Shown in pieces: positions 1 to 64,000 of a stretch of DNA of 64,000 bases. A program made the position numbers and the translations under genes. Positions within the stretch are counted from its first letter, which is position 1. Every line of letters starts with the position of its first letter. Below the pieces are notes generated by a model. The model saw only the letters and a program-made list of their open reading frames with translations. It searched no databases and was not told where the DNA came from. This DNA comes from Symmachiella dynata (lineage in GTDB: Bacteria; Planctomycetota; Planctomycetia; Planctomycetales; Planctomycetaceae), in assembly GCF_007747995.1 (NCBI RefSeq), contig NZ_CP036276.1, forward strand, positions 1,851,001 through 1,915,000, given 5' to 3'.

Positions 1-384
1 TTTTTCGACATACACATGCTTGCCCGCTTCGCAGGCTAAAATCGCCGCCGGCGCATGCCAATGGTCGGGCGTGGCCACAATCACGGCGTCGACAGCTTTG
101 TCGTCCAGCACCCGCCGCATATCATTGACCGCTTGAGGAGTCTTGCCGGAGATCTCGCGTCCCCCGCGAGCGAGCCGGTCCTGGTCGACGTCGCAAAGAT
201 AGGTGACCTCCACGTTTTTTTCGTTGGCGAACAGGCCGGAAAGATACGTTCCCCGCCCCCCGCAGCCAATGAGTCCCACGGTCACCTTGTCCGCCGCGCT
301 GGCGGCTCGTGCCGGCATGGCCATGGCTCCCAGGCCGGTTAGTACGGAGCCTTGTAGAAACGTGCGACGATTCGTAGTCGGCAT
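1..384 (-). CDS. Gfo/Idh/MocA family oxidoreductase, N-terminal part (runs off the left edge)
   Basis: Only the first 128 codons are in the window and they stay open to the edge. The protein starts MPTTNRRTFLQGS, a twin-arginine-like signal (NRRTF) followed by a short hydrophobic stretch and an Ala-rich cleavage region, so export by Tat is likely. After it comes a Rossmann nucleotide-binding start (VTVGLIGCGGRG) and the family motif around ATPDHWHAP and GKHVYVEK. These are the usual NAD(P)-binding marks of Gfo/Idh/MocA dehydrogenases, a family greatly expanded in planctomycetes where many members carry Tat signals. Substrate cannot be told because the C-terminal half is missing. The start was chosen because the Tat motif follows it directly. 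Confidence 0.9.
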   Translation of the reverse strand, partial: MPTTNRRTFLQGSVLTGLGAMAMPARAASAADKVTVGLIGCGGRGTYLSGLFANEKNVEVTYLCDVDQDRLARGGREISGKTPQAVNDMRRVLDDKAVDAVIVATPDHWHAPAAILACEAGKHVYVEK

Positions 385-605
385 CTTTGGGCCTCCCTGT
401 GTGGAACGACTGAGTCGGCATGATCATCTGCAATCCGTATTATGCATCATTGTGCCAGCAGAATCCGTGGTTTGCCATGTCAAAAGCTGCCGATCAGTAA
501 ACAGACGGGTTTCGTCTCAACGCGGCAGTGCGTATAATTCGATTCCGCGTCAGGCAGGGTGCCCGCCTCGCACGCCAACAACTTCCCCAACGTGTAAGAA
601 ATCAA

Positions 606-1490
606 ATGGGATTTGAAAACAGAGACTACGCCCGCAGCGGCAACAGCGGTGGCTATGGCGGCGGCTATGGCAATTCCGGTGGCAATTGGGCGATCAATTA
701 CCTGTTGGTCGCCAACATCGCCATTTTCCTGCTGCAGCAGCTTTCTCGCCAGCCAGGAATGGGCGCTGGTAATGACCCGGTATCGAATTATCTCAGTTTG
801 AGTCTCCATTCCCTGGAGCAATTCCAAATCTGGCGATTGGTCACCTACGGTTTTTGCCACGGCAGCTTTATGCACATTTTTTTCAACATGTACGTGCTGT
901 GGATGTTTGGCCGCATTGTTGAACCGATTTACGGCTCCAAGGAATTTCTGGCATTTTACCTGACTGGCATAGTTGTCAGCGGACTATGCCACGTCGGGAT
1001 TCAACTCGTTGACGGAAACATCGCCGGTGTGATTGGGGCATCGGGCGGCGTGAATGCGGTCGTCTTTTTGTGTGCCATGCTTTATCCACGGATGACGATC
1101 CTGTTTATGTTCGTGATCCCCATCGAGTTTCGATTCTTGGCCGTGGGTTACGCACTCATCGATCTGTTCGGCGTCATCAGCCCTGGTGATTCGGTGATCG
1201 CCCACGCGGCCCACTTGGGGGGAGCGGCATTTGGTGTCGCCTACAAATACTTTGGCTGGCGGATCATGCCGCTGCTCAGTTTTGGCAATTGGAAAATGCC
1301 AAAGCGCCGTCCCAAGCCCAATCCCGAGATCCGCCCCTATCGCCCGCCGGAACCGCCCGCGTCACAAAATCTCGATAGCCGCGTGGATGAGATTTTGATC
1401 AAAATTCAGGAGCAGGGCGAAGCTAGCCTGACTGATGAGGAACGCAAAATCCTCACCGATGCCAGCAAGAAATACAAAAACCGCCCCTAG
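606..1490 (+). CDS. Rhomboid family intramembrane serine protease
   Basis: A polytopic membrane protein of 294 residues. The N-terminal 27 residues are Gly/Ser/Tyr rich and cytoplasmic-looking. The rhomboid core then shows H90-x3-N94 (HIFFN), the catalytic serine in GASGG (S146) and the histidine partner in the A-H-x2-G-x3-G motif (H203). These are the complete Ser-His dyad and oxyanion-site residues, so an active intramembrane protease is expected. After the last membrane segment comes a Pro/Arg-rich linker and a charged C-terminal tail (about residues 255-294). A longer in-frame start exists 78 bases upstream, but its extra residues are basic and unlike the family. The stop codon lies 16 bases before a twin-hairpin repeat that an insertion sequence has entered. 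Confidence 0.9.
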   Translation: MGFENRDYARSGNSGGYGGGYGNSGGNWAINYLLVANIAIFLLQQLSRQPGMGAGNDPVSNYLSLSLHSLEQFQIWRLVTYGFCHGSFMHIFFNMYVLWMFGRIVEPIYGSKEFLAFYLTGIVVSGLCHVGIQLVDGNIAGVIGASGGVNAVVFLCAMLYPRMTILFMFVIPIEFRFLAVGYALIDLFGVISPGDSVIAHAAHLGGAAFGVAYKYFGWRIMPLLSFGNWKMPKRRPKPNPEIRPYRPPEPPASQNLDSRVDEILIKIQEQGEASLTDEERKILTDASKKYKNRP

Positions 1491-1506
1491 CAACATATCG
1501 AATAAC

Positions 1507-1526
1507 GGGTGCCACTGGCGGCTCGT
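1507..1526. repeat. Left part of twin-hairpin element, interrupted by IS copy 1
   Basis: Reads GGGTGCCACTGGCGG and then the loop CTCGT. The matching arm CCGCCAGTG resumes after the insertion sequence at 3007. Removing the IS and one copy of CTCGT restores a perfect 9-bp stem with a 5-base loop. Confidence 0.85.
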
Positions 1527-3001
1527 CCCAATCCTGTTCGGCACGGAATTTGCGCCATGGGATATGGTAGTCGATAAAACTGCCAATTTGACGGGGAGGC
1601 GCCCTGTGGCCAGGAAGAAAGCGAAGCGGGTTTCCGATGCGGATTTGACCGGACTGAAATATCTGAAACGAATCTCTTCGCTGCTCAAACGCTTGCGGCC
1701 CGTCGGCTGCGAACGGGACAAAGCCGGCAATCGTGACTTGTTTTTTGATCAGTATTGCGGGTTGATGCTGCTGTCTATGTTCAACCCGATCGTCACTTCG
1801 CTGCGCGGCATGCAACAAACCAGCCAGCTCAAAAAAGTGCAACGCTTGCTCGGTTGCCAACGGGCTTCGCTGGGTTCGTTGTCCGAAGCGGCACGTGTGT
1901 TTGACCCGGAATTGCTGCGGGAAATCGCCGGTGAACTGCTCCAGCGCGCTCCGCAACGCGCCGACTGCGACCCGCGGCTGAAAGACTTTGCGCAGACCTT
2001 GACCGCCGTCGACGGCAGTCTGCTGAAGAAGCTGCCGCAAATCACGCAGGCCTGTTTCGCCACCCGCAACGATCGCGGTTTTAAGCTGCACGCGCACTTT
2101 GAAATCCTTAAAGGCGTGCCTGTCAAATCGGCAGTCACTGACGCCAGCGGCCAAGGACCGGCCAATGAAAAAAATGTGTTGCGCAGCCAATTGGAACCGG
2201 ATCGCTGCTACGTGATCGATCGCGGTTACGAACAATTTTCGCTGTTCAACGCGATCGTCGATGTCGGCAGCAGCTACGTTTGCCGCATCCGCAACGACCG
2301 CGCGTTTACGGCTGACGAGGTTCGCGAACTGGACGAGGAGGCGCGGGCGGCGGGCGTGTTGGAAGACGCCATCGGCCAACTCGGTTCGCCCAAATCGCGA
2401 CGGATTGAGCATCCGCAGCATCGCGTGCGGCGGGTGGTGATTCGCGCCGAAACGCATCCCAAGCGAGGCGGACGCAAGCGGGCCGCTGCCACGCACGACG
2501 TCGTGCTGGTGACGAACTTGCTGGACGTGCCGGCGGAAATCATCGCGTTGATTTATCGCAGTCGCTGGATGATCGAATTGTACTTTCGGTTTTTGAAACA
2601 TGTGCTGGGCTGCCGCAAGTTATTAAGCGACTGTGACAACGGAATCGAAATTCAAACGTACTGTGCGATCATCGCTTGCCTGCTGATCAGCCTAGTGACC
2701 GGCCGCAAGCCGACGCTGCGGACGTATGAAATGCTTTGTTATTACTTCCAAGGTTTGGCGGATGAAGAAGAACTACTGGCCCACATAAACCGTTTGCCGC
2801 CGCACGCCACGACAAGCGTCTAACCCCACTCGCTCCGCGACTCCCCGCAGATGACGAGCCGCTCAACGCTGCGCTGAGACAACTCCCCACCCCACCAACC
2901 GCAGCCCTTGCAGCCACGCCCTCCCCCAAAAAACAAGCAAACACACCGCCACCTTGCCATCACGCCCAACAATAGCAACAATCGAGCCGAACAGGATTGG
3001 G
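1527..3001 (+). mobile_element. IS4-type insertion sequence, copy 1
   Basis: A 1,475-bp element with one transposase gene. Its ends are inverted copies of CCCAATCCTGTTCGGC (16 bp). It is flanked by the direct repeat CTCGT (1522-1526 and 3002-3006), read as a 5-bp target duplication. The duplicated bases are exactly the loop of the twin-hairpin element into which it inserted. About 180 bp of non-coding sequence lie between the transposase stop and the right end. A second copy begins 49 bp downstream in the same orientation. Both copies look complete, so each could still be mobile. Confidence 0.92.
1606..2823 (+). CDS. IS4 family transposase (copy 1)
   Basis: DDE transposase that cuts and joins the element ends. 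It carries the IS4 signature Y-x2-R-x3-E-x6-K (Y, R, E and K in YRSRWMIELYFRFLK), with upstream aspartates in TAVDGS and YVIDRGY. I start it at a GTG preceded by GGGGAGG about seven bases upstream, giving MARKKAKR and 405 residues. An in-frame TTG lies 18 bases earlier. A longer reading frame from 1435 runs through the end of the rhomboid gene and the IS terminus and is not a plausible start. The protein differs from copy 2 at roughly eight positions, all outside the catalytic signature except one residue next to its Arg. Confidence 0.92.
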   Translation: MARKKAKRVSDADLTGLKYLKRISSLLKRLRPVGCERDKAGNRDLFFDQYCGLMLLSMFNPIVTSLRGMQQTSQLKKVQRLLGCQRASLGSLSEAARVFDPELLREIAGELLQRAPQRADCDPRLKDFAQTLTAVDGSLLKKLPQITQACFATRNDRGFKLHAHFEILKGVPVKSAVTDASGQGPANEKNVLRSQLEPDRCYVIDRGYEQFSLFNAIVDVGSSYVCRIRNDRAFTADEVRELDEEARAAGVLEDAIGQLGSPKSRRIEHPQHRVRRVVIRAETHPKRGGRKRAAATHDVVLVTNLLDVPAEIIALIYRSRWMIELYFRFLKHVLGCRKLLSDCDNGIEIQTYCAIIACLLISLVTGRKPTLRTYEMLCYYFQGLADEEELLAHINRLPPHATTSV

Positions 3002-3050
3002 CTCGTCCGCCAGTGCGGGGTGCATTCCCTGAAACACACAGGCGGGCAAG
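3002..3050. repeat. Core of a twin-hairpin element lying between two IS copies
   Basis: Only 49 bp separate the two insertion sequences. This is the middle of one twin-hairpin element: the right arm of hairpin 1 (CCGCCAGTG from 3007), a short core, and the left arm of hairpin 2 (CACAGGCGG then loop GCAAG ending at 3050). With both insertions removed the element is 79 bp, shorter than the 106-bp copies elsewhere in the window. Confidence 0.8.
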
Positions 3051-4526
3051 CCCAATCCTGTTCGGCACGGAATTTGCGCCATGGGCTTTGGTAGTCTTTC
3101 ATAACTGCCAATTTGACGGAGAGGCGCCCTGTGGCCAGGAAGAAAGCGAAGCGGGTTTCCGATGCGGATTTGACCGGACTGAAATATCTGAAACGAATCT
3201 CTTCGCTGCTCAAACGCTTGCGGCCCGTCGGCTGCGAACGGGACAAAGCGGGCAATCGCGACTTGTTTTTTGATCAGTATTGCGGGTTGATACTGCTGTA
3301 CATGTTCAACCCGATCGTCACTTCGCTGCGCGGCATGCAACAAACCAGCCAACTCAAAAAAGTGCAGCGCTTGCTGGGCTGCCAACGGGCTTCGCTGGGT
3401 TCGTTGTCCGAAGCGGCACGTGTGTTTGACCCGGAATTGCTGCGGGAAATCGCCGGTGAACTGCTCCAGCGCGCTCCGCAACGCGCCGACTGCGACCCGC
3501 GGCTGAAAGACTTCGCGCAGACCTTGACCGCCGTCGACGGCAGCCTGCTGAAGAAGCTGCCGCAAATCACGCAGGCCTGTTTTGCCACCCGCAACGATCG
3601 CGGTTTTAAGCTGCACGCGCACTTTGAAATCCTCAAAGGCGTGCCTGTCAAATCGGCAGTCACCGACGCCAGCGGCCAAGGACCGGCCAATGAAAAAAAC
3701 GTGTTGCGCAGCCAATTGGAACCGGACCGTTGTTACGTGATCGATCGCGGTTACGAACAATTTTCGCTGTTCAACGCGATCGTCGATGTCGGCAGCAGCT
3801 ACGTTTGCCGCATCCGCAACGACCGCACGTTTACGGCTGACGAGGTTCGCGAACTGGACGACGAGGCGCGGGTGGCGGGAGTGTTGGAAGACGCCATCGG
3901 CCAACTCGGCTCGCCCAAGTCGCGACGGATTGAGCATCCGCAGCATCGCGTGCGACGGGTTGTGATTCGCGCCGAAACGCATCCCAAACGAGGCGGACGC
4001 AAACGGGCCGCCGCCACGCACGACGTCGTACTGGTGACGAACTTGCTGGACGTGCCGGCGGAAATCCTTGCGTTGATTTATCGCTGCCGCTGGATGATCG
4101 AATTGTACTTTCGGTTTTTGAAACATGTGCTGGGCTGCCGCAAGTTATTAAGCGACTGTGACAACGGAATCGAAATTCAAACGTACTGTGCGATCATCGC
4201 TTGCCTGCTGATCAGCCTAGTGACCGGCCGCAAGCCGACGCTGCGGACGTATGAAATGCTTTGTTATTACTTCCAAGGTTTGGCGGATGAAGAAGAACTA
4301 CTGGCCCACATAAACCGTTTGCCGCCGCACGCCACGACAAGCGTCTAACCCCACTCGCTCCGCGACTCCCCGCAGATGACGAGCCGCTCAACGCTGCGCT
4401 GAGACAACTCCCCACCCCACCAACCGCAGCCCTTGCAGCCACGCCCTCCCCCAAAAAACAAGCAAACACACCGCCACCTTGCCATCACGCCCAACAATAG
4501 CAACAATCGAGCCGAACAGGATTGGG
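3051..4526 (+). mobile_element. IS4-type insertion sequence, copy 2
   Basis: A 1,476-bp near twin of copy 1 with the same 16-bp inverted ends (CCCAATCCTGTTCGGC). The flanking direct repeat is GCAAG (3046-3050 and 4527-4531), the loop of the second hairpin of the same element that copy 1 entered. Relative to copy 1 there is a one-base length difference and scattered substitutions in the first two thirds, while roughly the last 435 bp look identical. Confidence 0.92.
3131..4348 (+). CDS. IS4 family transposase (copy 2)
   Basis: Same length (405 residues from the GTG start) and same organisation as copy 1, including the YREK signature (YRCRWMIELYFRFLK) and the TAVDGS and YVIDRGY aspartates. GAGAGG sits about seven bases before the GTG. 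An in-frame TTG at 3113 is the alternative start. No frameshift or stop interrupts it, so the protein should be functional. Most of the nucleotide differences from copy 1 are silent, which suggests that both copies have been under selection or are recently derived from active parents. Confidence 0.92.
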   Translation: MARKKAKRVSDADLTGLKYLKRISSLLKRLRPVGCERDKAGNRDLFFDQYCGLILLYMFNPIVTSLRGMQQTSQLKKVQRLLGCQRASLGSLSEAARVFDPELLREIAGELLQRAPQRADCDPRLKDFAQTLTAVDGSLLKKLPQITQACFATRNDRGFKLHAHFEILKGVPVKSAVTDASGQGPANEKNVLRSQLEPDRCYVIDRGYEQFSLFNAIVDVGSSYVCRIRNDRTFTADEVRELDDEARVAGVLEDAIGQLGSPKSRRIEHPQHRVRRVVIRAETHPKRGGRKRAAATHDVVLVTNLLDVPAEILALIYRCRWMIELYFRFLKHVLGCRKLLSDCDNGIEIQTYCAIIACLLISLVTGRKPTLRTYEMLCYYFQGLADEEELLAHINRLPPHATTSV

Positions 4527-4546
4527 GCAAGCCGCCAGTGCCACCC
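4527..4546. repeat. Right end of the IS-interrupted twin-hairpin element
   Basis: The duplicated loop GCAAG, then the stem arm CCGCCAGTG and the terminal CCACCC. This closes the element whose left end is at 1507. It is followed by a short G-rich run. Confidence 0.8.
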
Positions 4547-4584
4547 GGTCGGCGGGGGGGGGCACCCACTGCTAGTCGGTTTGT

Positions 4585-7053
4585 TCAATCGACGAACAAA
4601 AACTCGTTCGCGTTAAATAACAACCGGCACGCATTGGCTAGGCCATGTTGTTCGGCGTAAGCAGTCAGCGTCTGCGATTCTTGCTCGCTGGGCGCGCGTC
4701 CCAGGGCGGTCTGAAAGGCGAAGGCAATTTGCGCCGGCAGCCCTTCGGCTTGCGCTTGGGCGCGTGCAGCAAAATGTTCCGCTTGTCGCACCATGAATTT
4801 GTTATTCAGCAGCGATAGCGCCTGCAGCGCCGTGACGGTGGAGTTTCGCACCGGCACATTCTGCGAGGGATCCGCACAGTCGAGCGTTTCCATGAAGGGA
4901 TCGGGGACTGAGCGGACGATGAAACGGTAAATGCTCCGTCGCAATCCACGGGGATCGTCGGGATCATATTTGTCGTACAAATAGTGCGGCGAGTGGTCAT
5001 CGATGAAACCAAACAGATCAAAGCCCGGCCCATACATGGTCGTGTCCAATTTCCCACTGGTCGCCAACACAGCATCTCGTAGCGCTTCGGCTTCTAGTTG
5101 TCGGCGATTCATACGCCAGAGGAATTGGTTCCCCGAATCGATCTTCGAATTCTGTTCGTCATGCGCCGTCGATTGACGATAAGCAGCGCTAGTGACGATT
5201 AACTTGTGCAACCGTTTGAGCGACTGTCCGTTGTCACGAAAATCGGCCGCCAGCCAGTCGAGTAGTTCGGGATGCGTCGGCGTCGCCCCCATGTGACCAA
5301 AATCATTGGGGCTGTCGACGATTGCGCTGCCAAAATGGTAATGCCATACGCGATTGACGATTGACCGCCAGGTGAGCGGGTTTTTGGTGTCGGTAATCCA
5401 GGCTGCCAATTGGACCCGCCGCGCTCCTTCGTCATCGGGATTGTCGAGTTGGAATCGCGATGGCAATCCGGGGATGCAACCGACCGTTCCGGGTTGCATA
5501 ATATCGCCCGGCTGTTTTTCGCTTCCCCGATTGAGCAGATGAATCTCGCGCGGCTGGCCACCGGTGGGGCGAAAACTTCCCGTATTAGGAAAATTGGTCG
5601 CAGCGGCATAAACCAACGGCGGTTTGGGCAACTTGGCCAAGGCCGCCTCAATGGGGGCCAACTGTTTTTCCAATTCCGCCACATCGGTTTTGGCTTTTTT
5701 GGCCGTATTGATTTTCGCACGGAGGTCGTTTCGCTCTGCCGTCAATTTTGCGCGTTCTGCCTCTACTTCGGCATCGATTTTATAGGGACGTGGTGCGCGA
5801 TCGATCCCGGCGAACACTGCTTGCAAGCTGTAGTAATCCGCCTGGGTGATGGGATCGAACTTGTGGTCGTGGCACCGCGCGCAGTGCACTGTCAAACTGC
5901 AAAAGGTGGCCATCGTGTTCGTGACCATATCGTCCCGGTCGAGGTTGCGGGTGATCGTTTTATCAAGTGTCCCTTCACGCAGTTCTACGTGGCCCACAAA
6001 ATCCCACGGCCCGGCAACGACAAAACCGGTGGCGATAATGCCATCCGGTTCGTTGGGAAAGAGCACGTCACCGGCTAATTGTTCGCGGACAAATTGCGCA
6101 TAGGGTTTGTCGTCGTTGAGTGAACGGATCACATAATCACGATAGGGCCACGCATTAGGGCGACGCTTGTCTTTGTCGTAGCCGTGCGTGTCGCCATAAT
6201 GCACCACATCGAGCCAATGCCGCGCCCAACGTTCGCCATACCGCGGCGAAGCCAACAACCGGTCGACCAATTTGTCATAGGCGGCCGGATCAGAGTCGGC
6301 CACGAATGCGTCAATCTCCTCCTGTGTCGGCGGCAGGCCGTGCAAATCAAACGTCAACCGGCGAATGAGCGTGCGGCGATCCGCTTCGGGGTTGGGAGTG
6401 AGTTTTTTCTGCGTAAGTTTTTCGAGAATGAACGCATCAACCGGCGTGCGGATCCACGGCGACTTCGCTGGCGGGACCGGCGGTTTAGCAAGCGGCCTGA
6501 GCGACCACCAATCGCCATCGCCCGGCTTGGGTTGGAGGATTTTTGCCTCGGGCCAGTTCGCCCCGGATTTGATCCATTGCCGCAAGTCTGCAATTTGTTC
6601 TTGGGTCAGGGGAGGGCCCCCTTCGGGCATCGCCGGATCCTCGCCGGTGACCATCTCCAACAGCAGACTTTCCTCGACCGCAGCGGCAAGCACCTCACCA
6701 CTATCACCACCCTCGTGTAAGCCCTTGGCTGTAGAAAGATCCAAGCCCCCTTTTGCGTTGTCTCCATTGTGGCAACGCACGCAACGCCGTTCGAGCACTG
6801 GTGCGACCCGTTTGAGAAACAAGTCCTCATCAGCCCGTACCGCGGGCGCGAGTGCCAGGAAGATCGACAGTCCAACGAAAACGATGACACGCGGGTGCCA
6901 CTGGCGGCTTGTCCGCCAGTGCGCACGGTTCTTGACTTCACGACGGCTAGAAACCGCGTCCGTAACTTGCACTGGCGGGAAAGCCGCCGGCGGCACCCGT
7001 CTTAGTGAGGCTACCAAACATTGTTGAATTGTTGCCATTCGTATTCGCATCAT
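4585..7053 (-). CDS. DUF1549/DUF1553 (PSCyt1-PSCyt2-PSD1) c-type cytochrome protein
   Basis: A planctomycete-type secreted protein of 822 residues. A PSCyt1 haem site C-V-R-C-H is at residues 91-95, followed by a DUF1549 region (from about residue 200, SPWIRTPVDAFILEKL) and a second C-x2-C-H (CARCHDHKFDP). The C-terminal third is DUF1553-like (NPLTWRSIVNRVWHYHFG, and LNNKFMVRQAEHFA near the end). Such proteins are thought to work in periplasmic redox steps linked to polymer breakdown, but the exact substrate is unknown. GAAGG lies just before the chosen ATG. Unusually, the region between this start and the hydrophobic signal segment (residues 56-73) is encoded by a twin-hairpin repeat, so the signal peptide is displaced about 55 residues from the start. 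Confidence 0.88.
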   Translation of the reverse strand: MMRIRMATIQQCLVASLRRVPPAAFPPVQVTDAVSSRREVKNRAHWRTSRQWHPRVIVFVGLSIFLALAPAVRADEDLFLKRVAPVLERRCVRCHNGDNAKGGLDLSTAKGLHEGGDSGEVLAAAVEESLLLEMVTGEDPAMPEGGPPLTQEQIADLRQWIKSGANWPEAKILQPKPGDGDWWSLRPLAKPPVPPAKSPWIRTPVDAFILEKLTQKKLTPNPEADRRTLIRRLTFDLHGLPPTQEEIDAFVADSDPAAYDKLVDRLLASPRYGERWARHWLDVVHYGDTHGYDKDKRRPNAWPYRDYVIRSLNDDKPYAQFVREQLAGDVLFPNEPDGIIATGFVVAGPWDFVGHVELREGTLDKTITRNLDRDDMVTNTMATFCSLTVHCARCHDHKFDPITQADYYSLQAVFAGIDRAPRPYKIDAEVEAERAKLTAERNDLRAKINTAKKAKTDVAELEKQLAPIEAALAKLPKPPLVYAAATNFPNTGSFRPTGGQPREIHLLNRGSEKQPGDIMQPGTVGCIPGLPSRFQLDNPDDEGARRVQLAAWITDTKNPLTWRSIVNRVWHYHFGSAIVDSPNDFGHMGATPTHPELLDWLAADFRDNGQSLKRLHKLIVTSAAYRQSTAHDEQNSKIDSGNQFLWRMNRRQLEAEALRDAVLATSGKLDTTMYGPGFDLFGFIDDHSPHYLYDKYDPDDPRGLRRSIYRFIVRSVPDPFMETLDCADPSQNVPVRNSTVTALQALSLLNNKFMVRQAEHFAARAQAQAEGLPAQIAFAFQTALGRAPSEQESQTLTAYAEQHGLANACRLLFNANEFLFVD
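6893..6998. repeat. Twin-hairpin element, 106 bp, inside the 5' end of the cytochrome gene
   Basis: Left hairpin: CACTGGCGG, loop CTTGT, CCGCCAGTG. Right hairpin: CACTGGCGG, loop GAAAG, CCGCCGGCG. The outer ends are GGGTGCC and GGCACCC. Loops fall at positions 16-20 and 87-91 of the unit, mirror-symmetric. It is read in frame by the cytochrome gene on the opposite strand, the only copy in the window inside a reading frame. Confidence 0.85.
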
Positions 7054-7272
7054 GCGCCTTCAACTGAAGTACTCAAATTACCTTCATTCAGTATATCTCG
7101 AACGGAAGGAAATGCCGAGTAACAACAGTCTATTGGCGTACTTTGCGGCCTTCAAATGCGAATACAAGAGAGTCCTTCATTTTTCGCACAGCGGCGCTTT
7201 TCGACATCATGCCTCGGCGGTAAACTCGGTGACTGCGAATTCAGCGATCAACACATTTATGAGGAAACAGCG

Positions 7273-8583
7273 ATGGCATTTTTCACAGACATTTCCAAAA
7301 TTGAATACGAAGGTCCCACAAGCAAAAACCCTTTGGCGTTTCGGCACTACAATGCCGACGAGATCGTCGAAGGCCGCTCGATGCGGGACCAGTTGCGATT
7401 CAGCGTTTGTTATTGGCATACGTTTCGCGGCACCGGAGCCGACCCGTTCGGCGCTGGGACCTTGCAGCGGCCGTGGGATGACGGGACCGAAAGCGTAGAG
7501 AATGCGATCAATCGCGTGCGGGTCGCGTTTGAGTTTATCGAGAAACTCGGCGCGCCGTTTTATTGCTTCCACGACCGCGACGTCGCCCCCGAAGGCGCCA
7601 CCTTGGCCGAAAGCCACAAAAACCTCGACGCCGTCGCCGATGTCTTGGCCGAGGAACAACAGCGGACCGGCATCGATCTGTTGTGGGGAACTGCCAATCT
7701 GTTTTCGCATCCGCGGTATTTGCACGGAGCGGCAACCTCCTGCAACGCCGATGTCTTTGCCTACGCCGCTTCGCAAGTCAAAAAAGCGATGGAAGTCACG
7801 CATCGACTCGGCGGCGAGAACTACGTCTTTTGGGGTGGACGCGAAGGGTACATGAATCTGTACAACACCGACATGAAACGCGAGCTGGATCACTTAGCCG
7901 CGTTCATGCACATGGCGGTCGACCATGCAAAGAGCATCGGCTTCACCGGTCAGTTTTTGTTTGAGCCGAAGCCCAAAGAGCCGACGAAGCATCAATACGA
8001 TTTCGATGCAGCCGCCTGCCTGAATTTTCTGCGGCAATACGATCTGCTGGATCATGTAAAACTCAACATCGAAACCAACCACGCCACGCTGGCCGGGCAT
8101 ACGATGGCGCATGAATTGATCTATGCGTCGATCCAAGGCGCGCTGGGAAGTATCGATGCCAACACTGGTGACCTGTTGCTGGGTTGGGATACGGATCAAT
8201 TCCCGACCGACATTTATCTAACCACGCAATGCATGTTGGCTATTTTGGACCAAGGTGGCCTGGCGCCGGGCGGCGTCAATTTTGATGCCAAGGTTCGTCG
8301 CGAAAGTTTTGAGCCGATCGATTTGTTCCACGCACACATCGGTGGCATGGATGCCTTTGCACACGGGCTAAAAATTGCAGCGGCGATCCGTGCCGATGGC
8401 GTGCTGAGTGATTTCGTCAAGAACCGCTATCGCAGTTTCGACGAAGGGATCGGCGAGAAGATCGAGGCGGGGTCGGTCACCTTTGCCGACTTAGAGACCT
8501 ACATGTTGGAGGCGGGTGAAGTCAGTCCCAACGAAAGCGGTCGTCAGGAGATGTTGGAGAACCTGGTCAACATGTATCTATAG
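7273..8583 (+). CDS. xylA: Xylose isomerase
   Basis: Interconverts D-xylose and D-xylulose (and often glucose and fructose) in the cytoplasm, using divalent metals. The 436 residues match class II xylose isomerases in length. Visible family motifs are [13 protein letters not shown] with the catalytic His, [29 protein letters not shown] with the metal-binding Glu, and [12 protein letters not shown]. The ATG is preceded by GAGGAAA about six bases upstream. A longer frame from 7156 has no family similarity. It is transcribed away from the cytochrome gene across a 219-bp gap that should hold both promoters, and a hairpin terminator follows. No xylulokinase gene is nearby, so it seems to be a single-gene unit. 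Confidence 0.96.
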
Positions 8584-8624
8584 CCGGCAGAACGGCTAAC
8601 TCGTTTGGCTCCCTAGAAATAGAA

Positions 8625-8658
8625 AGAAGCGGCTGGCGCAGGCCAGCCGCTTCTTCTC
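8625..8658. terminator. Hairpin terminator between convergent genes
   Basis: A 12-bp perfect stem (GAAGCGGCTGGC, loop GCAG, GCCAGCCGCTTC), with A-rich sequence on the left and T-rich TTCT on the right. It lies after the stop of xylA and before the 3' end of the opposite H1-like gene, so it could stop transcription from both sides. Confidence 0.75.
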
Positions 8659-8714
8659 GTTGTAACCCGTGTGCCGGTGGACCCGGCAGTCGTTTGTACA
8701 CCAATGAAGTATGA

Positions 8715-8966
8715 CTACTTCTTCTTTTTCTTCTTTTTGGCGGTTTTTTTCTTGGCCGCCTTCTTCTTGGCTACCTTTTTCTTAGCGACTTTCTTTTTAG
8801 CGGTTTTTTTCTTAGCCGCTTTTTTCTTGGTCGCTTTCTTCTTCTTCACGGCCTTTTTCTTGACGGCCTTTTTCTTGGTCGCCTTCTTCTTCACGGCCTT
8901 CTTCTTAGTCGCCTTTTTCTTTGCTGCCTTCTTGACAGCTTTCTTCGCTGCTTTTTTCTTGGCCAC
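8715..8966 (-). CDS. Lysine/alanine-rich histone H1-like protein
   Basis: 83 residues made almost only of Lys, Ala, Thr and Val in repeated AKKKA/TKKKA units, ending in seven lysines. There is no folded domain. This is the composition of bacterial H1-like C-terminal-tail proteins that bind and compact DNA through charge; the role here is inferred from composition alone. A strong ribosome site AAGGAGG lies seven bases before the GTG start, so translation is clearly intended. The repeats are imperfect at the DNA level, with AAG and AAA mixed, so the tract is not a simple recent expansion. It stands alone, with a long AT-rich upstream region and a shared terminator at its 3' end. Confidence 0.85.
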   Translation of the reverse strand: MAKKKAAKKAVKKAAKKKATKKKAVKKKATKKKAVKKKAVKKKKATKKKAAKKKTAKKKVAKKKVAKKKAAKKKTAKKKKKKK

Positions 8967-9558
8967 AGAAGTTCCTCCTTACAGAGCCAATTTGGTAGTC
9001 GTCTCGCCGCTGGCACCGGGCTTTAATTTCGGCAAAGACAAACCACACAACACCGAAACATGAATCCATTCCAACTTGTCGTACATGACAAGTGGCAGGA
9101 ACGCTCATTGATCAACAGTCGCGTTATCAACCGCAAACATTGAATCGAAATTCAAGCAATTCATAACCGTCGAACTCTTGAAAAATTAGAGTGTTCACTT
9201 GACACGTCGACATGGTAAGCATTTCGAGAGATTGTGCAAGACGTCTGTGGAGCATTTTTCGTTTCAATTGCTTTGCTGTGAATGCTTTGCGCGAAGCGTC
9301 GCAACAATGCACTGTCATAGAATTCTGTATCGCAACAAAGAACGCGCGCAACAGCGCGCATGAAAAAACGCGAAAAACGCCTATAAAACAAGCGTTAATC
9401 GCGTACGTCGTTTTTCAGGATGCGCTGCGCATGCTACGCACGATCGCATTGACGCACTGTGAAGCATGCCTTCGAAGTAGAGTATTTCCTCTGCAAAATT
9501 TTTTTTGCAAACTTTCATTTTTTTTAAAAATACGCGCTCAATAACATGCTATCGACGT
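8967..9558. other. 592-bp AT-rich intergenic region
   Basis: Upstream region of the H1-like gene and downstream of the TIM-barrel isomerase. It is richer in A/T than its surroundings, with runs of T and A near 9500-9530. The ribosome site of the H1-like gene is at 8972-8979. No convincing gene is seen; short open frames here have no coding character. Confidence 0.6.
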
Positions 9559-10380
9559 CTAAGAAACCGCGTTGAGCGTCTCTTGCATGTAACGAAAACT
9601 TTCGCGCGCGATCAGTTCAGCGCCCGGTTTGTAATCAAAAACTTCCACCGAAACCCAACCATCGTATTCAGTTTCCAACAACGCTTTGAAGATCGGCGCG
9701 AAGTCCGTTTCGCCCATTCCCGGTCCCAACAAGTTGCTGTCGTTGACATGAAAATGTCCGGTCACTTTTGCGTGACGATGTATCAATTCCGGAATCGAAT
9801 CCGACTCGCTCAACATCGCTTTGACATCTTGATGCAAAATGAAATTCGGATGGTCTACCAACCCTATCAACTCCACCCCCTCGGCACAGGTGGTGATGAA
9901 GTTTGTCTCCTTCGGCGTGAGCGGTTCCATACATAACTTCACATTGCGATCACTCAAAACCGGCATCGCCTTGCGGAACACCTCAGCCGCATTGGCCAGC
10001 GCCTGTTCCCGCGACATCCCCTCCTCGAGATTCCGTTGTTGAGGTGAGCCAAACACAAGAACCTCACCCCCCAAATCAGCACATGCGTGGGCCAATTCGG
10101 CAATATAGTCCGCCGTATTACTGCGAACGCCTGCGTCGGCTGTGGTCAGATGTAGGCCTTCGGTTTTTGCCAGAAGCCAATGCAAGCCAACAACTTCCAA
10201 CCCAGCGGCCTCCGCTTGCTTACGCAAGGTTTGTCGCTGTTCAGCGGTGACGTCGGTGACTCGGTCAGCCAGTGTGAACGGAGCGACTTCGATCCCCGTG
10301 TACCCCACATCAGCGATAAACTTGCATTGCCGTTCCCAATCCCAATCAACAAACAATTCTTGGCAAATGGCGAATTTCAT
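9559..10380 (-). CDS. Sugar isomerase/epimerase-like TIM-barrel protein (hydroxypyruvate isomerase-like)
   Basis: 273 residues starting MKFAICQELFVDWDWERQ, typical of the xylose-isomerase-like TIM-barrel (AP endonuclease 2) superfamily. Metal-site glutamates and aspartates are visible in KLCMEPLTPKETN, HFHVNDSNLLGPG and GWVSVEVFDY. Enzymes of this type isomerise or epimerise small sugars or keto-acids. The nearest well-known member in organisation is hydroxypyruvate isomerase, but specificity cannot be fixed from sequence. AAGGAT lies seven bases before the ATG. No signal peptide is seen, so it is cytoplasmic. It stands alone on the minus strand between two long intergenic regions. Confidence 0.85.
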   Translation of the reverse strand: MKFAICQELFVDWDWERQCKFIADVGYTGIEVAPFTLADRVTDVTAEQRQTLRKQAEAAGLEVVGLHWLLAKTEGLHLTTADAGVRSNTADYIAELAHACADLGGEVLVFGSPQQRNLEEGMSREQALANAAEVFRKAMPVLSDRNVKLCMEPLTPKETNFITTCAEGVELIGLVDHPNFILHQDVKAMLSESDSIPELIHRHAKVTGHFHVNDSNLLGPGMGETDFAPIFKALLETEYDGWVSVEVFDYKPGAELIARESFRYMQETLNAVS

Positions 10381-10819
10381 CTTCGGTATCCTTCAATTCA
10401 TTAGTACTGTTTTGCGCGGGACTCCCGACCCAGTCGGGTCATGACGGCAGTTCTTCCACTGCGCAGATTGTGTCGTCAATTTGTGAATCACCCCTCGGAT
10501 TATGAATTCTGCATCGCTATGTACCCTGGCAAGCTTGGTACATATTCTGGTGGCGAGCAGGTCCTCCGCATCCGGGTTGATTACGGTCTGTAGGATAACA
10601 GTGATCACTGACGACGACGAGTCTCCTCAGCCGGTTTGTTGTTCGTGTGGCGAGAACCGGTAGAATGTTGCGTAGCCGCGTGTCTCCAATTCACCATGCC
10701 GCTGATTTGTTTTGTTAACAATCGGGGCCAAAGTGGCACATCGGTGGAATTGGATACCAATCGGCTCAGAATAACACGACCGCGACAACACGGCCGCGAC
10801 ACCTCGACTGAAACGCATC
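10381..10819. other. 439-bp intergenic region between divergent genes
   Basis: Contains the upstream regions of the TIM-barrel isomerase (minus) and cardiolipin synthase (plus). A small palindrome, GACTCCCGACCCAGTCGGGTC, lies near 10420-10440. No gene, RNA or clear promoter could be supported. Confidence 0.5.
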
Positions 10820-12247
10820 ATGCTCACTCTTTATTTCTGGATCACACTTTGCGGTTACCTCGTAACGTTGCTATTGATCCCAGTCGTGCTGTTGCAGAAG
10901 AAGCGGCCGGTCTCAACCGTGGCTTGGCTGTTTTTGATCGTGCTCGCTCCCTATTTCGGCGCGTTGTTCTATCTCGTCTTCGGTGTCAACCGCGTGCAAC
11001 GCCGCGTGATGCGTAAAACGGTCTCCGATCGCCAAATCTCGCGGCTCCTTCCTGAACTGACGCACTATCAATTGCTCCCCGGCGAAGGTCTCACCGCCAA
11101 GCAGCAGAACATTGTGCGGTTGATCAACCATCTCTCTTCCACGCGACCGACCATCGACAATCGTATCGAGTTGCTCAACGATACCAATCAGACCTTGGGA
11201 TTGATCGAACAGGCGATCCTTGCCGCTGAGCATTCGTTGCATTTGGAGTACTACATTTGGCAAATGGATCGCACCGGCACACGCGTGCGGGACTTGTTGA
11301 TTCAAAAAGCCGGTGAAGGCGTGACCGTCCGGTTTCTGTATGACGGAATCGGCTCGATGTTCCTTAGCCGCAAATTTCTGCGTCCAATGATCGATGCGGG
11401 CATCCAAGTCGCTGCGTTTCTACCGGGAAGATCGTTTCGTGAACGTTGGTCAATCAATCTGCGCAGCCATCGCAAAATTGTGATCGTCGACGGTCAAATT
11501 GGATTCACCGGAGGGATGAACATCGGCGACGAATACTTGGGACGCGATCCGCAACTGGGGTATTGGCGGGATACACATGTGAAGCTGCAAGGCCCGGTCG
11601 TCTTGCAGTTGCAACAAGTTTTCGCCGAGGATTGGTTTTATGCGGTCGGCGAGGAATTGACCCAACCGGAACTCTATCCCGATCCGCGCATCAGCGGCGA
11701 CAACGTTGCTCAGATTGTCTCGTCGGGGCCGATCGATGAATTCAATTCGTTTCACGCGTTGTTCTTCGCCGCAATTGCTAAAGCCGAGCAGAACATCACG
11801 ATGGCGACCAGCTATTTCGTGCCCACGGAACCGTTGATGTCCGCATTGACCACCGCCGCATTTCGCGGGGTCAAGGTCCGCTTGTTGTTGTCCGGACACG
11901 GGAACTATTGGTGGATGTTGTACGCGGGCCGTGGATACTACGACGAACTGTTGGACGCGGGAGTCGAAATCTTTGAATACCAAAAAGGTTTGCTGCACAG
12001 TAAGACGCTAACAATCGACGGCAATTGGTCGCTGGTCGGGACGGCGAATTTCGACGTGCGCAGTTTGTTGCTCAACTTCGAAGTCGGCGTCGCTGTCTAT
12101 GATCAGGAAATGGCGCGGCAACTGGAAACCGCATTCGAGAAAGACATCGTCTCAGCGCGGGTGATTGACAGGGAGTCTTGGAATAAACGAGGTCTCGGCC
12201 GACGGTTGAGCGAAAACTTGATGAAGATCTTTTCGCCGGTCTTGTAA
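10820..12247 (+). CDS. cls: Cardiolipin synthase, phospholipase D family
   Basis: 475 residues. Two N-terminal membrane segments (about residues 3-22 and 33-55) are followed by two phospholipase D HKD sites: HRKIVIVD with GGMNIGDEY, and HSKTLTID with GTANFDVRS. The pair forms the active site that joins two phosphatidylglycerol molecules into cardiolipin at the inner membrane. The length and N-terminal anchors fit bacterial Cls of the ClsA type. The ATG directly precedes the first membrane segment. No partner gene sits beside it. Confidence 0.93.
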   Translation: MLTLYFWITLCGYLVTLLLIPVVLLQKKRPVSTVAWLFLIVLAPYFGALFYLVFGVNRVQRRVMRKTVSDRQISRLLPELTHYQLLPGEGLTAKQQNIVRLINHLSSTRPTIDNRIELLNDTNQTLGLIEQAILAAEHSLHLEYYIWQMDRTGTRVRDLLIQKAGEGVTVRFLYDGIGSMFLSRKFLRPMIDAGIQVAAFLPGRSFRERWSINLRSHRKIVIVDGQIGFTGGMNIGDEYLGRDPQLGYWRDTHVKLQGPVVLQLQQVFAEDWFYAVGEELTQPELYPDPRISGDNVAQIVSSGPIDEFNSFHALFFAAIAKAEQNITMATSYFVPTEPLMSALTTAAFRGVKVRLLLSGHGNYWWMLYAGRGYYDELLDAGVEIFEYQKGLLHSKTLTIDGNWSLVGTANFDVRSLLLNFEVGVAVYDQEMARQLETAFEKDIVSARVIDRESWNKRGLGRRLSENLMKIFSPVL

Positions 12248-12629
12248 CGTTCCCGCCATAAAGCTTACCCCCTCTCCCTCTGGGAGAGGGCCGGGGTGAG
12301 GGTTTTCGCATTACCAAGCGATGATCCATCTCACCGCATCGACCACCCATCATCTGTTTTGCACTCAAGGCAATGCATCATTCGAAGCTGTAAAAGAACG
12401 CGCGCAGAGTCGCGGAGGCGCAAAGAAGACAAAGAAAGGTTTTGGATGCTGCGTTCTTGAGAACTGAGCGGATCAGGTTCTCTTGGAGCTGCGCGTGACC
12501 AACCAGCGTTCATCAGCTCTTCACCTCAAAACGGTACCCCTCTGCGGCTCTGCGCGCGGCTTTTTCCAGGACGGTTTATCACTCGTCCTGCATCGAAAGA
12601 GGAGTCGCACCCACGGGGCAGGGGATGGA
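12248..12629. repeat. Intergenic region with widespread low-complexity repeats
   Basis: 382 bp between convergent genes. Near 12269-12305 is the hairpin CCCTCTCCC ... GGGAGAGGG followed by CCGGGGTGAGGG, a motif I know from intergenic DNA of many bacteria. At 12395-12425 and 12538-12570 are fragments built on CTCTGCGGC and GCGCAAAG, related to a piece at 22090-22133. No coding sequence is seen. Confidence 0.6.
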
Positions 12630-13529
12630 TTAACTCTCCTGTTCGCCGCGTTCTTTTTCAGCAGCATCTTTCCAGGGTGATTCGGCCGGTGTGTCCGGTT
12701 TGACGTAGAACTCGCTAATGTCGAGTTGGTTTTTGGATTCACGTTCCAAGAGCGTCAGCCGTTTCTCCATGTTGATGAGCTTGGCTTTTAATTCCCCGAC
12801 AAGTGACTCTTGCGAAGTCTTGGGTTGCGGACGGGGGACGGCCGGGTATCCCAGGTGCCGCTGCAGGGCGGCGAACATGTACAACGGATCGCGACCGCGG
12901 TTCGCATAAGCAATGCGTCCTGCCTTGTGTCCGAACAGCACCGGTTCGGCCGGCTGGTAGTCGGGATTGCGATTCTTGCGGCGGTACTCATCCACGGAGT
13001 ACTGTGAACGCATGCAAATCAGATCGGCGAAATCAGTTGTCCCTAGCTGAAGACGCGTGCGCATGATCCATTCGGACCAATGTTTGTCATAAATCGGATC
13101 ACCCGCCATCGCCTTCATGCCCGCGTCGTAGCCGAGCTTATTGCGGCTGAGGCATTCGAAGTGATAGACGAACATGCCAGCGGGGGTGGGATCCTTGATG
13201 CGATATTCCGCTTCGTATTGCAAAATCTCCAACGCCGTCCGCTGATCAAAGCGGGAATAATCGTCCTCGGCGGCTGAGATGATGTAGGTTTGAAACTCGG
13301 TGAAATAGTGGTCCAGCCGCGCCATTCCCTCGCCCATGCGTCCATTGAGAACCATCTCACCCACCAAAAATTCAAGCGCCATCGGCAATTTTGTGGTGGC
13401 CAGAATTTCCTCTTTGAGGTCGGCCAGGATCACTTGCGACGGTACGCTATCTTCTAACCGCTGACGAAACACGCGAAAGAAGTACGCCTGTTCCACATAT
13501 TCTTCGGTTTCGAGCAAGGCGTGTGGCAT
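12630..13529 (-). CDS. Conserved-looking protein of unknown function with a C-terminal coiled coil
   Basis: 299 residues without signal peptide or membrane segment. The body (1-220) is helical-looking and rich in aromatic and acidic residues. A C-terminal stretch (about 230-270, LVGELKAKLINMEKRLTLLERE) has heptad leucines that predict a coiled coil, followed by a Pro/Lys/Glu-rich tail. I do not recognise a named domain. Codon use and composition match the neighbours, so it is a real gene. It lies downstream of, and on the same strand as, the two-domain hydrolase, about 90 bases away, and could be co-transcribed with it. Confidence 0.75.
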   Translation of the reverse strand: MPHALLETEEYVEQAYFFRVFRQRLEDSVPSQVILADLKEEILATTKLPMALEFLVGEMVLNGRMGEGMARLDHYFTEFQTYIISAAEDDYSRFDQRTALEILQYEAEYRIKDPTPAGMFVYHFECLSRNKLGYDAGMKAMAGDPIYDKHWSEWIMRTRLQLGTTDFADLICMRSQYSVDEYRRKNRNPDYQPAEPVLFGHKAGRIAYANRGRDPLYMFAALQRHLGYPAVPRPQPKTSQESLVGELKAKLINMEKRLTLLERESKNQLDISEFYVKPDTPAESPWKDAAEKERGEQES

Positions 13530-13620
13530 GGGCCGCCAGGGGTCAGCGAAAGGAAACGATAATCGCCGCCTGTGCGACGCAATCGAGGAAAACCGCGGGG
13601 TCTGATGCGGAGTCGCAAGA

Positions 13621-15759
13621 CTATTTCAACAACAATTCCGCCGCTTTATTCATATCGAGCTTCTCATCGATCAAGGTTAACTTGCCTTGCGCGGCGTCAT
13701 AGACGGTTTTCAACGGCTGTAGCTCAGCGGTGGGTACGCCTTTGGTGCCGGCGACTGTCAATTCCGCCGGTGCGGCGAGTGCGGTCAGGCCTCCCAGTCC
13801 GCCATACTTCAGTGCGCCGGCCAACAGCATGGGGTCGTTGATTGACGTCACTGATTCAAATCCGAAACCGTTGGCGTCTACGATCGTTTTGTCGACCGTT
13901 TTTCCTGCCAGTCCACGAGCCAACATCGCCCACGGGCCAGCTTCGCCGGTCCCGATCAGATGAATCGTGTTGATGTTTTCATCTTCGACCATGGTGCCGA
14001 TCACCGTCAAAATATCGCGAACACGATTGGCGAGTACCGAGCGGTTATAGGCCAACGTGTAGCCCGCATATTTTTCATCCAGCGCCGGGTACTTGGGTTT
14101 TTCACCCTCAGCAACAAACTCTCCGGTCAAAAACAGATCGGCCCCGACAACAGCAAAACCCTCGTCAAGTAAATCTTGCACCGCTGACTTCGGTTCACCA
14201 TCTTCGGTGAACAATCCCGCCTTACCATCGGGATGCACCCACAAGACCGCTTCGCCGTTAAAGTTTGGCGACACTAATGCAATCAACGGCACTTGCTCCT
14301 GGGCACCCGTACGACCGACCAGCAATTTGTAGATGTCATAACCCGATTCGTGGACTGTATCCCGATCTTCGCGTTCCAGGTCCATCGCCTCAGGGACCCC
14401 TGTGTCCAACATCACATTTGCGGCGGCGCGAATTGTTTTGTCATACCGGGCCACGTCTGTTTGGGATTTGGGGAGGAGGCTGTCGAACATTTGTTTTTGA
14501 TATTCCGTGACAGCTTCACGGAGCGACGCCGCGTCGGATGCGTTTTCGGGCAATGGATGGGCCTCGTCGAACACGCTCAATTCGGCAGGGGGGATCGGTT
14601 CAAAATCGGTTTCTTTATAAGGAGTGTCGCGTCCGATTTTGAGGTGCTGGTTCATCCAGTCATACATCCGTTCCCGGGCCACTTGGTTGTAATTGTGGCC
14701 GAACTGCGGATATGCCTTGGCGTCCACATTTTCCTGCGCTCCATACAAGGAGTACACCTGTTTCAATTCCGGCAAGCCTTTGGTTTCGATATCAATCGTC
14801 CAGTCGTTGGCTCCGGTCATGCCCAGCGGACGCGGCGCGAAGAGTGCGGCGATGGCGACATTGTTGATACCCAACCGCAAGTAGGAGGCATTCTCGCAAA
14901 TGCAGCCCCCCTGCATGTTGCTGGAGACCATGACCGCGGGAAAGGCGGCCGCTGGACGAGGGTCGATCGCGCACAGCATAAACGTTTGTGTCCCGCCGCC
15001 ACTGGAACCGGAGACGCCGAGACGGTCTGTATCGACATCGGGCAGCGAGGCAAGAAAGTCGAGTGCACAGAGTGAATTGTAGGTCTGCAATCCCATGAAA
15101 TTTTGTAGCCGCGATAAAGCCTCAACATCGCGGAAACCTTCGGTATGGCCGATTTGCTTGCTGTCGGCGTTGCCCACCATGTCATAGTGAAAGACAACGC
15201 ACCCCATGCGAGCCAGTCCCACCATGCGGGCCTGCAGCGGATACCGCGCGGCCGACATCAGGCTTTCGCCACCTCCTTCAATTTGTTTTTTTGCCGCCTC
15301 TTCACCGGCATCGTAAAAGCGGCCTTGGTTCCAGTGACCATGAGGGGCAAGCACCGCCGGCAATCGTCCGGGCCGATTTTTGGGGCGATACAAATTGCCC
15401 GTCACATAATGTCCGGGAGCCGAGGGAAGAAATACCTTCTCCACGGTGTAGTCATCGCGCTCGATTTTTCCGTGAATCGTCGGATTCGGTTCCGGGCGGG
15501 GAGGCAACGGCCACAATCCGGTGCTCACCAGCACCTGCTTGCGAATCGCGTCCGCTTCTCGCAACCAAGCCGCTTTGGTCGCTGGAGGTGCCCAGGGATG
15601 ATTCTTGTCTCGCAAATGACGAGGCGTTCCCAGCCGCGCGTCCGCCGGCAATTGACCGGCGGGCAACACCCGCGTCACGTCCGCTGCCTTGTCCGCACCG
15701 CGAACGTCCGTCACGCAAATTGCAGAAACAAGGATCAAACTAACAACCAAGTATCTCAT
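13621..15759 (-). CDS. Secreted two-domain alpha/beta hydrolase (acetyl-xylan-esterase-like)
   Basis: 712 residues with a Sec signal peptide (1-22, ending VRGA). The first hydrolase domain (about 95-400) has the nucleophile elbow G-S-S-G-G (S253) and a candidate catalytic His in QFGHNYN. This arrangement resembles planctomycete acetyl-xylan-esterase-like proteins that act on polysaccharide esters outside the cytoplasm. The C-terminal part (about 480-700) looks like a second hydrolase fold, but its elbow is G-T-G-E-A-G (603-608), with glycine where the serine should be. So one domain is probably catalytic and the other structural or binding. GGAAAG precedes the ATG. The true substrate is unknown. 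Confidence 0.82.
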   Translation of the reverse strand: MRYLVVSLILVSAICVTDVRGADKAADVTRVLPAGQLPADARLGTPRHLRDKNHPWAPPATKAAWLREADAIRKQVLVSTGLWPLPPRPEPNPTIHGKIERDDYTVEKVFLPSAPGHYVTGNLYRPKNRPGRLPAVLAPHGHWNQGRFYDAGEEAAKKQIEGGGESLMSAARYPLQARMVGLARMGCVVFHYDMVGNADSKQIGHTEGFRDVEALSRLQNFMGLQTYNSLCALDFLASLPDVDTDRLGVSGSSGGGTQTFMLCAIDPRPAAAFPAVMVSSNMQGGCICENASYLRLGINNVAIAALFAPRPLGMTGANDWTIDIETKGLPELKQVYSLYGAQENVDAKAYPQFGHNYNQVARERMYDWMNQHLKIGRDTPYKETDFEPIPPAELSVFDEAHPLPENASDAASLREAVTEYQKQMFDSLLPKSQTDVARYDKTIRAAANVMLDTGVPEAMDLEREDRDTVHESGYDIYKLLVGRTGAQEQVPLIALVSPNFNGEAVLWVHPDGKAGLFTEDGEPKSAVQDLLDEGFAVVGADLFLTGEFVAEGEKPKYPALDEKYAGYTLAYNRSVLANRVRDILTVIGTMVEDENINTIHLIGTGEAGPWAMLARGLAGKTVDKTIVDANGFGFESVTSINDPMLLAGALKYGGLGGLTALAAPAELTVAGTKGVPTAELQPLKTVYDAAQGKLTLIDEKLDMNKAAELLLK

Positions 15760-15893
15760 AGCAATGCTTTCCGGACCAACAATTGAGGATTATCTAAATC
15801 GAAGACAAAATTATAGTCGGCAAGTCGATTCTCAACTCTCTGACGCATGACCCGCTGTTTGGGCGTCACAAGAACAGACAGCACGCAGAAGGT

Positions 15894-16508
15894 TCATTGC
15901 TCGCCACTGGAGTCTTTCGTAGCCGGAGTTGAATCGTCTTCGCTGTCGGTATTGGGCTGCGCTGGCTCCTCCGCATCATTTTCATCAGAGGGGGGTGTCG
16001 CACCTTCATCGGCGGAGACATCGGCTGTCTTTCTGGCCTCTTCATTTTTTTTGAGTACTTCTAAGAGTTCCTCCTCACGTTTCATTTCTTCATAGATGCC
16101 GGCCCCGCGGCTGATGAGATCCGGCCGTTTGGCAACGATATGAAAGTCCAATCCGTCCGCTAAGGAGGGGGAACCGGTGTACATGGCCAACGATTTGGAA
16201 AACACGGTTCGATGTTGCGACTCAATTCCGAACAAAACTTGACCGGAGCAGACGATTTTCGCATCACCCTGCAAATTCGTGGTGAAATCGAATGCGTCGT
16301 CGTTGGTGTAAACCGTCAACAGCGTCTTGGCGAGCGGTCGTCCCTGTTCGTCTTCCAGGTGCACGTGGACGGTGTTGGGGAAACCATTGGTTTTCCAAGT
16401 CACATCCGCCAACGGTCCGTACTGGTTCGGAGACAATTCCTTCCAGAACCAGTTGCAGATGAGTCCCACCACAAAAATAACGACGATAAAAATAGCCCAA
16501 CGTTTCAA
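15894..16508 (-). CDS. Membrane-anchored protein of unknown function
   Basis: With a TTG start preceded by AAAGGTGG the protein is 204 residues: one N-terminal membrane segment (about 4-22), an extracytoplasmic beta-rich domain (GRPLAKTLLTVYTNDDAF, 60-150) and a low-complexity acidic Ser/Thr/Glu/Asp tail (from about 165). A longer frame back to 16655 adds 49 residues with no signal character, so I prefer the TTG. I recognise no family. The tail suggests an unstructured region that could interact with basic partners, but that is a guess. Confidence 0.65.
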   Translation of the reverse strand: MKRWAIFIVVIFVVGLICNWFWKELSPNQYGPLADVTWKTNGFPNTVHVHLEDEQGRPLAKTLLTVYTNDDAFDFTTNLQGDAKIVCSGQVLFGIESQHRTVFSKSLAMYTGSPSLADGLDFHIVAKRPDLISRGAGIYEEMKREEELLEVLKKNEEARKTADVSADEGATPPSDENDAEEPAQPNTDSEDDSTPATKDSSGEQ

Positions 16509-16685
16509 GACGAGACCACCTTTTAACGAATACGTAAATAACCGTAGATGAACTGTTATCATACCAATCCCCTGATCGAACGTCGAGTAATTGTCGCGTT
16601 CACAGGGCGGGGAGGGCTTGACCCGCAATTCGGTGTCCCCGCATAATGCAACCAAGCAAACGGACCTTGCCGAGAGGGCAATCTA

Positions 16686-17507
16686 TTGACATCGGAACGT
16701 ACGGAACCCGAAACAAACAAATTCGCGGCACTCGCCGGAACCCTGTGGAGCGTGGCGGTCAAAGTCGCCGCCGTCGTCCTCAGTTGGATCTGGCGGAAGT
16801 CGAGGATCGTCTGCGCCTATTACTGGGAACGCCGACAGAATTTTTGGCAGCATTTCACCGAATACGCCCGTGATTTGCGTCCGGAACGGTTTGTTACCCG
16901 CGAAATTCGCGTTTCCAGCGAGGAACAATACCTCAACGCCGAATACGACGACGAGACGTGGAAAGTCCGGCTCCCCAAAATGTGCGTCGTCTGCGGCACG
17001 CCGGGTGAAGGCGCGCCCTTGACGGAAAACTATCAGGTCGAAAACCTGACCGCCCCCTTTTGGAGTGTCGTGGTCGGAACACTCTCCGGATTTGTGCTAT
17101 GGATGTTGGTTTGGAACTGGTTTTTTCCAATCGGAATCATTCTCGGTTTCGCGATTGGCTACGGTCGGCATGCGACCGTCAATGTGAAGATCAAACAATG
17201 GAAGTGCGATAAGCACCGGGACTCAACCCGTTATCCACGACTACGGACATTCGCCGACTTTTTGATCATCAGTGTCGGCAGCAAGGAATTGAGACAAGAA
17301 TTCAGGCATCAACGCAAAGGGGATCGCGGAGATTACGGTTCCCATGTCCCCGAGCAGACCTATGTGCCGGCGGTGGCGACTGAACCGGTCACGCCCGAGA
17401 TCGAACCCATCCCGTTAGCGGAGGAAGCACATGACTCCATCGAAATCGACGAGCGGGAACGCCTCGATCCTTCCGCGATCGAGGATCAGGAACCACCGCC
17501 GTTATGA
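16686..17507 (+). CDS. Membrane protein of unknown function with a CxxC pair
   Basis: 273 residues from a TTG start that has GAGAGGG eight bases upstream. A hydrophobic stretch occurs at about 20-35 and a clear pair of membrane segments at about 118-160 (VVVGTLSGFVLWML and FFPIGIILGFAIGYG). Just before them is KMCVVCGTPGEGAP and just after them KCDKHRD, so two Cys-x2-Cys-like groups flank the membrane hairpin. This could bind a metal or form a disulfide. The C-terminal 60 residues are acidic and Pro rich. It is divergent from the membrane-anchored gene on its left. No named family is recognised. Confidence 0.7.
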   Translation: MTSERTEPETNKFAALAGTLWSVAVKVAAVVLSWIWRKSRIVCAYYWERRQNFWQHFTEYARDLRPERFVTREIRVSSEEQYLNAEYDDETWKVRLPKMCVVCGTPGEGAPLTENYQVENLTAPFWSVVVGTLSGFVLWMLVWNWFFPIGIILGFAIGYGRHATVNVKIKQWKCDKHRDSTRYPRLRTFADFLIISVGSKELRQEFRHQRKGDRGDYGSHVPEQTYVPAVATEPVTPEIEPIPLAEEAHDSIEIDERERLDPSAIEDQEPPPL

Positions 17508-17696
17508 CGGACCGGGAAGTCGCGACTCAACACGACTCTGGAAACCGAACATGATTTAAAGGCCACCTTGAAGTTGCGGACAACTTATTGAGTGGCACTC
17601 AACGCGTTTTCGCCTCCCGGCGAATCATTATTGCTATTCCACATTTGCCACAACGTAACAAATCGTTTTGTGGCACTGATCGGTGAGATCGAGAAC

Positions 17697-18203
17697 ATGG
17701 CTGCCAGCTCGCGCTTTCGCAGAATCTTGTCCAAAGTGGAAGGATATCTGGAACTCGAAATGCCCGAAAAAGCGCTGGAGGAGTTGGCGAAAATCGACGA
17801 ACAGTATCGATCCCGCTTCTCCGTTCAATATTTGCATGGCATGGCGTATCGCGATCGCCAACAGTACGACCAGGCATTGCCGTATTTCTTACGGGCCTTG
17901 GCTGAAAAACCGGAGCGCGTCGAAGTGCTCTTGGCATTGGCGTGGTGTTACAAACGCATTGACCGCTTGGACGAGGCCATCTCCGCGATGGAGCAGGCGT
18001 ATCGCGTCGCCCCACAGGAGCCGATCGTGCTCTACAACATGGCCTGTTACTGGTCGCTCGCCGGTGATAAAACCAACGCCCTCTCTTGGCTGGGCCGCGC
18101 CTTACGCATGGATCAGGACCTGCGGAAACTCATTGAAGATGAGCCTGATTTTGATACCTTGCGGCACGACCCCGATTTCGAGATGATCGTGCGCAGTAAG
18201 TAG
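17697..18203 (+). CDS. TPR repeat protein
   Basis: 168 residues with two or three tetratricopeptide repeats (about 15-130): RQQYDQALPYFLRAL, RLDEAISAMEQAYRVAPQ, GDKTNALSWLGRALRMD. TPR helices form scaffolds for protein binding; the partner is unknown. The ending DEPDFDTLRHDPDFEMIV is common in planctomycete TPR proteins. I start at the internal ATG because the upstream 35 residues of the longer frame (from 17592) look non-coding. No signal peptide is present with this start. Confidence 0.78.
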   Translation: MAASSRFRRILSKVEGYLELEMPEKALEELAKIDEQYRSRFSVQYLHGMAYRDRQQYDQALPYFLRALAEKPERVEVLLALAWCYKRIDRLDEAISAMEQAYRVAPQEPIVLYNMACYWSLAGDKTNALSWLGRALRMDQDLRKLIEDEPDFDTLRHDPDFEMIVRSK

Positions 18204-18401
18204 TCATCCGTTTCACGTGCTAAGTAGTGGCCACCCGATCATCGCCTTCGGTTATGATTGTCTGTACCGCGGTTGCGTCCCGGCCACAAGCAGCATTCTC
18301 GCGTGAGGGTGCCTAGCGAGTTGCGATGAGCCCACGTCGACAACGCTCTGTCAATTTGTTGAAATTCACCTAACCTCCGCAAACTAAAAAAACTATACGT
18401 C

Positions 18402-18421
18402 GGGTGCCACTGGCGGCTTGT
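18402..18421. repeat. Left part of a 106-bp twin-hairpin element, interrupted by an IS
   Basis: GGGTGCCACTGGCGG and the loop CTTGT, then the insertion sequence. The rest of the element resumes at 19756. Removing the IS and one CTTGT gives a unit of exactly 106 bp. Confidence 0.88.
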
Positions 18422-19755
18422 CCCACAACTGTCCGGTTTAATTCTTCGGTTCTTGTCGTAACTCTCTATGAAATTCAACACTTTCGGCAATTTTCAGGCG
18501 CGCACGACTTCAACTCACGGGGGTGATGTCGCCATCCTTTTTGTTCTCTCTGGCAAAAAGGAGCCGCGTAATGTTCGAAGGTCAGATGGTGTTTCCACAA
18601 CTGTTGGCGTTTCTTCCGCGACGGATATTGGACAATTGCGTGCGACGCTATCACGGCAACAAACGTGTTCGTGCGTTGTCGTGTCGCGATCAGTTTTTGG
18701 CCATGATGTTTGCGCAATTGACCGCGCGGGAAAGTTTGCGCGATATCGAAATCTGCCTCACCGCCGTACAGTCGAAACTGTTTCATGCCGGGTTTCGCGG
18801 GCCCATCAAACGCAGCACGTTGGCCGATGCCAATCGCCTCAGAGATTGGCGGATCTGGCAGGACTTGGGATTGGCTTTGATCGACCGGGCGCGACAACTG
18901 TACGCCGCCGACCCGTTGCCCAGCGAGTTGCAAACCGCTGCCTACGCGTTGGACGCCACGGTTCTCAATCTTTCGCTGACGTTGTTTCCTTGGGCTCCTT
19001 CGCAGCGCGACAAAGCGGCGATCAAACTGCACACGCTGCTCGACCTGCAAGGCAATATCCCCTGTTTTTTGCGGATTTCGGGCACAAGAACTCGCGACTG
19101 CGCGATGCTCGACGAAGTGCCCGTCGAAGCCGGATCGCTGTACGTGATGGATCGCGACTACAACGATTACGGCCGTTTGCACCGGCTTCATCAAGCGGGA
19201 GCGTTCTTCCTGGTGCGGGCCAAAAGCAATCTCACCTACCGCCGCCAGAGATCGCAAACCGTGGATCGCACAACGGGATTGCGGAGCGATCAAATCATTC
19301 TGCTCAAAGACCGCCGAACGTTTCGGAAGTATCCCGACCGCCTGCGTCGCATCACATTTTTCAATGCCGAGACGCGCCGCCGTTTTGTTTTCATTGGCAA
19401 TCAGTTTTTGCTTTCGGCAGCCGACCTGGTGGAGTTGTATTGGCGGCGTTGGGACATCGAACTGTTTTTCAAATGGGTCAAACAACATCTGCGAATCAAA
19501 CACTTTGTGGGCAATACTCCCAACGCAGTGCGGACACAAATCTGGATTGCAGTGAGCACTTATGTGCTCGTCGCCATCCTCCGCCGAGAATTGCGGATCG
19601 AACGGACGATGTCCGAAATCTTACAGATTCTGAGCGTCACAATTTTCGAGAAAACCCCTATAAAAACAGTGTTAAACGAGATTCAGTTTCAATCCCAGGT
19701 ACGGCAAAACCATAAACAGTTATCATTGTTCGACTTATAACCGGACAGTTGTGGG
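18422..19755 (+). mobile_element. IS4-type insertion sequence with DUF4372-like transposase
   Basis: A 1,334-bp element with 17-bp inverted ends (CCCACAACTGTCCGGTT) and flanking direct repeats CTTGT (18417-18421 and 19756-19760). The duplicated bases are again the loop of a twin-hairpin element. The terminal sequence and the transposase differ from the 1.5/3.1-kb copies apart from the shared first three bases CCC, so this is a separate element type that chose the same kind of site. The transposase stop codon abuts the right inverted repeat. Confidence 0.92.
18571..19740 (+). CDS. IS4 family transposase with DUF4372-like N-terminus
   Basis: 389 residues. The N-terminal part (CRDQFLAMMFAQLTARESLRD and STLADANRLRDW) is typical of the DUF4372-type head of IS4 transposases. 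Catalytic aspartates are in YALDATV and YVMDRDY, and the IS4 signature Y-x2-R-x3-E-x6-K is in YWRRWDIELFFKWVK. AAGGAG lies seven bases before the ATG at 18571; an ATG 48 bases upstream gives a longer frame but has no ribosome site. The gene is intact. Confidence 0.93.
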   Translation: MFEGQMVFPQLLAFLPRRILDNCVRRYHGNKRVRALSCRDQFLAMMFAQLTARESLRDIEICLTAVQSKLFHAGFRGPIKRSTLADANRLRDWRIWQDLGLALIDRARQLYAADPLPSELQTAAYALDATVLNLSLTLFPWAPSQRDKAAIKLHTLLDLQGNIPCFLRISGTRTRDCAMLDEVPVEAGSLYVMDRDYNDYGRLHRLHQAGAFFLVRAKSNLTYRRQRSQTVDRTTGLRSDQIILLKDRRTFRKYPDRLRRITFFNAETRRRFVFIGNQFLLSAADLVELYWRRWDIELFFKWVKQHLRIKHFVGNTPNAVRTQIWIAVSTYVLVAILRRELRIERTMSEILQILSVTIFEKTPIKTVLNEIQFQSQVRQNHKQLSLFDL

Positions 19756-19846
19756 CTTGTCCGCCAGTGCGGTGGCAGGTCAAGTTTTCTATGCGAACCG
19801 ACGACAAACGACGAGCACACTACTGGGCAAGCCAGCAGTGGCACCC
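19756..19846. repeat. Remainder of the IS-interrupted 106-bp twin-hairpin element
   Basis: Duplicated loop CTTGT, arm CCGCCAGTG, a core of variable sequence, then the right hairpin CACTACTGG, loop GCAAG, CCAGCAGTG, and the terminal GGCACCC. One mismatch interrupts the right stem. Confidence 0.85.
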
Positions 19847-19933
19847 AAAACGTGAACGAAGAACGCAATCACCCAGCGCTGTCGTACGAAACACGAACCA
19901 CAACCGTTGAATTCACAAGAGTCGGAGACCGTT

Positions 19934-20710
19934 ATGGACTCATTCGAGGATCAAGAACACCCGCCGATTACGGAACTATCCCGGCGACAGCGCCGCGTGC
20001 TGGGTGTGCTTGTGGAAAAGGCGTTCACCACGCCGGAATATTATCCACTCACCCTCAAAGCGGCGACCAACGGCTGCAACCAAAAAAGCAACCGGGCCCC
20101 CGTCTCCAGTTACAGTGAAGACGACGTCGAAGAAGCGTTGGACGAACTACGCGAAATTGGATTGGTCACAGTCATCCACACCGATGGCGGCCGTGCTCCG
20201 CGGTATCGACACTGGATGCGCAAACGTTTTGCACTCTCCGAACCGCAGTTAGCCATCTTGACCGAACTGCTGCTACGAGGCCGGCAATCGCTCGGTGAAC
20301 TTCGCTCGCGCAGCAGTCGCATGGTCTCGATCGATTCCTTGGATCAACTTCGCGAAGAATTGGCGGGGCTGCAAGGACTCAACCTATTGCAAGCCAGCGG
20401 ATCTCTAGCTCGTCGCGGCGTGGAAGTCGACCACAACTTGTACGTCGCCAAAGAAGGCATGACGCTCGCCACCGCTTCAGCCGACGCCCTAGACGAACCA
20501 GCCAGCCCGCGCCCCGCCCGTACACCTTCCCCAGCCCCAGCCCCGGTTCCGGCGACTGCCAGCGATGGTCGAATCGACGCACTGGAAGCCATCATTGGCG
20601 AACTCCGCACGCAAAATCAAGAATTCGCCGTGGAAATCAGTTCTCTCCGTGACGAAGTGCAGCGGTTGGAAGAGAACATGGAGCGGCTACGGTCAGAGTT
20701 GGGCGGTTAA
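19934..20710 (+). CDS. YceH-like DUF480 family protein
   Basis: 258 residues. The first 170 match the DUF480 (YceH) pattern: RRVLGVLVEKAFTTPEYYPLTLKA, NGCNQKSNR, and RHWMRKRFAL, followed by a second winged-helix-like unit (LLLRGRQSLGELRSRSSRM). A Pro/Ala-rich linker (about 195-215) leads to a C-terminal coiled coil (LEAIIGELRTQNQEFAVEIS). The winged-helix fold suggests nucleic-acid or protein binding; the function is not established. The ATG has GGAG seven bases upstream and is preferred over a TTG 27 bases earlier. Confidence 0.85.
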   Translation: MDSFEDQEHPPITELSRRQRRVLGVLVEKAFTTPEYYPLTLKAATNGCNQKSNRAPVSSYSEDDVEEALDELREIGLVTVIHTDGGRAPRYRHWMRKRFALSEPQLAILTELLLRGRQSLGELRSRSSRMVSIDSLDQLREELAGLQGLNLLQASGSLARRGVEVDHNLYVAKEGMTLATASADALDEPASPRPARTPSPAPAPVPATASDGRIDALEAIIGELRTQNQEFAVEISSLRDEVQRLEENMERLRSELGG

Positions 20711-20821
20711 TCAGATCAGTACGAGTTTCTCGCGCTCGGTTTCGATCATCACCCTCCGACCGGTATGATTGTGGAGACATCCTCGCACTCGATTCGCCTG
20801 ATCGCTGAAGGAATCCCCCCC

Positions 20822-21808
20822 ATGAAAGCCCTCTTACTTTTTGCCCTGACCGGATTATTTGCAGCTTCAATGGCCATCACTGCTCAAGCAGCCGAGGAAC
20901 AAGTTCCGCACGTCGTGTTCATCACGGGCGATGAGGAATACCGCAGCGAAGAATCGATGCCCATGTTGGCGAAGATTCTCAAGCGGGATTACGGTTTCAA
21001 AGTCACCGTCTGCTATTCGCTGGCCGAGGACGGCACGATCGATCCTGATAACCTCAGGTCGATTACCGGAATCGAAGCCTTGGACGATGCCGACCTCATG
21101 GTGCTGTTCACGCGCTTCCGCGACTTGCCCGATGAACAGTTCAACCACTTTTTGAATTACGTCAAAACCGGCAAACCAATCGTCGGCTTTCGCACAGCTA
21201 CGCATGCCTTCAAATTCGACAACAACAAAAAGCACAGCGAATGGGGTTGGCGCGGCGAAAAGATCGCCCAGCTGCTGGGCCAAAATTGGATCACACACCA
21301 CGGCCATTTCGGCGACGGCCACCAATTTTTAACCGACATTACAATCGCCCCTGGCGAGAAACAGCACCCCATCCTCCGCGGCGTCAAACCGTTTCAGGCC
21401 TATTCCTGGTTGTACCACGTCCAGGGTGGCGGCGATAAATTACGCGGCGACGCCCAACCGTTGATGATTGGTCGGGCCTTAATCTCGGGGCATGAAAAAT
21501 CAGGCAAGACGGATCGTTATCCATTAACCAACCCTGTTGCCTGGACAAAGACCTATGAGGGCGAAGACGGCGTCCGCGGCCGCGTCTTCTTTTCCACAGC
21601 TGCGCATCCGTTTGACTTCAAAGATGAATCGGCGCGAAAACTATCAATCAACGGCATGCTCTGGGCGCTCGGCATGGAAGACCGCATTCCCGCCGCAGGA
21701 GCCAACGTCGAATTCGTCGGCGAATACGACCCCAACAATTCCGGCTATGGCAACAAGCCCAACCCCAAGGATCGCTTCAAGCCGAATCGCAAACCGGAAG
21801 AGATTTAG
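20822..21808 (+). CDS. Secreted ThuA-like domain protein
   Basis: 328 residues with a Sec signal peptide (1-22, ending ITAQA). The mature part starts [24 protein letters not shown] and has GFRTATHAF and a C-terminal [17 protein letters not shown] stretch, all typical of the ThuA-like, glutamine-amidotransferase-like fold common in planctomycete secreted proteins. ThuA proteins are linked to sugar (trehalose) use in other bacteria; the reaction here is unknown. GAAGGAA precedes the ATG. An upstream in-frame start at 20765 would bury the signal peptide and is rejected. Confidence 0.88.
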
Positions 21809-22144
21809 CCGCCAATCGATTTTGCCTGACCGTGATTATCTTGGCCACCGATTGAACACAGATAAAACACAGATTTCCGAAGTGACTTACTGAAATCCCA
21901 AACCGACGGCTTGCCGTCGCATTGTGCGTTCCGTGACAGACAACACGCCGGGTGTGTGTTTCGTGGTACGAAACCAATGGGATATGAGCAGGAGGGTAAT
22001 TTTCCTAGGCTTGTAAACCCGCACTGAAACAAAGCTATTGCAAAACGGCAACCTCGCCCCACAACCATCATGCACAAATGGATCGATCCCCCGCGACTCC
22101 TTGGCGGCCTTTGCGGCTTTGCGTGAGGCTTTTTTTAGCGCAGA
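21809..22144. other. Intergenic region with two dispersed repeats
   Basis: 336 bp between convergent genes. It holds a copy of the CGACGGC palindrome repeat (21896-21930) and, at 22090-22133, a fragment with GGCGGCCTTTGCGGC and GCGTGAGGC related to pieces at 12.4-12.6 kb. No gene is seen. Confidence 0.55.
21896..21930. repeat. Short palindromic repeat, CGACGGC family
   Basis: TCCCAAAC followed by the palindrome CGACGGC-TT-GCCGTCG and a conserved tail ending TGCGTT. Two relatives occur at 34455 and 57856. All three are intergenic. Confidence 0.65.
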
Positions 22145-23230
22145 CTACTCAACATTTCCCAGCACGTTGTTGGTGCGGAACTTGGACGGCGATTCACCCA
22201 AATTGCGGTGGGCAATCAACTCCGCCACGATGCTGATGGCGATTTCTGGCACGGTTTGCGAACCGATGTCGAAGCCCAGCGGAGCGTGGACGCGCTGTAG
22301 TGCTTCGCGCGAAATTCCTTCAGCCAACAGATCGTCGAAAATCAATTTGATTTTTCGCCGACTGCCGATCATGCCCACGTAGCTCGCTGAGGTTTCCGCC
22401 AGATGATACAGCGCCTCTTCGTCGTGGTTGTGTCCACGAGTGACAATCACACAAAACGTGCGGTGGTCAATTTCCAAACCACTCAATGCTGTGTCAATGT
22501 CGCCCACGATCAAGCGTTTGGCACGCGGAAAACGATCCAGATTGCAATACTCTTCACGGTCATCCACAACCCAGACATCGAAGTCGACATCGGCTGCCAT
22601 TTCCGCCACCCGCTGTCCGACATGTCCGCCCCCAACGATGAGCAACCGACAGCGCTGCAGGAACGGCAGAAACGACACGCCCCCGGCGACATAGGCCCGT
22701 GGACGTTCCAAAATCGGCTTGAGAGACTCGATGAGTCCCGCGGGAGGGGATGTCACACTACCGCGACTGGCAAGACAGTGGCCATCGGCATCCACCAAAA
22801 ACCGGTCTCCTTCGCATCCTCCGCCGGCACTTTCGGAATTAATAATCACCGCTTCGGTGCAGGGCGTGCCTGCCACGAGCGACTCATCAAGGATCCGGAA
22901 GTAATCGACGTCCTCGTCCGGACGGATCGGATCGACCAGCATCTTCATGCGTCCGCCACAGATCAATCCGTCGTCCCAACCGTAGTTGTCATCGAGTTGA
23001 AACGTCAGTAGCTCAACGTTGCCCTCATCCAATAAACGCAGCGCGCGGCGTTTGACTTCCGCTTCGACACATCCACCCCCCAACGTGCCCGCTTGTGAAC
23101 CGTCGGGATAAACCAACATCCGCGCCCCAGCCTTTTGCGGCGTCGAGCCGCGGGTTTCTACCAGCGCTGTATAGGCAACCGGCCGCCGGTTTTGAATGTC
23201 TTCCTGCAATTGCCGCAACACATCTTGCAT
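22145..23230 (-). CDS. XdhC/CoxI family protein
   Basis: 361 residues. The N-terminal XdhC domain starts with VETRGSTPQKAGARM and GTLGGGCVEAEV; the C-terminal XdhC Rossmann domain has LLIVGGGHVGQRVAEMA and TRGHNHDEEAL, ending GMIGSRRK. Family members help mature molybdenum hydroxylases such as xanthine dehydrogenase by binding or sulfurating the molybdenum cofactor. No molybdoenzyme subunit gene is in this window, so its client must be elsewhere. The enzyme is cytoplasmic, with no signal peptide. The ATG lacks a strong ribosome site. Confidence 0.88.
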   Translation of the reverse strand: MQDVLRQLQEDIQNRRPVAYTALVETRGSTPQKAGARMLVYPDGSQAGTLGGGCVEAEVKRRALRLLDEGNVELLTFQLDDNYGWDDGLICGGRMKMLVDPIRPDEDVDYFRILDESLVAGTPCTEAVIINSESAGGGCEGDRFLVDADGHCLASRGSVTSPPAGLIESLKPILERPRAYVAGGVSFLPFLQRCRLLIVGGGHVGQRVAEMAADVDFDVWVVDDREEYCNLDRFPRAKRLIVGDIDTALSGLEIDHRTFCVIVTRGHNHDEEALYHLAETSASYVGMIGSRRKIKLIFDDLLAEGISREALQRVHAPLGFDIGSQTVPEIAISIVAELIAHRNLGESPSKFRTNNVLGNVE

Positions 23231-23382
23231 GATCGGGTCTCTTATGGGGGAACGTGAATCGCTCGTTCCTGTATTCTACGGCGGTAGCACCGCACGAACA
23301 ACTGGCACGTCCACCCGCGATCACATTTGCGTTGGCGACACTGGCTGGCGAGTCACCAATATCCCAGAATTTCCGATCACCG

Positions 23383-24246
23383 TTAATACAGCGCCGAGGC
23401 CAATTTGCGACGGTATTCGTTGGCGACTTCAGAGTTGTCGCCGACAAGATGGAAAATATTCACCATCGTTTCACGCGCCTTGTCGCGGAGTTTGCCCACG
23501 TCGCGGGTGATGATTGACAGGCAGATATCAAGCGCTTCAGGAAATTGATGTGCTGCAGCCAAGGCGTCGGCGAGTTCTAATTGCAATTCTAGGTTGTCCG
23601 GTTCCGCGCCGGCTTTTTGGCGAATTTCGTCCACGCCACCGGCTTCGGCCGCGACAGCTCGAAATTCCAACTCCGCTTTGACCTTTTCGACTTCGTCTTC
23701 CAAATAGCCGCGATTTTCCAACTCCGCAATCATCGCCGAGCATTCCGCATCTTTTTGTTGAGCGAACAGTGCACTGATCAGGCCGACTTTAATTGCATCG
23801 TTGTTCGCTTCCAGCGCCATGGCTTCGCGAAACTTCGCCTCGGCTGCTGCCGGATCCGCTTCCTGCAGCGCGTGGCCTTCGGACAACAACGTCTGCGCCG
23901 GTGAGGGCATCAACGAATCGAGCCATTGCCGGATCTGTTCTTCCGGCAATAACCCCGTAAACTGATCGACCGCTTGCCCATTAACGACAGCGAAGACGTG
24001 CGGCACCGATTGCACGCCAAAGGCCATCGCCAGTTCTTGTTGCAGGTCGATATTGACTTTGACGAGCAGGAACTTGCCGTCGTATTCGACCGCTAGCTTT
24101 TCCAAAATCGGCAACAGTTGTTTACACGGCGCGCACCAAGTGGCCCAAAAATCAACGACCACCGGCATGCTCTGCGAACGCAGAATAACATCCTGTTCAA
24201 AGGTGTCCTTGTCCGCATCAATAATCCAAACCGATTCGTCAGCCAT
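23383..24246 (-). CDS. Thioredoxin-TPR fusion (CnoX-like chaperedoxin)
   Basis: 287 residues. The thioredoxin domain (1-110) has the redox site W-C-A-P-C (C38, C41) and the cis-Pro in SVPHVF. The rest (115-287) is helical with TPR-like repeats (GHALQEADPAAAEAKFREAMAL, LELADALAAAHQFPEALDICLSI). The same architecture in proteobacteria is CnoX/YbbN, which protects unfolded proteins from oxidation and passes them to chaperones. Unlike the E. coli protein, this one keeps both active-site cysteines, so it could be a true thiol-disulfide enzyme. It lies 85 bases downstream of malate dehydrogenase on the same strand. Confidence 0.86.
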   Translation of the reverse strand: MADESVWIIDADKDTFEQDVILRSQSMPVVVDFWATWCAPCKQLLPILEKLAVEYDGKFLLVKVNIDLQQELAMAFGVQSVPHVFAVVNGQAVDQFTGLLPEEQIRQWLDSLMPSPAQTLLSEGHALQEADPAAAEAKFREAMALEANNDAIKVGLISALFAQQKDAECSAMIAELENRGYLEDEVEKVKAELEFRAVAAEAGGVDEIRQKAGAEPDNLELQLELADALAAAHQFPEALDICLSIITRDVGKLRDKARETMVNIFHLVGDNSEVANEYRRKLASALY

Positions 24247-24330
24247 AATTTTCCCATTTCATCAACAAGAACGGCCTTGTGCGAAAGAGGTTCAACACCT
24301 CTTCCGCCAGCCTGTCCCCTTAAGCCGTGT

Positions 24331-25320
24331 TTAGGCCAACAAGTCCTTAACCGTGTCCCGTTCGCTTTGCAGTTCGGCGACGGTGGCGTCGATTTTGGCC
24401 TGGGCGAATTCGTTGTGCTCCAGCCCTTGCACGACACTCCATTTGTTGCCGTCGGTGGTCAGCGGAAAACTGGTGATCAGGCCTTCGTCGATGCCGTAGC
24501 TGCCATCGCTACAAATGGCGGCGCTAAACACGGTACCTGCCGGGGTGGGGGTGACGATGCTTTTCAGCGTGCCGAGAGCCGCATTGGCTGCCGAGGCGGC
24601 ACTCGATGCGCCGCGGGCTTTAATGACGGCGGCACCGCGCTGTTGCACGGTGGCAATGAAATCGTTTTTCAGCCACTCATCGTCGCCGATCACCTCAACA
24701 GCCGACTTGCCGCCGATCTTCGTATTGAAGAAGTCCGGGAATTGAGTCGCGCTATGATTGCCCCAAATCGCCATGCCGGTGACGGCAGCGACTGGTTGTC
24801 CTGATTTTTGGGCCAATTGGGCAACCGCACGGTTTTCATCCAACCGGGTCATCGCAAACCAACGATCGCTCGGCACGTCGGGGGCATTGCTCATGGCGAT
24901 CAGGCAATTGGTGTTACACGGATTGCCCACAACCAGAACACGAACGTCTTTGGCTGCAGCGGCTTGAATCGCTTTTCCCGTGCTGGTGAAAATCGGTCCG
25001 TTGATCCGAATCAAATCGCCCCGTTCCATGCCCGCTTTACGAGGAATACTGCCGACACAGACAACGAAGTTGCAATCGGCGAAGCCGGCTTCCAGGTCGT
25101 CGCTGCTGGCTTTGACGACACCTGCGAGTGTGGGATAGGCACAATCGTCCAATTCCATCTCAATCCCATCCAGCGCGCCCATGGCGGGGGGGATTTCAAT
25201 GAGATGCATGATCACCGGCTGGTCCGGTCCAAAAACTTCGCCCGAAGCGATGCGAAACACGAGGCTATAGCCAATTTGCCCGGCGGCGCCGGTGACAGCA
25301 ATACGGATGGGGGTTGCCAT
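24331..25320 (-). CDS. mdh: Malate dehydrogenase
   Basis: NAD-dependent oxidation of malate to oxaloacetate in the TCA cycle. 329 residues, the length of the larger cytosolic-type (type 2) malate dehydrogenases. The nucleotide-binding start is [13 protein letters not shown], substrate arginine and aspartate lie in MTRLDENRA, and the catalytic histidine in [17 protein letters not shown] is placed six bases before the ATG. Followed on the same strand by the thioredoxin-TPR gene, so the two may share a transcript. Confidence 0.96.
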
Positions 25321-25919
25321 GAGGATGCTCCTGTGCAGCCAATCTTGTCAGTGAAGAGATTCCCGTAAAGGGAATCCTGGTGTTTGTTCTGTGTTTTCGC
25401 TGGATTCGTGCCTCTGACGCAGTCCGCAGCGTCAAGCGCAAGGCGAAGCATCGGTTTTAGCGATTTCCCAACATCGCGGCAACCAACGCACAACTGCGAT
25501 AGGCATGAGCTGTGAGGGAACAGGCGTGAGGGCTGCTCGTGGTCGGTTGCCGGAGTTTGGCACACTGAATGTCTCCTACGAGACAGGTTCGAAATTGAGC
25601 GAAAATCTGGCTGGGTGAAAAAACGGTCGGATATCGCGCCGAACACGAAGCATGCGGTGAATGGGGGTTTTGCGTTGGGTTTGCGGCCGGCGGACAATTG
25701 CCAAATCCACCTCAACACCGTTACACACAGATCGTTTTAACATAACGACTTGCGACAATCGCCTTTGTGTTGACCCTGTAAAGCCAGCCGACAATGTCCG
25801 CCGTTGACACGTTCTGCAATGCCCAATACATTCCACGCCCTGTAGCCGACCGGGCGGATCTGTTGCCTGTTGGCGGGACCATTGTCGCCATACCCGTTAT
25901 CATAGACGGGGAGAAAATT
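25321..25919. other. 599-bp intergenic region between divergent genes
   Basis: Upstream of mdh (minus) and the amidase lipoprotein (plus). Near 25505-25530 is TGAGGGAACAGGCGTGAG, which resembles TGAGGGGACAGGTGTGAG at 38285. An open frame from 25794 joins the amidase gene but has no coding character before the lipoprotein signal. No RNA gene is seen. Confidence 0.5.
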
Positions 25920-26663
25920 TTGCGGGCAACGTCGAGACGGATACTGCGAGCAACGTTGCTCGTGTTGCTGGGAAGCACCCTTTCCAGTTGCACGCGGCAT
26001 CATGCGTCGTTGCCGCCGGATGTGGTCAGCACGCCGCGGCAAATTCCATCCGTCCCCTCGGTCGCCCGGATACGGGGGAACATTCCCACGACGTCCGTGC
26101 AACTGCCGACTCGGCCTGTCTCCCTGCCATCGGAAAACAACCCTTGGAAGCCGGACGGCCCTCCGCGAGAATGGAATTACATTGTTCTGCACCACACAGC
26201 ATCACATGCGGGAAGTGTGGAACAAATTCATGAACAACATTTGGGAAAAGGTTGGGAAGGAATCGGGTATCACTTTGTGATCGGTAACGGCGACGGCATG
26301 GGAGATGGAGTCATCGAACCCACCTTTCGCTGGCGGGAACAAATGCATGGTGCCCATGCCGGTAAACGGGACTACAACCAACACGGCATCGGAATCGTGT
26401 TGATTGGTAATTTTGAAGAGACATCCCCTTCATCGGCGCAAATGGATTCCGTCATCCGACTGGTGGCCACATTAAAAAGTGAATACGGCATCTCCGCCGA
26501 CAACGTGATTCCCCACAGCGAAGTCAAAGCGACAGCCTGTCCCGGCAAAAACTTTCCCTTAGCGGAAGTCGCTGCCGTTGAACTTGATCATCGCCTGACA
26601 CAGAACCAACGAGACGAACCCAGGCCGAATCTGGCCGCTCAGTATAGGAGTACGACGCGATGA
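25920..26663 (+). CDS. Lipoprotein N-acetylmuramoyl-L-alanine amidase (amidase_2/PGRP-like)
   Basis: 247 residues from a TTG start with GGGGAG six bases upstream. The start is fixed by the lipoprotein signal: basic n-region, LLVLLG, then lipobox L-S-S-C. A Pro/Ser-rich linker follows, then an amidase_2 domain from about 95: YIVLHHTASH with the first zinc histidine, GIGYHFVIGNG, HGIGIVLIGNF, and PHSEVKATACPGKNFP with the second His and Cys. The enzyme would cleave the amide between muramic acid and the peptide stem at the cell envelope. Its stop overlaps the next gene by four bases (ATGA), so the two are translationally coupled. Confidence 0.86.
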   Translation: MRATSRRILRATLLVLLGSTLSSCTRHHASLPPDVVSTPRQIPSVPSVARIRGNIPTTSVQLPTRPVSLPSENNPWKPDGPPREWNYIVLHHTASHAGSVEQIHEQHLGKGWEGIGYHFVIGNGDGMGDGVIEPTFRWREQMHGAHAGKRDYNQHGIGIVLIGNFEETSPSSAQMDSVIRLVATLKSEYGISADNVIPHSEVKATACPGKNFPLAEVAAVELDHRLTQNQRDEPRPNLAAQYRSTTR

Positions 26664-27427
26664 ATACTCGATTTTCTCACAACACCGCACAAGTCGGCGG
26701 AGAGGGCCTCGACGCTTCAGCGGCCACGGATCTGATCCCAACGAGCTATTCCGCTGCGCTCCGGCGGCGGTTTGACATCGATGTCGATTCCATCGAATCC
26801 CCCGCGGCGACGTACGTCCCGGAATACTACGAATCCAACTATGCCTATCCGCTTTTAATCTGGCTGCACGACGAAGGGGGCACCGAACGGGACCTGCTCC
26901 GCATCATGCCGGAGATCAGCAACCGCAATTATTTTGGGTTGTCACTCCGCGGTCCGCTAGACGCCCGGACGGATCAGGATGGCTATCGCTGGTCGCATCT
27001 CATCGATGATGTGATCGCTGTCGAAAACGAACTGCACGAACAGGTCGGCCGCTTGCGACGGATGTACAACATTCATTCGGAACGGGTCTTCATCGGCGGC
27101 TGCGGCGACGGAGCGACAGCTGCGATACGCATCGCGCTGCGGCATCCAGAATGGTTCGCCGGCGTAGCATGCATCGGTGGAGGCATGCCGACCATGGACA
27201 AACCGCTGGCCAATTATCGCCAGATGCAAGGCAAGCGAATTCTCTTGGCGAGCGAACAAACCGCTGAGCCGTCGCATACCCGCGAATTGGGCACCTTGCT
27301 GCATACCGCGGGCATGACCATCTGCTCGCGAATGTACGAATCGGCAAAGCCGACGCATCACGAGGTTGTCCGCGATATCGACCGTTGGATGATGCAGGAA
27401 TGCTACCGCACCGTGACGGTGGAATAG
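26660..27427 (+). CDS. Alpha/beta-hydrolase-fold protein with missing nucleophile serine
   Basis: 255 residues that follow the phospholipase/carboxylesterase plan: YPLLIWLHDEGG (oxyanion strand), then the elbow RVFIGGCGDGATAAIRIAL. Members of this family have G-x-S-x-G at the elbow; here it is G147-C148-G149-D150-G151, with glycine in place of serine. A His candidate remains (THHEVVRDID). It therefore looks like a non-catalytic relative that may bind a ligand or partner. It overlaps the upstream amidase gene by four bases, so a role at the envelope alongside that amidase is likely, though this protein has no signal peptide of its own. Confidence 0.75.
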   Translation: MNTRFSHNTAQVGGEGLDASAATDLIPTSYSAALRRRFDIDVDSIESPAATYVPEYYESNYAYPLLIWLHDEGGTERDLLRIMPEISNRNYFGLSLRGPLDARTDQDGYRWSHLIDDVIAVENELHEQVGRLRRMYNIHSERVFIGGCGDGATAAIRIALRHPEWFAGVACIGGGMPTMDKPLANYRQMQGKRILLASEQTAEPSHTRELGTLLHTAGMTICSRMYESAKPTHHEVVRDIDRWMMQECYRTVTVE

Positions 27428-27530
27428 TTTCCTGTTACGGTTGCTCGGTGTCGCGAACCGGGCATCAGCGTCGACGCGCCTGCCGGTTTCGGTCTCGACT
27501 TGCATGCTCAGGTGCGACCAATGACGTGCG

Positions 27531-27559
27531 CACTGTCGGACGAGCCGACAGTGGCACCC
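27531..27559. repeat. Half of a twin-hairpin element
   Basis: Hairpin CACTGTCGG, loop ACGAG, CCGACAGTG followed by GGCACCC. The stem covaries relative to the usual CACTGGCGG/CCGCCAGTG pair, so pairing is kept. The left half is absent or too degraded to recognise. Confidence 0.7.
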
Positions 27560-27573
27560 GAACGGTGAAACGC

Positions 27574-29922
27574 TTACTTACCGGGATCTTGCGGATACAC
27601 CAGCACGCGGTCGTGTGACAGCAGGATCAGGTCGTTGAGACCATCGCCGGTAACATCGGCAATCGCGGCTTCGCGGGGATTGGTGCCGGTCTGCTCCGAG
27701 GCATTGAGGCTCTTTTCTTCAAACACTTTGAAGTAAAACGCGTGTCGCAATCCTGTCTCGGGAGCAAAATCAAGCACCTCCACCAATTGCGACTTCGTGT
27801 CGAGGCAAGCGATGTCGACAAATCCGTCACCGTTGAGATCGCCGGCAATCAGATCCGCGAAGCGCGCCTTGTCCAACTCGGTTTCGTAGCTGGCAACCTC
27901 CTTCAACTGTGGATCGGTCTGCCCGGCGTACAGCACGCCAAACCGGCCGCTGCCGAACAGTAGCAGGTCATCACGTTCATCGCCGTTGAGGTCGGCAACA
28001 TGTGTGGAGAGATAACGAAAATCGCCGATCTCCACCTCGCGCCAGGGACGAAATAGGTTGTCGACTTTCTTAAGTAATCGCAATTTCTTCACGCCCGTAT
28101 CGACCAGGACGACTTCGTCCCCTGGGGTGTCATCGAGATTGATCGGAGCAGCTCCTACGATTTTGGCGCTGCTTTCCGCCGCATTAAACTGGTCGACCAC
28201 TTGCCATTGTTGTTCCTCGTTGATCTTCATTTGGCGGGCGAAATTCTGTTGCGCCACCAACAAGACCGGGTTTTGCCCCGTGCTGGCAAAGACAGCACCG
28301 GCTGCGACTTTCCCCAGTCCCAAGCCGCGGCGGTTTTCCAACGGTTCGGGAACGCCCTTGTCGTTGGTCAGCAACAATTCCGGTTCAGAACCGGCAAAGA
28401 CCAAAAAGTCGATCCGCCCGTCGCCGTTGGCATCGAGTTTCATCAGCTGTTTCGGTTGGTTCTTGAAGGTCAACTCGATGTCGTGCATGTCGCTTTGACC
28501 CCAATGCCGTGGCGACCACTGACCGTCTTCCTCCAATGACATAGCATGCAGGCGATATTTGGATCGGCCGCTGCGGGAAATGCAGACCAACTCCTCGCGA
28601 CCGTTTCCATTGAGGTCGGCCAATTCGATTGCCATTGGCTCGTCTTCCAACGGGAGTACTATCGGAAACGAAAGTCGGCCGTGCGCCATCCGGCTGTATC
28701 CGATCGCCTTTTCCTTTTCACTGAGCACGACCACTTCGTCCCCTTTGGGATCGCCGTCCAAATTCCCAACGCGAACCTGTTGTGCATCGGTCAGACTCGG
28801 AAAGGTTTGACCTTGATCGAGGCCAGTCTTGGGATGTTGGCGAAAGACGACGATTTGTGCGCTGCCTGGATCGGTGACAACCACATCTTTCAGTCCGTCA
28901 CCATTCACGTCGCCGATTCCCATATCGGTATCGCGACTGGAACTGCCCGAACCGAAACCGTAATAAATCATTTGCCCCGTTAAATCACTTTCCTGGGGCT
29001 GGGAGCGGACGACTTGATGGACTTTGACGCGTCCCGTGCGATTTTCAATCGTCAGGATTTCATCGCCCGGTTTGCCGTCGAGATTGTACAGCGTCGACGC
29101 GCGGGGCATTTCGATTTCGAAGCGATACTCCGGCCCCAAGCGGCCTTGCTGGTCTTGAAAACGGACACAAAACGGCCGGTCGTCCCCTTCCTGCGATTGA
29201 TAGCTCAAATCCGCGCGACCATCCCCATCCAGATCGGTGATGCGGACCAGTCCCAATTTGCCCGATGTATTCATCACCGTTTGCGGCGCCGCCAACTTGC
29301 CGTCCGGTTGTTGATAAATCAGATAGGTTTCTTTTTTGCCCAAAACAGCAATGTCGTCTTTGCCGTCGCCGTTTAGGTCGCCGGCAGCAGTGTTCCAGCT
29401 GGCGGGGGTGACTTCGGGTAAGCGCAACCGCCGCATCGACTGCCAGTTTCCATCTTCGCCTTGGTAACGGACAATTAACTGGTCCCTCCCGCCGAAATAG
29501 GCGAGGTCGGTTCGGCCATCGCCATTAAAATCGCCGGTCGTCAACGCGGAGACCACTTTGTCCAACGTGACTTTTTTGTGTTGCAACCGGCCGTCGCTGC
29601 CGATGAAATTCGCGAGGCTCTCGCCAGGCGCCGGCTGTTCAGCCACCTGTTCGCCATCACGTTGCAACAGCAGATCGAGACGGCTGTTGCCATTGTCCAC
29701 GATAATCAGATCGGTCCGCCCATCGTGATTCAAATCGGCCGGCAGCAAGTTGCGGGAGCGTTTGTTGAGTTTATAAATTTCGAGCGGCTCAAATCCGTAG
29801 TATTGAGCAAGATCGGATTTCGCAGTCTGATTTTCCTCGGCACGCGCCGGTCGGCGATATCCATCAACAAGTCCGGCAAGCACGCAGACAACAAGCAACG
29901 TCCATTTGCAAAAAGCAGCCAT
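27574..29922 (-). CDS. Secreted FG-GAP/VCBS repeat protein
   Basis: 782 residues with a Sec signal peptide (1-25, LLVVCVLAGLVDG). Nearly the whole mature chain is FG-GAP-like repeats with calcium-loop signatures such as DLNGDGKDDIAVLG, DLDGDGRADLSY and DVNGDGLKDVVV, spaced by about 50-60 residues. Such repeats form beta-propellers like those of integrin alpha chains and act in calcium-stabilised adhesion or carbohydrate binding; the partner is unknown. The ATG at the signal peptide has GAAGGGA upstream and is preferred to a start 60 bases earlier. No enzymatic domain is visible. Confidence 0.85.
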   Translation of the reverse strand: MAAFCKWTLLVVCVLAGLVDGYRRPARAEENQTAKSDLAQYYGFEPLEIYKLNKRSRNLLPADLNHDGRTDLIIVDNGNSRLDLLLQRDGEQVAEQPAPGESLANFIGSDGRLQHKKVTLDKVVSALTTGDFNGDGRTDLAYFGGRDQLIVRYQGEDGNWQSMRRLRLPEVTPASWNTAAGDLNGDGKDDIAVLGKKETYLIYQQPDGKLAAPQTVMNTSGKLGLVRITDLDGDGRADLSYQSQEGDDRPFCVRFQDQQGRLGPEYRFEIEMPRASTLYNLDGKPGDEILTIENRTGRVKVHQVVRSQPQESDLTGQMIYYGFGSGSSSRDTDMGIGDVNGDGLKDVVVTDPGSAQIVVFRQHPKTGLDQGQTFPSLTDAQQVRVGNLDGDPKGDEVVVLSEKEKAIGYSRMAHGRLSFPIVLPLEDEPMAIELADLNGNGREELVCISRSGRSKYRLHAMSLEEDGQWSPRHWGQSDMHDIELTFKNQPKQLMKLDANGDGRIDFLVFAGSEPELLLTNDKGVPEPLENRRGLGLGKVAAGAVFASTGQNPVLLVAQQNFARQMKINEEQQWQVVDQFNAAESSAKIVGAAPINLDDTPGDEVVLVDTGVKKLRLLKKVDNLFRPWREVEIGDFRYLSTHVADLNGDERDDLLLFGSGRFGVLYAGQTDPQLKEVASYETELDKARFADLIAGDLNGDGFVDIACLDTKSQLVEVLDFAPETGLRHAFYFKVFEEKSLNASEQTGTNPREAAIADVTGDGLNDLILLSHDRVLVYPQDPGK

Positions 29923-30007
29923 CGGGCGCGTCCCTTCATGGGGCTGAAAAACTATGTGAAACCCTAACTTCAAATCCGTCACGCCATGGTCCGGATCATC
30001 CTCGCAG

Positions 30008-30113
30008 GGGTGCCACTGGCGGCTTGTCCGCTAGTGCGATATCCCCAAGCGTCTACCGTTTGAATTCAAATCAACCGACGTGCACACTGACGGACGAGCC
30101 GCCAGTGCCACCC
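30008..30113. repeat. Twin-hairpin element, 106 bp, complete
   Basis: Left hairpin CACTGGCGG, loop CTTGT, CCGCTAGTG; right hairpin CACTGACGG, loop ACGAG, CCGCCAGTG; outer ends GGGTGCC and GCCACCC. Same length and loop positions as the copies at 6893 and 18402, with a different core. It is free of insertion sequences. Confidence 0.88.
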
Positions 30114-30119
30114 ACCCTG

Positions 30120-31961
30120 TTAATTCAAATGCAGGTTGAACGGCATCAATACCAACACGCGTTGGTTGCCGAACAACCTCAAGAGTTCTAAACCTTGTAG
30201 TTGCCGTGTCAGTTCCGGGGCAATGCCATCCAACGTCCTGCGGAGCAAGGCTGTTTGGGCGGCACTACTCCGTGCATCGGCATCCATTGGCCCCAGAAAT
30301 GCTTCCAACGGGTTGGGAGCTTTGGGCAGCACTTTGAGTTCCAGGTTTTTATCGGCGTCAAATCCTGCTTTGACTTTCACAGCAGTAATCGTATCGGCCA
30401 AGGTGCCGAGTTCGTCGACGAGTCCCACCTTCAAGGCTTGGGTTCCGGTATAAACACGGCCGCCAGCCAATTCCTCGAGCCGCGCCAAGTCCATCCCGCG
30501 ACCCTTTGCGGCTTTGCTAGTGAATTGCTCATAAACCGTGTTGAGCAACTTCACCATCGCTGCCCGCTCGGATTCAGTGAAACCGTCGGTCGTGCTGAAT
30601 ACACCGGCATTCTTACCGCGACTGATGACGCTGGTGGTCACGCCGACCTTATTGAACAACCCGCCAATCGCCAATTTGCCCCCGACCACCCCGATCGAAC
30701 CGGTGAGCGTGCCTGGCTCGGCAAAGATGCGATCGGCTCCCATCGCAATGTAATACCCACCGCTGGCTGCCGTATCGCCCATGCTGACGTAGAAAGGAAC
30801 TTCCAGCAGTTCCAGTTCGCGCCACATCAAGTCGCTGGCCAGCGCGCTGCCGCCGGGGCTATCAACACGCAGCACAACCGCCTTCACGGTCTCATCTTCA
30901 CGGACTTCACGAATCGCCTTGATCAGCGTTTCCGATCCGAGTGATTGACCGCCGAACATGCTGGATCCGCTGCGTCCGGAAGTAATCGCCCCGGTCGCAT
31001 AGATCACGGCGATCTTGGGCCGTTTGCTGGAGCGTTTGGTGTCGATGCCCATCAGTTGATTCATCGTTTGTTGAAACCCGAATAACGAAAAATCGAGGTT
31101 CATCTTTTTCTTGCCGTACCGTTTCGACAATTTAACCTCAGCTTCCGGGTTTAGTTTTTCAACCGCGTCAATCAATTGGTCCTCGTAAGCCACATGGTCA
31201 ATCAATCCCAGTTGATGCGCCTCAGCGGAAGACAGCGGAGCGGTATCGATGGCCGCCTCGACCGCTTTGGGGTCTAACTTGCGCGCCTCGGCGATCATCG
31301 AAATCATCTGCTCATAAAAATTGCCGATGATTTCGTTCATTTCCTGCCGAAACTCCGGACTCATCTCGGTCCGCGTATACGGCTCTGCCGCGGATTTGAA
31401 TGCACCCACCCGCAACATTTCGGGTTGAATACCCGCCTTGTCGAACAGATTTTTGTAAAAGGTGATCTCAGCCCGCAGACCGGTGAGCATCAACGTGGCT
31501 GATTCGGGCATATAGATTTGATCGCAGGCGGTGGCAATCTGGTACTCGCCGCTGCTGCCTTGATCGACCCAGGCATAAACCGGTTTGCCTTTGGCGCGAA
31601 TATTGCCAATCGCTTGCCGCAGCTCATTCAATTTCGCGCGCCCAATCGTGGGACCGCTGATGTTGAGAATCACACCGGTGATCTTGCGATCATCGGCCGC
31701 TTTGTCCAGCCGCTCGATAATGGTGGCCAGACTTTCTGATTTCTTGCTGAACAATGGTGGAGCCTGCGCCCCTTCGGGGTAGCTGCCGGTGATGTCCAGA
31801 TGCGCCCAAGTGAGGACCGGTTTCTTTTCAGGTTTTTTCGCCGGCTTCTCAACAGACTTGGTAGCGGTTGCTTCCGCTGGCTTTTTTTCATCCGCTGCAA
31901 CTACATAGGAGCAAAACAACGCGGAGACGACGAAGGCGATTGTGGCGGGCATGCGACGCAT
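30120..31961 (-). CDS. sppA: Signal peptide peptidase SppA, 67-kDa type
   Basis: 613 residues with a signal peptide (1-23) and a Lys/Pro/Ala-rich linker (25-48), then two tandem ClpP-like peptidase S49 domains as in long SppA. The catalytic lysine is in GAFKSAAEPYTR (K189, N-terminal domain) and the nucleophile serine in DTAASGGYYIAMG (S400, C-terminal domain), so the dyad is complete. The enzyme degrades cleaved signal peptides at the membrane. GGAGG six bases before the ATG decides the start; a frame from 32063 would add 34 residues ahead of the signal peptide. Confidence 0.93.
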   Translation of the reverse strand: MRRMPATIAFVVSALFCSYVVAADEKKPAEATATKSVEKPAKKPEKKPVLTWAHLDITGSYPEGAQAPPLFSKKSESLATIIERLDKAADDRKITGVILNISGPTIGRAKLNELRQAIGNIRAKGKPVYAWVDQGSSGEYQIATACDQIYMPESATLMLTGLRAEITFYKNLFDKAGIQPEMLRVGAFKSAAEPYTRTEMSPEFRQEMNEIIGNFYEQMISMIAEARKLDPKAVEAAIDTAPLSSAEAHQLGLIDHVAYEDQLIDAVEKLNPEAEVKLSKRYGKKKMNLDFSLFGFQQTMNQLMGIDTKRSSKRPKIAVIYATGAITSGRSGSSMFGGQSLGSETLIKAIREVREDETVKAVVLRVDSPGGSALASDLMWRELELLEVPFYVSMGDTAASGGYYIAMGADRIFAEPGTLTGSIGVVGGKLAIGGLFNKVGVTTSVISRGKNAGVFSTTDGFTESERAAMVKLLNTVYEQFTSKAAKGRGMDLARLEELAGGRVYTGTQALKVGLVDELGTLADTITAVKVKAGFDADKNLELKVLPKAPNPLEAFLGPMDADARSSAAQTALLRRTLDGIAPELTRQLQGLELLRLFGNQRVLVLMPFNLHLN

Positions 31962-32457
31962 GCGAGGTTCCTCCAACAAATTCGGAAAGCCCAGCGGGCC
32001 GACGACGAAAACGCGAATTTCCGACAGGCGGCTGCATCCGGACGGGAAAATGCTCGAACCCATCCAACGGGATGGGTATCGCGAGCGATCTTTTTAAAAT
32101 ACGTAAAACCCGTTTCAAAAACCGGTTGCGCTTGTTTTAGAGATTTGCAGAACAGGGTCGGCAGAACGCGACAGAAGGTTTTGAAACGACTTAAGGCAGA
32201 TACTTAAGTCTAAGACGCGGGATTGTAGCGGTCAAGAAGCGTGGACCGGTTACGCAGAATTGTGCAGCAGTAAACACCTGTTAAAAATCGCCGCTGATGT
32301 GCGGCGGAAATCACTTGCCAGCAGCGACCCGGTGTGCGAGACTGGAATGAACTGCCCAGCAAGGTCCTATTGCGGTCAGGTTGAATTGATCCCGCGCCAC
32401 CGTCGTCGCGCGGGCAGGTGAGGAAACTCCTAAGACATTCCTGCGGAGAAGAATTCG
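31962..32457. other. Intergenic region between divergent sppA and a secreted protein gene
   Basis: 496 bp. It includes the sppA ribosome site on the minus strand, the partial palindrome AAACCCGTTTCAAAAACCGG near 32105, and the stem-like CGCCGC ... GCGGCG near 32290. No gene is seen, and no terminator or promoter is clear. Confidence 0.5.
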
Positions 32458-33288
32458 ATGAATCGTCGTTTTGTTTGGGCTTTTATAGCAATATTGGGTG
32501 CGTCACTGCTGGCCGCGCCTCAAACGGCATCCGCACAAGGTCTGATTTGGAATCTGCCCGAAGAGGACGGGACCTGGGTCCGTTATGAAGGCGATTTCAA
32601 AAACGTCGAAGCCCGGCCGGACGACGACGAAGACTTAACGATTGAAAGCAAACGCTGGCTGACAATTAGCTCCGTCGGTACCGAAACCCGCGAATACCAA
32701 GGCAAGGAAGTTCCCTGTCGTTGGATCGAACTGAAAGTCGAAACCGGCCGTTCCTCCGCCGAAGGAGTGGAAACCGGACGTTTTGGCACGATCATCTATA
32801 AAGTTCTGATCCCCGAACAAGCAGTGATCGGAAAGATCACGGACGAAGATGACATCCCCGTCACGTTTCTGCCGATTCTGGAAGGCTATCGCAAATACGG
32901 CGACCGGCCGGTCAAAAAAGTGACGGAGAAGGTTCTAGCGGTCTATCCGATAATCGCACTGATCGACCACTATCGCGACTTCAAAGCCAAGACCCAAGAG
33001 TCTGAACCGATCGACATCAAACTCGGCACCGTTCCGGCGCGAGTTTACGAAGGAATCAAACTTTCAGAAACGGAAACCAGCCGCACAAAAAATGTCGCTG
33101 ACGTCGCCTTAAGCACCGATGTCCCCTTTGGAGTCGCCCAATGGTCGGTGACCGTCGAGCGCGACGAAAAAGACCAACTTGAGGACGTCGAACAGTTTCG
33201 ACGCACCTCGCGGCTTGAGGTCAAAATGGAAGCGGTCGAAACGGGCAGCAACGCTCGTTCCGCAATCCAAACCCCCACCAACAACTAG
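32458..33288 (+). CDS. Secreted protein of unknown function
   Basis: 276 residues with a clear Sec signal peptide (1-26, LLAAPQTASA). The mature protein is charged, mostly beta-like, with no membrane segment; segments such as EEDGTWVRYEGDF and VPCRWIELKVETGR look like a lipocalin- or DUF-type barrel but I recognise no named family. A GCGGAGAAG stretch precedes the ATG. It seems to be a single-gene unit. Confidence 0.72.
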   Translation: MNRRFVWAFIAILGASLLAAPQTASAQGLIWNLPEEDGTWVRYEGDFKNVEARPDDDEDLTIESKRWLTISSVGTETREYQGKEVPCRWIELKVETGRSSAEGVETGRFGTIIYKVLIPEQAVIGKITDEDDIPVTFLPILEGYRKYGDRPVKKVTEKVLAVYPIIALIDHYRDFKAKTQESEPIDIKLGTVPARVYEGIKLSETETSRTKNVADVALSTDVPFGVAQWSVTVERDEKDQLEDVEQFRRTSRLEVKMEAVETGSNARSAIQTPTNN

Positions 33289-33533
33289 CGGCTGTTGGAG
33301 TTCGAGTCGATCTGAAGCCCTGCTCGCTCACGTAAGTATTGAGCGCGCGTGCTTGCTGCCCACCTTCTCTCAGCCGCTCACACTGCGCACCGCCGATCCG
33401 ACGGCAGACTGCGTCTCGCTCATTTTTTTGTGGGAATCGCGCCACTCCGCATGCTATAGAAGAGTGGTCGCACCGCGCGCAAATTGGATGGGGCGATTCC
33501 TAGCAAGTCTGCAGCAAAAAGCAGGGGGCGGAT

Positions 33534-34384
33534 ATGAGCAGAAAACTCGAGCTGATTCGAGAGAAGAAACTGCATAAACTCTTCCCGGGCAAAAAGCAGA
33601 AAAAGCTCGAGGCGAGTGGCGTCTACGTCGCGGACGAGTCGACCTGTTACGTCATTTTCGACAACCTCAACAAAGTCGGCCGGGTCGACCTGAAGTTGAA
33701 ATCCTCGAAATCAAACAAGCTGATTTATCTCCTCAACGTGGGGACCGGATTCGAGGACATCACCTATGACCCGCTGAGTGATCGCTTTTACCTCATTGTC
33801 GAGGCCCTCGAAGACAAGTCACATGGCGGTTTCCGTGGACTCGTCTCGGAGTACGATGGGGATTTCATGTTTCATCGTTGCTCACAGCTTGAACCGGCAT
33901 TCAAAAATAAGAACAAAGGCTTTGAGGGCGTTGAGCACATCCGCCGCGGCGACACCGAATACCTCGTCGGGCTGTGGGAAGACACGTTAGGCCAAGACGG
34001 CAACAAAGGCCGCGGCCGGTTGTATACTTGTTCCCCAAAGCCAGCGACGGCTCATGGGCCAAGCCCCGCGCCATCAATTTGCCGGCCAGCGCAAAATTCA
34101 AAGACTTCGCCGCCATCGCCCGCCGCGGAAACCGTGTCGCCGTGGTTTCACAAAAGTCGAAACGATTATGGTTGGGAGAGATTGATGAAACGTTCAGTCG
34201 GTTTGTCGAAGGGACAGGCACCACCTATCGATTTCCCAAAAAGTGCTACGGCAACGTCGAAGGGGTATCGTGGCTATGCGATGACCGCCTCGTGATGGTC
34301 TCGGATAAAAAGAAGAAAAAACAGAAAAAGTGCTGCGCCGACAAGGACCAGTCGATTCACATCTTCCGCATTCCCAGTTGCTAG
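33534..34384 (+). pseudogene. Frameshifted protein of unknown function (beta-propeller-like)
   Basis: The first frame encodes MSRKLELIREKKL to GRGRLY at about 34026; a second frame one base off continues with LFPKASDGSWAKPRA to FRIPSC, ending at 34384. The two halves read as one protein of about 283 residues. The first frame after the break turns Pro/Ser rich with no sense, running to 34295. The break lies in TTGTATACTTGTTCC, where loss of one base or gain of two explains it. The content (TGFEDITYDPLSDRFYLIVEAL, GNVEGVSWLCDDRLVMVSD) resembles propeller blades of SdiA-regulated or phytase-like proteins. A real frameshift, programmed shift or sequencing error are all possible. Confidence 0.7.
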
Positions 34385-34454
34385 CCCGCCAAGCTCCTTG
34401 GACAGCGCAGCTGTTTTTTCTTCAGCGCAGATTCGTGGACGTTGGAATGCAATG

Positions 34455-34490
34455 CCCCAATCCGACGGCTCGCCGTCGCACAGTGCGTTC
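34455..34490. repeat. Short palindromic repeat, CGACGGC family
   Basis: CCCCAATC then CGACGGC-TC-GCCGTCG and a tail ending AGTGCGTT, like the copies at 21896 and 57856. It lies between the convergent 3' ends of the frameshifted gene and the LCCL gene. Confidence 0.65.
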
Positions 34491-34496
34491 AACGGC

Positions 34497-35363
34497 CTAC
34501 TTGTTCGCAGACTGTTCACGCTTCTTCATTTTGGCGTGATCGATAAAAGTAAGTGTGCGATCGGTTCCACCTTTGCTGTTGGTTTCAATCCCATTACGAA
34601 TGCTGCCCACAAACTTCGGCACGCCGGGACCAATCTCGACCGTCACGATTCCCCCTTGCGTCGTGATCTTACCCGCATGCAATGCTGCTCGGCAGATCAT
34701 GCTGGAAAAGTCATAAGTATCCGTGCCGTAGACGATTCTTGGTCGCAAATTGCTCGGGGCAGGCGGGCACCGAAACGAGAAGCGTTGGCCGACCAGGCGC
34801 CGATAGGCAAATCCACTTCGGGTGAACTTGGTGTCCCAATCGATGCGCGGAATGTGCGCCAGGTGAATTTTATTGGTCTCATCCGAACCGGGGCCATCAA
34901 CAAATGACATGCTGCGGCGAGTTTCAGGCAAGCTGTCCGTTTCGACGCCATTGCGTTTGCTGCCCGCATACTTCGGTTTGCCCGGGTTGAGCTGGATCGT
35001 CACCGTTCCACCCTCTTTCGTAATCATTCCGGCATGCAGTGCAGCAATACAAATGGAAGTGTCACTCGGATAAAAATCCGTGCCGTAGACACCGGAAAAA
35101 CTTTGATCCACCGCCGCCGGCGGACACTTCACGGTGAGGCGTTGGCCGATAAATTTGTCCGCATCAAATTGAAACTTATTGAGCGTCGTGTCCCATTTGA
35201 TTTCAGGAAGGACCCGAGAATCGTTTCCCGTCTCAGCGGAATAGGCCACCGCACTTCCCAAACCCAACAACAGCCCAGCAAAACTCAGCGTAAAAACTCG
35301 GCCAAACTTGGTACGGCGTTTGACCAGACCGGCGTGTGGGAGACGAGCGATTGTCATCGACAT
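34497..35363 (-). CDS. Secreted protein with two LCCL domains
   Basis: 288 residues. A long n-region and hydrophobic stretch (about 22-42) form a signal peptide or anchor. Two LCCL-like domains follow, about 75-145 and 185-260: VKCPPA ... GVYGTDFYPSDTSICIAALHAG, and FRCPPA ... YGTDTYDFSSMICRAALHAG, each with the paired cysteines, the YGTD and the AALHAG motifs. Each is followed by NGV/IETxS. LCCL domains are best known from eukaryotic secreted proteins (coch, Lgl1) and bind carbohydrate or lipopolysaccharide; bacterial role is unknown. Confidence 0.83.
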   Translation of the reverse strand: MSMTIARLPHAGLVKRRTKFGRVFTLSFAGLLLGLGSAVAYSAETGNDSRVLPEIKWDTTLNKFQFDADKFIGQRLTVKCPPAAVDQSFSGVYGTDFYPSDTSICIAALHAGMITKEGGTVTIQLNPGKPKYAGSKRNGVETDSLPETRRSMSFVDGPGSDETNKIHLAHIPRIDWDTKFTRSGFAYRRLVGQRFSFRCPPAPSNLRPRIVYGTDTYDFSSMICRAALHAGKITTQGGIVTVEIGPGVPKFVGSIRNGIETNSKGGTDRTLTFIDHAKMKKREQSANK

Positions 35364-35631
35364 GGAAAACTTTCCTAAGCAAGTAGAGAGAGGGATTCAG
35401 CAGCATGAAGAAATATCTTCACCGAATACGGCAAACAGCTTGACGGCGTTGCACGTTGGCCTGTATTGATTCGAAATCAACAAAACGCAGACCAACGAGG
35501 CGGCAATCGCCAGGCTGTCGTGCTACTAATCCGATGGCTGGACCCATTTGGGGCAGTTTTTTTCCGCGACGCAACAACTTCGCCAGGTGGGATGTCGTGG
35601 ATTCTCGGGACTGTAGAATCTTCGAACAGCT

Positions 35632-36273
35632 TCAGCGTTTTTCTGAGCCACTCTTGTCTGCCTGGAACTTGTTTTCCAGAAACTCTCGAAGTTCTCGATA
35701 GAGTTTTTCATGCCCTGTGGGGTTGCAGTGTAGTCCATCATCAGCCAGCAGGTTGCTCAGCTTCTCTGAATCCCAATTCTTGAAATAGTCAAGAATTGGA
35801 CACGACCTCTCCTCACAGACTTGCCGCAAAACATCCGTGTAGCGCGCTGCATCTGCGCGAAGATAATACCAATCGGAGCCCAAATAAGGTGTCGTTTTCG
35901 CTTCCTCAAATGGGAATCCCGTCAGCATCAAGGTTGGGGATATTTTCAGCGAGCATTCGACCAAGGCCGCCATGGAATTTCGAAACTCTTCAATCGAGAC
36001 GGCATTCTCAGAGGACTCAGCCCCTTCGCGTCGGATGTCATTAAATCCAGGATAGAGAATTAGAAGATGCGGGCGACGAACTCCTGCTTCCATCGGGAGA
36101 CGCGCAATGAGACTTTCGGTGCTTTCGCCAAAAATGCCAAGTTGGTAGACAAAGTTCCTTGGACTTTGAGCTTCATGCCATATCCGCAATCGGTGAATAA
36201 ATCCACCGAGTTCAAAGTCACCTCTTCCATGAATTGAACTGGAACCGAGAGCCACAATTCGCCTTGGAAACAT
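35632..36273 (-). CDS. SGNH/GDSL-family hydrolase
   Basis: 213 residues. Block I is VALGSSSIHG, with a Ser where GDSL enzymes have the nucleophile; block III is YPGFNDIRR, with the conserved Asn; block V is DGLHCNPTGH, with the Asp-x2-His of the catalytic pair. The oxyanion Gly (LGIFGEST) is in place. These four blocks make an active esterase or lipase-like hydrolase likely. No signal peptide is seen, so it appears cytoplasmic. GAGGGA lies about nine bases before the chosen ATG; a start 36 bases upstream lacks a ribosome site. Confidence 0.82.
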   Translation of the reverse strand: MFPRRIVALGSSSIHGRGDFELGGFIHRLRIWHEAQSPRNFVYQLGIFGESTESLIARLPMEAGVRRPHLLILYPGFNDIRREGAESSENAVSIEEFRNSMAALVECSLKISPTLMLTGFPFEEAKTTPYLGSDWYYLRADAARYTDVLRQVCEERSCPILDYFKNWDSEKLSNLLADDGLHCNPTGHEKLYRELREFLENKFQADKSGSEKR

Positions 36274-36526
36274 GCTGGCGTCCCTCAGACGGTGCAAAGG
36301 AGATTCCATGAAAACGGTCTGCTACTGCAGTGATTATAAGTTGAAGCGGCTGATAACATTGCGGGAGCGTCCGGCTATGCAACGCCGATGTGTGTAAGGT
36401 GGCCCAAAGCTTCTTTAGTGTCGGCACAGCCGTGGGAGGCTGTTCGTGGCGGCCATGACCCCGTCCTCAGGAGAACCGGCTGATAGACTTTGTACTGCCG
36501 CGAAGAGTCTATCGGGAAGCCCCACG

Positions 36527-37117
36527 TTAGCTTGCCTTTTTATTTGTCGCGAGATACCAATTCACCATTTCCGGCGTGTTGCACAGCTTAATGAACCGGA
36601 GACGGTCCTCGTCGCTCATATCACCAAAGTCTACGTACAAGATTAGCCGCGTTGCCCCGCCCAGAACCTCAAGCCGAAAATAATTCAGTGCCCTCACAAG
36701 CGTTGACTCAAGCGTTTCGTAGTGTGTGTCGAATGCGGGGTCGTTGATCTCAAGCGAGTCGACGTATGAGAGCATTCCCTCAAGTCGCTCGTTCACGGAA
36801 TCGAAGATTTCTAGGTAATCTCCACAATACGGCGTGTCGGCTACGGACCAACGGAGATCGATCGCGAGCTGTTCAAGCGATTGCTCATATCCGTGTTTGG
36901 TTTTGTATTCCCAAGCGACCTGTTTCAATCCCTGTTCGGTCAAAACAGACATCCCGATGGCTGCAATAAGCGGAACCGGGTAAATGACGTACGCATAAAT
37001 CTTTTCGCCGCTGTGTTCGGCTACCCACTTGCGGTAGTGCAGTGTGAGGGCGTCGACGATTTCAGGCATCAAGTTGTCGTAATTTGGAGGCGCAAGCATT
37101 GGTAAGAGCGTAGGCAT
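36527..37117 (-). CDS. DUF4303-like protein
   Basis: 196 residues, cytoplasmic. The pattern HSGEKIYAYVIYPVP, then LRWSVADTPYCGDYLEIFDSVNERLE, and the C-terminal MSDEDRLRFIKLCNTPEMVNWYL resembles DUF4303 proteins, many of which sit in polymorphic-toxin or immunity (SMI1-like) neighbourhoods. The assignment is by pattern and moderate. No toxin gene is visible nearby. It is the first of three small minus-strand genes in an accessory stretch. Confidence 0.6.
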   Translation of the reverse strand: MPTLLPMLAPPNYDNLMPEIVDALTLHYRKWVAEHSGEKIYAYVIYPVPLIAAIGMSVLTEQGLKQVAWEYKTKHGYEQSLEQLAIDLRWSVADTPYCGDYLEIFDSVNERLEGMLSYVDSLEINDPAFDTHYETLESTLVRALNYFRLEVLGGATRLILYVDFGDMSDEDRLRFIKLCNTPEMVNWYLATNKKAS

Positions 37118-37156
37118 CTAGGATAATAATTGCAATCAATGCGTCGTTTTACAGCC

Positions 37157-37609
37157 CTAAGTCATAACCTCCGTTGAAGCCGCTGTCACAACTCCAGGCA
37201 AGACGAATAACCCCATTGCTTCGCCCCAGAGTCGCCCTCCGGCTGGATGCCACGTTTTTTCAACGAAAGCACCCTGAAGCGTCCTGAACTGCGTCACGAA
37301 TTCCGGGCGGCCAACCCAATTGTTAACAGTAACAACCACAATGACATGCCCGGCAAGTGTGCCATCACTGTCCATCCCATCAACGTGGAGAAAGTCAAAC
37401 AATCCATCGTCAACTGACGACATAAAAGTGGCAAGGTCGTGGCCGACGAAAAAATCGTACATTACAGAGTTGTGGTAATGCGAATATCTCGGTGCGATGG
37501 AAATCTTGTCTCGCTTGCTCTGAGTCGGCCACCAACTTGCCCAAGCAAAAATCAGCAAGCCCAAAATAGCGAAGACGCTTACCGCAACAACGCGTTCAGT
37601 CTCGGTCAT
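37157..37609 (-). CDS. Small membrane-anchored protein of unknown function
   Basis: 150 residues. One N-terminal membrane segment (about 8-28, VVAVSVFAILGLLIFAWAS) and a soluble remainder rich in aromatic and Gly residues with no recognised motif. It lies 40 bases upstream of the DUF4303-like gene on the same strand and may be expressed with it. Confidence 0.6.
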   Translation of the reverse strand: MTETERVVAVSVFAILGLLIFAWASWWPTQSKRDKISIAPRYSHYHNSVMYDFFVGHDLATFMSSVDDGLFDFLHVDGMDSDGTLAGHVIVVVTVNNWVGRPEFVTQFRTLQGAFVEKTWHPAGGRLWGEAMGLFVLPGVVTAASTEVMT

Positions 37610-37810
37610 TAAACATTGGCCGCATAAAGGAATCTAAAATGTCTACCATTCGTATCGTGCCGATGGACAGAATGTTTGCATGGAAAATAGCAATGCAAAG
37701 TTGAGAGCTAAGGCAACGTGGATTCGCGACATGTGGATTGAAACTCAAATTGTATACGTTGATCACTCACAATTCACGAAGATTCCCGCACGATCAGCCG
37801 TTTCCCCCGA

Positions 37811-38185
37811 TCACACCTCAGGCCGACGCAACAACCGCGTCGCAATCGCTTCCGACCGTCCTCCCAACGCTGACAGCACCTCACGATACCCCAACAACGT
37901 CGCCAACAGCACCACCCGCTCCCAGGTCGCTGCCTCAGGGGAAACCTCGTCGGCGCGACAATCGGCGAAGAGTTGCACGACCAGCGCATCCAAAGCCTCG
38001 GTCGCCGCCTTGAGCGCCCAAGGCTCCACATCGCGCCCCATCCGCTCCAACAAGCTGCAAAAAATCGTCGCATCGCCCCGCCAAGCATCGGGCAACTGAG
38101 CATCGGTTGCAGCAGCATCCTCCCCCCGATGCAACTTCAAGCCCGCACCATTTGTCGCCGCACCATTCTCGCCCCCAACCGTCAT
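37811..38185 (-). CDS. Small protein of unknown function
   Basis: 124 residues, mostly helical (LLERMGRDVEPWALKAATEALDALVVQLFADC, VVLLATLLGYREVLSALGG), with no signal peptide. AGGGGGGAG lies eight bases before the ATG, which argues for a real gene over the overlapping plus-strand frames. I do not recognise a family. Confidence 0.55.
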   Translation of the reverse strand: MTVGGENGAATNGAGLKLHRGEDAAATDAQLPDAWRGDATIFCSLLERMGRDVEPWALKAATEALDALVVQLFADCRADEVSPEAATWERVVLLATLLGYREVLSALGGRSEAIATRLLRRPEV

Positions 38186-38745
38186 CTATTCGCTCCCCCC
38201 TTTGAAATCGAGCCTCACACAAACGAATTGCGGTTGCGCACAAGATGGCGAGATAGGCTGTAGGGATTTCAAGCGTGAGCCCTGAGGGGACAGGTGTGAG
38301 TACCAACCAAGAGGGAAGCACGCGTTGTTTACGACGGGGTGGCAAGTGAAAAACCTATGTGCATTGAGGCTCGTTCACGAGCCTTCTCACTGCTCGGCTT
38401 GAGCCTGTGTGTCCATGGCTAAAGCCCTCACAGCGAGAACCTCCGTGGAACGGAGGTAGAATGATGAGAATGCCCCCCATAATCCCCGTCGTAAACAACG
38501 GGGCTAATACCGCTGCGCGGGAAGCCCGGTGAACCGGGCTTGCTGTACAGCGACAGTCCTTGCGGTCCGACGCAGGGTACTCGTCATTTGCCTGAACAGA
38601 GCCTTGAAGCTGTAGACTGTAGTCCATAGGGCTGGCAGATGATGGCCATTTGGAACGGCATTGAATTTACTGGCCACCGGCCACTCGCCACCGGCCACTT
38701 CGTCTGCCTACTGCCTACTGCCTACCGCCTACCGCCTACCGCCTA
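38186..38745. other. Intergenic region holding hairpins and tandem repeats
   Basis: 560 bp between two minus-strand genes. It holds a hairpin array (38367-38548) and a composite tandem repeat (38670-38747), listed separately. TGAGGGGACAGGTGTGAG at 38285 matches a piece in the mdh upstream region. No gene is seen. Confidence 0.6.
38367..38548. repeat. Array of four hairpins, REP-like
   Basis: In order: AGGCTCG-TTCA-CGAGCCT (38367), ACCTCCGT-GGA-ACGGAGGT (38439), CCCCGTCGTAAACAACGGGG (38484), AAGCCCGG-TGAA-CCGGGCTT (38522). The last two, joined by GCTAATACCGC, match in inverse the element at 42830-42880 upstream of the RAYT gene. Confidence 0.7.
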
Positions 38746-38747
38746 CT
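38670..38747. repeat. Composite tandem repeat (inverse orientation), abuts a stop codon
   Basis: TGGCCACCGGCCACT-type decamers, then six heptamers: three CTGCCTA and three CCGCCTA (38704-38745). The array ends at the stop codon of the MOSC gene. Same architecture as 41714-41780 and 42691-42784, inverted. Confidence 0.8.
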
Positions 38748-39231
38748 AACCCTCCAGCACCCGAACCGCATCCCCCACACGCACCGTGCCCGCTTCAAGC
38801 ACGATCGTGCAGATCCCGCCGTGCCCCCGCATAGCCGCATAACCACCGTCGCCAAGATTGTATTCCATTCGCGAGCAAGGGGCGCAGGGACCGGTTCCCT
38901 CTAGCACGACGTTGCCGATGCTGAACTTGCGATCCTTGAGCGCGATCAGGTTGATCCCTGATACGACAATATTTCGCCGCAATAGCCCGGGGTCGATTGG
39001 GTCGCGGCCCAAGATGGCGCCGATGAATGGCAAGTGCTCGTGCTGAATCAACGTCACTTGCCGTTTGGAATTGTCCCCTTGAGCATGATGCTCGCCCACA
39101 ATGCCATGACCGACGACGATCTCGACTTCGTCCTTGGGTTGGATTGTCGCCATCCGAGCATCACTGATGCCGATCCACTCCACGCGTCCGACTTGCGGAA
39201 CGTATGTTTTCAGGTCTTTATCAGCGGACAT
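38746..39231 (-). CDS. MOSC domain protein
   Basis: 161 residues covering one MOSC domain, a fold shared with the C-terminus of molybdenum cofactor sulfurases. Visible marks are GIVGEHHA, RRNIVVSGINLIAL, and GPCAPCSRM with the conserved Cys. Function could be sulfur-carrier or reductase work on N-hydroxylated or molybdenum-linked substrates. GAGGAGAG lies just upstream of the chosen ATG; the frame continues 72 codons further but the extra part is not family-like. The stop codon is followed directly by heptamer repeats. Confidence 0.85.
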   Translation of the reverse strand: MSADKDLKTYVPQVGRVEWIGISDARMATIQPKDEVEIVVGHGIVGEHHAQGDNSKRQVTLIQHEHLPFIGAILGRDPIDPGLLRRNIVVSGINLIALKDRKFSIGNVVLEGTGPCAPCSRMEYNLGDGGYAAMRGHGGICTIVLEAGTVRVGDAVRVLEG

Positions 39232-39389
39232 CCGGCTCTCTCCTCGTTCCATCGTCTTCGGTCGGGTTGGTGTTTCGCGGGCCAATGAGCCGCGGCGCTT
39301 GTTCGCTACAAACGGGATTCTTAGTATGACAAATGCGCCTCGGCGCGACAAACCAGTAACTAGGTCCGCCGCAGCCGGGTGATAGCCCC

Positions 39390-41720
39390 ATGAAATGCTC
39401 GAAAACTCTGACTCTTTGTCTGTTATTCTCCCTAACCGCAGCGGCAAACGCCCAAACCGGTCCGCCGCTGGCGGGGACGAAACCGCTCCGGTTGCGGGGT
39501 GATCTTTCTCAACGGATGCGTGAGGGGATCGACAAATATCTCACTCGCGAAACGGCCGCCACTGTCCGCTCTCGTCAAAAATTCTGGAACCCCGATTATT
39601 CCTCCCGCGAAGCCTACGAAAAATCAATCGCCGCGAATCGGCGGCGCTTTGCGTATGACATCGGCGCCAGCGATGAACTTCACACCGTCGCTGCATTGGA
39701 GTTAATCGAAACGCTCGATCAACCCGCGCTCATCGCCCGTACCGACCAGTATGCCGTCTTCGCCGTCCGCTGGCCCGCTTTTGGCAATGTCTACGGCGAA
39801 GGCTTGTTGCTGGAGCCGTTGGCACAACCAATCGGTGTCGTCGTTGCCATCCCCGATGCCGATCAGACACCGGAGATGCTCATTGGTTCGGCGCCCGGTA
39901 TCGCACCCCGATCGCAATTCGCCCGTCGCTTGGCCGAGCAAGGCTTCCGTGTGGTCGTGCCGGTGCTGATTGATCGTAGCGACGAATGGGCGGGCAATCC
40001 GGCGGTGATGATGACCAACCAAACACACCGCGAATGGATTTACCGCAGCGCATACCCCATGGGCCGCCACATCATTGGATATGAAGTGAACAAAATCCTC
40101 GCCCTGGTCGATTGGCTCTCACGGCAAGGCAAACCGGGCGATACGATCGGCGTTGCTGGTTATGGCGAAGGCGGGCTGTTGGCCCTCTATACGGCCGCCC
40201 TTGATCCTCGCATCGACGCCACCCTGGTCAGCGGATATTTCGATTCGCGGCAGGATGTCTGGCAAGAGCCGATTTACCGCAACGTGTTCGGACTGCTCCA
40301 GGAATTCGGCGATGCCGAGATCGCCGGGATGATTGCGCCGCGAGCTTTGATTGTTGAACATAGCATCGCCCCGGAAGTCGATGGCCCACCCAAGTTGCGG
40401 CCGGGCCGTTTGGAGTCAGCAGCACCGGGACGCTTGACGACTCCGACATTCGCCTCGGTCGACGCCGAAGTCGCTCGCGTTCGGACCCGCTTTCCCGCCC
40501 AAGCGGAGATCCGCCCGAACATCACTCTCATCGCGGGCAAGACCGGCGACCCAATTCCGTTGGGTTCCGACGACGCACTGTCGGCATTTATAAAAGCGCT
40601 GGAGATTGACCAACCATTGAGACCCGCAGGGAATCTCCCAGTCGATACCCGTAGCGACTTCGATCCCGGACCGCGCCAACAGCGGCAAGTCCAACAACTG
40701 ATCGATCACACGATGCACTTGCTGGCTGACTCGCATCATGTCCGGGAAAAATTCTGGGAACCGATCAAACCAACGTCGATCGAAGATTGGCAGCAAGGGA
40801 CCGCCCGCTATCGTGAAGCCATGCTGGAAGAACTGATCGGCCGTTTGCCCCCGGCGACGCTGCCCCCCAATGCCCGCACGCGGCAAATTGACGATCAGCC
40901 GAAATGGACCGGTTACGAAGTGGTCCTGGATGTCTATCCCGATGTGATTTGTTGGGGGTATTTGTTGGTCCCCAAGGACATTCAAGAGGGCGAGAAACGT
41001 CCCGTCGTCGTTTGTCAGCACGGTCTCGAAGGGACGCCAGAATCCGTTGTCACCGACGACCCCGACAAGCGCGACTCCCAGATCTATGGCTCGTACGCCG
41101 CCAAATTGGCCGACGAAGGCTTTGTGACGTATGCTCCGCACAATTTCTACGCGGGAGGCAATGAATTCCGGCAATTGCAGCGAAAGGCAAATCCGCTGAA
41201 AAATACGCTATTCGGCATCACGACCGTGCAGCACCAACAGATGCTGGATTGGCTGAGTAGCCTGCCGTTTGTCGATCCGCAGCGAATTGGGTTTTATGGG
41301 CTTTCCTATGGCGGAAACACGGCCACCCGCGTGCCGGCGATCCTTGAGCAATACGCCTGTGTGATTGATTCCGGAGATTTCAATGAGTGGGTAACGAAAA
41401 CCGTCTCCGTCCATTACAATTATTGTTTCCCCCCGCTGGGCGCCTACGAAGTTGGCGAGTTCAATCTCGGCCACACCTTCAATCATTCCGACATGGTCGG
41501 CTTGATCGCCCCGCGACCGTTTATGGTCGAGCGGGGACACAAAGACGGCGTCGCGCCGGATGAATGGGTCGCAGCAGAATACGCCCGCGTCCGCCGCCTG
41601 TACGTCGAACTTGGCATCCCTGAGCGAACTGAAATTGAGTTTTTTAACGGACCTCACAAGATCAACGGCGTGGGGACGTTTGAGTTTTTACGGAAACATT
41701 TGAATTGGCCGGAGCAGTAG
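39390..41720 (+). CDS. Secreted two-domain alpha/beta hydrolase
   Basis: 776 residues with a Sec signal peptide (1-21, LTAAANAQ). Two alpha/beta-hydrolase-like domains lie in tandem. The first (about 140-410) has the elbow G-Y-G-E-G-G (257-262), with glycine in the nucleophile place and no obvious serine. The second (about 500-770) has an intact G-L-S-Y-G-G (S639), with RPVVVCQHGLEG as the oxyanion strand and a likely acid and His in RPFMVERGHKDGV and NGPHKING. The second domain should be an esterase or peptidase. This is the reverse order of active and inactive halves seen in the 13.6-kb hydrolase. The stop codon lies in a tandem repeat. Confidence 0.82.
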   Translation: MKCSKTLTLCLLFSLTAAANAQTGPPLAGTKPLRLRGDLSQRMREGIDKYLTRETAATVRSRQKFWNPDYSSREAYEKSIAANRRRFAYDIGASDELHTVAALELIETLDQPALIARTDQYAVFAVRWPAFGNVYGEGLLLEPLAQPIGVVVAIPDADQTPEMLIGSAPGIAPRSQFARRLAEQGFRVVVPVLIDRSDEWAGNPAVMMTNQTHREWIYRSAYPMGRHIIGYEVNKILALVDWLSRQGKPGDTIGVAGYGEGGLLALYTAALDPRIDATLVSGYFDSRQDVWQEPIYRNVFGLLQEFGDAEIAGMIAPRALIVEHSIAPEVDGPPKLRPGRLESAAPGRLTTPTFASVDAEVARVRTRFPAQAEIRPNITLIAGKTGDPIPLGSDDALSAFIKALEIDQPLRPAGNLPVDTRSDFDPGPRQQRQVQQLIDHTMHLLADSHHVREKFWEPIKPTSIEDWQQGTARYREAMLEELIGRLPPATLPPNARTRQIDDQPKWTGYEVVLDVYPDVICWGYLLVPKDIQEGEKRPVVVCQHGLEGTPESVVTDDPDKRDSQIYGSYAAKLADEGFVTYAPHNFYAGGNEFRQLQRKANPLKNTLFGITTVQHQQMLDWLSSLPFVDPQRIGFYGLSYGGNTATRVPAILEQYACVIDSGDFNEWVTKTVSVHYNYCFPPLGAYEVGEFNLGHTFNHSDMVGLIAPRPFMVERGHKDGVAPDEWVAAEYARVRRLYVELGIPERTEIEFFNGPHKINGVGTFEFLRKHLNWPEQ

Positions 41721-41780
41721 GCAGTAGGCAGTAGGCAGAAAAAGTGGCCGGTGGTCAGTGGCCGGTGGCCAGAAAAAAAC
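41714..41780. repeat. Composite tandem repeat overlapping a stop codon
   Basis: Three heptamers GCAGTAG (41714-41734), then GCAGAAAAA, then a GTGGCCGG/TGGTCAGTGGCC decamer block. The first TAG is the stop codon of the hydrolase gene, so the array begins inside the coding frame. Confidence 0.82.
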
Positions 41781-41883
41781 GCCGTGCCAAGCAGCGATCA
41801 TCTGCCAACCCTACGGCCTAAAGTCTACAGCCTAAAGCCTAACCACAGGCCTGTCACCTTTTTTAAAAAACGGAATCAACGCG

Positions 41884-42675
41884 ATGCAACCTGCTAAAGA
41901 ATTAATTGCGAAAGTCAATCGGGGCGAACTGACGACGGGGCCGCTGGTGATCGATCATCTCTGGCCTGGACTGATGGATCATGTGCTGCGTGCCGAAATG
42001 GATTACATGATCGTTTGTATGGAACACAGTTGCCACAACACCGAACGCGTGGCGGAGATGTGCGCGCTCGGTCGGTTGGCCAATTTTCCGGTCCTGGTTC
42101 GTCCGCCGAAACTCGATTTCAGTACGATCTCTCGCACGATGGATCTGGGCGCTTGCGGCATGTTGTTGCCGACGGTCGAAACGCCGGAGCAGTTGGATGT
42201 CGTCCGCGATGCCATCCGCGTCCCCCCGCGCGGCCGCCGCCGTCCGGGTGGAATGGGAAATCGTTGGATCAAGGATATGACCGCCGCCGACTGGGAAAAA
42301 GACGTCGAACAAGATGTCATCATCCTGCCGCAAATCGAGAGTCAAAAGGGCATGGACCACCTCGACGCAATCGTTGGCCACGAAGTGACCACCTGCGCCG
42401 CCATCGGTCCCTACGACCTTTCACACGACCTGGGCGTCGGCGCGCAGTGGGACAATCCCAAATTCCTCACAGCCCGCGACGAAATCCGCGCCGCCGCCAA
42501 GCGGGCCGGCAAAGTCATGTGGATGATCGGCGACGGCCCGTCCCTAGCTAAAGAGGGATTCACCTTTCTCTGCGTCGGCGAACCCTCGGTGATCCTGGAA
42601 TCGGCGATGACACAAATCGTCAAACAAACCCGTGGCGAAGCGAGCGAAGAGTCACTGCGCGGGTACAATGCGTGA
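41884..42675 (+). CDS. HpcH/HpaI aldolase/citrate lyase family protein
   Basis: 263 residues, single TIM-barrel domain. Metal and substrate residues of the class II aldolase family are visible: the Glu in MEHSCHN, the Glu in IILPQIES and the Asp in [11 protein letters not shown]. Members split 4-hydroxy-2-oxo acids to pyruvate and an aldehyde; the substrate here is unknown. No signal peptide, so cytoplasmic. A tandem repeat array begins about 15 bases after its stop. Confidence 0.88.
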
Positions 42676-42684
42676 GGCAGTGGC

Positions 42685-42784
<100 letters not shown>

Positions 42785-42829
42785 AAGAAGGAGTGGTTGT
42801 TGGTGAGTGTGCGTGGGTGGTTTACGCCG

Positions 42830-42880
42830 GTTGACCGGCGTTTCCGCGAAGCGGTATTAGCCCCGTCGTTTACGGCGGGG
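42830..42880. repeat. REP-like hairpin pair upstream of the RAYT gene
   Basis: GCCGG-TTGA-CCGGC and CCCCGTCG-TTTA-CGGCGGGG joined by a short link with GCGGTATTAG. An inverted relative lies at 38484-38541. Such paired hairpins next to a RAYT gene fit known REP organisation. Confidence 0.75.
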
Positions 42881-42920
42881 GAAAGCTACCTCGCACAGGT
42901 AGCACACGAGGTTCCCGGCA

Positions 42921-42972
42921 ATGTTGTGCGCGGGTCTCCCGACCCCGCACTGCCCCTGACCGAAGGTCTCCC
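42921..42972. repeat. Left inverted repeat flanking the RAYT gene
   Basis: Begins GTTGTGCGCGGGTCTCCC, then GACCCCGCAC and GACCGAAGGTCTCCC. The reverse complement occurs after the gene at 43590-43640 with a few changes. Confidence 0.8.
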
Positions 42973-43015
42973 TGCCCCCCCACCGCAAGAATACGAATCG
43001 GAAAGCCAAACAACT

Positions 43016-43564
43016 ATGGAACGCTACCGAATTCGAACCGATGCCGTCGTCTATTTTGTGACCTACAGCATTGTTGATTGGCTCCCAGTGTTTGTTTCCG
43101 AGCAAGCATGCAAAATTGTGACCGACAGCTTCAGTTTTTGCCATGGCCAGAAAAACCTGCGCATCAATGCCTACGTGATCATGCCGACACATCTCCACGC
43201 GATCGTTTTTGATAAAAATTTCGATTCCAAGAGTTTAGAAAAAACTTTGTTCGATTTTCGAAAGTTCACCGGTCGTCAACTGAGCGATTACTGCATGCAA
43301 CACGCTCCCCCATGTTTTGTTACGACCCTCAAAGCTGCGGCGAGCAAAGATCGTGAGCGCCGCTTTTGGCAGTCGAGCCGACATCCTGAGGCGATCGAAA
43401 CGGAAGCATTCTGGAAACAGAAGTTGGACTACATCCACGAAAACCCTTGCCGTAAAGGGCTGGTCACTCGGGGAGCGGATTGGCGATTTTCATCCGCGCG
43501 GTATTTCGTGTCGGACGGACGAGAGAACGGTGATGTGGAAATTAGTGCTTTGGATTGGGGGTAA
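43016..43564 (+). CDS. REP-associated tyrosine transposase (RAYT)
   Basis: 182 residues of the Y1_Tnp (IS200/IS605-like) family. The HUH motif is MPTHLHAIV (H59, H61) and the single catalytic tyrosine lies in KLDYIHENP (Y139), as in RAYT proteins that act on single-stranded REP hairpins. The ATG starts MERYRIRT; the frame extends 82 codons upstream but through the inverted repeat and hairpins, so those are not coding. Inverted repeats lie on both sides, and REP-like hairpins stand upstream. RAYTs are usually single-copy domesticated transposases that spread REPs. It seems intact. Confidence 0.88.
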   Translation: MERYRIRTDAVVYFVTYSIVDWLPVFVSEQACKIVTDSFSFCHGQKNLRINAYVIMPTHLHAIVFDKNFDSKSLEKTLFDFRKFTGRQLSDYCMQHAPPCFVTTLKAAASKDRERRFWQSSRHPEAIETEAFWKQKLDYIHENPCRKGLVTRGADWRFSSARYFVSDGRENGDVEISALDWG

Positions 43565-43589
43565 CTGAGGGGCGTCTGTTTAGTCGTCC

Positions 43590-43708
43590 GGGAGACCTTT
43601 GGTCGCGGTCTGTGCGGGGTCGGGAGACCCGCGCACAACTTAGGGGAGACCCGCGCACAACATAGAGGTCACCCGCGCACAACATTGTCACCTGCGCACA
43701 ACATTGCC
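43590..43708. repeat. Right inverted repeat of the RAYT region plus tandem tail
   Basis: First the reverse complement of the left repeat (43590-43640), then further copies of the end of it: GGGAGACCCGCGCACAAC, AGGTCACCCGCGCACAAC and TGTCACCTGCGCACAAC (to 43704). The shared unit is about 18-24 bp with the core GCGCACAACAT. Confidence 0.78.
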
Positions 43709-43709
43709 C

Positions 43710-44681
43710 TTAGTCGCTCAGCCTTAACCAACCGACGTTCCGCAAACGCTCGAACTCCGCTTCGATCTCCGTTCCTTCGTAAAACGACAACCACCCGTGT
43801 AGCATCCGCTTTTCGCCGGGGGCGCAGTTGGGGAATTTGGGGTCGGAGTGTAAGCAGGGGCAGCGGGTGTTGCCCCAGGGGCGGTGGCAGTGGTCCCAAG
43901 CGGTGATGATCCAGCGGTCGCCCGCTTCATTGCGGGCGGCGCAGAATGGTTTGGAGAAGACTTTGTTGTCGTTGGTCTGTTCATTGAAACCGATGGCCGC
44001 TTTGAGCATTACACAGTTTTGCACGCGCAGGTCGCTGAGCGTTTCTTTGGTTCCGTTTTCCAACCACAGTTCCATTTTTACACCATCCCGGCCGGGCATG
44101 ATCTTCGCACCAAAAGCAATGCCGTTGGGCAGTTTGCGCGTCATGTCAAACGTCCCATCGTTGCGGCGATTCCATTCGAGCGGTTTCAGCTCAATACCTT
44201 GCGCCTCCCAAATGGTGGGCACGTGCGTATGCGCCAGATAAGTCAGCCCCAGGTTCGACCAGATCGCTTCGGGAATATCGGCCACGACGTAGCTGTGATC
44301 GTCCCACGGCGTAAACACGCTGATCTTCGTATCGCGCTGCGGCCGAATTGCCCCTTCGAGAAATCCAATCCGCGGATGCCGTCCGCCCGGATAAGGCAAC
44401 GTCAACAACGGTGCTTCGGCCCGACGCTGCGGTTTGGTCTCCGCTGAGATGCGCAGTCGCTTTAGAGATGATTGGATTTCCGCTTCACTCAGCCCGGTTG
44501 CATCAGCGATTTCCGCGTTGGAAAAATTGTGGTACCAGACCATATTCTGCAGCCAATACCTAAGTTCTGCGTCTCCAACCGGGGTGCGGAAATTCTCTGG
44601 GGCTGTCTCGTCGGCGCGAACGGGAGCAGCAGGGGCGATAATGGCCAGGACGACGCAAATGAACCGGAAATGGGTCAACAT
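43710..44681 (-). CDS. Secreted protein of unknown function
   Basis: 323 residues with a Sec signal peptide (1-24, IIAPAAPVRA). The first 70 mature residues have a helical stretch (WYHNFSNAEIADATGLSEAEIQSSLKRL) that looks like a helix-turn-helix; a beta-rich part follows (about 90-300), with DDHSYVVADIPEAIW, WITAWDHCHRPWGN and a C-rich PCLHSDPKFPNCAPG stretch. I do not recognise a named family. AGGG lies six bases upstream of the chosen ATG, 18 bases inside the longest frame. Confidence 0.7.
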   Translation of the reverse strand: MLTHFRFICVVLAIIAPAAPVRADETAPENFRTPVGDAELRYWLQNMVWYHNFSNAEIADATGLSEAEIQSSLKRLRISAETKPQRRAEAPLLTLPYPGGRHPRIGFLEGAIRPQRDTKISVFTPWDDHSYVVADIPEAIWSNLGLTYLAHTHVPTIWEAQGIELKPLEWNRRNDGTFDMTRKLPNGIAFGAKIMPGRDGVKMELWLENGTKETLSDLRVQNCVMLKAAIGFNEQTNDNKVFSKPFCAARNEAGDRWIITAWDHCHRPWGNTRCPCLHSDPKFPNCAPGEKRMLHGWLSFYEGTEIEAEFERLRNVGWLRLSD

Positions 44682-45198
44682 GGTTTTCCCTATGTGCATA
44701 AATCAGAGATTGCGGTTACCGTTCTTCGCAAGAATCTACAACCTGCGCGAATTGCCCTGGCGGCAAACTGACCGTTCGAATCCAAAAGAGTGGTCGACTT
44801 CCCGGCTGGCTGCCGACTTTATCCAACAGTCAACTGATGAAAAGGCGTAGTCCCCTCAGGGACGGCCAAGCGGGTTTTCGCTTCATGTAAGTGTCCTGAA
44901 CAGTTTCTCGCTTATGGGAAGGTGGATGTCAATGTGGCACAACACCGGGAGATTCTAGCAACTGCGGGAAATTCAGTGCATTGTTGATGGCCACGAAGGA
45001 ATAAAAGAATGAACATGCGATCAGTTCTTTGAGAATCGTCTTGCCTTGAAGCCAGATTCTCTTAAAATTAACAGTGGTATTATTCTAAATTTGGCCGCGA
45101 GGTGGTGAAATGAGTCACCGTGATTCATCTCCCGGGAATCCTTTGTTGTCGCCGTTTATTGCAATTTTATAAGTTCATTTTGGAGTGGAGAGCAAAGC
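44682..45198. other. 517-bp intergenic region between divergent genes
   Basis: Upstream of the secreted protein gene (minus) and the sigma factor gene (plus). AT-rich around 45040-45095, with GGAGTGGAGAGC as the ribosome site of the sigma gene at about 45182-45193. No gene or clear promoter pair is seen. Confidence 0.5.
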
Positions 45199-45768
45199 GT
45201 GGCATTAACGCAAATTGATCGCACACTGCTCACCCGCTGCCTCGAAAAAGAGCCAGGTGCGTGGAAGGACTTTGTTGACCGATTTATGGGACTGTTCGTG
45301 CATGTCATCACGCACACCGCCCATTCTCGTAGCATCCGTGTTTCACAGGAAGACATTGACGACCTGTGTGCGGAAGTCTTCGTTACATTGTTGGCCAACG
45401 ACTTTGCCGTACTGCGGCACTTCGCCGGGAAGAGCTCCTTGGCGACCTATCTGACCGTGGTGGCGCGGCGCGTGATTGTGCGCGAGATGTCGCAACGGCG
45501 GATGGCTCAAGCCATGGGGCACACACCGCCCAGCCCCGAAACCGTCGACCGTAGCGAATCGGGTGAGTCGGGACGTGTCGCGGATGAGGAAGAAGTCGAG
45601 CGGATGCTCGAAGGTTTGGACCCACGCGAAGCGGACATCGTCCGGCAATTCCACCTGGAAGGCCGTTCCTACCGTGAAATCAGTTCGGGATTAGGTGTGC
45701 CGCAAAATACGATTGGCCCCACGCTCTCCCGCGCTCGTGCAAAAATTCGTCGCAAAGTCGAACAATAA
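45199..45768 (+). CDS. ECF-type RNA polymerase sigma factor
   Basis: 189 residues from a GTG start. Sigma region 2 lies at about 15-100 (QEDIDDLCAEVFVTLLAND, SSLATYLTVVARRVIVREM) and region 4 at about 130-185 (LDPREADIVRQFHLEGRSYREISSGLGVPQNTIGPTLSRARAKIRR), the latter a helix-turn-helix that reads the -35 box. No region 1 or 3, so an extracytoplasmic-function type. No anti-sigma gene is next to it; it stands alone with a terminator at its 3' end. Confidence 0.9.
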   Translation: MALTQIDRTLLTRCLEKEPGAWKDFVDRFMGLFVHVITHTAHSRSIRVSQEDIDDLCAEVFVTLLANDFAVLRHFAGKSSLATYLTVVARRVIVREMSQRRMAQAMGHTPPSPETVDRSESGESGRVADEEEVERMLEGLDPREADIVRQFHLEGRSYREISSGLGVPQNTIGPTLSRARAKIRRKVEQ

Positions 45769-45800
45769 TTCGGATTGTTCGCAGAACCCAATTCCTACAC

Positions 45801-45843
45801 AAAAAAAGGGGATGGCTTTTTGAAGCCATCCCCTTTCTTATTT
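45801..45843. terminator. Bidirectional hairpin terminator
   Basis: AAAGGGGATGGCTT-TTTG-AAGCCATCCCCTTT with A-run on the left and T-rich TCTTATTT on the right. It lies between the 3' ends of the sigma factor gene and the opposite isomerase gene, so it can end both transcripts. Confidence 0.88.
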
Positions 45844-45858
45844 ATCTTGCGGTTCACA

Positions 45859-46851
45859 CTATTCTGCGGATGTTTCAGCAACGGCTGTCTCTGCTTCTTC
45901 CGTCACTTCCGGTGCGGCCGTGGCGGCGACTGCTTCAGCAGCTTCCGCGGCAAGTCGTGCTGCTTCAGCTCGTGCCGCTTCTTGAGCAGCGATTTCGTCT
46001 TTGCGGAACCAAACGCGGTCCAACGATTCAGAGACCAATTCCACAACGCGATTCTTGTTCAGCGTGCGGACGCCGGCAGCAAACGGCTCTGCGGTCATCG
46101 GGCCTTCATAGCCAGTATCGCTGATCGTCTGCAAGAACGTATCGATGTCAATCACACCGGTCGAACCCGGCAAACGACGGACGTTGTCGATTTGTTCGTC
46201 ATTGGGAATATCGGCCGGCGCGTCGTTGACATGAATCGCGACGATTTCTTCAGCTTTAAGCGAGCTGAGGTCGGCCGCTGTTTCGCCCGCCATGTGCCAA
46301 TGCCACGAATCGAGCAGATAACCCACGTTATCACGGGCAATTAGCTCTTTCAGTTGCTTCAAGCCAGCCAAGGAGTGGATGAATTCATGCTTGGCATCTT
46401 TGCGTAATGTGGGGGTTGCCAAGTATTCCAGTCCCAACTGCTGACCGCATTCGCCCACGACATCGGCGATTTGTTGCAGCCGGTTTTTGCTCCACTCGAG
46501 GTTTTCTTCCAGGGGACGCACATTGGAGGTCGGCGGCACGGCGGTCGTCACGCGTGTGAAACCGGTGTCCTGAGCCAATTTGGCCAATTCAGGCAGTTCC
46601 GCCAGATCCCGTTGGAATAGCGCTTCATCCTCGTCTTGCCACCGTGTGGGGAGCACCCAACTTCCGGGGGTGGAGTCGGCCGCTTGAATGATTTGCTGGC
46701 AGTACTTCAAGCCCATGGCGTTGGCCAGGGGGAGCACCAACTCGATTTGGACGTCAATCCCGCCAAATCCGTGCGTAATGGCGGCCTCAACAACCTCGGT
46801 CAAGGTTGCTTTTAAACCGATAGCTCGTGCACTTAGTGATTTGTACATCAT
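45859..46851 (-). CDS. Sugar phosphate isomerase/epimerase-like TIM-barrel protein with Ala/Glu-rich tail
   Basis: 330 residues. Residues 1-280 form a xylose-isomerase-like TIM barrel: GLKATLTEVVEAAITHGFGGIDV at the start, LGLEYLATPTLRKDAKHEF, GYLLDSWHWHMAGE with candidate metal residues, and IVAIHVNDAPADI. The last 50 residues are Ala/Glu/Val/Thr rich (AAQEAARAEAARLAAEAAEAV) and should be a disordered or coiled tail not needed for the barrel. The substrate is unknown. It starts at MMYKS, either of the first two ATGs. Confidence 0.8.
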   Translation of the reverse strand: MMYKSLSARAIGLKATLTEVVEAAITHGFGGIDVQIELVLPLANAMGLKYCQQIIQAADSTPGSWVLPTRWQDEDEALFQRDLAELPELAKLAQDTGFTRVTTAVPPTSNVRPLEENLEWSKNRLQQIADVVGECGQQLGLEYLATPTLRKDAKHEFIHSLAGLKQLKELIARDNVGYLLDSWHWHMAGETAADLSSLKAEEIVAIHVNDAPADIPNDEQIDNVRRLPGSTGVIDIDTFLQTISDTGYEGPMTAEPFAAGVRTLNKNRVVELVSESLDRVWFRKDEIAAQEAARAEAARLAAEAAEAVAATAAPEVTEEAETAVAETSAE

Positions 46852-47211
46852 GTCTCCTCAGTCGCTGACTGCGGCAGTGCCGCCGGTGTGATTTCTGTTT
46901 TTGGGGTCCGTATCATAGAAAAACGGTTCGAAAGTGCAAAGCTACCAGGGGTTTCCGTAGCTGATTGCCGGAGAAAAACCGCGATCGGGGTGAAATTGGC
47001 CCGGTTTCACTCCGTGCCCCGACCGCAGACCCAACTCAAAACCGTTTGGCAGACTTTAACGGTTAGGCTCAAGTTGACGGTTGTGCCGGTTCGATAGAAA
47101 CCTCTGGTGGGGGGATTTTCGATTTTGACAGCAGCATTGTGTACCCAGGTTTTGGGATACCGGTGTCGCTGATTGGTCGGCGTACCCTGTCTCAGAGGCG
47201 GCGAATCTATC
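46852..47211. other. Upstream region of the flagellar cluster
   Basis: 360 bp between the isomerase gene (minus) and flgF (plus), so promoters for both should be here. TTGACG at 47074-47079 with TAGAAA about 15 bases downstream is a weak sigma-70-like candidate; TCAAGTTG and TTCGATAG at the same place only faintly resemble a flagellar sigma-28 site. No gene is seen. Confidence 0.4.
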
Positions 47212-47976
47212 ATGATCAACGGTTTATACCTCTCCGCTCAAGGCGCGCATACGCAACAAATCCGTCTGGATGTGGTTTCCAACAACCTGGCGAACGCGTC
47301 CTCAACAGGCTTCAAACGGGATATGACCGTTTTTGAGTCTCATTTGCCCTTTGATTTCGTCGAGGGCAATCCGAGTGATACTCCCGAGAAATTGGCCAAC
47401 TCGTGGGGCGGGACCACCATTGCTGAGATCAAAACAGACTATTCGCAAAATCCGTTGCAAGCGACCGAGGGAACCTTGGACGTTGCCTTTGCGGGGCCTG
47501 GTTTCTTTAAGGTCGCCACGAAAGCCGGCAAGTTTCTGACGCGTGACGGAGCGCTCACGCTCCAGCAAGACGGCACGCTGGAAACCGCGGGCGGAGCGAA
47601 GGTCCTCAGTGACGAAGGGGGACCCATTACGGTCAATCCCTCGGAAGGGGAAATTTTCATTGGTGCCGAGGGAATCGTCAGTCAGGAAACCGAAGGCGAC
47701 TTAGAAGAAGTCGGCAGGATCGCGCTGGTGGAACCGCGGTCGTATGAGACTTTGAAAAAAGTTGGGGACAACCTGTACAAAAACCTGGGCAGTGAACGAC
47801 CAGCCGGGCCGGAAACTTCGCTGAAGCAAGGCTTCCTCGAAGCATCGGGGGTCAAGCCGGTGAATGAAATGGTGAACTTGATTGAAACCTCGCGGGCCTT
47901 TGAAGCCAATCTGAACATGATCAAATTTCAAGACGAAGCCCTGGGAAACTTGTTGAGTACGGTGCCGAGACTGTAG
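47212..47976 (+). CDS. flgF: Flagellar basal-body rod protein FlgF-like
   Basis: Builds the rod that crosses the periplasm. 254 residues. The rod/hook N-terminal motif is GLYLSAQGAHTQQIRLDVVSNNLANASSTGFK, and the C-terminal one EMVNLIETSRAFEANLNMIKFQDEALGNLL; the middle DVAFAGPGFFKV is typical of FlgF/FlgG. I call it FlgF rather than FlgG because FlgG follows directly and is closer to the FlgG pattern. The ATG used is 39 bases inside the longest frame, where the family start MINGLY begins. First gene of the flagellar run. Confidence 0.88.
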   Translation: MINGLYLSAQGAHTQQIRLDVVSNNLANASSTGFKRDMTVFESHLPFDFVEGNPSDTPEKLANSWGGTTIAEIKTDYSQNPLQATEGTLDVAFAGPGFFKVATKAGKFLTRDGALTLQQDGTLETAGGAKVLSDEGGPITVNPSEGEIFIGAEGIVSQETEGDLEEVGRIALVEPRSYETLKKVGDNLYKNLGSERPAGPETSLKQGFLEASGVKPVNEMVNLIETSRAFEANLNMIKFQDEALGNLLSTVPRL

Positions 47977-48093
47977 CCGGCGACAAACAACCATGAGTGA
48001 CAAGATTTTATTGCGAAATGAGTCAGGAACGGTTCTGCGAAGATCGGTCGCACTGTTCACAGGACTGCTAAATAGATTTGGGGGAACCAAACC

Positions 48094-48897
48094 GTGTTAC
48101 GAGCGTTGAATTCATCGGCGACGGGGATGCAGGCTCAGGCCTTTAACCTCGATGTGATCGCCAACAACTTGGCCAACGCGGATACGACAGCCTTCAAAAG
48201 CTCGCGGGCGAACTTCGAAGACACCTACTACGAGCAAGTCGTCTTACCGGGCCAGCAAAACGGCGTGGGCCAGCGGACTGCTGTCGGACAGGCGGTCGGC
48301 TTGGGAACGCGGATTCAAAGTACGCAGCTCGATTTTAGCCAAGGGGCTTTGCAAGCCACCGAGCGGCCATTGGACTTGGCGATTACGGGGCCGGGATTTT
48401 TTCAGGTCCTGGATCAAAATACAAATCAAATCATGTACACGCGGGCCGGCAACATTACCAAAAACGTGGATGGCCAACTGGTCATGGCATCGTCCGATAT
48501 TGGACGCCCCTTGGATCCATCGATCACGATTCCCCAGGACGCGACCAACATCGCCATTTCATCCGATGGGGTCGTTTCAGTCTTGCAGCCGGGAAACCCC
48601 GACTTGCAACAAGTGGGCCAGCTCCAACTGTCACGGTTCATCAATCCCGAAGGGCTCGTGCAAGTCGGCGATAACCTGTATCAGCAAAGTGCGGCTTCGG
48701 GGACTCCGATCGTTGCCTTCGGGGGACAAGACGGGATGGGGGTTGTTCGTTCGGGCTTCCTCGAAAAATCTAATGTCGAACCGGTGAAACAACTCGTGGG
48801 GTTGATTCGCACGCAGCGCGCGTTCGAGTTGGCCAGTCAGGCAATTCAAGTCGCGGATGAGCAACTCTCGTTAGTCGCGAACTTGCGGCGATTTTAA
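48094..48897 (+). CDS. flgG: Flagellar distal rod protein FlgG
   Basis: 267 residues from a GTG start: MLRALNSSATGMQAQAFNLDVIANNLANADTTAFK at the N-terminus and LVGLIRTQRAFELASQAIQVADEQL at the C-terminus, both typical of FlgG; the middle RPLDLAITGPGFFQV is the FlgG loop. FlgG forms the distal rod where the hook attaches. The stop codon overlaps the ATG of flgA by one base (TAATG). It lies 117 bases after flgF. Confidence 0.94.
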   Translation: MLRALNSSATGMQAQAFNLDVIANNLANADTTAFKSSRANFEDTYYEQVVLPGQQNGVGQRTAVGQAVGLGTRIQSTQLDFSQGALQATERPLDLAITGPGFFQVLDQNTNQIMYTRAGNITKNVDGQLVMASSDIGRPLDPSITIPQDATNIAISSDGVVSVLQPGNPDLQQVGQLQLSRFINPEGLVQVGDNLYQQSAASGTPIVAFGGQDGMGVVRSGFLEKSNVEPVKQLVGLIRTQRAFELASQAIQVADEQLSLVANLRRF

Positions 48898-50015
48898 TGC
48901 AACTTAAACACGCGTCTCATAGGCACAGTCATATGTCCGTTGTGCGTCCCGTAAATTTGGCGATCTTTCTGCTGGGAGTCATGATTTCCCAGTCGACCGC
49001 TGGCGCTGCGCTGATTCATTTAAGATCGCAGTGCACCGCCTCATCGACGGTCGTGCAGTTGGGGGACATTGCAGAGATTCGAGATGCGGATCCCGCAACG
49101 GCGCAGCGTTTGGCAAACGTCACTTTTCAGCCCGCACCTGGTAGCGGGCGAAAAACTCGCGTGCGGGTTGAGGACGTCAAGTCGCGGTTGCAGGCGTTGG
49201 GCGAAAACTTGGCAACGGTACAATTCAGTGGCGCATCCATCGTACAGGTGCATGGGCCGCAACCGGTCCGGTCCGAAGCGGAGCCGCACGTCACCAATCA
49301 TCAACTCAGCCAAGCCGAAAGGCGGGTGACCGGCGCGATTCAACAACACTTGGACAAGCAGGCGACCGGTGCGCAAATCACAGCATTGATGCTGCCGCGC
49401 GATGCAACCACCTTGTCCGACCTACTCAGTACTAACGTGGCCTATTGGGAAATTTCCGGCGGTCAGGCCCCTTGGACCGGTCGGCAAACGATTCAAATTC
49501 ACGCCAGTTCGCCTGATGGAGGACAGGTTTTTGAAGTGGTCGTGGAGTTGTCCCCCAAGCCGCGGGCCTTGGTGTTGCGGCACCCTGTTTCGCAGGGGCA
49601 TGTGCTTGGTCTTCAAGATTTGGCTTGGCTACCCGTGGCGGAATGGCCGCGACAACAGGCGGTTCTGACGGATCCCCGAGCACTTGTCGGCCAACAAGCT
49701 GTGCGGGCATTGCCTGAGGGGCGTCCATTGACGGAACGAGATATCAAACGGTTGCCGCTCATCAAACGCGGCGACACGGTGACGGTTTATTCGCGGTTTG
49801 GAGCGGTCTCAATCAAAACGGTCGCCCGCGCCGTGCAAGAGGGCGCCTATGGCGATCAAATCCCGCTCCGGACGTTGGAAGGCAATACAACGATCTTAGC
49901 CAAGGTGATTGATTTTCATATTGCGGAGATCACACCCGAAATGTCACAGCCGGATCATAACCAAGCTGGGTTGAAGGTGCGTTTCGCACCGGCGGCACGA
50001 TACGGCGGTCAATAG
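48897..50015 (+). CDS. flgA: Flagellar P-ring assembly chaperone FlgA
   Basis: 372 residues, longer than the roughly 220 of enteric FlgA. A signal peptide (about 17-37, LAIFLLGVMISQSTAGAA) is followed by an N-terminal part of unclear fold (40-210) and a C-terminal SAF/FlgA domain (215-360): RALVLRHPVSQGHVLGLQDL, RALPEGRPLTERDIKRLPLIKRGDTVTV and GQIP-like YGDQIPLRT. It would help FlgI polymerise into the P ring in the periplasm. It shares one base with flgG. Confidence 0.88.
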   Translation: MQLKHASHRHSHMSVVRPVNLAIFLLGVMISQSTAGAALIHLRSQCTASSTVVQLGDIAEIRDADPATAQRLANVTFQPAPGSGRKTRVRVEDVKSRLQALGENLATVQFSGASIVQVHGPQPVRSEAEPHVTNHQLSQAERRVTGAIQQHLDKQATGAQITALMLPRDATTLSDLLSTNVAYWEISGGQAPWTGRQTIQIHASSPDGGQVFEVVVELSPKPRALVLRHPVSQGHVLGLQDLAWLPVAEWPRQQAVLTDPRALVGQQAVRALPEGRPLTERDIKRLPLIKRGDTVTVYSRFGAVSIKTVARAVQEGAYGDQIPLRTLEGNTTILAKVIDFHIAEITPEMSQPDHNQAGLKVRFAPAARYGGQ

Positions 50016-50089
50016 CACACAGTATACACAGCGGACGAATCCTGCATATGGATTCGAAGTAACGATCAACAAGCAGGGAGGGCTTGGAG

Positions 50090-50806
50090 ATGCGATGGAT
50101 CATAGGATGTTTATTGGTGTACGGGGCGTTTCCGCTCACGGCGGAGGCGCAGACGACCCCCTTGGCGATGTTGAAGCGGCCCTATGAAAGCGAGCCGGTT
50201 CCGCTATTCGGCATCGAAAACCGACCGCCGCAAATACTCATGCGCAACCACGGTAGAAAAATAGTCGATAGCTCTTGGGTCTTAGCGCCGGCTCCGGTGC
50301 CTGAAGAGATCAAGATTCATGATGTGGTTCTGGTTTTGGTCGACGAACGAGCGGTGCAACAACAGCAGCGGCAATTTCAACGACAAAAGCAAGGCATCTA
50401 TGCCGTGGAATTGGCCGACTGGATTGGCCTCGACAAAAAGGGAAATTTGGTCAACGCGGCCACCAATCAGCCGGCGGTCGAAGTCGAATACGAAAACCGA
50501 TTGCAAGCACGCGGTAATCAAAATGTCTCAGAGTCGTTAACGTACCGCATCGCTGCCAGCGTGACATCGATTCGGCCCAATGGAAATCTGATCATCGGAG
50601 CTCGCAAGTCGATCATTACCAACCACGATGCTTGGGTGTATCACATGACGGGCGAATTGGATCCCAAACACATCGATGGCAAAGACACAATTAAGAGCGA
50701 GTACATCGTCAATCTGCAAATCAACAAACGTTCTACCGGCAAGGTGCGCGACAGTGTCAAGCGGGGTTGGATGATTCGCTTCCTCGATTTCGCCAGCCCG
50801 TTTTAA
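50090..50806 (+). CDS. flgH: Flagellar L-ring protein FlgH
   Basis: 238 residues. Signal peptide 1-20 (IIGCLLVYGAFPLTAEA). The mature part has SSWVLAPAPVPEEIKIHDVVLVLVDE, then a middle Gln-rich helix and the L-ring core NVSESLTYRIAASVTSIRPNGNLIIGARKSIITNHDAWVYHMTGELDPKHID. FlgH normally is a lipoprotein with a lipobox Cys; here no L-x-x-C follows the signal and cleavage at A-E-A by signal peptidase I is expected. GGAGGG lies eight bases before the ATG. Confidence 0.9.
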   Translation: MRWIIGCLLVYGAFPLTAEAQTTPLAMLKRPYESEPVPLFGIENRPPQILMRNHGRKIVDSSWVLAPAPVPEEIKIHDVVLVLVDERAVQQQQRQFQRQKQGIYAVELADWIGLDKKGNLVNAATNQPAVEVEYENRLQARGNQNVSESLTYRIAASVTSIRPNGNLIIGARKSIITNHDAWVYHMTGELDPKHIDGKDTIKSEYIVNLQINKRSTGKVRDSVKRGWMIRFLDFASPF

Positions 50807-50854
50807 TGCCGACAATGCCCAAGACTTCCTGCAACTGAGACGATTGATTTCAAA

Positions 50855-52060
50855 ATGTTTCAGACGTTATCGCATCGCAAACTCGGAATTTCGAACATGA
50901 ACACGCTCTTACGATTTGCCGGACTGCTCAGCCTGACGGCGTTGATCGTCTCGGCCCCGTTGTCGAGCGTCAGCGGAGCCGTACGTGTGCGTGACATTTG
51001 CACGATTTTGGGTCAAGAGGAGACACAACTGACCGGGCTGGGGATGGTCACCGGTTTGGAAGGCACGGGAGACAGCAAGTTCGGTCCCACGTACAAAGCC
51101 CTCCGCACGATGCTGGGCAGCCTCAATGATCGGGATCCGCGGAAAAATGCAATCGACATCAAAGGCTTGCTGGGTAGCAAAAACGTGGCCTTGGTGATTG
51201 TCTCAGCGACTGTTCCCGCGCGGGGCGTCAAACGGGGACAAAAAATCGATTGCATGGTGACGGCGGTCGGATCCGCTAAAAGCTTGCGGGGAGGCCAACT
51301 GGTGATGACCCCGTTGAGCGATGTCCGCAACGAATACACCATGGCGGTCGCCGCAGGGGCCGTTCGCATCCATGGCGAAGAATCCAAAACCAAAGGCAGC
51401 ATCTCGTTTGGCGTGGAAATCAAACAGAACTTTACAGCGGACGTCATTTATGACATCGGCGACGGTGGACAGCGGCGACCGGGGTTTTACCTGCTGTTAG
51501 ATCCTTCACGGGCCGGTTTTCAGTTAGCCAGCGTGGTGGCCGATTCGGTGAATGAAGATACCAAACAAGAAGCGGCAAGTTTCGGCCGTCGGGATATTGC
51601 TGATTTCGAATTGCAACAACGTTTGGCGCGTGTCCGTGACGCAGGCACGATCGCCGTTGCGATTCCACCCTCGTATCGCGACGACCCGGAAGCCTTTATC
51701 GCCATCGTGTTGGATGTGCGGATCGAGTCAGCGACGACCGAAGCCCGCGTGATCGTCAACAAATCGACCAACACGGTGGTCATCTCCGGCGAGGTGGAAT
51801 TGAGCCCCGTGATTGTGACCCACAAAGGACTGAAAATCGAAGTCACCGAGGACGACGTGGCCCGCATCGATGCCTTTGTGGCGCTGGTCGATGATCAACC
51901 GGGGCAAAACGGCGTCGCCATCGCTTCGCAAGACAAAAAACTAGCACAACTGCTCGGGGCCATGGAACAACTCAAACTCCCCGCAGCGGACATCATCGAC
52001 GTCATACTCAGCTTGGAAAAATCGGGCCGTCTGCACGCTCGAGTGATTGTTGTCGAATAA
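50855..52060 (+). CDS. flgI: Flagellar P-ring protein FlgI
   Basis: 401 residues with a signal peptide. FlgI marks are VRVRDICTILGQEETQLTGLGMVTGLEGTGDS, GLLGSKNVALVIVSATVPARGVKRGQKIDCMVTAVGSAKSL and the C-terminal KLAQLLGAMEQLKLPAADIIDVILSLEKSGRLHARVIV. It forms the P ring in the peptidoglycan layer. An ATG 42 bases downstream (MNTLLRFAG) gives a cleaner signal peptide and is a good alternative start. It lies 48 bases after flgH. Confidence 0.93.
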   Translation: MFQTLSHRKLGISNMNTLLRFAGLLSLTALIVSAPLSSVSGAVRVRDICTILGQEETQLTGLGMVTGLEGTGDSKFGPTYKALRTMLGSLNDRDPRKNAIDIKGLLGSKNVALVIVSATVPARGVKRGQKIDCMVTAVGSAKSLRGGQLVMTPLSDVRNEYTMAVAAGAVRIHGEESKTKGSISFGVEIKQNFTADVIYDIGDGGQRRPGFYLLLDPSRAGFQLASVVADSVNEDTKQEAASFGRRDIADFELQQRLARVRDAGTIAVAIPPSYRDDPEAFIAIVLDVRIESATTEARVIVNKSTNTVVISGEVELSPVIVTHKGLKIEVTEDDVARIDAFVALVDDQPGQNGVAIASQDKKLAQLLGAMEQLKLPAADIIDVILSLEKSGRLHARVIVVE

Positions 52061-52128
52061 GCCTCGCGGGACTTCCCGGCCATTTACAAAACAAAAAACA
52101 AGTACGTCGTTCCCGAAAGAATTCACTC

Positions 52129-52506
52129 ATGATTTCGCCTATTTCTTCCGGCATCTCCAACAACATTGCCGCCTCGACGCAACTGCAGCAAACACAGCAG
52201 GCGGTGCCGGACGAGAAAGCATTGGAAGAGAAGCAGGCGTTTCAAAAATTCGCTGCGGGGACCTTTTATCAAACGATGATCAAATCGCTCAGAAGCACCG
52301 AACGCGAAACCAAATACTTCAACGGCGGGCGAGCGGAGAAGATTTTTCAAGGCGAGTTCGACCAGCGGATTGCTTCGTCGATGGCCGAGGAACATGGCAG
52401 TCCCTTTGCCGGACCGTTGTTCGATCAATACTCCGCTATCCGGAACCGCGAGTCGATGTTAGCGGCGGCTGCTCAAACCACCAGCACTAGCGGAGCCAAC
52501 CTATGA
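52129..52506 (+). CDS. flgJ: Rod-binding protein FlgJ, N-terminal domain only
   Basis: 125 residues, matching the rod-binding domain of FlgJ (QAFQKFAAGTFYQTMIKSLRST and GRAEKIFQGEFDQRIASSMAEE, then SPFAGPLFDQY). The muramidase domain of enteric FlgJ is absent, as is usual in bacteria that use a separate peptidoglycan hydrolase for rod assembly. Its stop overlaps the start of the next gene by four bases (ATGA). Confidence 0.85.
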   Translation: MISPISSGISNNIAASTQLQQTQQAVPDEKALEEKQAFQKFAAGTFYQTMIKSLRSTERETKYFNGGRAEKIFQGEFDQRIASSMAEEHGSPFAGPLFDQYSAIRNRESMLAAAAQTTSTSGANL

Positions 52507-52991
52507 ACAACCGATTACTCGAAGCGACCACGCTGTTTATGACACAGTTGGAAGTCGTCCAGGGCGAGCTGTCTGCCTTGATGGCCGAAAAACGGACGGC
52601 CATGACGCAGATCCAGGGCCACGATCTCGCCCGTATCTCGGCCGATGAAAGTGTGTTGATTACCCGGTTGCAAAAACTGCTGCGCGAACGGAATCGGATT
52701 TTAGAGTTCGCGCAAGAGCGAAATTTACCATCGCAGTCGTTGCTGCACTTGGTCAAAGCCATCGGGCTGGAGACGCGCGACGAGTTGATCGCACGGATCG
52801 AACAGGCGCAACACACAGCAGCGCAGTTACGGCACGAAAGTTGGGTGCATTGGATCATTTCGCATCGCTCATTCAATCATTACACAGAACTGATCGACTT
52901 GATCGCTCATTGCGGACAACCTTCACCCACGTACCACGAAGGGGATGATCAGTCCCACACAGGCGGCGCATTACTCGATGCTTCGATATAA
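52503..52991 (+). CDS. flgN: Flagellar chaperone FlgN-like
   Basis: 162 residues, helical throughout (LLEATTLFMTQLEVVQGELSALMAEKR, LARISADESVLITRLQKLLRERNRILEFA). The pattern and its position just before flgK fit the FlgN chaperone, which keeps hook-associated proteins unfolded before export. Sequence similarity among FlgN proteins is weak, so context carries much of this call. It overlaps flgJ by four bases. Confidence 0.75.
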   Translation: MNNRLLEATTLFMTQLEVVQGELSALMAEKRTAMTQIQGHDLARISADESVLITRLQKLLRERNRILEFAQERNLPSQSLLHLVKAIGLETRDELIARIEQAQHTAAQLRHESWVHWIISHRSFNHYTELIDLIAHCGQPSPTYHEGDDQSHTGGALLDASI

Positions 52992-53076
52992 ATCTGGATG
53001 AATCTGTGGCGAATCGTCGGGTCTCGGCTGTGCCGGGTGGCGGTTTCACTTTACCAACGATAATGGAATCCCTTCC

Positions 53077-54777
53077 ATGGGACTGAATTCAGCATTAGCA
53101 ATTGCAGGCCGTTCGCTGGAGGTGTTCACCACCGGCATCGAAGTCGCCGGCAACAATATCTCCAACGCCAATACGCCCGGTTATATCCGTGAGCGGTTGT
53201 ATCTCAATCCGAGCCAAGGGACCAAACAAGGAGCCCTGGTCGTCGGCGGCGGTGTGCTGGTTGACGGCATCCGGCAGGAGATCGACAAGTATTTGGAAAC
53301 CCGCATTCACGCGTCTTCTTCTGATTTTTATGGCTCGCAACAACGGGAAGACATCTACAAGCAATTGGAAGCGACCGTTAATGAACTCAGCGACGGCGAT
53401 CTCTCCACGGGCCTGAATGAATTTTTGGGAAAAATTCAGGACTTTGCTAATCAACCCGAGGTCAGCGCCGTGGCCCAGCTCGCGGTTCAGCAGGGGGTAG
53501 AATTCGCGCGGGAAATCTCCGAAATGCGGGCGCGGATTAACGACCAACGCTCGAGCCTGGGCGTCAAAGTGACCGACTTGGTGAACGAAGCCAACGTGCT
53601 GATTGATCGCATTGGGGAGCTGAACAGGAAAATCACCGAGACCGAAGCAGGCGGATTGCTTCACAGCGATGCGGGGGGATTGCGGACCGAGCGGTACAAC
53701 GCAATGAACCGTCTGGCCGAAATTGTCCCGATTCGTGCAGTGGAACGCGAAACGGGTTACTTCGATATTTTCGTTGGCCCCGACCATTTGGTTTTGCAGG
53801 GAGAAGTGCAGCATCTAGAGACCGAAGTGAGCGTCGACCGCGAGGCCCAAGTGCTGAACGTCAAGGTCGAGGGGTCCATTTCCAATCTTCCCGGAACCTC
53901 GGGCGAATTGAATGGCGTGATCGACGGCCGGGATCAAATCCTGGGCGGCTTTATCGACGAGCTCGATACGTATACGCAAAATATTATCTTCGAATTCAAC
54001 AAGATCCACGCTTCGGGGCAGGGGACCGAAGGATTCGATACGGTCACCGGGACCTATAGTGTGGAGGACACTGCTGCCAGTTTGGATGATGCTGGTTTGA
54101 CCTTTGCACCCGAACATGGCAGTTTCGAGGTGATCATTGAAAACAAGCTCACCGGTGCCCGTGAAACAACAACCATTCAGATCGACCTCGACGGTATCAA
54201 CCCCGGGCCGAATACCTCGTTAGACAGCCTGCGCGCTGATTTGGATGCCATTTCGAATGTGACTGCGACACTCACGCCGGACCGGCGCTTGGAACTTTCG
54301 GCAGGAGAGAACTACGAGATTTATTTCGCCAACGACGATTCGGGTACGCTGGCTGCATTGGGCATCAATACTTTTTTCACCGGATCCGGCTCGTCCGACA
54401 TCGGTGTCAACCAAACGGTCCTAAATGACACGTCCAAGTTCGCGGTGACCCAAGGAGGCGGTTCGGGCGATGGAAGCAATGCACTGAAGTTAGCGAAGTT
54501 CATTGAGAATCCGGTCGAGGGGTTGGGGGGCGTGAATCTCAACGACTATTACGATGGGATGATTTCGGAATTGGCCCAAAACTCCGCTTCTGAAACGGCG
54601 GTCCGCCAAGGCTTTGAGTCCTTTCGAAATTCCTTGCTGACGCAAAAGCAGCAGTTTTCCGGCGTCAGTCTCGACGAAGAGGCGATCAAGGTCATGGAGT
54701 TGCAACGGTCTTACCAAATGGCAGCGCGGTTCATCGGCGTCATCGATGAATTGTTATCCACGCTGGTTTCGTTATGA
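53077..54777 (+). CDS. flgK: Flagellar hook-associated protein 1 FlgK
   Basis: 566 residues. The N-terminal hook-type motif is SALAIAGRSLEVFTTGIEVAGNNISNANTPGYIRE and the C-terminal one SLDEEAIKVMELQRSYQMAARFIGVIDELLSTL. A coiled-coil part (about 100-195) and a variable central domain (200-480) lie between. FlgK joins hook and filament. It is the clear FlgK-type by the longer N-terminal GNNISNANTPGY element and its place next to flgL. Confidence 0.94.
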   Translation: MGLNSALAIAGRSLEVFTTGIEVAGNNISNANTPGYIRERLYLNPSQGTKQGALVVGGGVLVDGIRQEIDKYLETRIHASSSDFYGSQQREDIYKQLEATVNELSDGDLSTGLNEFLGKIQDFANQPEVSAVAQLAVQQGVEFAREISEMRARINDQRSSLGVKVTDLVNEANVLIDRIGELNRKITETEAGGLLHSDAGGLRTERYNAMNRLAEIVPIRAVERETGYFDIFVGPDHLVLQGEVQHLETEVSVDREAQVLNVKVEGSISNLPGTSGELNGVIDGRDQILGGFIDELDTYTQNIIFEFNKIHASGQGTEGFDTVTGTYSVEDTAASLDDAGLTFAPEHGSFEVIIENKLTGARETTTIQIDLDGINPGPNTSLDSLRADLDAISNVTATLTPDRRLELSAGENYEIYFANDDSGTLAALGINTFFTGSGSSDIGVNQTVLNDTSKFAVTQGGGSGDGSNALKLAKFIENPVEGLGGVNLNDYYDGMISELAQNSASETAVRQGFESFRNSLLTQKQQFSGVSLDEEAIKVMELQRSYQMAARFIGVIDELLSTLVSL

Positions 54778-55154
54778 GATATGGGCCGTTATGAGACACG
54801 GGCCGGAAAAGGGGGCCACTGGCGGCTTGTCCGCCAGAGCGGAATCACGAGATCCACAAGACACTGCTGGACCAGCCAGCCAGCAGAGGCACCCCACTCA
54901 CCAGTGAGGTCTTGTTTTCATCGGGCTGTTCGCTTGCACGTTCCCGTTCGACCTGGGGGTGAAGTCTGGTATCCGCCCTTTTCCTATTTGAGACGCGTTA
55001 AACCGGGTGGTGTTGTCAAGATCTGCCGGTCCTGCCGGTTTTTCCCCAGCTTCCGCTGCAATGCGACGATACCGATGACACGGCGTTTTCGATTGTGCGC
55101 ATCGACGATGCACGGAAACGCAGACGGAATCTGCTTACCCATACGGTAACGACG
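54778..55154. other. Region between flgK and flgL with a twin-hairpin element
   Basis: 377 bp. Besides the element at 54811-54895 it holds CCGGTCCTGCCGG-type repeats near 55022-55040. An open frame from 55095 leads into flgL but its first 20 codons look non-coding. The gap suggests a separate promoter for flgL, but none is clear. Confidence 0.5.
54811..54895. repeat. Twin-hairpin element, short variant
   Basis: Left hairpin CACTGGCGG, loop CTTGT, CCGCCAGAG; right hairpin CACTGCTGG, loop ACCAG, CCAGCCAGCAGAG with a 4-base insertion, then GGCACCCC. About 85 bp, shorter than the 106-bp copies. Confidence 0.78.
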
Positions 55155-57062
55155 ATGAGCCTTGGTCCAATACTATCTGGCAGAATTCCCAACGGAATGG
55201 TTGCCTCCCGGCTCAACTCCAATATTCAAGAACAAACGCGCATGCTGGCGCAACTGCAAGAGCAGATCTCCAGCGGAGTGCAGTTTCAATTTGCCAGCGA
55301 AAGTCCCGCTGCAGCCATACGGACAATCACGCTGCAAAAGACCTTGGAGTTGCAGGCGCAAAACCAAACCAACGTGCAGACCTCTTCGTCGTTGTTGGCA
55401 GCCAGTGATCAGGGATTGGCCACTGTGTCCGACGCGCTCAATCAGGCCAAAGCGTTAATCGTGGCTGGCATCGGTGATTCCAGTACGCAGGCCGAACGGG
55501 ATGCCATGGCGTTGGAAGCGTCCAGCTTGAAAACACAAGTGCTCAACGCAGCCAACACACAATTCCGCGGGCGGTTCCTGTTTGGAGGGACCCAAACGGA
55601 ATCGCCGCCGTTTACTTCGCAAGACACCTTCGTGCGTTACAACGGCGACCAGTTCAATATCAATTCCTATGCCGACAACAACTTGTTGATCACCAATAAC
55701 CTGGATGGGCATTCCGCACTGGGAGCTCTGACCGAACCAGTCGGCACGGATATCGATCCGGTGCTCACGCTCGATACGCGGATCAGCAACCTGCAGGGCG
55801 GGCAGGGCGCCAACTTGGGGGATCTGACGATCACCCTCGACAACACCCCCGAGACGGTCACTGTCGATTTGAGCTCGGCTAAGACCATTAAAGATGTACA
55901 GGCGATTCTCGAAAATGCTTTCGCCGGACAACCCACAACGCTGACAGTCGCAATCAATGCCGCGCAAGATGGATTGGAATTGACGCCTTCGGCGGGCAAC
56001 ATTGAAGTGACTGAAGTGGGCGGAGGGACAACGGCCGCGCATTTAGGAATTGTGAGTGGCCCTGCAGCATCAGTCACCGGCGGCGATCTCGATCCGGCGA
56101 TTACGTTGGGAACGAATCTGGCCGACCTCAATGGAGGGACCGGCATTGGCGCCACCGCTGGCAATGGTTTGTCAATCACCAATGGCTACAAAACTCAAGT
56201 CGTCGATATTTCGGCAGCGGTGACCGTCGAGGACTTGTTGAATACGCTGGAATTGGCCGATTTGGATCTCGATGTGGGCATCAATGAGTCAGGGACCGGC
56301 TTGGCGATTTCCAGCCGACTGAGTGGTGCCGGCTTTTCGATTGGTGAGAACGGCGGCCAAAACGCCACCAACCTGGGCATTCGTACGACGCTGTCGAGCA
56401 CGTTATTAGCTGATTTCAACTTTGGGCAAGGTGTGCCGGTCGATGACGGTATCCCCTTAGAGATCCAACGACGCGACGGCACGACCTCCAGTATCGATCT
56501 GGCTGGTGCAAGGACTGTGCAGGACGTGTTGGATGCGATCAATGCGGAGCCGAATCTGACCGCAACGCTCAACACCGTCGGCAATGGGATCTCGATCGAT
56601 GATACCTCTGTCGGCGGCGATCCGCTGACCATCGAGAATACACCCTTGGCCGAAGCGCTCGGCGTCGTCGGGACGGAAGCGACCGGTCCCGGCACTCCGC
56701 TCGTGGGCAGCGACACGAATCAGCGGGAAGTACAGGGAAGTTTGACGATCCTCTCCAAATTGGAAACGGCATTACTCAATGGTGACGATAAGGAGTTGCA
56801 GCGACTCAACGAAATGCTGGATGAGGAACTGCGGCGAGTGAATTTGGCCCGCGGTGATGTGGGATCGCGATTGAAAGTGCTGGATGAGGTCGGCAATCGT
56901 CTCGCCGACCAGGAAGTACAAATTCGCGAAACATTGTCGCAAGAATACGAAGTCGACATCGCCGAAGTCATTACGAACATCGCTCAATTGCAGACCTACA
57001 TGCAGGCCTCCTATCAAATTTCGGCCTCAACATTGCAATTGAATCTGTTCTCATACATCTAA
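55155..57062 (+). CDS. flgL: Flagellar hook-associated protein 3 FlgL, enlarged
   Basis: 635 residues, about twice the usual length. The flagellin-like N-terminal (MSLGPILSGRIPNGMVASRL, LQEQISSGVQFQFASESPAAAI) and the C-terminal end (VQIRETLSQEYEVDIAEVITNIAQLQTYMQASYQISA) are typical of FlgL. Between them, about residues 204-510, are three units of roughly 95-105 residues like the flagellin hook IN motif, each ending in a stretch such as AKTIKDVQAILENAF, AVTVEDLLNTLELA and ARTVQDVLDAINAE. They should be extra surface domains at the hook-filament junction. The start is the family MSLGP; a GTG 60 bases upstream is less likely. Confidence 0.9.
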   Translation: MSLGPILSGRIPNGMVASRLNSNIQEQTRMLAQLQEQISSGVQFQFASESPAAAIRTITLQKTLELQAQNQTNVQTSSSLLAASDQGLATVSDALNQAKALIVAGIGDSSTQAERDAMALEASSLKTQVLNAANTQFRGRFLFGGTQTESPPFTSQDTFVRYNGDQFNINSYADNNLLITNNLDGHSALGALTEPVGTDIDPVLTLDTRISNLQGGQGANLGDLTITLDNTPETVTVDLSSAKTIKDVQAILENAFAGQPTTLTVAINAAQDGLELTPSAGNIEVTEVGGGTTAAHLGIVSGPAASVTGGDLDPAITLGTNLADLNGGTGIGATAGNGLSITNGYKTQVVDISAAVTVEDLLNTLELADLDLDVGINESGTGLAISSRLSGAGFSIGENGGQNATNLGIRTTLSSTLLADFNFGQGVPVDDGIPLEIQRRDGTTSSIDLAGARTVQDVLDAINAEPNLTATLNTVGNGISIDDTSVGGDPLTIENTPLAEALGVVGTEATGPGTPLVGSDTNQREVQGSLTILSKLETALLNGDDKELQRLNEMLDEELRRVNLARGDVGSRLKVLDEVGNRLADQEVQIRETLSQEYEVDIAEVITNIAQLQTYMQASYQISASTLQLNLFSYI

Positions 57063-57274
57063 CCGTCCGTCCGAAATGGCCTGCGGCGGTTGTTTCAAAA
57101 GTGCTCCCCTGTCGACTCGACAGCCCGCTAAATGCGATACCTGTTTTGAGAGCGATCTTAAAACACATTTTCTGGGAAAATGATCTTGTCGCAATGGGGG
57201 GCAATCGCGACACTACCGCCCCGAAAACCGAGCGCCTCTGAGCGCTGCGTGATCTTTGTGTTGGGTTGCCCCAC

Positions 57275-57829
57275 ATGTCCTGTCGAAAATTTTTGTTCCT
57301 GGCATTGATGCTACAAGCGTCCCTGACCGGCTGCGCGACGATGTCGCCCGTCCCGGCCGGCGGGCAGGTGTTTGTGCGCGGACAAAACGACGAGATGGTG
57401 TGGGAAAAAACGGTCGATGTGGTGCACGACTATTTCTACATCGAGCGTGAAAACCATTTCGATAATGTGATCGAGACACAGTACAAGGTCGGCGCCGGCC
57501 TGTTGGAGCCGTGGCAGCACGATAGCGTCGGATTCGAAAACCGATTGGAGAGTACCCTGCAGTCCATTCGGCGGAAGGCGTTTGTACATGTGACGCCGAC
57601 CGGAGATGGGTATCTGATCAGCGTGCAGGTGTACCGCGAACGGGAAGACGTGGCCAGCCAATCGCAAATGTCGCCCGGCGGAGCCACCTTCCGCCAGTAC
57701 ATCCCGCTACAACGGGAGTTGGAAATCGATTCGACCGACATCGCACGTGGTCGATGGATTCCCCTGGGCCGCGACCCAGAGCTTGAGCAAGAGATGCTAC
57801 AGTCTCTGCAGGTTCGCTTGTCCCGGTAG
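57275..57829 (+). CDS. Lipoprotein of unknown function
   Basis: 184 residues with a lipoprotein signal: basic start MSCRKFL, hydrophobic stretch, lipobox L-T-G-C (C about residue 19). The mature part (KTVDVVHDYFYIERENHF, VGFENRLESTLQSIRRKAFVHVTPTGDGYLISVQVYRE) is beta-rich and looks like a periplasmic or outer-membrane assembly domain; no named family. It lies 212 bases after flgL on the same strand, but a link to the flagellum is only positional. Confidence 0.72.
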   Translation: MSCRKFLFLALMLQASLTGCATMSPVPAGGQVFVRGQNDEMVWEKTVDVVHDYFYIERENHFDNVIETQYKVGAGLLEPWQHDSVGFENRLESTLQSIRRKAFVHVTPTGDGYLISVQVYREREDVASQSQMSPGGATFRQYIPLQRELEIDSTDIARGRWIPLGRDPELEQEMLQSLQVRLSR

Positions 57830-57855
57830 TCATCTGCTGGCAGTCGGAACATAAG

Positions 57856-57890
57856 TCCCAAACCGACGGCTTGCCGTCGTGCACGGCGTT
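57856..57890. repeat. Short palindromic repeat, CGACGGC family
   Basis: TCCCAAAC then CGACGGC-TT-GCCGTCG and GTGCACGGCGTT. Closest to the copy at 21896 over the first 24 bases. Confidence 0.65.
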
Positions 57891-58201
57891 GCTTCTCAAG
57901 CACGGTATTGCTTGTCGAGCAGAGTGACCAAATGATTTCCGACGTATAAAACATTCGGCCGAATCGTCCGCCGCCGATTTTCGAAATAGCCTCAGCACAC
58001 CTGAACATCCATAAGCCTCTCCGTACGAAAATTTGCGGAGGATGCAAGGCATTTGAGATGTTCGTAGCACAGAAGCTACAGGGCAACCGGCTGTTGCATA
58101 CCCCGTCGCTCCAATTGCGATGCCATAGCAGTGCCAGAGCATGCTCAACATTACGCACGAGTGTGCCAGTGCGAATTCAAAGGTGTGCGGTATCTGCGAA
58201 A

Positions 58202-58225
58202 CACTGGCAAAGCCAGTGGCACCCC
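58202..58225. repeat. Half of a twin-hairpin element, short stem
   Basis: CACTGGC, loop AAA, GCCAGTG, then GCACCCC. The stem is two bases shorter than in the other copies and the loop is AAA instead of the CTTGT type, so this is a diverged relative or subtype. Confidence 0.65.
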
Positions 58226-58466
58226 ACCCAATTAGCAAATCGTGACAAACAGCTAACCGGGTGGCAAAATGACCAGTGTGACGGGAAATTGCCGAAAATC
58301 GATCACAAAGTTCGCAACGAGGATTGACAGCCTTTTTGGACTCGGCCATACTTGGAATCAAGTTGAGACTGAGTCTCAGTATCTGCCCTGGCCCTGTTTT
58401 TTGGTGCCGTTGTTGGCTGGGTGTCAAGCAATTGTCGTTGTTGTTAACTCGATTAGGATTTCGGAT

Positions 58467-59486
58467 ATGCTTCCAAAACGTGTTTCGCCAAATCGTCGCA
58501 ACGGGTTTACTCTCATTGAGTTACTGGTTGTGATCGCCATCATCGCCATACTGATTTCGCTGTTGCTCCCCGCAGTGCAGCAGGCACGCGAAGCCGCGCG
58601 GCGGACACAATGTCGCAATAATCTCAAGCAAATCGGCTTGGCTTTGCACAACTATCTCGACGTCAACCGGGCGTTTCCGCCGGCATTCTCCCTCGGCAAC
58701 GGTCCGGGGGGGCAGTGGTCGTTGCATGCCCGCATTCTGCCGTACATCGACGGCGTGAATCTCTACCAGACTGCCGATTTGGAGCAGTCCTATACTGCGG
58801 GGACTGCTCCTGCCAACGTACGGGTCGCTACGTATCTGTGTCCCAGTGATATCAACGACAAGCCTCGCGGCAGCGATTATTATCCCACGTCGTACGGGTA
58901 CAACGGCGGGACCTATACCGTTTTTACGCACAGCAGCGACACAGTGGTGGTCGGCTCGGATACGTATATTCTGGGGGGGCAGCTGAGTGATGGTTCGTTT
59001 GGGCCGAATAGCAACACCAAGATCAGAGATTTCACGGACGGCACGAGCAACACGCTCTGTTTTGCGGAAGTGAAGGCGTTTACGCCTTATATTCGTGATG
59101 GTTTGGATGGGCCGGCAGCCGCTCCGACGGACTTGTCAGTTCTCACTGCAGGTGATTTCAAGGCCGACACCGGGCATACGGAGTGGGTCGATGGCCGCGT
59201 GCATCAGACCGGGTTCACCACGGTCTTCACGCCCAATGCGATCACGCCGATCACCGACGGGACCGATTCAGCTGAGAGTGGCGACTTCACATCGTGTCGC
59301 GAAGGGAAGACCCCCTGCGTGGGTGAGCCCGTCCGTGCAGCGGTCACCGCTCGTAGTTATCACACCGGGATGGTCTTGACCTTGTTGATGGATGGCTCGG
59401 CGCGCTCGGTCAGCGAAAACATCAGCCTGTTCACATGGCGCGACTTATCGACCCGTGCCGGTGGCGAAATCCTCGGTGAGTTTTAA
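58467..59486 (+). CDS. DUF1559 protein with pilin-like N-terminus
   Basis: 339 residues. The N-terminal prepilin-type signal is [20 protein letters not shown] with the G-F-T-L-I-E cleavage site and conserved Glu5; the DUF1559 start [30 protein letters not shown] follows. The long beta-rich domain has [18 protein letters not shown] and the H-x-G-G type end ([23 protein letters not shown]). The family is expanded hugely in planctomycetes, where members may form pseudopili. The ATG lies 198 bases inside the longest frame and gives the canonical start. Confidence 0.9.
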
Positions 59487-59591
59487 GGGGTGACGGCAGA
59501 ACATGCTGGCAGCGCAAATCGGCGGTGCGAAAATGTCGGTGCGGCGATTGCGTTCTGTCGATTCTCCGGCGAAGAAAACTGCCAGTCAAAC

Positions 59592-59619
59592 TTGCTTTTG
59601 GCCCGTATTTGCTTATCAT
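59592..59619 (+). promoter_or_regulatory. Putative sigma-70-type promoter for tRNA-Ser
   Basis: TTGCTT, a 16-base spacer, then TATCAT. The -10 box ends 38 bases before the mature tRNA, a sensible distance for a tRNA leader. By eye only. Confidence 0.4.
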
Positions 59620-59657
59620 CACTGTGAGTTGCGACTCAGCGCGTTGTGACTCCATCG

Positions 59658-59746
59658 GGAGAGATGGCTGAGTGGTCGAAAGCGCCGGTTTGCTAAACCG
59701 GTGAACCCAGCAATGGGTTCCGCAGGTTCGAATCCTGTTCTCTCCG
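59658..59746 (+). tRNA. tRNA-Ser (anticodon GCU)
   Basis: 89 bases, typical of class II serine tRNA with a long variable arm. The acceptor stem GGAGAGA pairs with TCTCTCC and the discriminator is G. The anticodon stem is CCGGT/ACCGG with loop TTGCTAA, anticodon GCT at 59692-59694, reading AGC/AGU. The T arm has GGTTCGAATCC. The variable arm (GAACCCAGCAATGGGTTC) forms its own stem. CCA is not encoded, so a nucleotidyltransferase must add it. Confidence 0.97.
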
Positions 59747-59751
59747 CCTTG

Positions 59752-59798
59752 TAAAAAGCCGCAGGTCACTCTGTTGTGAGTGGTTTGCGGCTTTTTTT
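59752..59798 (+). terminator. Rho-independent terminator after tRNA-Ser
   Basis: AAAAAGCCGCA, a partly paired inner part with CACTC ... GAGTG, then TGCGGCTTTTTTT. Stem plus a seven-T run five bases after the tRNA. Confidence 0.9.
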
Positions 59799-60161
59799 GC
59801 GCCCCGCCTGGCTTGGCGGAGCGGCGCACTCTTCCCCTTGAGGTCTGTGGGCCTCCGTCATGGGGTGTACAAACCACTGGTTTCCGCGTGGAGGGTAGCT
59901 GGTGTGGATTCAATGTGATTCTAGTTGTGTGTTCACATTGACTCTATTCTTTGAGGTGCTGCTCTCTGCTGTTAACTTGCTTGTGTTTCGTAAGTCGCTT
60001 ACCAGTATGGATATATGGTGTATGCGTGTCTGTGGGGCGTCGATTGGCATGCCAAATGCTTTATGTCATTGAAGTCTCAAAACGAATTGAGAGCAACAAG
60101 GCAATCAAAACGAACCGCGGCTGTTGCCGGGTTTCGGAACATCCAATCGAAAGGGGTAGTT
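59799..60161. other. Upstream region of the GGY/GGF repeat protein gene
   Basis: 363 bp. CCGCCTGGCTTGGCGG at about 59805-59820 is a small hairpin. AT-rich around 59925-59960. The AAAGGGG at about 60150 is the ribosome site of the next gene. An upstream open frame from 60015 lacks coding character. Confidence 0.5.
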
Positions 60162-60503
60162 ATGAAAGTTTTAGCAAAAGCCGCAGTTTTGGCATTGGTC
60201 GTGGGTGCGGGGCTGTTTGTCACCGATCAGGTTTCGGCGGAACAAAATGAGATTCGTCTCGCCAGCTCACACGGTCACCGGGGTGGATTTCGCGGTGGAT
60301 ACCGTGGCGGTTATCGCGGCGGGTTTCGTGGGGGCTACGGTCATGCCTATCGGGGCGGATATCGCGGCGGGTTCCGTGGTGGGTACCGTGGCGGATTTCG
60401 AGGGGGTTACGGCGGTGGATTTCGCGGTGGATACCGCGGCGGATTCCGTGGTGGTTACGGTGGGTCCTACTACGGTGGATACGGTAGTGCTTACTGTGAC
60501 TAG
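60162..60503 (+). CDS. Secreted Gly/Tyr/Arg repeat protein
   Basis: 113 residues. Signal peptide 1-26 (AVLALVVGAGLFVTDQVSA), a short linker EQNEIRLASSHGH, then about 15 tandem units of RGGY/RGGF with one GHAY break and a SYYGGYGSAYCD end. No globular domain is possible. Such proteins could coat the surface or bind polyanions by the arginines; some resemble RNA-binding RGG tracts or animal glycine-rich structural proteins. AAGGGG before the ATG supports translation. The DNA repeats use several codons, so the tract is not very young. Confidence 0.83.
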   Translation: MKVLAKAAVLALVVGAGLFVTDQVSAEQNEIRLASSHGHRGGFRGGYRGGYRGGFRGGYGHAYRGGYRGGFRGGYRGGFRGGYGGGFRGGYRGGFRGGYGGSYYGGYGSAYCD

Positions 60504-60663
60504 TCACACCAAGTAGCCGACCAATTTCCGGCAGGGGAGCGCACGGGGTTTTGGTATCGCCACGCTGCGATGCTGAAGCCTCGATTGCGACTCCAGGCCG
60601 AAGCTTGCTGCTAGGTTTAGCAGCGTTCTTAACAGTCACTCATCAACTCAAAAGGGCAAAGCG

Positions 60664-61245
60664 ATGTCCACGCGTATCCGTGTCTTCATGTTCTTCGCCA
60701 TCGGCCACATGGCGTTGGTCGCGCTGGGGATGGCTCATATCGGCGTGTTGCCGACGACGACGATTCCCGGCAAGGCGCTCCGCGTGTATACGGGGGTTTC
60801 CGGGGCAGACAAAGGTTACGGATTCTTTGCGCCGGGCGTGCGGCATCAGGAACGAGCGGTGTTCTTGATGACCGACGCTGAGGGGCGGCAATGGGAAGGG
60901 GACCTGGGTTTCGGGGAATCCGCGGAAGCCAACTTGCGTTTGGGGAGCACGGCAAATGTACTACGCGAGGTCGATGATGAAACGGCTTTCCACTTCATGC
61001 GTTCGATGGCGGCCAAGATGTTCCAGCGACATCCAACGGCGCAGACAATTAAAGTTCAGGTGCAAGCCTATGGAATCAAACTTCCCGGCACGTCCAATGG
61101 GGTGCCGGCGATCGATTTTCCTACGATGGCTGAATTTCGCAGCGGGCAACAGCCGGAGTGGATCGACCTTTATTCATTGACCTTTCAAGCGGACGAAGCG
61201 GGGCAAACCGTCGCTGTTTTAGATAATCAGGGGATGCTGAAATGA
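60664..61245 (+). CDS. Membrane-anchored partner of the HTTM protein
   Basis: 193 residues. One N-terminal membrane segment (about 7-28) and a soluble domain with no recognised family (YGFFAPGVRHQERAVFLMTDAEGRQW, ETAFHFMRSMAAKMFQ, TIKVQVQAYGIKLP). It overlaps the HTTM gene by four bases (ATGA), so the two should be made together. Such small partners are common next to HTTM genes in planctomycetes as far as I recall; the job is unknown. Confidence 0.75.
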   Translation: MSTRIRVFMFFAIGHMALVALGMAHIGVLPTTTIPGKALRVYTGVSGADKGYGFFAPGVRHQERAVFLMTDAEGRQWEGDLGFGESAEANLRLGSTANVLREVDDETAFHFMRSMAAKMFQRHPTAQTIKVQVQAYGIKLPGTSNGVPAIDFPTMAEFRSGQQPEWIDLYSLTFQADEAGQTVAVLDNQGMLK

Positions 61246-62225
61246 TTGAGCGTGAAACCATAAAACGTGGCGGCCGGCGGGTCGCAGCTGCGATGACTGA
61301 ATTCTTCACGGCACCCGCCTCGGCAAAACCGTTGGCCGTGTTTCGCATCGGATTGGCAACGGTGTTGTTGGCGCAGGCCTTTTCCTTGGCGGCAAATGTC
61401 ACCGATCTGTTTGGGCGCGAGGGGTTGATTCAATGGGACGTCACCTACGACGGGACAGACCGCTCTGCGATGGCCTGGGCCTATCCGCATCTGAGTTGGT
61501 TTGACGGGCTGTTTGCCGCACTGGGCTTGAGCGAGTCGACCGGGGTGTATGTGATGTTTTCGCTGTATGTCACGTCCTTGGTGTTTTTGCTGGTGGGTTT
61601 CAAAACCCGCGCCGCGTGCATTGCGACGTTTGCATTGCAATTGATTCTGTCGAATAGCAGTCCGGCAACCGTTTATGGCGTCGATTCGTTTGCCCGCGTG
61701 TCGTTGTTTTATGCCCTGTGGATGCCGTTGGGAGCGGTCTATTCGATCGATGCGATCCTGCAGCGCGGCGGAGCGGTGAACTCGTCAGCGGCGCGGATTG
61801 GCCTGCGGTTCCTGCAGTTGCATATGGCACTGATGTATCTGGCGTCGGGGATTGGAAAAGGGATGGGCGCGCAATGGTGGAACGGCGAAGCAATCTGGCG
61901 AGCGGTGACGATGCCGGAACTCGCGCAATACGACATGTTGTGGTTGGCCAATTATCCGTGGTTGCCAATTTTCTTGGGTTGGGCGACGGTGATTTTAGAG
62001 GTGGTCTACATTGCTGCTGTCTGTAGTCGTCGCACGCGGCTACCGATCGTTTTGGCGGTGATTAGCATGCACGTGGGCATCGCACTGTTTTTGGGGCTGG
62101 TGTCGTTCGCGTCGCTGATGATCGTGCTCAACGTTTCGGCCTTTCTCATTCCCTCGGAACCGACCGGTTTGAAGCAAACCGCTGCCTCGTTTGACCCGCA
62201 ATCAATGGTCGCCGTAGCGGCTTAA
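61242..62225 (+). CDS. HTTM (vitamin-K carboxylase-like) membrane protein
   Basis: 327 residues with many membrane segments. The HTTM family marks are PLAVFRIGLATVLL, FGREGLIQWDVTY and LRFLQLHMALMYLASGIGKGMGAQWWNGEAIW, the last near the carboxylase lysine region of the eukaryotic relative. Bacterial HTTM proteins are of uncertain function; some may be oxidoreductases or carboxylases without vitamin K. It is translationally coupled to the upstream small gene. Confidence 0.88.
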   Translation: MIERETIKRGGRRVAAAMTEFFTAPASAKPLAVFRIGLATVLLAQAFSLAANVTDLFGREGLIQWDVTYDGTDRSAMAWAYPHLSWFDGLFAALGLSESTGVYVMFSLYVTSLVFLLVGFKTRAACIATFALQLILSNSSPATVYGVDSFARVSLFYALWMPLGAVYSIDAILQRGGAVNSSAARIGLRFLQLHMALMYLASGIGKGMGAQWWNGEAIWRAVTMPELAQYDMLWLANYPWLPIFLGWATVILEVVYIAAVCSRRTRLPIVLAVISMHVGIALFLGLVSFASLMIVLNVSAFLIPSEPTGLKQTAASFDPQSMVAVAA

Positions 62226-62337
62226 TGCAGCGGGGAAGGGTGAGGCGTTTGTGCCGCGGCGACATCGTGCGTAGAATCAGAAGCATGACCGTGAGGCGTT
62301 CGCGCCGTTGGCCCGATGTTTCTGAGGATGACACACG

Positions 62338-63756
62338 ATGTTGCGAATCTTGTTTTTCGTGGGATGTTTGACCGTTGGTTTCGCAAGCACACTGTCGGCT
62401 GCGGAGGCGCCGCCGAATATTGTATTGATCATGGCTGACGATCTCGGCTATGGCGAACTGGGGTGTTACGGCCAAAAAATCATCCGCACGCCGAACATCG
62501 ACCGGTTGGCGGCCGAAGGAATGCGATTCACGCAGTGTTACTCCGGCAGCCCGGTCTGCGCGCCGTCACGGTGTGTGTTGATGACGGGCAAGCACACGGG
62601 GCACTCGTTTATTCGCAACAACAGGGCGACCAAGCCGGAAGGGCAATGGCCGATGGACGCCGCCGAATTGACGGTGGCTGAGTTGCTCAAAGCGCAAGGC
62701 TACGCCACGGCGGCGATTGGCAAATGGGGGCTGGGTATGGTCGATACGCCCGGCGATCCCAACCGGCAAGGCTTTGATTTGTTCTTTGGTTTCAATTGCC
62801 AAACCCATGCACACAATCATTATCCGGTGTATCTGCGGCGCAACGATCAGCGGGTGGAACTGGAAGGCAACACCCGTAGCCTGACCGGCAAGCAGTATTC
62901 GCAGGATCTGTTTATTGACGAAGGGCTGCAATTCATTCGCGCGCATCGCGAACAGCCGTTTTTCTTATACCTGCCATTCGCTGTTCCACATTTGTCGATT
63001 CAAGTCCCCGAAGAATCTCTGGCGGAATATACCGACGAGATTCGCGAAGAGGACTACATCCACAAGGGGTATCTTAAGCACCCCGCGCCGCGAGCGGGGT
63101 ATGCCGCGATGGTGACACACATGGATCGGGGCATGGGGCAAATCATGGAATTGCTCAAAGAGTTGAAGCTCGACGACAACACGCTGGTAATTTTCACGTC
63201 GGACAATGGGCCGACTTACAATCGGCTCGGTGGTTCAGATTCCGACTTCTTCCATTCCGCCGGACAGTTCCGCGGATTGAAGGGCAGTGTCTATGAAGGG
63301 GGAATCCGCGTACCGCTCGTCGCCCGCTGGCCGGGACATATTGCTGCGGGAACCGTGAGCGATCATCTCTGCGCGCTGTGGGATATGTTGCCGACATTGA
63401 TGGACGTTGTCGGAGCCGGCGAAAAAACGCCGACTGATATCGACGGCATCAGTTTGGCGCCCACTTTGTTGGCTGGTGGTGATCAACCCGTGCATGACCA
63501 TCTGTATTGGGAATTCGCCGCCTACCGTGGACAACAGGCAGTTCGCTGGGGCCGGTGGAAGGGGGTGCGGCAGAATATGTTTCAGGGAAATCTGGCGATC
63601 GAACTCTATGATCTTCAAAACGATCCCGGTGAATCGAATGACGTGGCCGCTGAGCATCCGGAGGTGGTGAAAAAAATCGAGCAGCTCATGCAGTCACAGC
63701 GGACTGTCTCGGCAGCGTTTCCCTTCCCACAACTCGACGGGGATACGGCCCCGTAA
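62338..63756 (+). CDS. Secreted one-cysteine sulfatase (arylsulfatase type)
   Basis: 472 residues with a Sec signal peptide (1-21). The type-I sulfatase signature C-A-P-S-R (C74) is the site of formylglycine formation. Metal ligands are in [20 protein letters not shown], and further conserved parts are [13 protein letters not shown] and a [21 protein letters not shown] stretch. It would remove sulfate esters from polysaccharides outside the cytoplasm, as in other planctomycetes that live on sulfated algal polymers. No maturase gene (formylglycine-generating or anSME) is in the window. Confidence 0.93.
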
Positions 63757-63787
63757 ACGCCCTCTAAAACAACGTTAGGACCTGCGG

Positions 63788-64000
63788 ATGCCTCAAGCGG
63801 TTCAGAGTGGTGAGGATCGGTCTCCTGCGGCACAGCGGCCGACGAATGTGCGGTTGCTCGTCGTGATCATCGCAGCGGCAACGTCGGTGTTGTTGTATCT
63901 CGATCGGTTTTGCGTCAGCTTTGCGGCGGATTATATCAAGGAGGATTTGCACCTCACGCAGGAGCAGGTGGGGTATTTTCTGAGCGCCTTCTTTTTCTCA
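63788..64000 (+). CDS. MFS transporter, N-terminal part (runs off the right edge)
   Basis: 71 residues in the window: a polar start, a first membrane segment (about 21-37, VRLLVVIIAAATSVLLYL), the motif DRFCVSFAADYIKEDLHLTQEQVG and the start of the second segment. This is the beginning of a major facilitator of the hexuronate/phthalate type (DRxxxS...L.L). It lies 31 bases after the sulfatase and may export or import its products. Substrate unknown. Confidence 0.85.
   Translation, partial: MPQAVQSGEDRSPAAQRPTNVRLLVVIIAAATSVLLYLDRFCVSFAADYIKEDLHLTQEQVGYFLSAFFFS

Follow-up and report, generated by a model that had tools for sequence, protein, structure and literature searches.

Paired GTGC-headed hairpins of a probable REPIN/RAYT system in the planctomycete Symmachiella dynata

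A 106-bp twin-hairpin element that recurs in a 64-kb window of the Symmachiella dynata genome (the window being the whole stretch of 64,000 nucleotides that was analysed) very probably belongs to a REPIN/RAYT system in which GTGC takes the place of the canonical GT[AG]G head. Each REPIN would be a non-autonomous unit of two outward-facing REP hairpins (head GTGC, 9-bp stem, 5-nt loop), mobilised in trans by the product of a Y1 HUH transposase (RAYT) gene at G000:C1:5481701-5482288. The hairpins are paired heads outward, at two fixed lengths and with covarying stems. They frame the RAYT gene here and RAYT genes in many relatives, and they are present in one species and absent from another at corresponding sites.

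Hairpin pairs in the window and across the genome

Three copies of 106 bp lie in the window, with loops at unit positions 16-20 and 87-91, as the sequence-only reading had described them. The copy at 30008..30113 (unstranded) joins two type A halves around a core without detectable kinship to the 106-bp consensus. The copy at 6893..6998 (unstranded) lies inside a PSCyt1/PSCyt2/PSD1 gene near its N-terminus and is missing in G001, a relative of the same genus. In the third, an insertion sequence, IS-B, has split the left loop: the left part (18402..18421, +) ends in a loop copy CTTGT, IS-B follows (18422..19755, +; IS4 family, DUF4372 and DDE_Tnp_1, terminal inverted repeat CCCACAACTGTCCGG), and 19756..19846 (+) holds the second CTTGT and the rest of the REPIN, so that 18402-18421 plus 19761-19846 gives 106 bp once IS-B and one 5-bp duplicate are discounted. 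Folded as single-stranded DNA, three whole units gave z scores of −5.8 to −6.7 (−29.9 kcal/mol, z −6.27 at 30008..30113; −38.2 kcal/mol, z −6.74 at 6893..6998).

The shorter variants are also as first described. The copy at 1507-4546 comes to 79 bp by arithmetic without its two insertion sequences: its left part with loop copy CTCGT (1507..1526, +), IS-A copy 1 (1527..3001, +; IS4 family, the family model having been run on copy 2; terminal inverted repeat CCCAATCCTGTTCGG), a middle with the second CTCGT, the core and the first GCAAG of the right loop (3002..3050, +), IS-A copy 2 in the right-hand loop (3051..4526, +), and the second GCAAG with the end of the unit (4527..4546, +). A unit of 84 bp with one stem degraded lies at 54811..54894 (unstranded). 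The compensated stem reported near 27531 is present, in a solitary half (27531..27559, −; CACTGTCGG/CCGACAGTG).

Three other repeats of the window are recorded here as separate observations: an approximately 89-bp repeat with complementary ends GTTTCAAAA...TTTTGAAAC at 32104-32192, which has dozens of matches in the same-genus genomes G001 and G002; a 35-nt hairpin repeat, CCCAAACCGACGGCTTGCCGTCG..., in three copies at 21897, 34456 and 57857; and AGGCAGT tandem arrays with inverted GTGGCCGGTGG repeats at about 38.5-42.9 kb (41705-42785 and 38484-38751).

A type A half-element consists of a GGGTGC head, a 9-bp stem CACTGGCGG/CCGCCAGTG and a CTTGT loop; in type B halves the stem is CACTGCTGG/CCAGCAGTG. 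Allowing up to three mismatches, the whole genome (7.77 Mb, one contig) holds 117 matches to type A, and there are 88 to type B, with few places common to both lists. This amounts to approximately 200 halves, and reversed-pattern controls gave 0. A set of tiles totalling 1.264 Mb, an unbiased sample of the genome for this purpose, contained 46 halves with at most 5 mismatches in 24 fixed positions and the reversed sequence none. The abundance of the half-element is thus far above chance. The 24-position consensus had taken the place of a looser head-plus-hairpin scan, which was dropped after returning 650 matches versus 639 in its reversed control. The halves listed are headed by GTGC and not by the GT[AG]G of the canonical GTAG REP superfamily, a point against the REPIN/RAYT reading; the CGTC tag is absent from them, their foot being GTGC and their 3' side variable. 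Since neither head test was positive, we place the element in neither the GTAG nor the CGTC superfamily.

Pairing has a preferred polarity. Within 250 bp of each other, strict halves form 60 heads-outward pairs, against 4 same-way neighbours and no tails-outward ones, these counts being drawn from 1.47 Mb of fetched sequence that is enriched for places already known to carry halves. With a mate allowed up to 7 mismatches, a facing mate is present for 105 of the 153 well-preserved halves, against 2 with a mate on the outer side, and in the unbiased tiles the corresponding figures are 16 of 30 halves versus 1. The lengths fall into two sharp peaks: of the 60 strict pairs, 31 measure 79/80 bp and 16 measure 106 bp, other lengths making up 13. 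In full, the lengths in bp are 78 (2), 79 (14), 80 (17), 81 (1), 82 (2), 102 (1), 105 (1), 106 (16), 107 (1), 108 (1), 109 (1), 113 (1), 149 (1) and 156 (1). The short class is mostly an A+B heterodimer (32/36), the long class mostly A+A (16/21). An inverted, heads-outward doublet at a sharply preferred spacing is what characterises a REPIN; that many halves are single counts against this reading. Hence the twin unit proposed from the sequence survives, the lengths being peaked and the hairpins not mostly alone, but 106 bp is one of two preferred lengths, and the less common of them.

Long cores share a directional consensus: 13 of 21 score above the 95% point obtained by shuffling each core (12 of these exactly 106 bp long, as are 4 of the 8 below the bound), in a test that left aside the IS-split copy at 18402 and is partly circular because the copies tested also supplied the consensus. 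Nine long cores are 83-90% identical in register, and of the 36 short-class cores 28 lie above a bound of the same kind. Most copies of exactly 106 bp (12/16) therefore resemble the consensus, and in most copies the core is not almost unrelated, as it had appeared to be because both uninterrupted 106-bp copies in the window, 6893 and 30008, are among the four that fall below the bound. The idea that spacing rather than core sequence is selected keeps some weak support; since most 106-bp copies have a common core, much of the constant length would reflect common descent, with a length constraint possible for the remaining copies.

The stems covary, as had been suggested. Among 22 distinct halves, hand-chosen for diversity from this genome and its relatives, 98% of cells pair and five of the nine base pairs are altered on both sides; both-side changes number 18 cells against 3.1 expected from shuffling, a figure reached in 0 of 500 shuffles. 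A larger set of 108 distinct halves gave 93 compensated changed cells versus 35.6 in shuffles (maximum 50). A further 125 changed cells in this set are one-sided or broken, so stem decay is also common.

Tandem halves occur as well: at G000:C1:1319686-1319800 (locus L008) three halves follow one another directly, 42-44 bp apart, where G001 has one. This is a local amplification of single REPs.

A predicted RAYT gene between the hairpins, and absence in a relative

Eight Y1_Tnp matches were found in the genome. One, at G000:C1:5481701-5482288, 3.6 Mb from the window, lies between two of these hairpins: one half ends 12 bp beyond the stop codon, while the other half is inverted, has a stem that starts 23 bp before the ATG, and is split at the loop by IS-A. 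The product scores 91.3 bits against NF047646 REP_Tyr_transpos (cut-off 80), its translation carries EHVH, WQ and YIHENP stretches (HUH and Y motifs), and its sole match among solved structures is a chain of TnpArep 4er8 (E 4.6e-6). Judged by these sequence features, the locus is a predicted RAYT gene framed by REPIN hairpins.

The other seven Y1_Tnp loci were considered as mobilisers and rejected, no half being present in the 3.2-3.4 kb read around any of them. Three have repeats of another kind, L034 and L035 being framed by other palindromes and L038 by a TGTAGGGCAGG repeat; the palindromes recorded for these RAYT-like genes are GGCCCCGAAAGA.TCTTTCGGGGCC and TGTAGGGCAGGCTCCCGCCTGCC. Several REP families therefore coexist in the genome. 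The window itself carries a distant RAYT-like gene at 42770-43564 (+) (G000:C1:1894049-1894513, E 3.1e-11); inverted repeats of 66 nt occupy 42907-42972 and 43590-43655.

The framing recurs in other genomes. We inspected the best 80 of 135 RAYT relatives from GTDB genomes. Among these 80, GTGC-headed hairpins stand on both sides at 14, on one side at 9 and on neither side at 12 of the 35 loci with at least 45% identity, and on both sides at 1 and on one side at 2 of the 45 more distant loci; distant windows gave 7/228 for the close loci and 1/295 for the more distant ones. GT[AG]G heads on both sides were found at 8 of the 45 distant loci and 1 of the 35 close ones, again within the best 80 of 135 (distant windows, 4/295 and 1/228). 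The 12 close loci in this set that lack a GTGC hairpin in the strict test count against the REPIN/RAYT reading, though one of them has GTGG on both sides. GTGC is thus the head at most close relatives and GTGG or GTAG are found mostly further out, with exceptions both ways (L271, L279, L290 and L291). The stems around these genes vary (CACTGCTGG, CACTGGC, CACTGGCG, CATGCCCACG and others) yet stay paired. In G005:C137, for example, a RAYT gene at 2940-3500 is framed by halves at 2871 and 3564.

Type A halves occur in 16 of 59 genomes, this one included, and a RAYT match in 43 of 59. Several genomes count against a simple correspondence between the two: G014 has 25 type A halves and no RAYT match, G001 has 51 and distant RAYTs only, and G040 and G020 have RAYTs 63% and 59% identical and no type A half, in a search that used the type A stem only. 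Separately, G039, of another family, holds 141 type-A-like halves, with stems mostly CACTGGCTG/CAGCCAGTG among the matches listed, and its nearest RAYT is 37% identical.

By analogy with published TnpAREP work, the RAYT would bind the hairpins on single-stranded DNA and cut beside them with the head as guide, and the unit would be reinserted without target duplication. In the published REPIN proposal a RAYT dimer acts on the REP doublet, so that spacer length is kept and spacer sequence drifts (PMC3116915, in the part available to us). The earlier suggestion of a protein that holds both hairpins fits this proposal in outline, as it does the presence of a RAYT gene framed by the hairpins. Under the cross-pairing rule tested on TnpAMb (PMC8266576, as far as accessible), the cutting dinucleotide predicted for a GTGC head would be GC or GA. 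Because the flanks are subfamily-specific, we claim no universal cutting dinucleotide from them.

Insertion was read by comparison with G001, which is syntenic and 91.2% identical over 105 long matches, and in which no RAYT match exceeds 28% identity. It holds 17 halves in 1.2 Mb versus 46 in 1.264 Mb here, its 51 halves being the total of type A matches. Both flanks pointed to a site in G001 for 27 of the 38 tile elements and failed to do so for the remaining 11; 15 alignments were read, several of them too indel-rich for a call. The clearest case is the copy at 6893, where G001 reads ...ACG|TTTTAA against ...ACACG[...]TCTTAG here, an insertion of approximately 108 bp at which two ambiguous bases are the only sign of a duplication. 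It is in frame and adds 36 residues to the N-terminal part of the PSCyt1/PSCyt2/PSD1 protein, ahead of an apparent signal peptide (judged by eye, from a putative start codon). Among the sites read, no other shows a bare REPIN with a clean empty counterpart; that there is a single such case, ambiguous by 2 bp, counts against the reading. At the site corresponding to 30008, G001 has a different short-stem unit, also of the GTGC kind.

These absences bear on whether the units are instead fixed-length regulatory hairpins (terminators, RNAs or nucleoid-protein sites), spread by recombination, kept for their function and not mobile. The window copies do lie mostly between long ORFs in a mechanical ORF list, the three units tested fold strongly, and binding of gyrase, IHF and DNA polymerase I to REPs has been published (PMC6006769 and PMC1525189, in the parts consulted). 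However, the 91%-identical relative lacks copies at orthologous sites, a few of the joins being precise; one ORF contains a copy in frame; and the hairpins frame a RAYT gene. Rfam at its gathering threshold returned tRNA only, with no family on the REPIN stretches. We consider such a regulatory origin very unlikely. A promoter and terminator scan of 26-32 kb of the window found nothing above shuffles.

Other transposition machineries at the same hairpins

Part of the short class has an additional layer. Outer arms, CAGCCCGTTGAAAAA, stand at fixed distances from the hairpins: at least one arm is present in 19 of 36 short pairs, both in 8 and none in 17 (control, 2 in 72 flanks), whereas 1 of 21 strict long pairs has an arm (control, 0 in 42 flanks). 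Four empty sites in G001 show duplications of CTAG, CTAA, CTAT and a diverged TTAA/TTGA. The CTAT site (1737130) holds a long-type unit with a decayed mate, the left arm and a different right arm, and the other three hold short-type units. The arm pattern has 33 matches genome-wide (control 2), comprising the 8 ends of four pairs spaced 1500-1514 bp apart, the size of an insertion sequence, 14 beside known halves and 11 others; in the tiles, at up to 4 mismatches, 7 of 17 arm matches are near a half and 10 are not (reversed control 4). The one IS-sized pair that was read has CTAG on both sides and encodes a DDE transposase with DUF772, for which the nearest NCBIfam model is IS1182 (196.8 bits); since the cut-off is 270, the family name is tentative. 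To the right of the 84-bp unit at 54811..54894, a possible relic of an outer arm has 4 mismatches.

We had read the arms as extra REPIN sequence and dropped that reading because of the YTAR duplication and the full-length insertion sequence with the same ends. Ends common to an autonomous IS and a target duplication, which define a DDE-type MITE, are a feature of the short class and not of the 106-bp class. Roughly one short unit in two is thus carried by a MITE belonging to a DDE insertion sequence, with YTAR as the target duplication. How the units move, which had been left open, is thereby narrowed, with a copy at 6893 whose empty site shows no clear duplication and outer-arm units with 4-bp YTAR duplications.

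One could go further and take every unit for an ordinary MITE mobilised by a DDE transposase, with hairpins that are only part of long inverted ends and a RAYT that is incidental. The arms on 19 of 36 short pairs (both on 8), the four empty sites with YTAR-like duplications (one diverged; three of short and one of long type) and the four arm pairs at 1500-1514 bp, one of them read and encoding a DDE transposase, all speak for this. Yet an arm accompanies a single strict long pair in 21, 17 of the 36 short pairs are armless, and both the RAYT frame and the 6893 copy are without outer arms, which makes the general MITE reading improbable. We therefore retain the REPIN/RAYT reading and, because about half of the short class is in a MITE with DDE IS ends, add that this class can also spread by the DDE route, which may explain the spread of much of it.

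The loops, in turn, are a target of insertion sequences. All 11 full copies of IS-A (at least 98% identity) lie in half-element loops, in both orientations, as do all three full copies of IS-B (at least 99% identity). The duplication is exactly the 5-bp loop in 13 of these 14 copies, and one (L061) has an extra C on the left; the count is without one IS-B-like fragment (55% over 71 residues, one stop). With the IS4 transposase model, IS-A scores 183.5 and IS-B 253.8 bits (cut-off 115). One occupied site has an uninterrupted hairpin at the orthologous position in G001. IS-C, 31% identical to IS-A, has all three of its copies in a short-stem relative of the hairpin, with duplications CAAAG, CTTCG and CAGAG, the borders of one being mutated. 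The 9-mer GGCT[CT]G[CT]CC lies inside halves at 33 of its 108 tile sites, versus 14 of 14 full IS copies, so that the bare 9-mer seems insufficient as a target. We conclude that IS-A and IS-B, both of the IS4 family, use the hairpin loop as their target.

That the hairpins are primarily integration targets, maintained by these IS4-family elements, might be argued from the 14 of 14 IS-A and IS-B copies in loops and from IS-C, whose three copies all lie in a related short hairpin. Most hairpins, however, are empty (14 occupied loops versus approximately 200 halves), and in other genomes hairpins of a similar kind stand around RAYT genes; we regard this as extremely improbable. Within the REPIN/RAYT reading, we give about an even chance to the fuller picture of a planctomycete REP/RAYT branch with a GTGC guide, a REPIN captured by a DDE MITE and a loop that serves as an IS4-family landing pad, that is, three transposition machineries that share a 30-bp hairpin and differ in the junctions they leave.

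Comparison with known systems

Planctomycete REPs and many tyrosine transposases are already known, in the form of GTAG- and CGTC-tagged REPs that include those of R. baltica, as are REPs in frame inside genes, like the copy at 6893 (PMC3733652, in the part seen). The main text of that paper, apart from figures and supplements, has no word beginning GTGC. Among openly available texts, figures and supplements aside, we found nothing closer among the titles listed than PMC3733652 and PMC6006769, both consulted in part, for a planctomycete REPIN/RAYT system, and a literature search for Rhodopirellula with repetitive extragenic palindromic gave no match.

The closest parallel in organisation is with the REPINs of Pseudomonas fluorescens SBW25, which in the accessible part of PMC3116915 are likewise inverted REP doublets with a variable spacer and a RAYT near the same hairpins. 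In both systems two spacings are preferred: the 16-mers of SBW25 lie 71 or 110 bp apart, and the units here measure 79/80 or 106 bp. Unlike the GT[AG]G-headed SBW25 elements, those described here have a GTGC head and a planctomycete host, and their short units combine two different stem types (32 of 36), about half of this class being inside a DDE-type MITE. The RAYT/TnpAREP systems described in the consulted parts of PMC2817692, PMC8266576 and PMC6006769 also have a Y1 HUH transposase gene between two inverted REPs; the difference here is the GTGC head at most close relatives. The experimental REP work consulted rests on proteobacterial GTAG heads, and selection of the cut by the head has been shown only in part (PMC8266576, as far as available). 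The guide rule could readily be tested on a natural clade of GTGC-headed RAYTs whose more distant relatives mostly have GTGG or GTAG heads.

The loop-targeting IS4-family elements likewise provide a test within one genome of whether a transposase reads the hairpin or the sequence alone. Targeting of REPs by this family is already known from ISRm22 of Sinorhizobium meliloti, all copies of which lie in REPs at the palindrome axis (PMC1525189, from the part consulted). In the same source ISRm22 makes a six-base duplication, perfect in six of nine cases, whereas that of IS-A and IS-B is five bases long and equal to the loop in 13 of 14.
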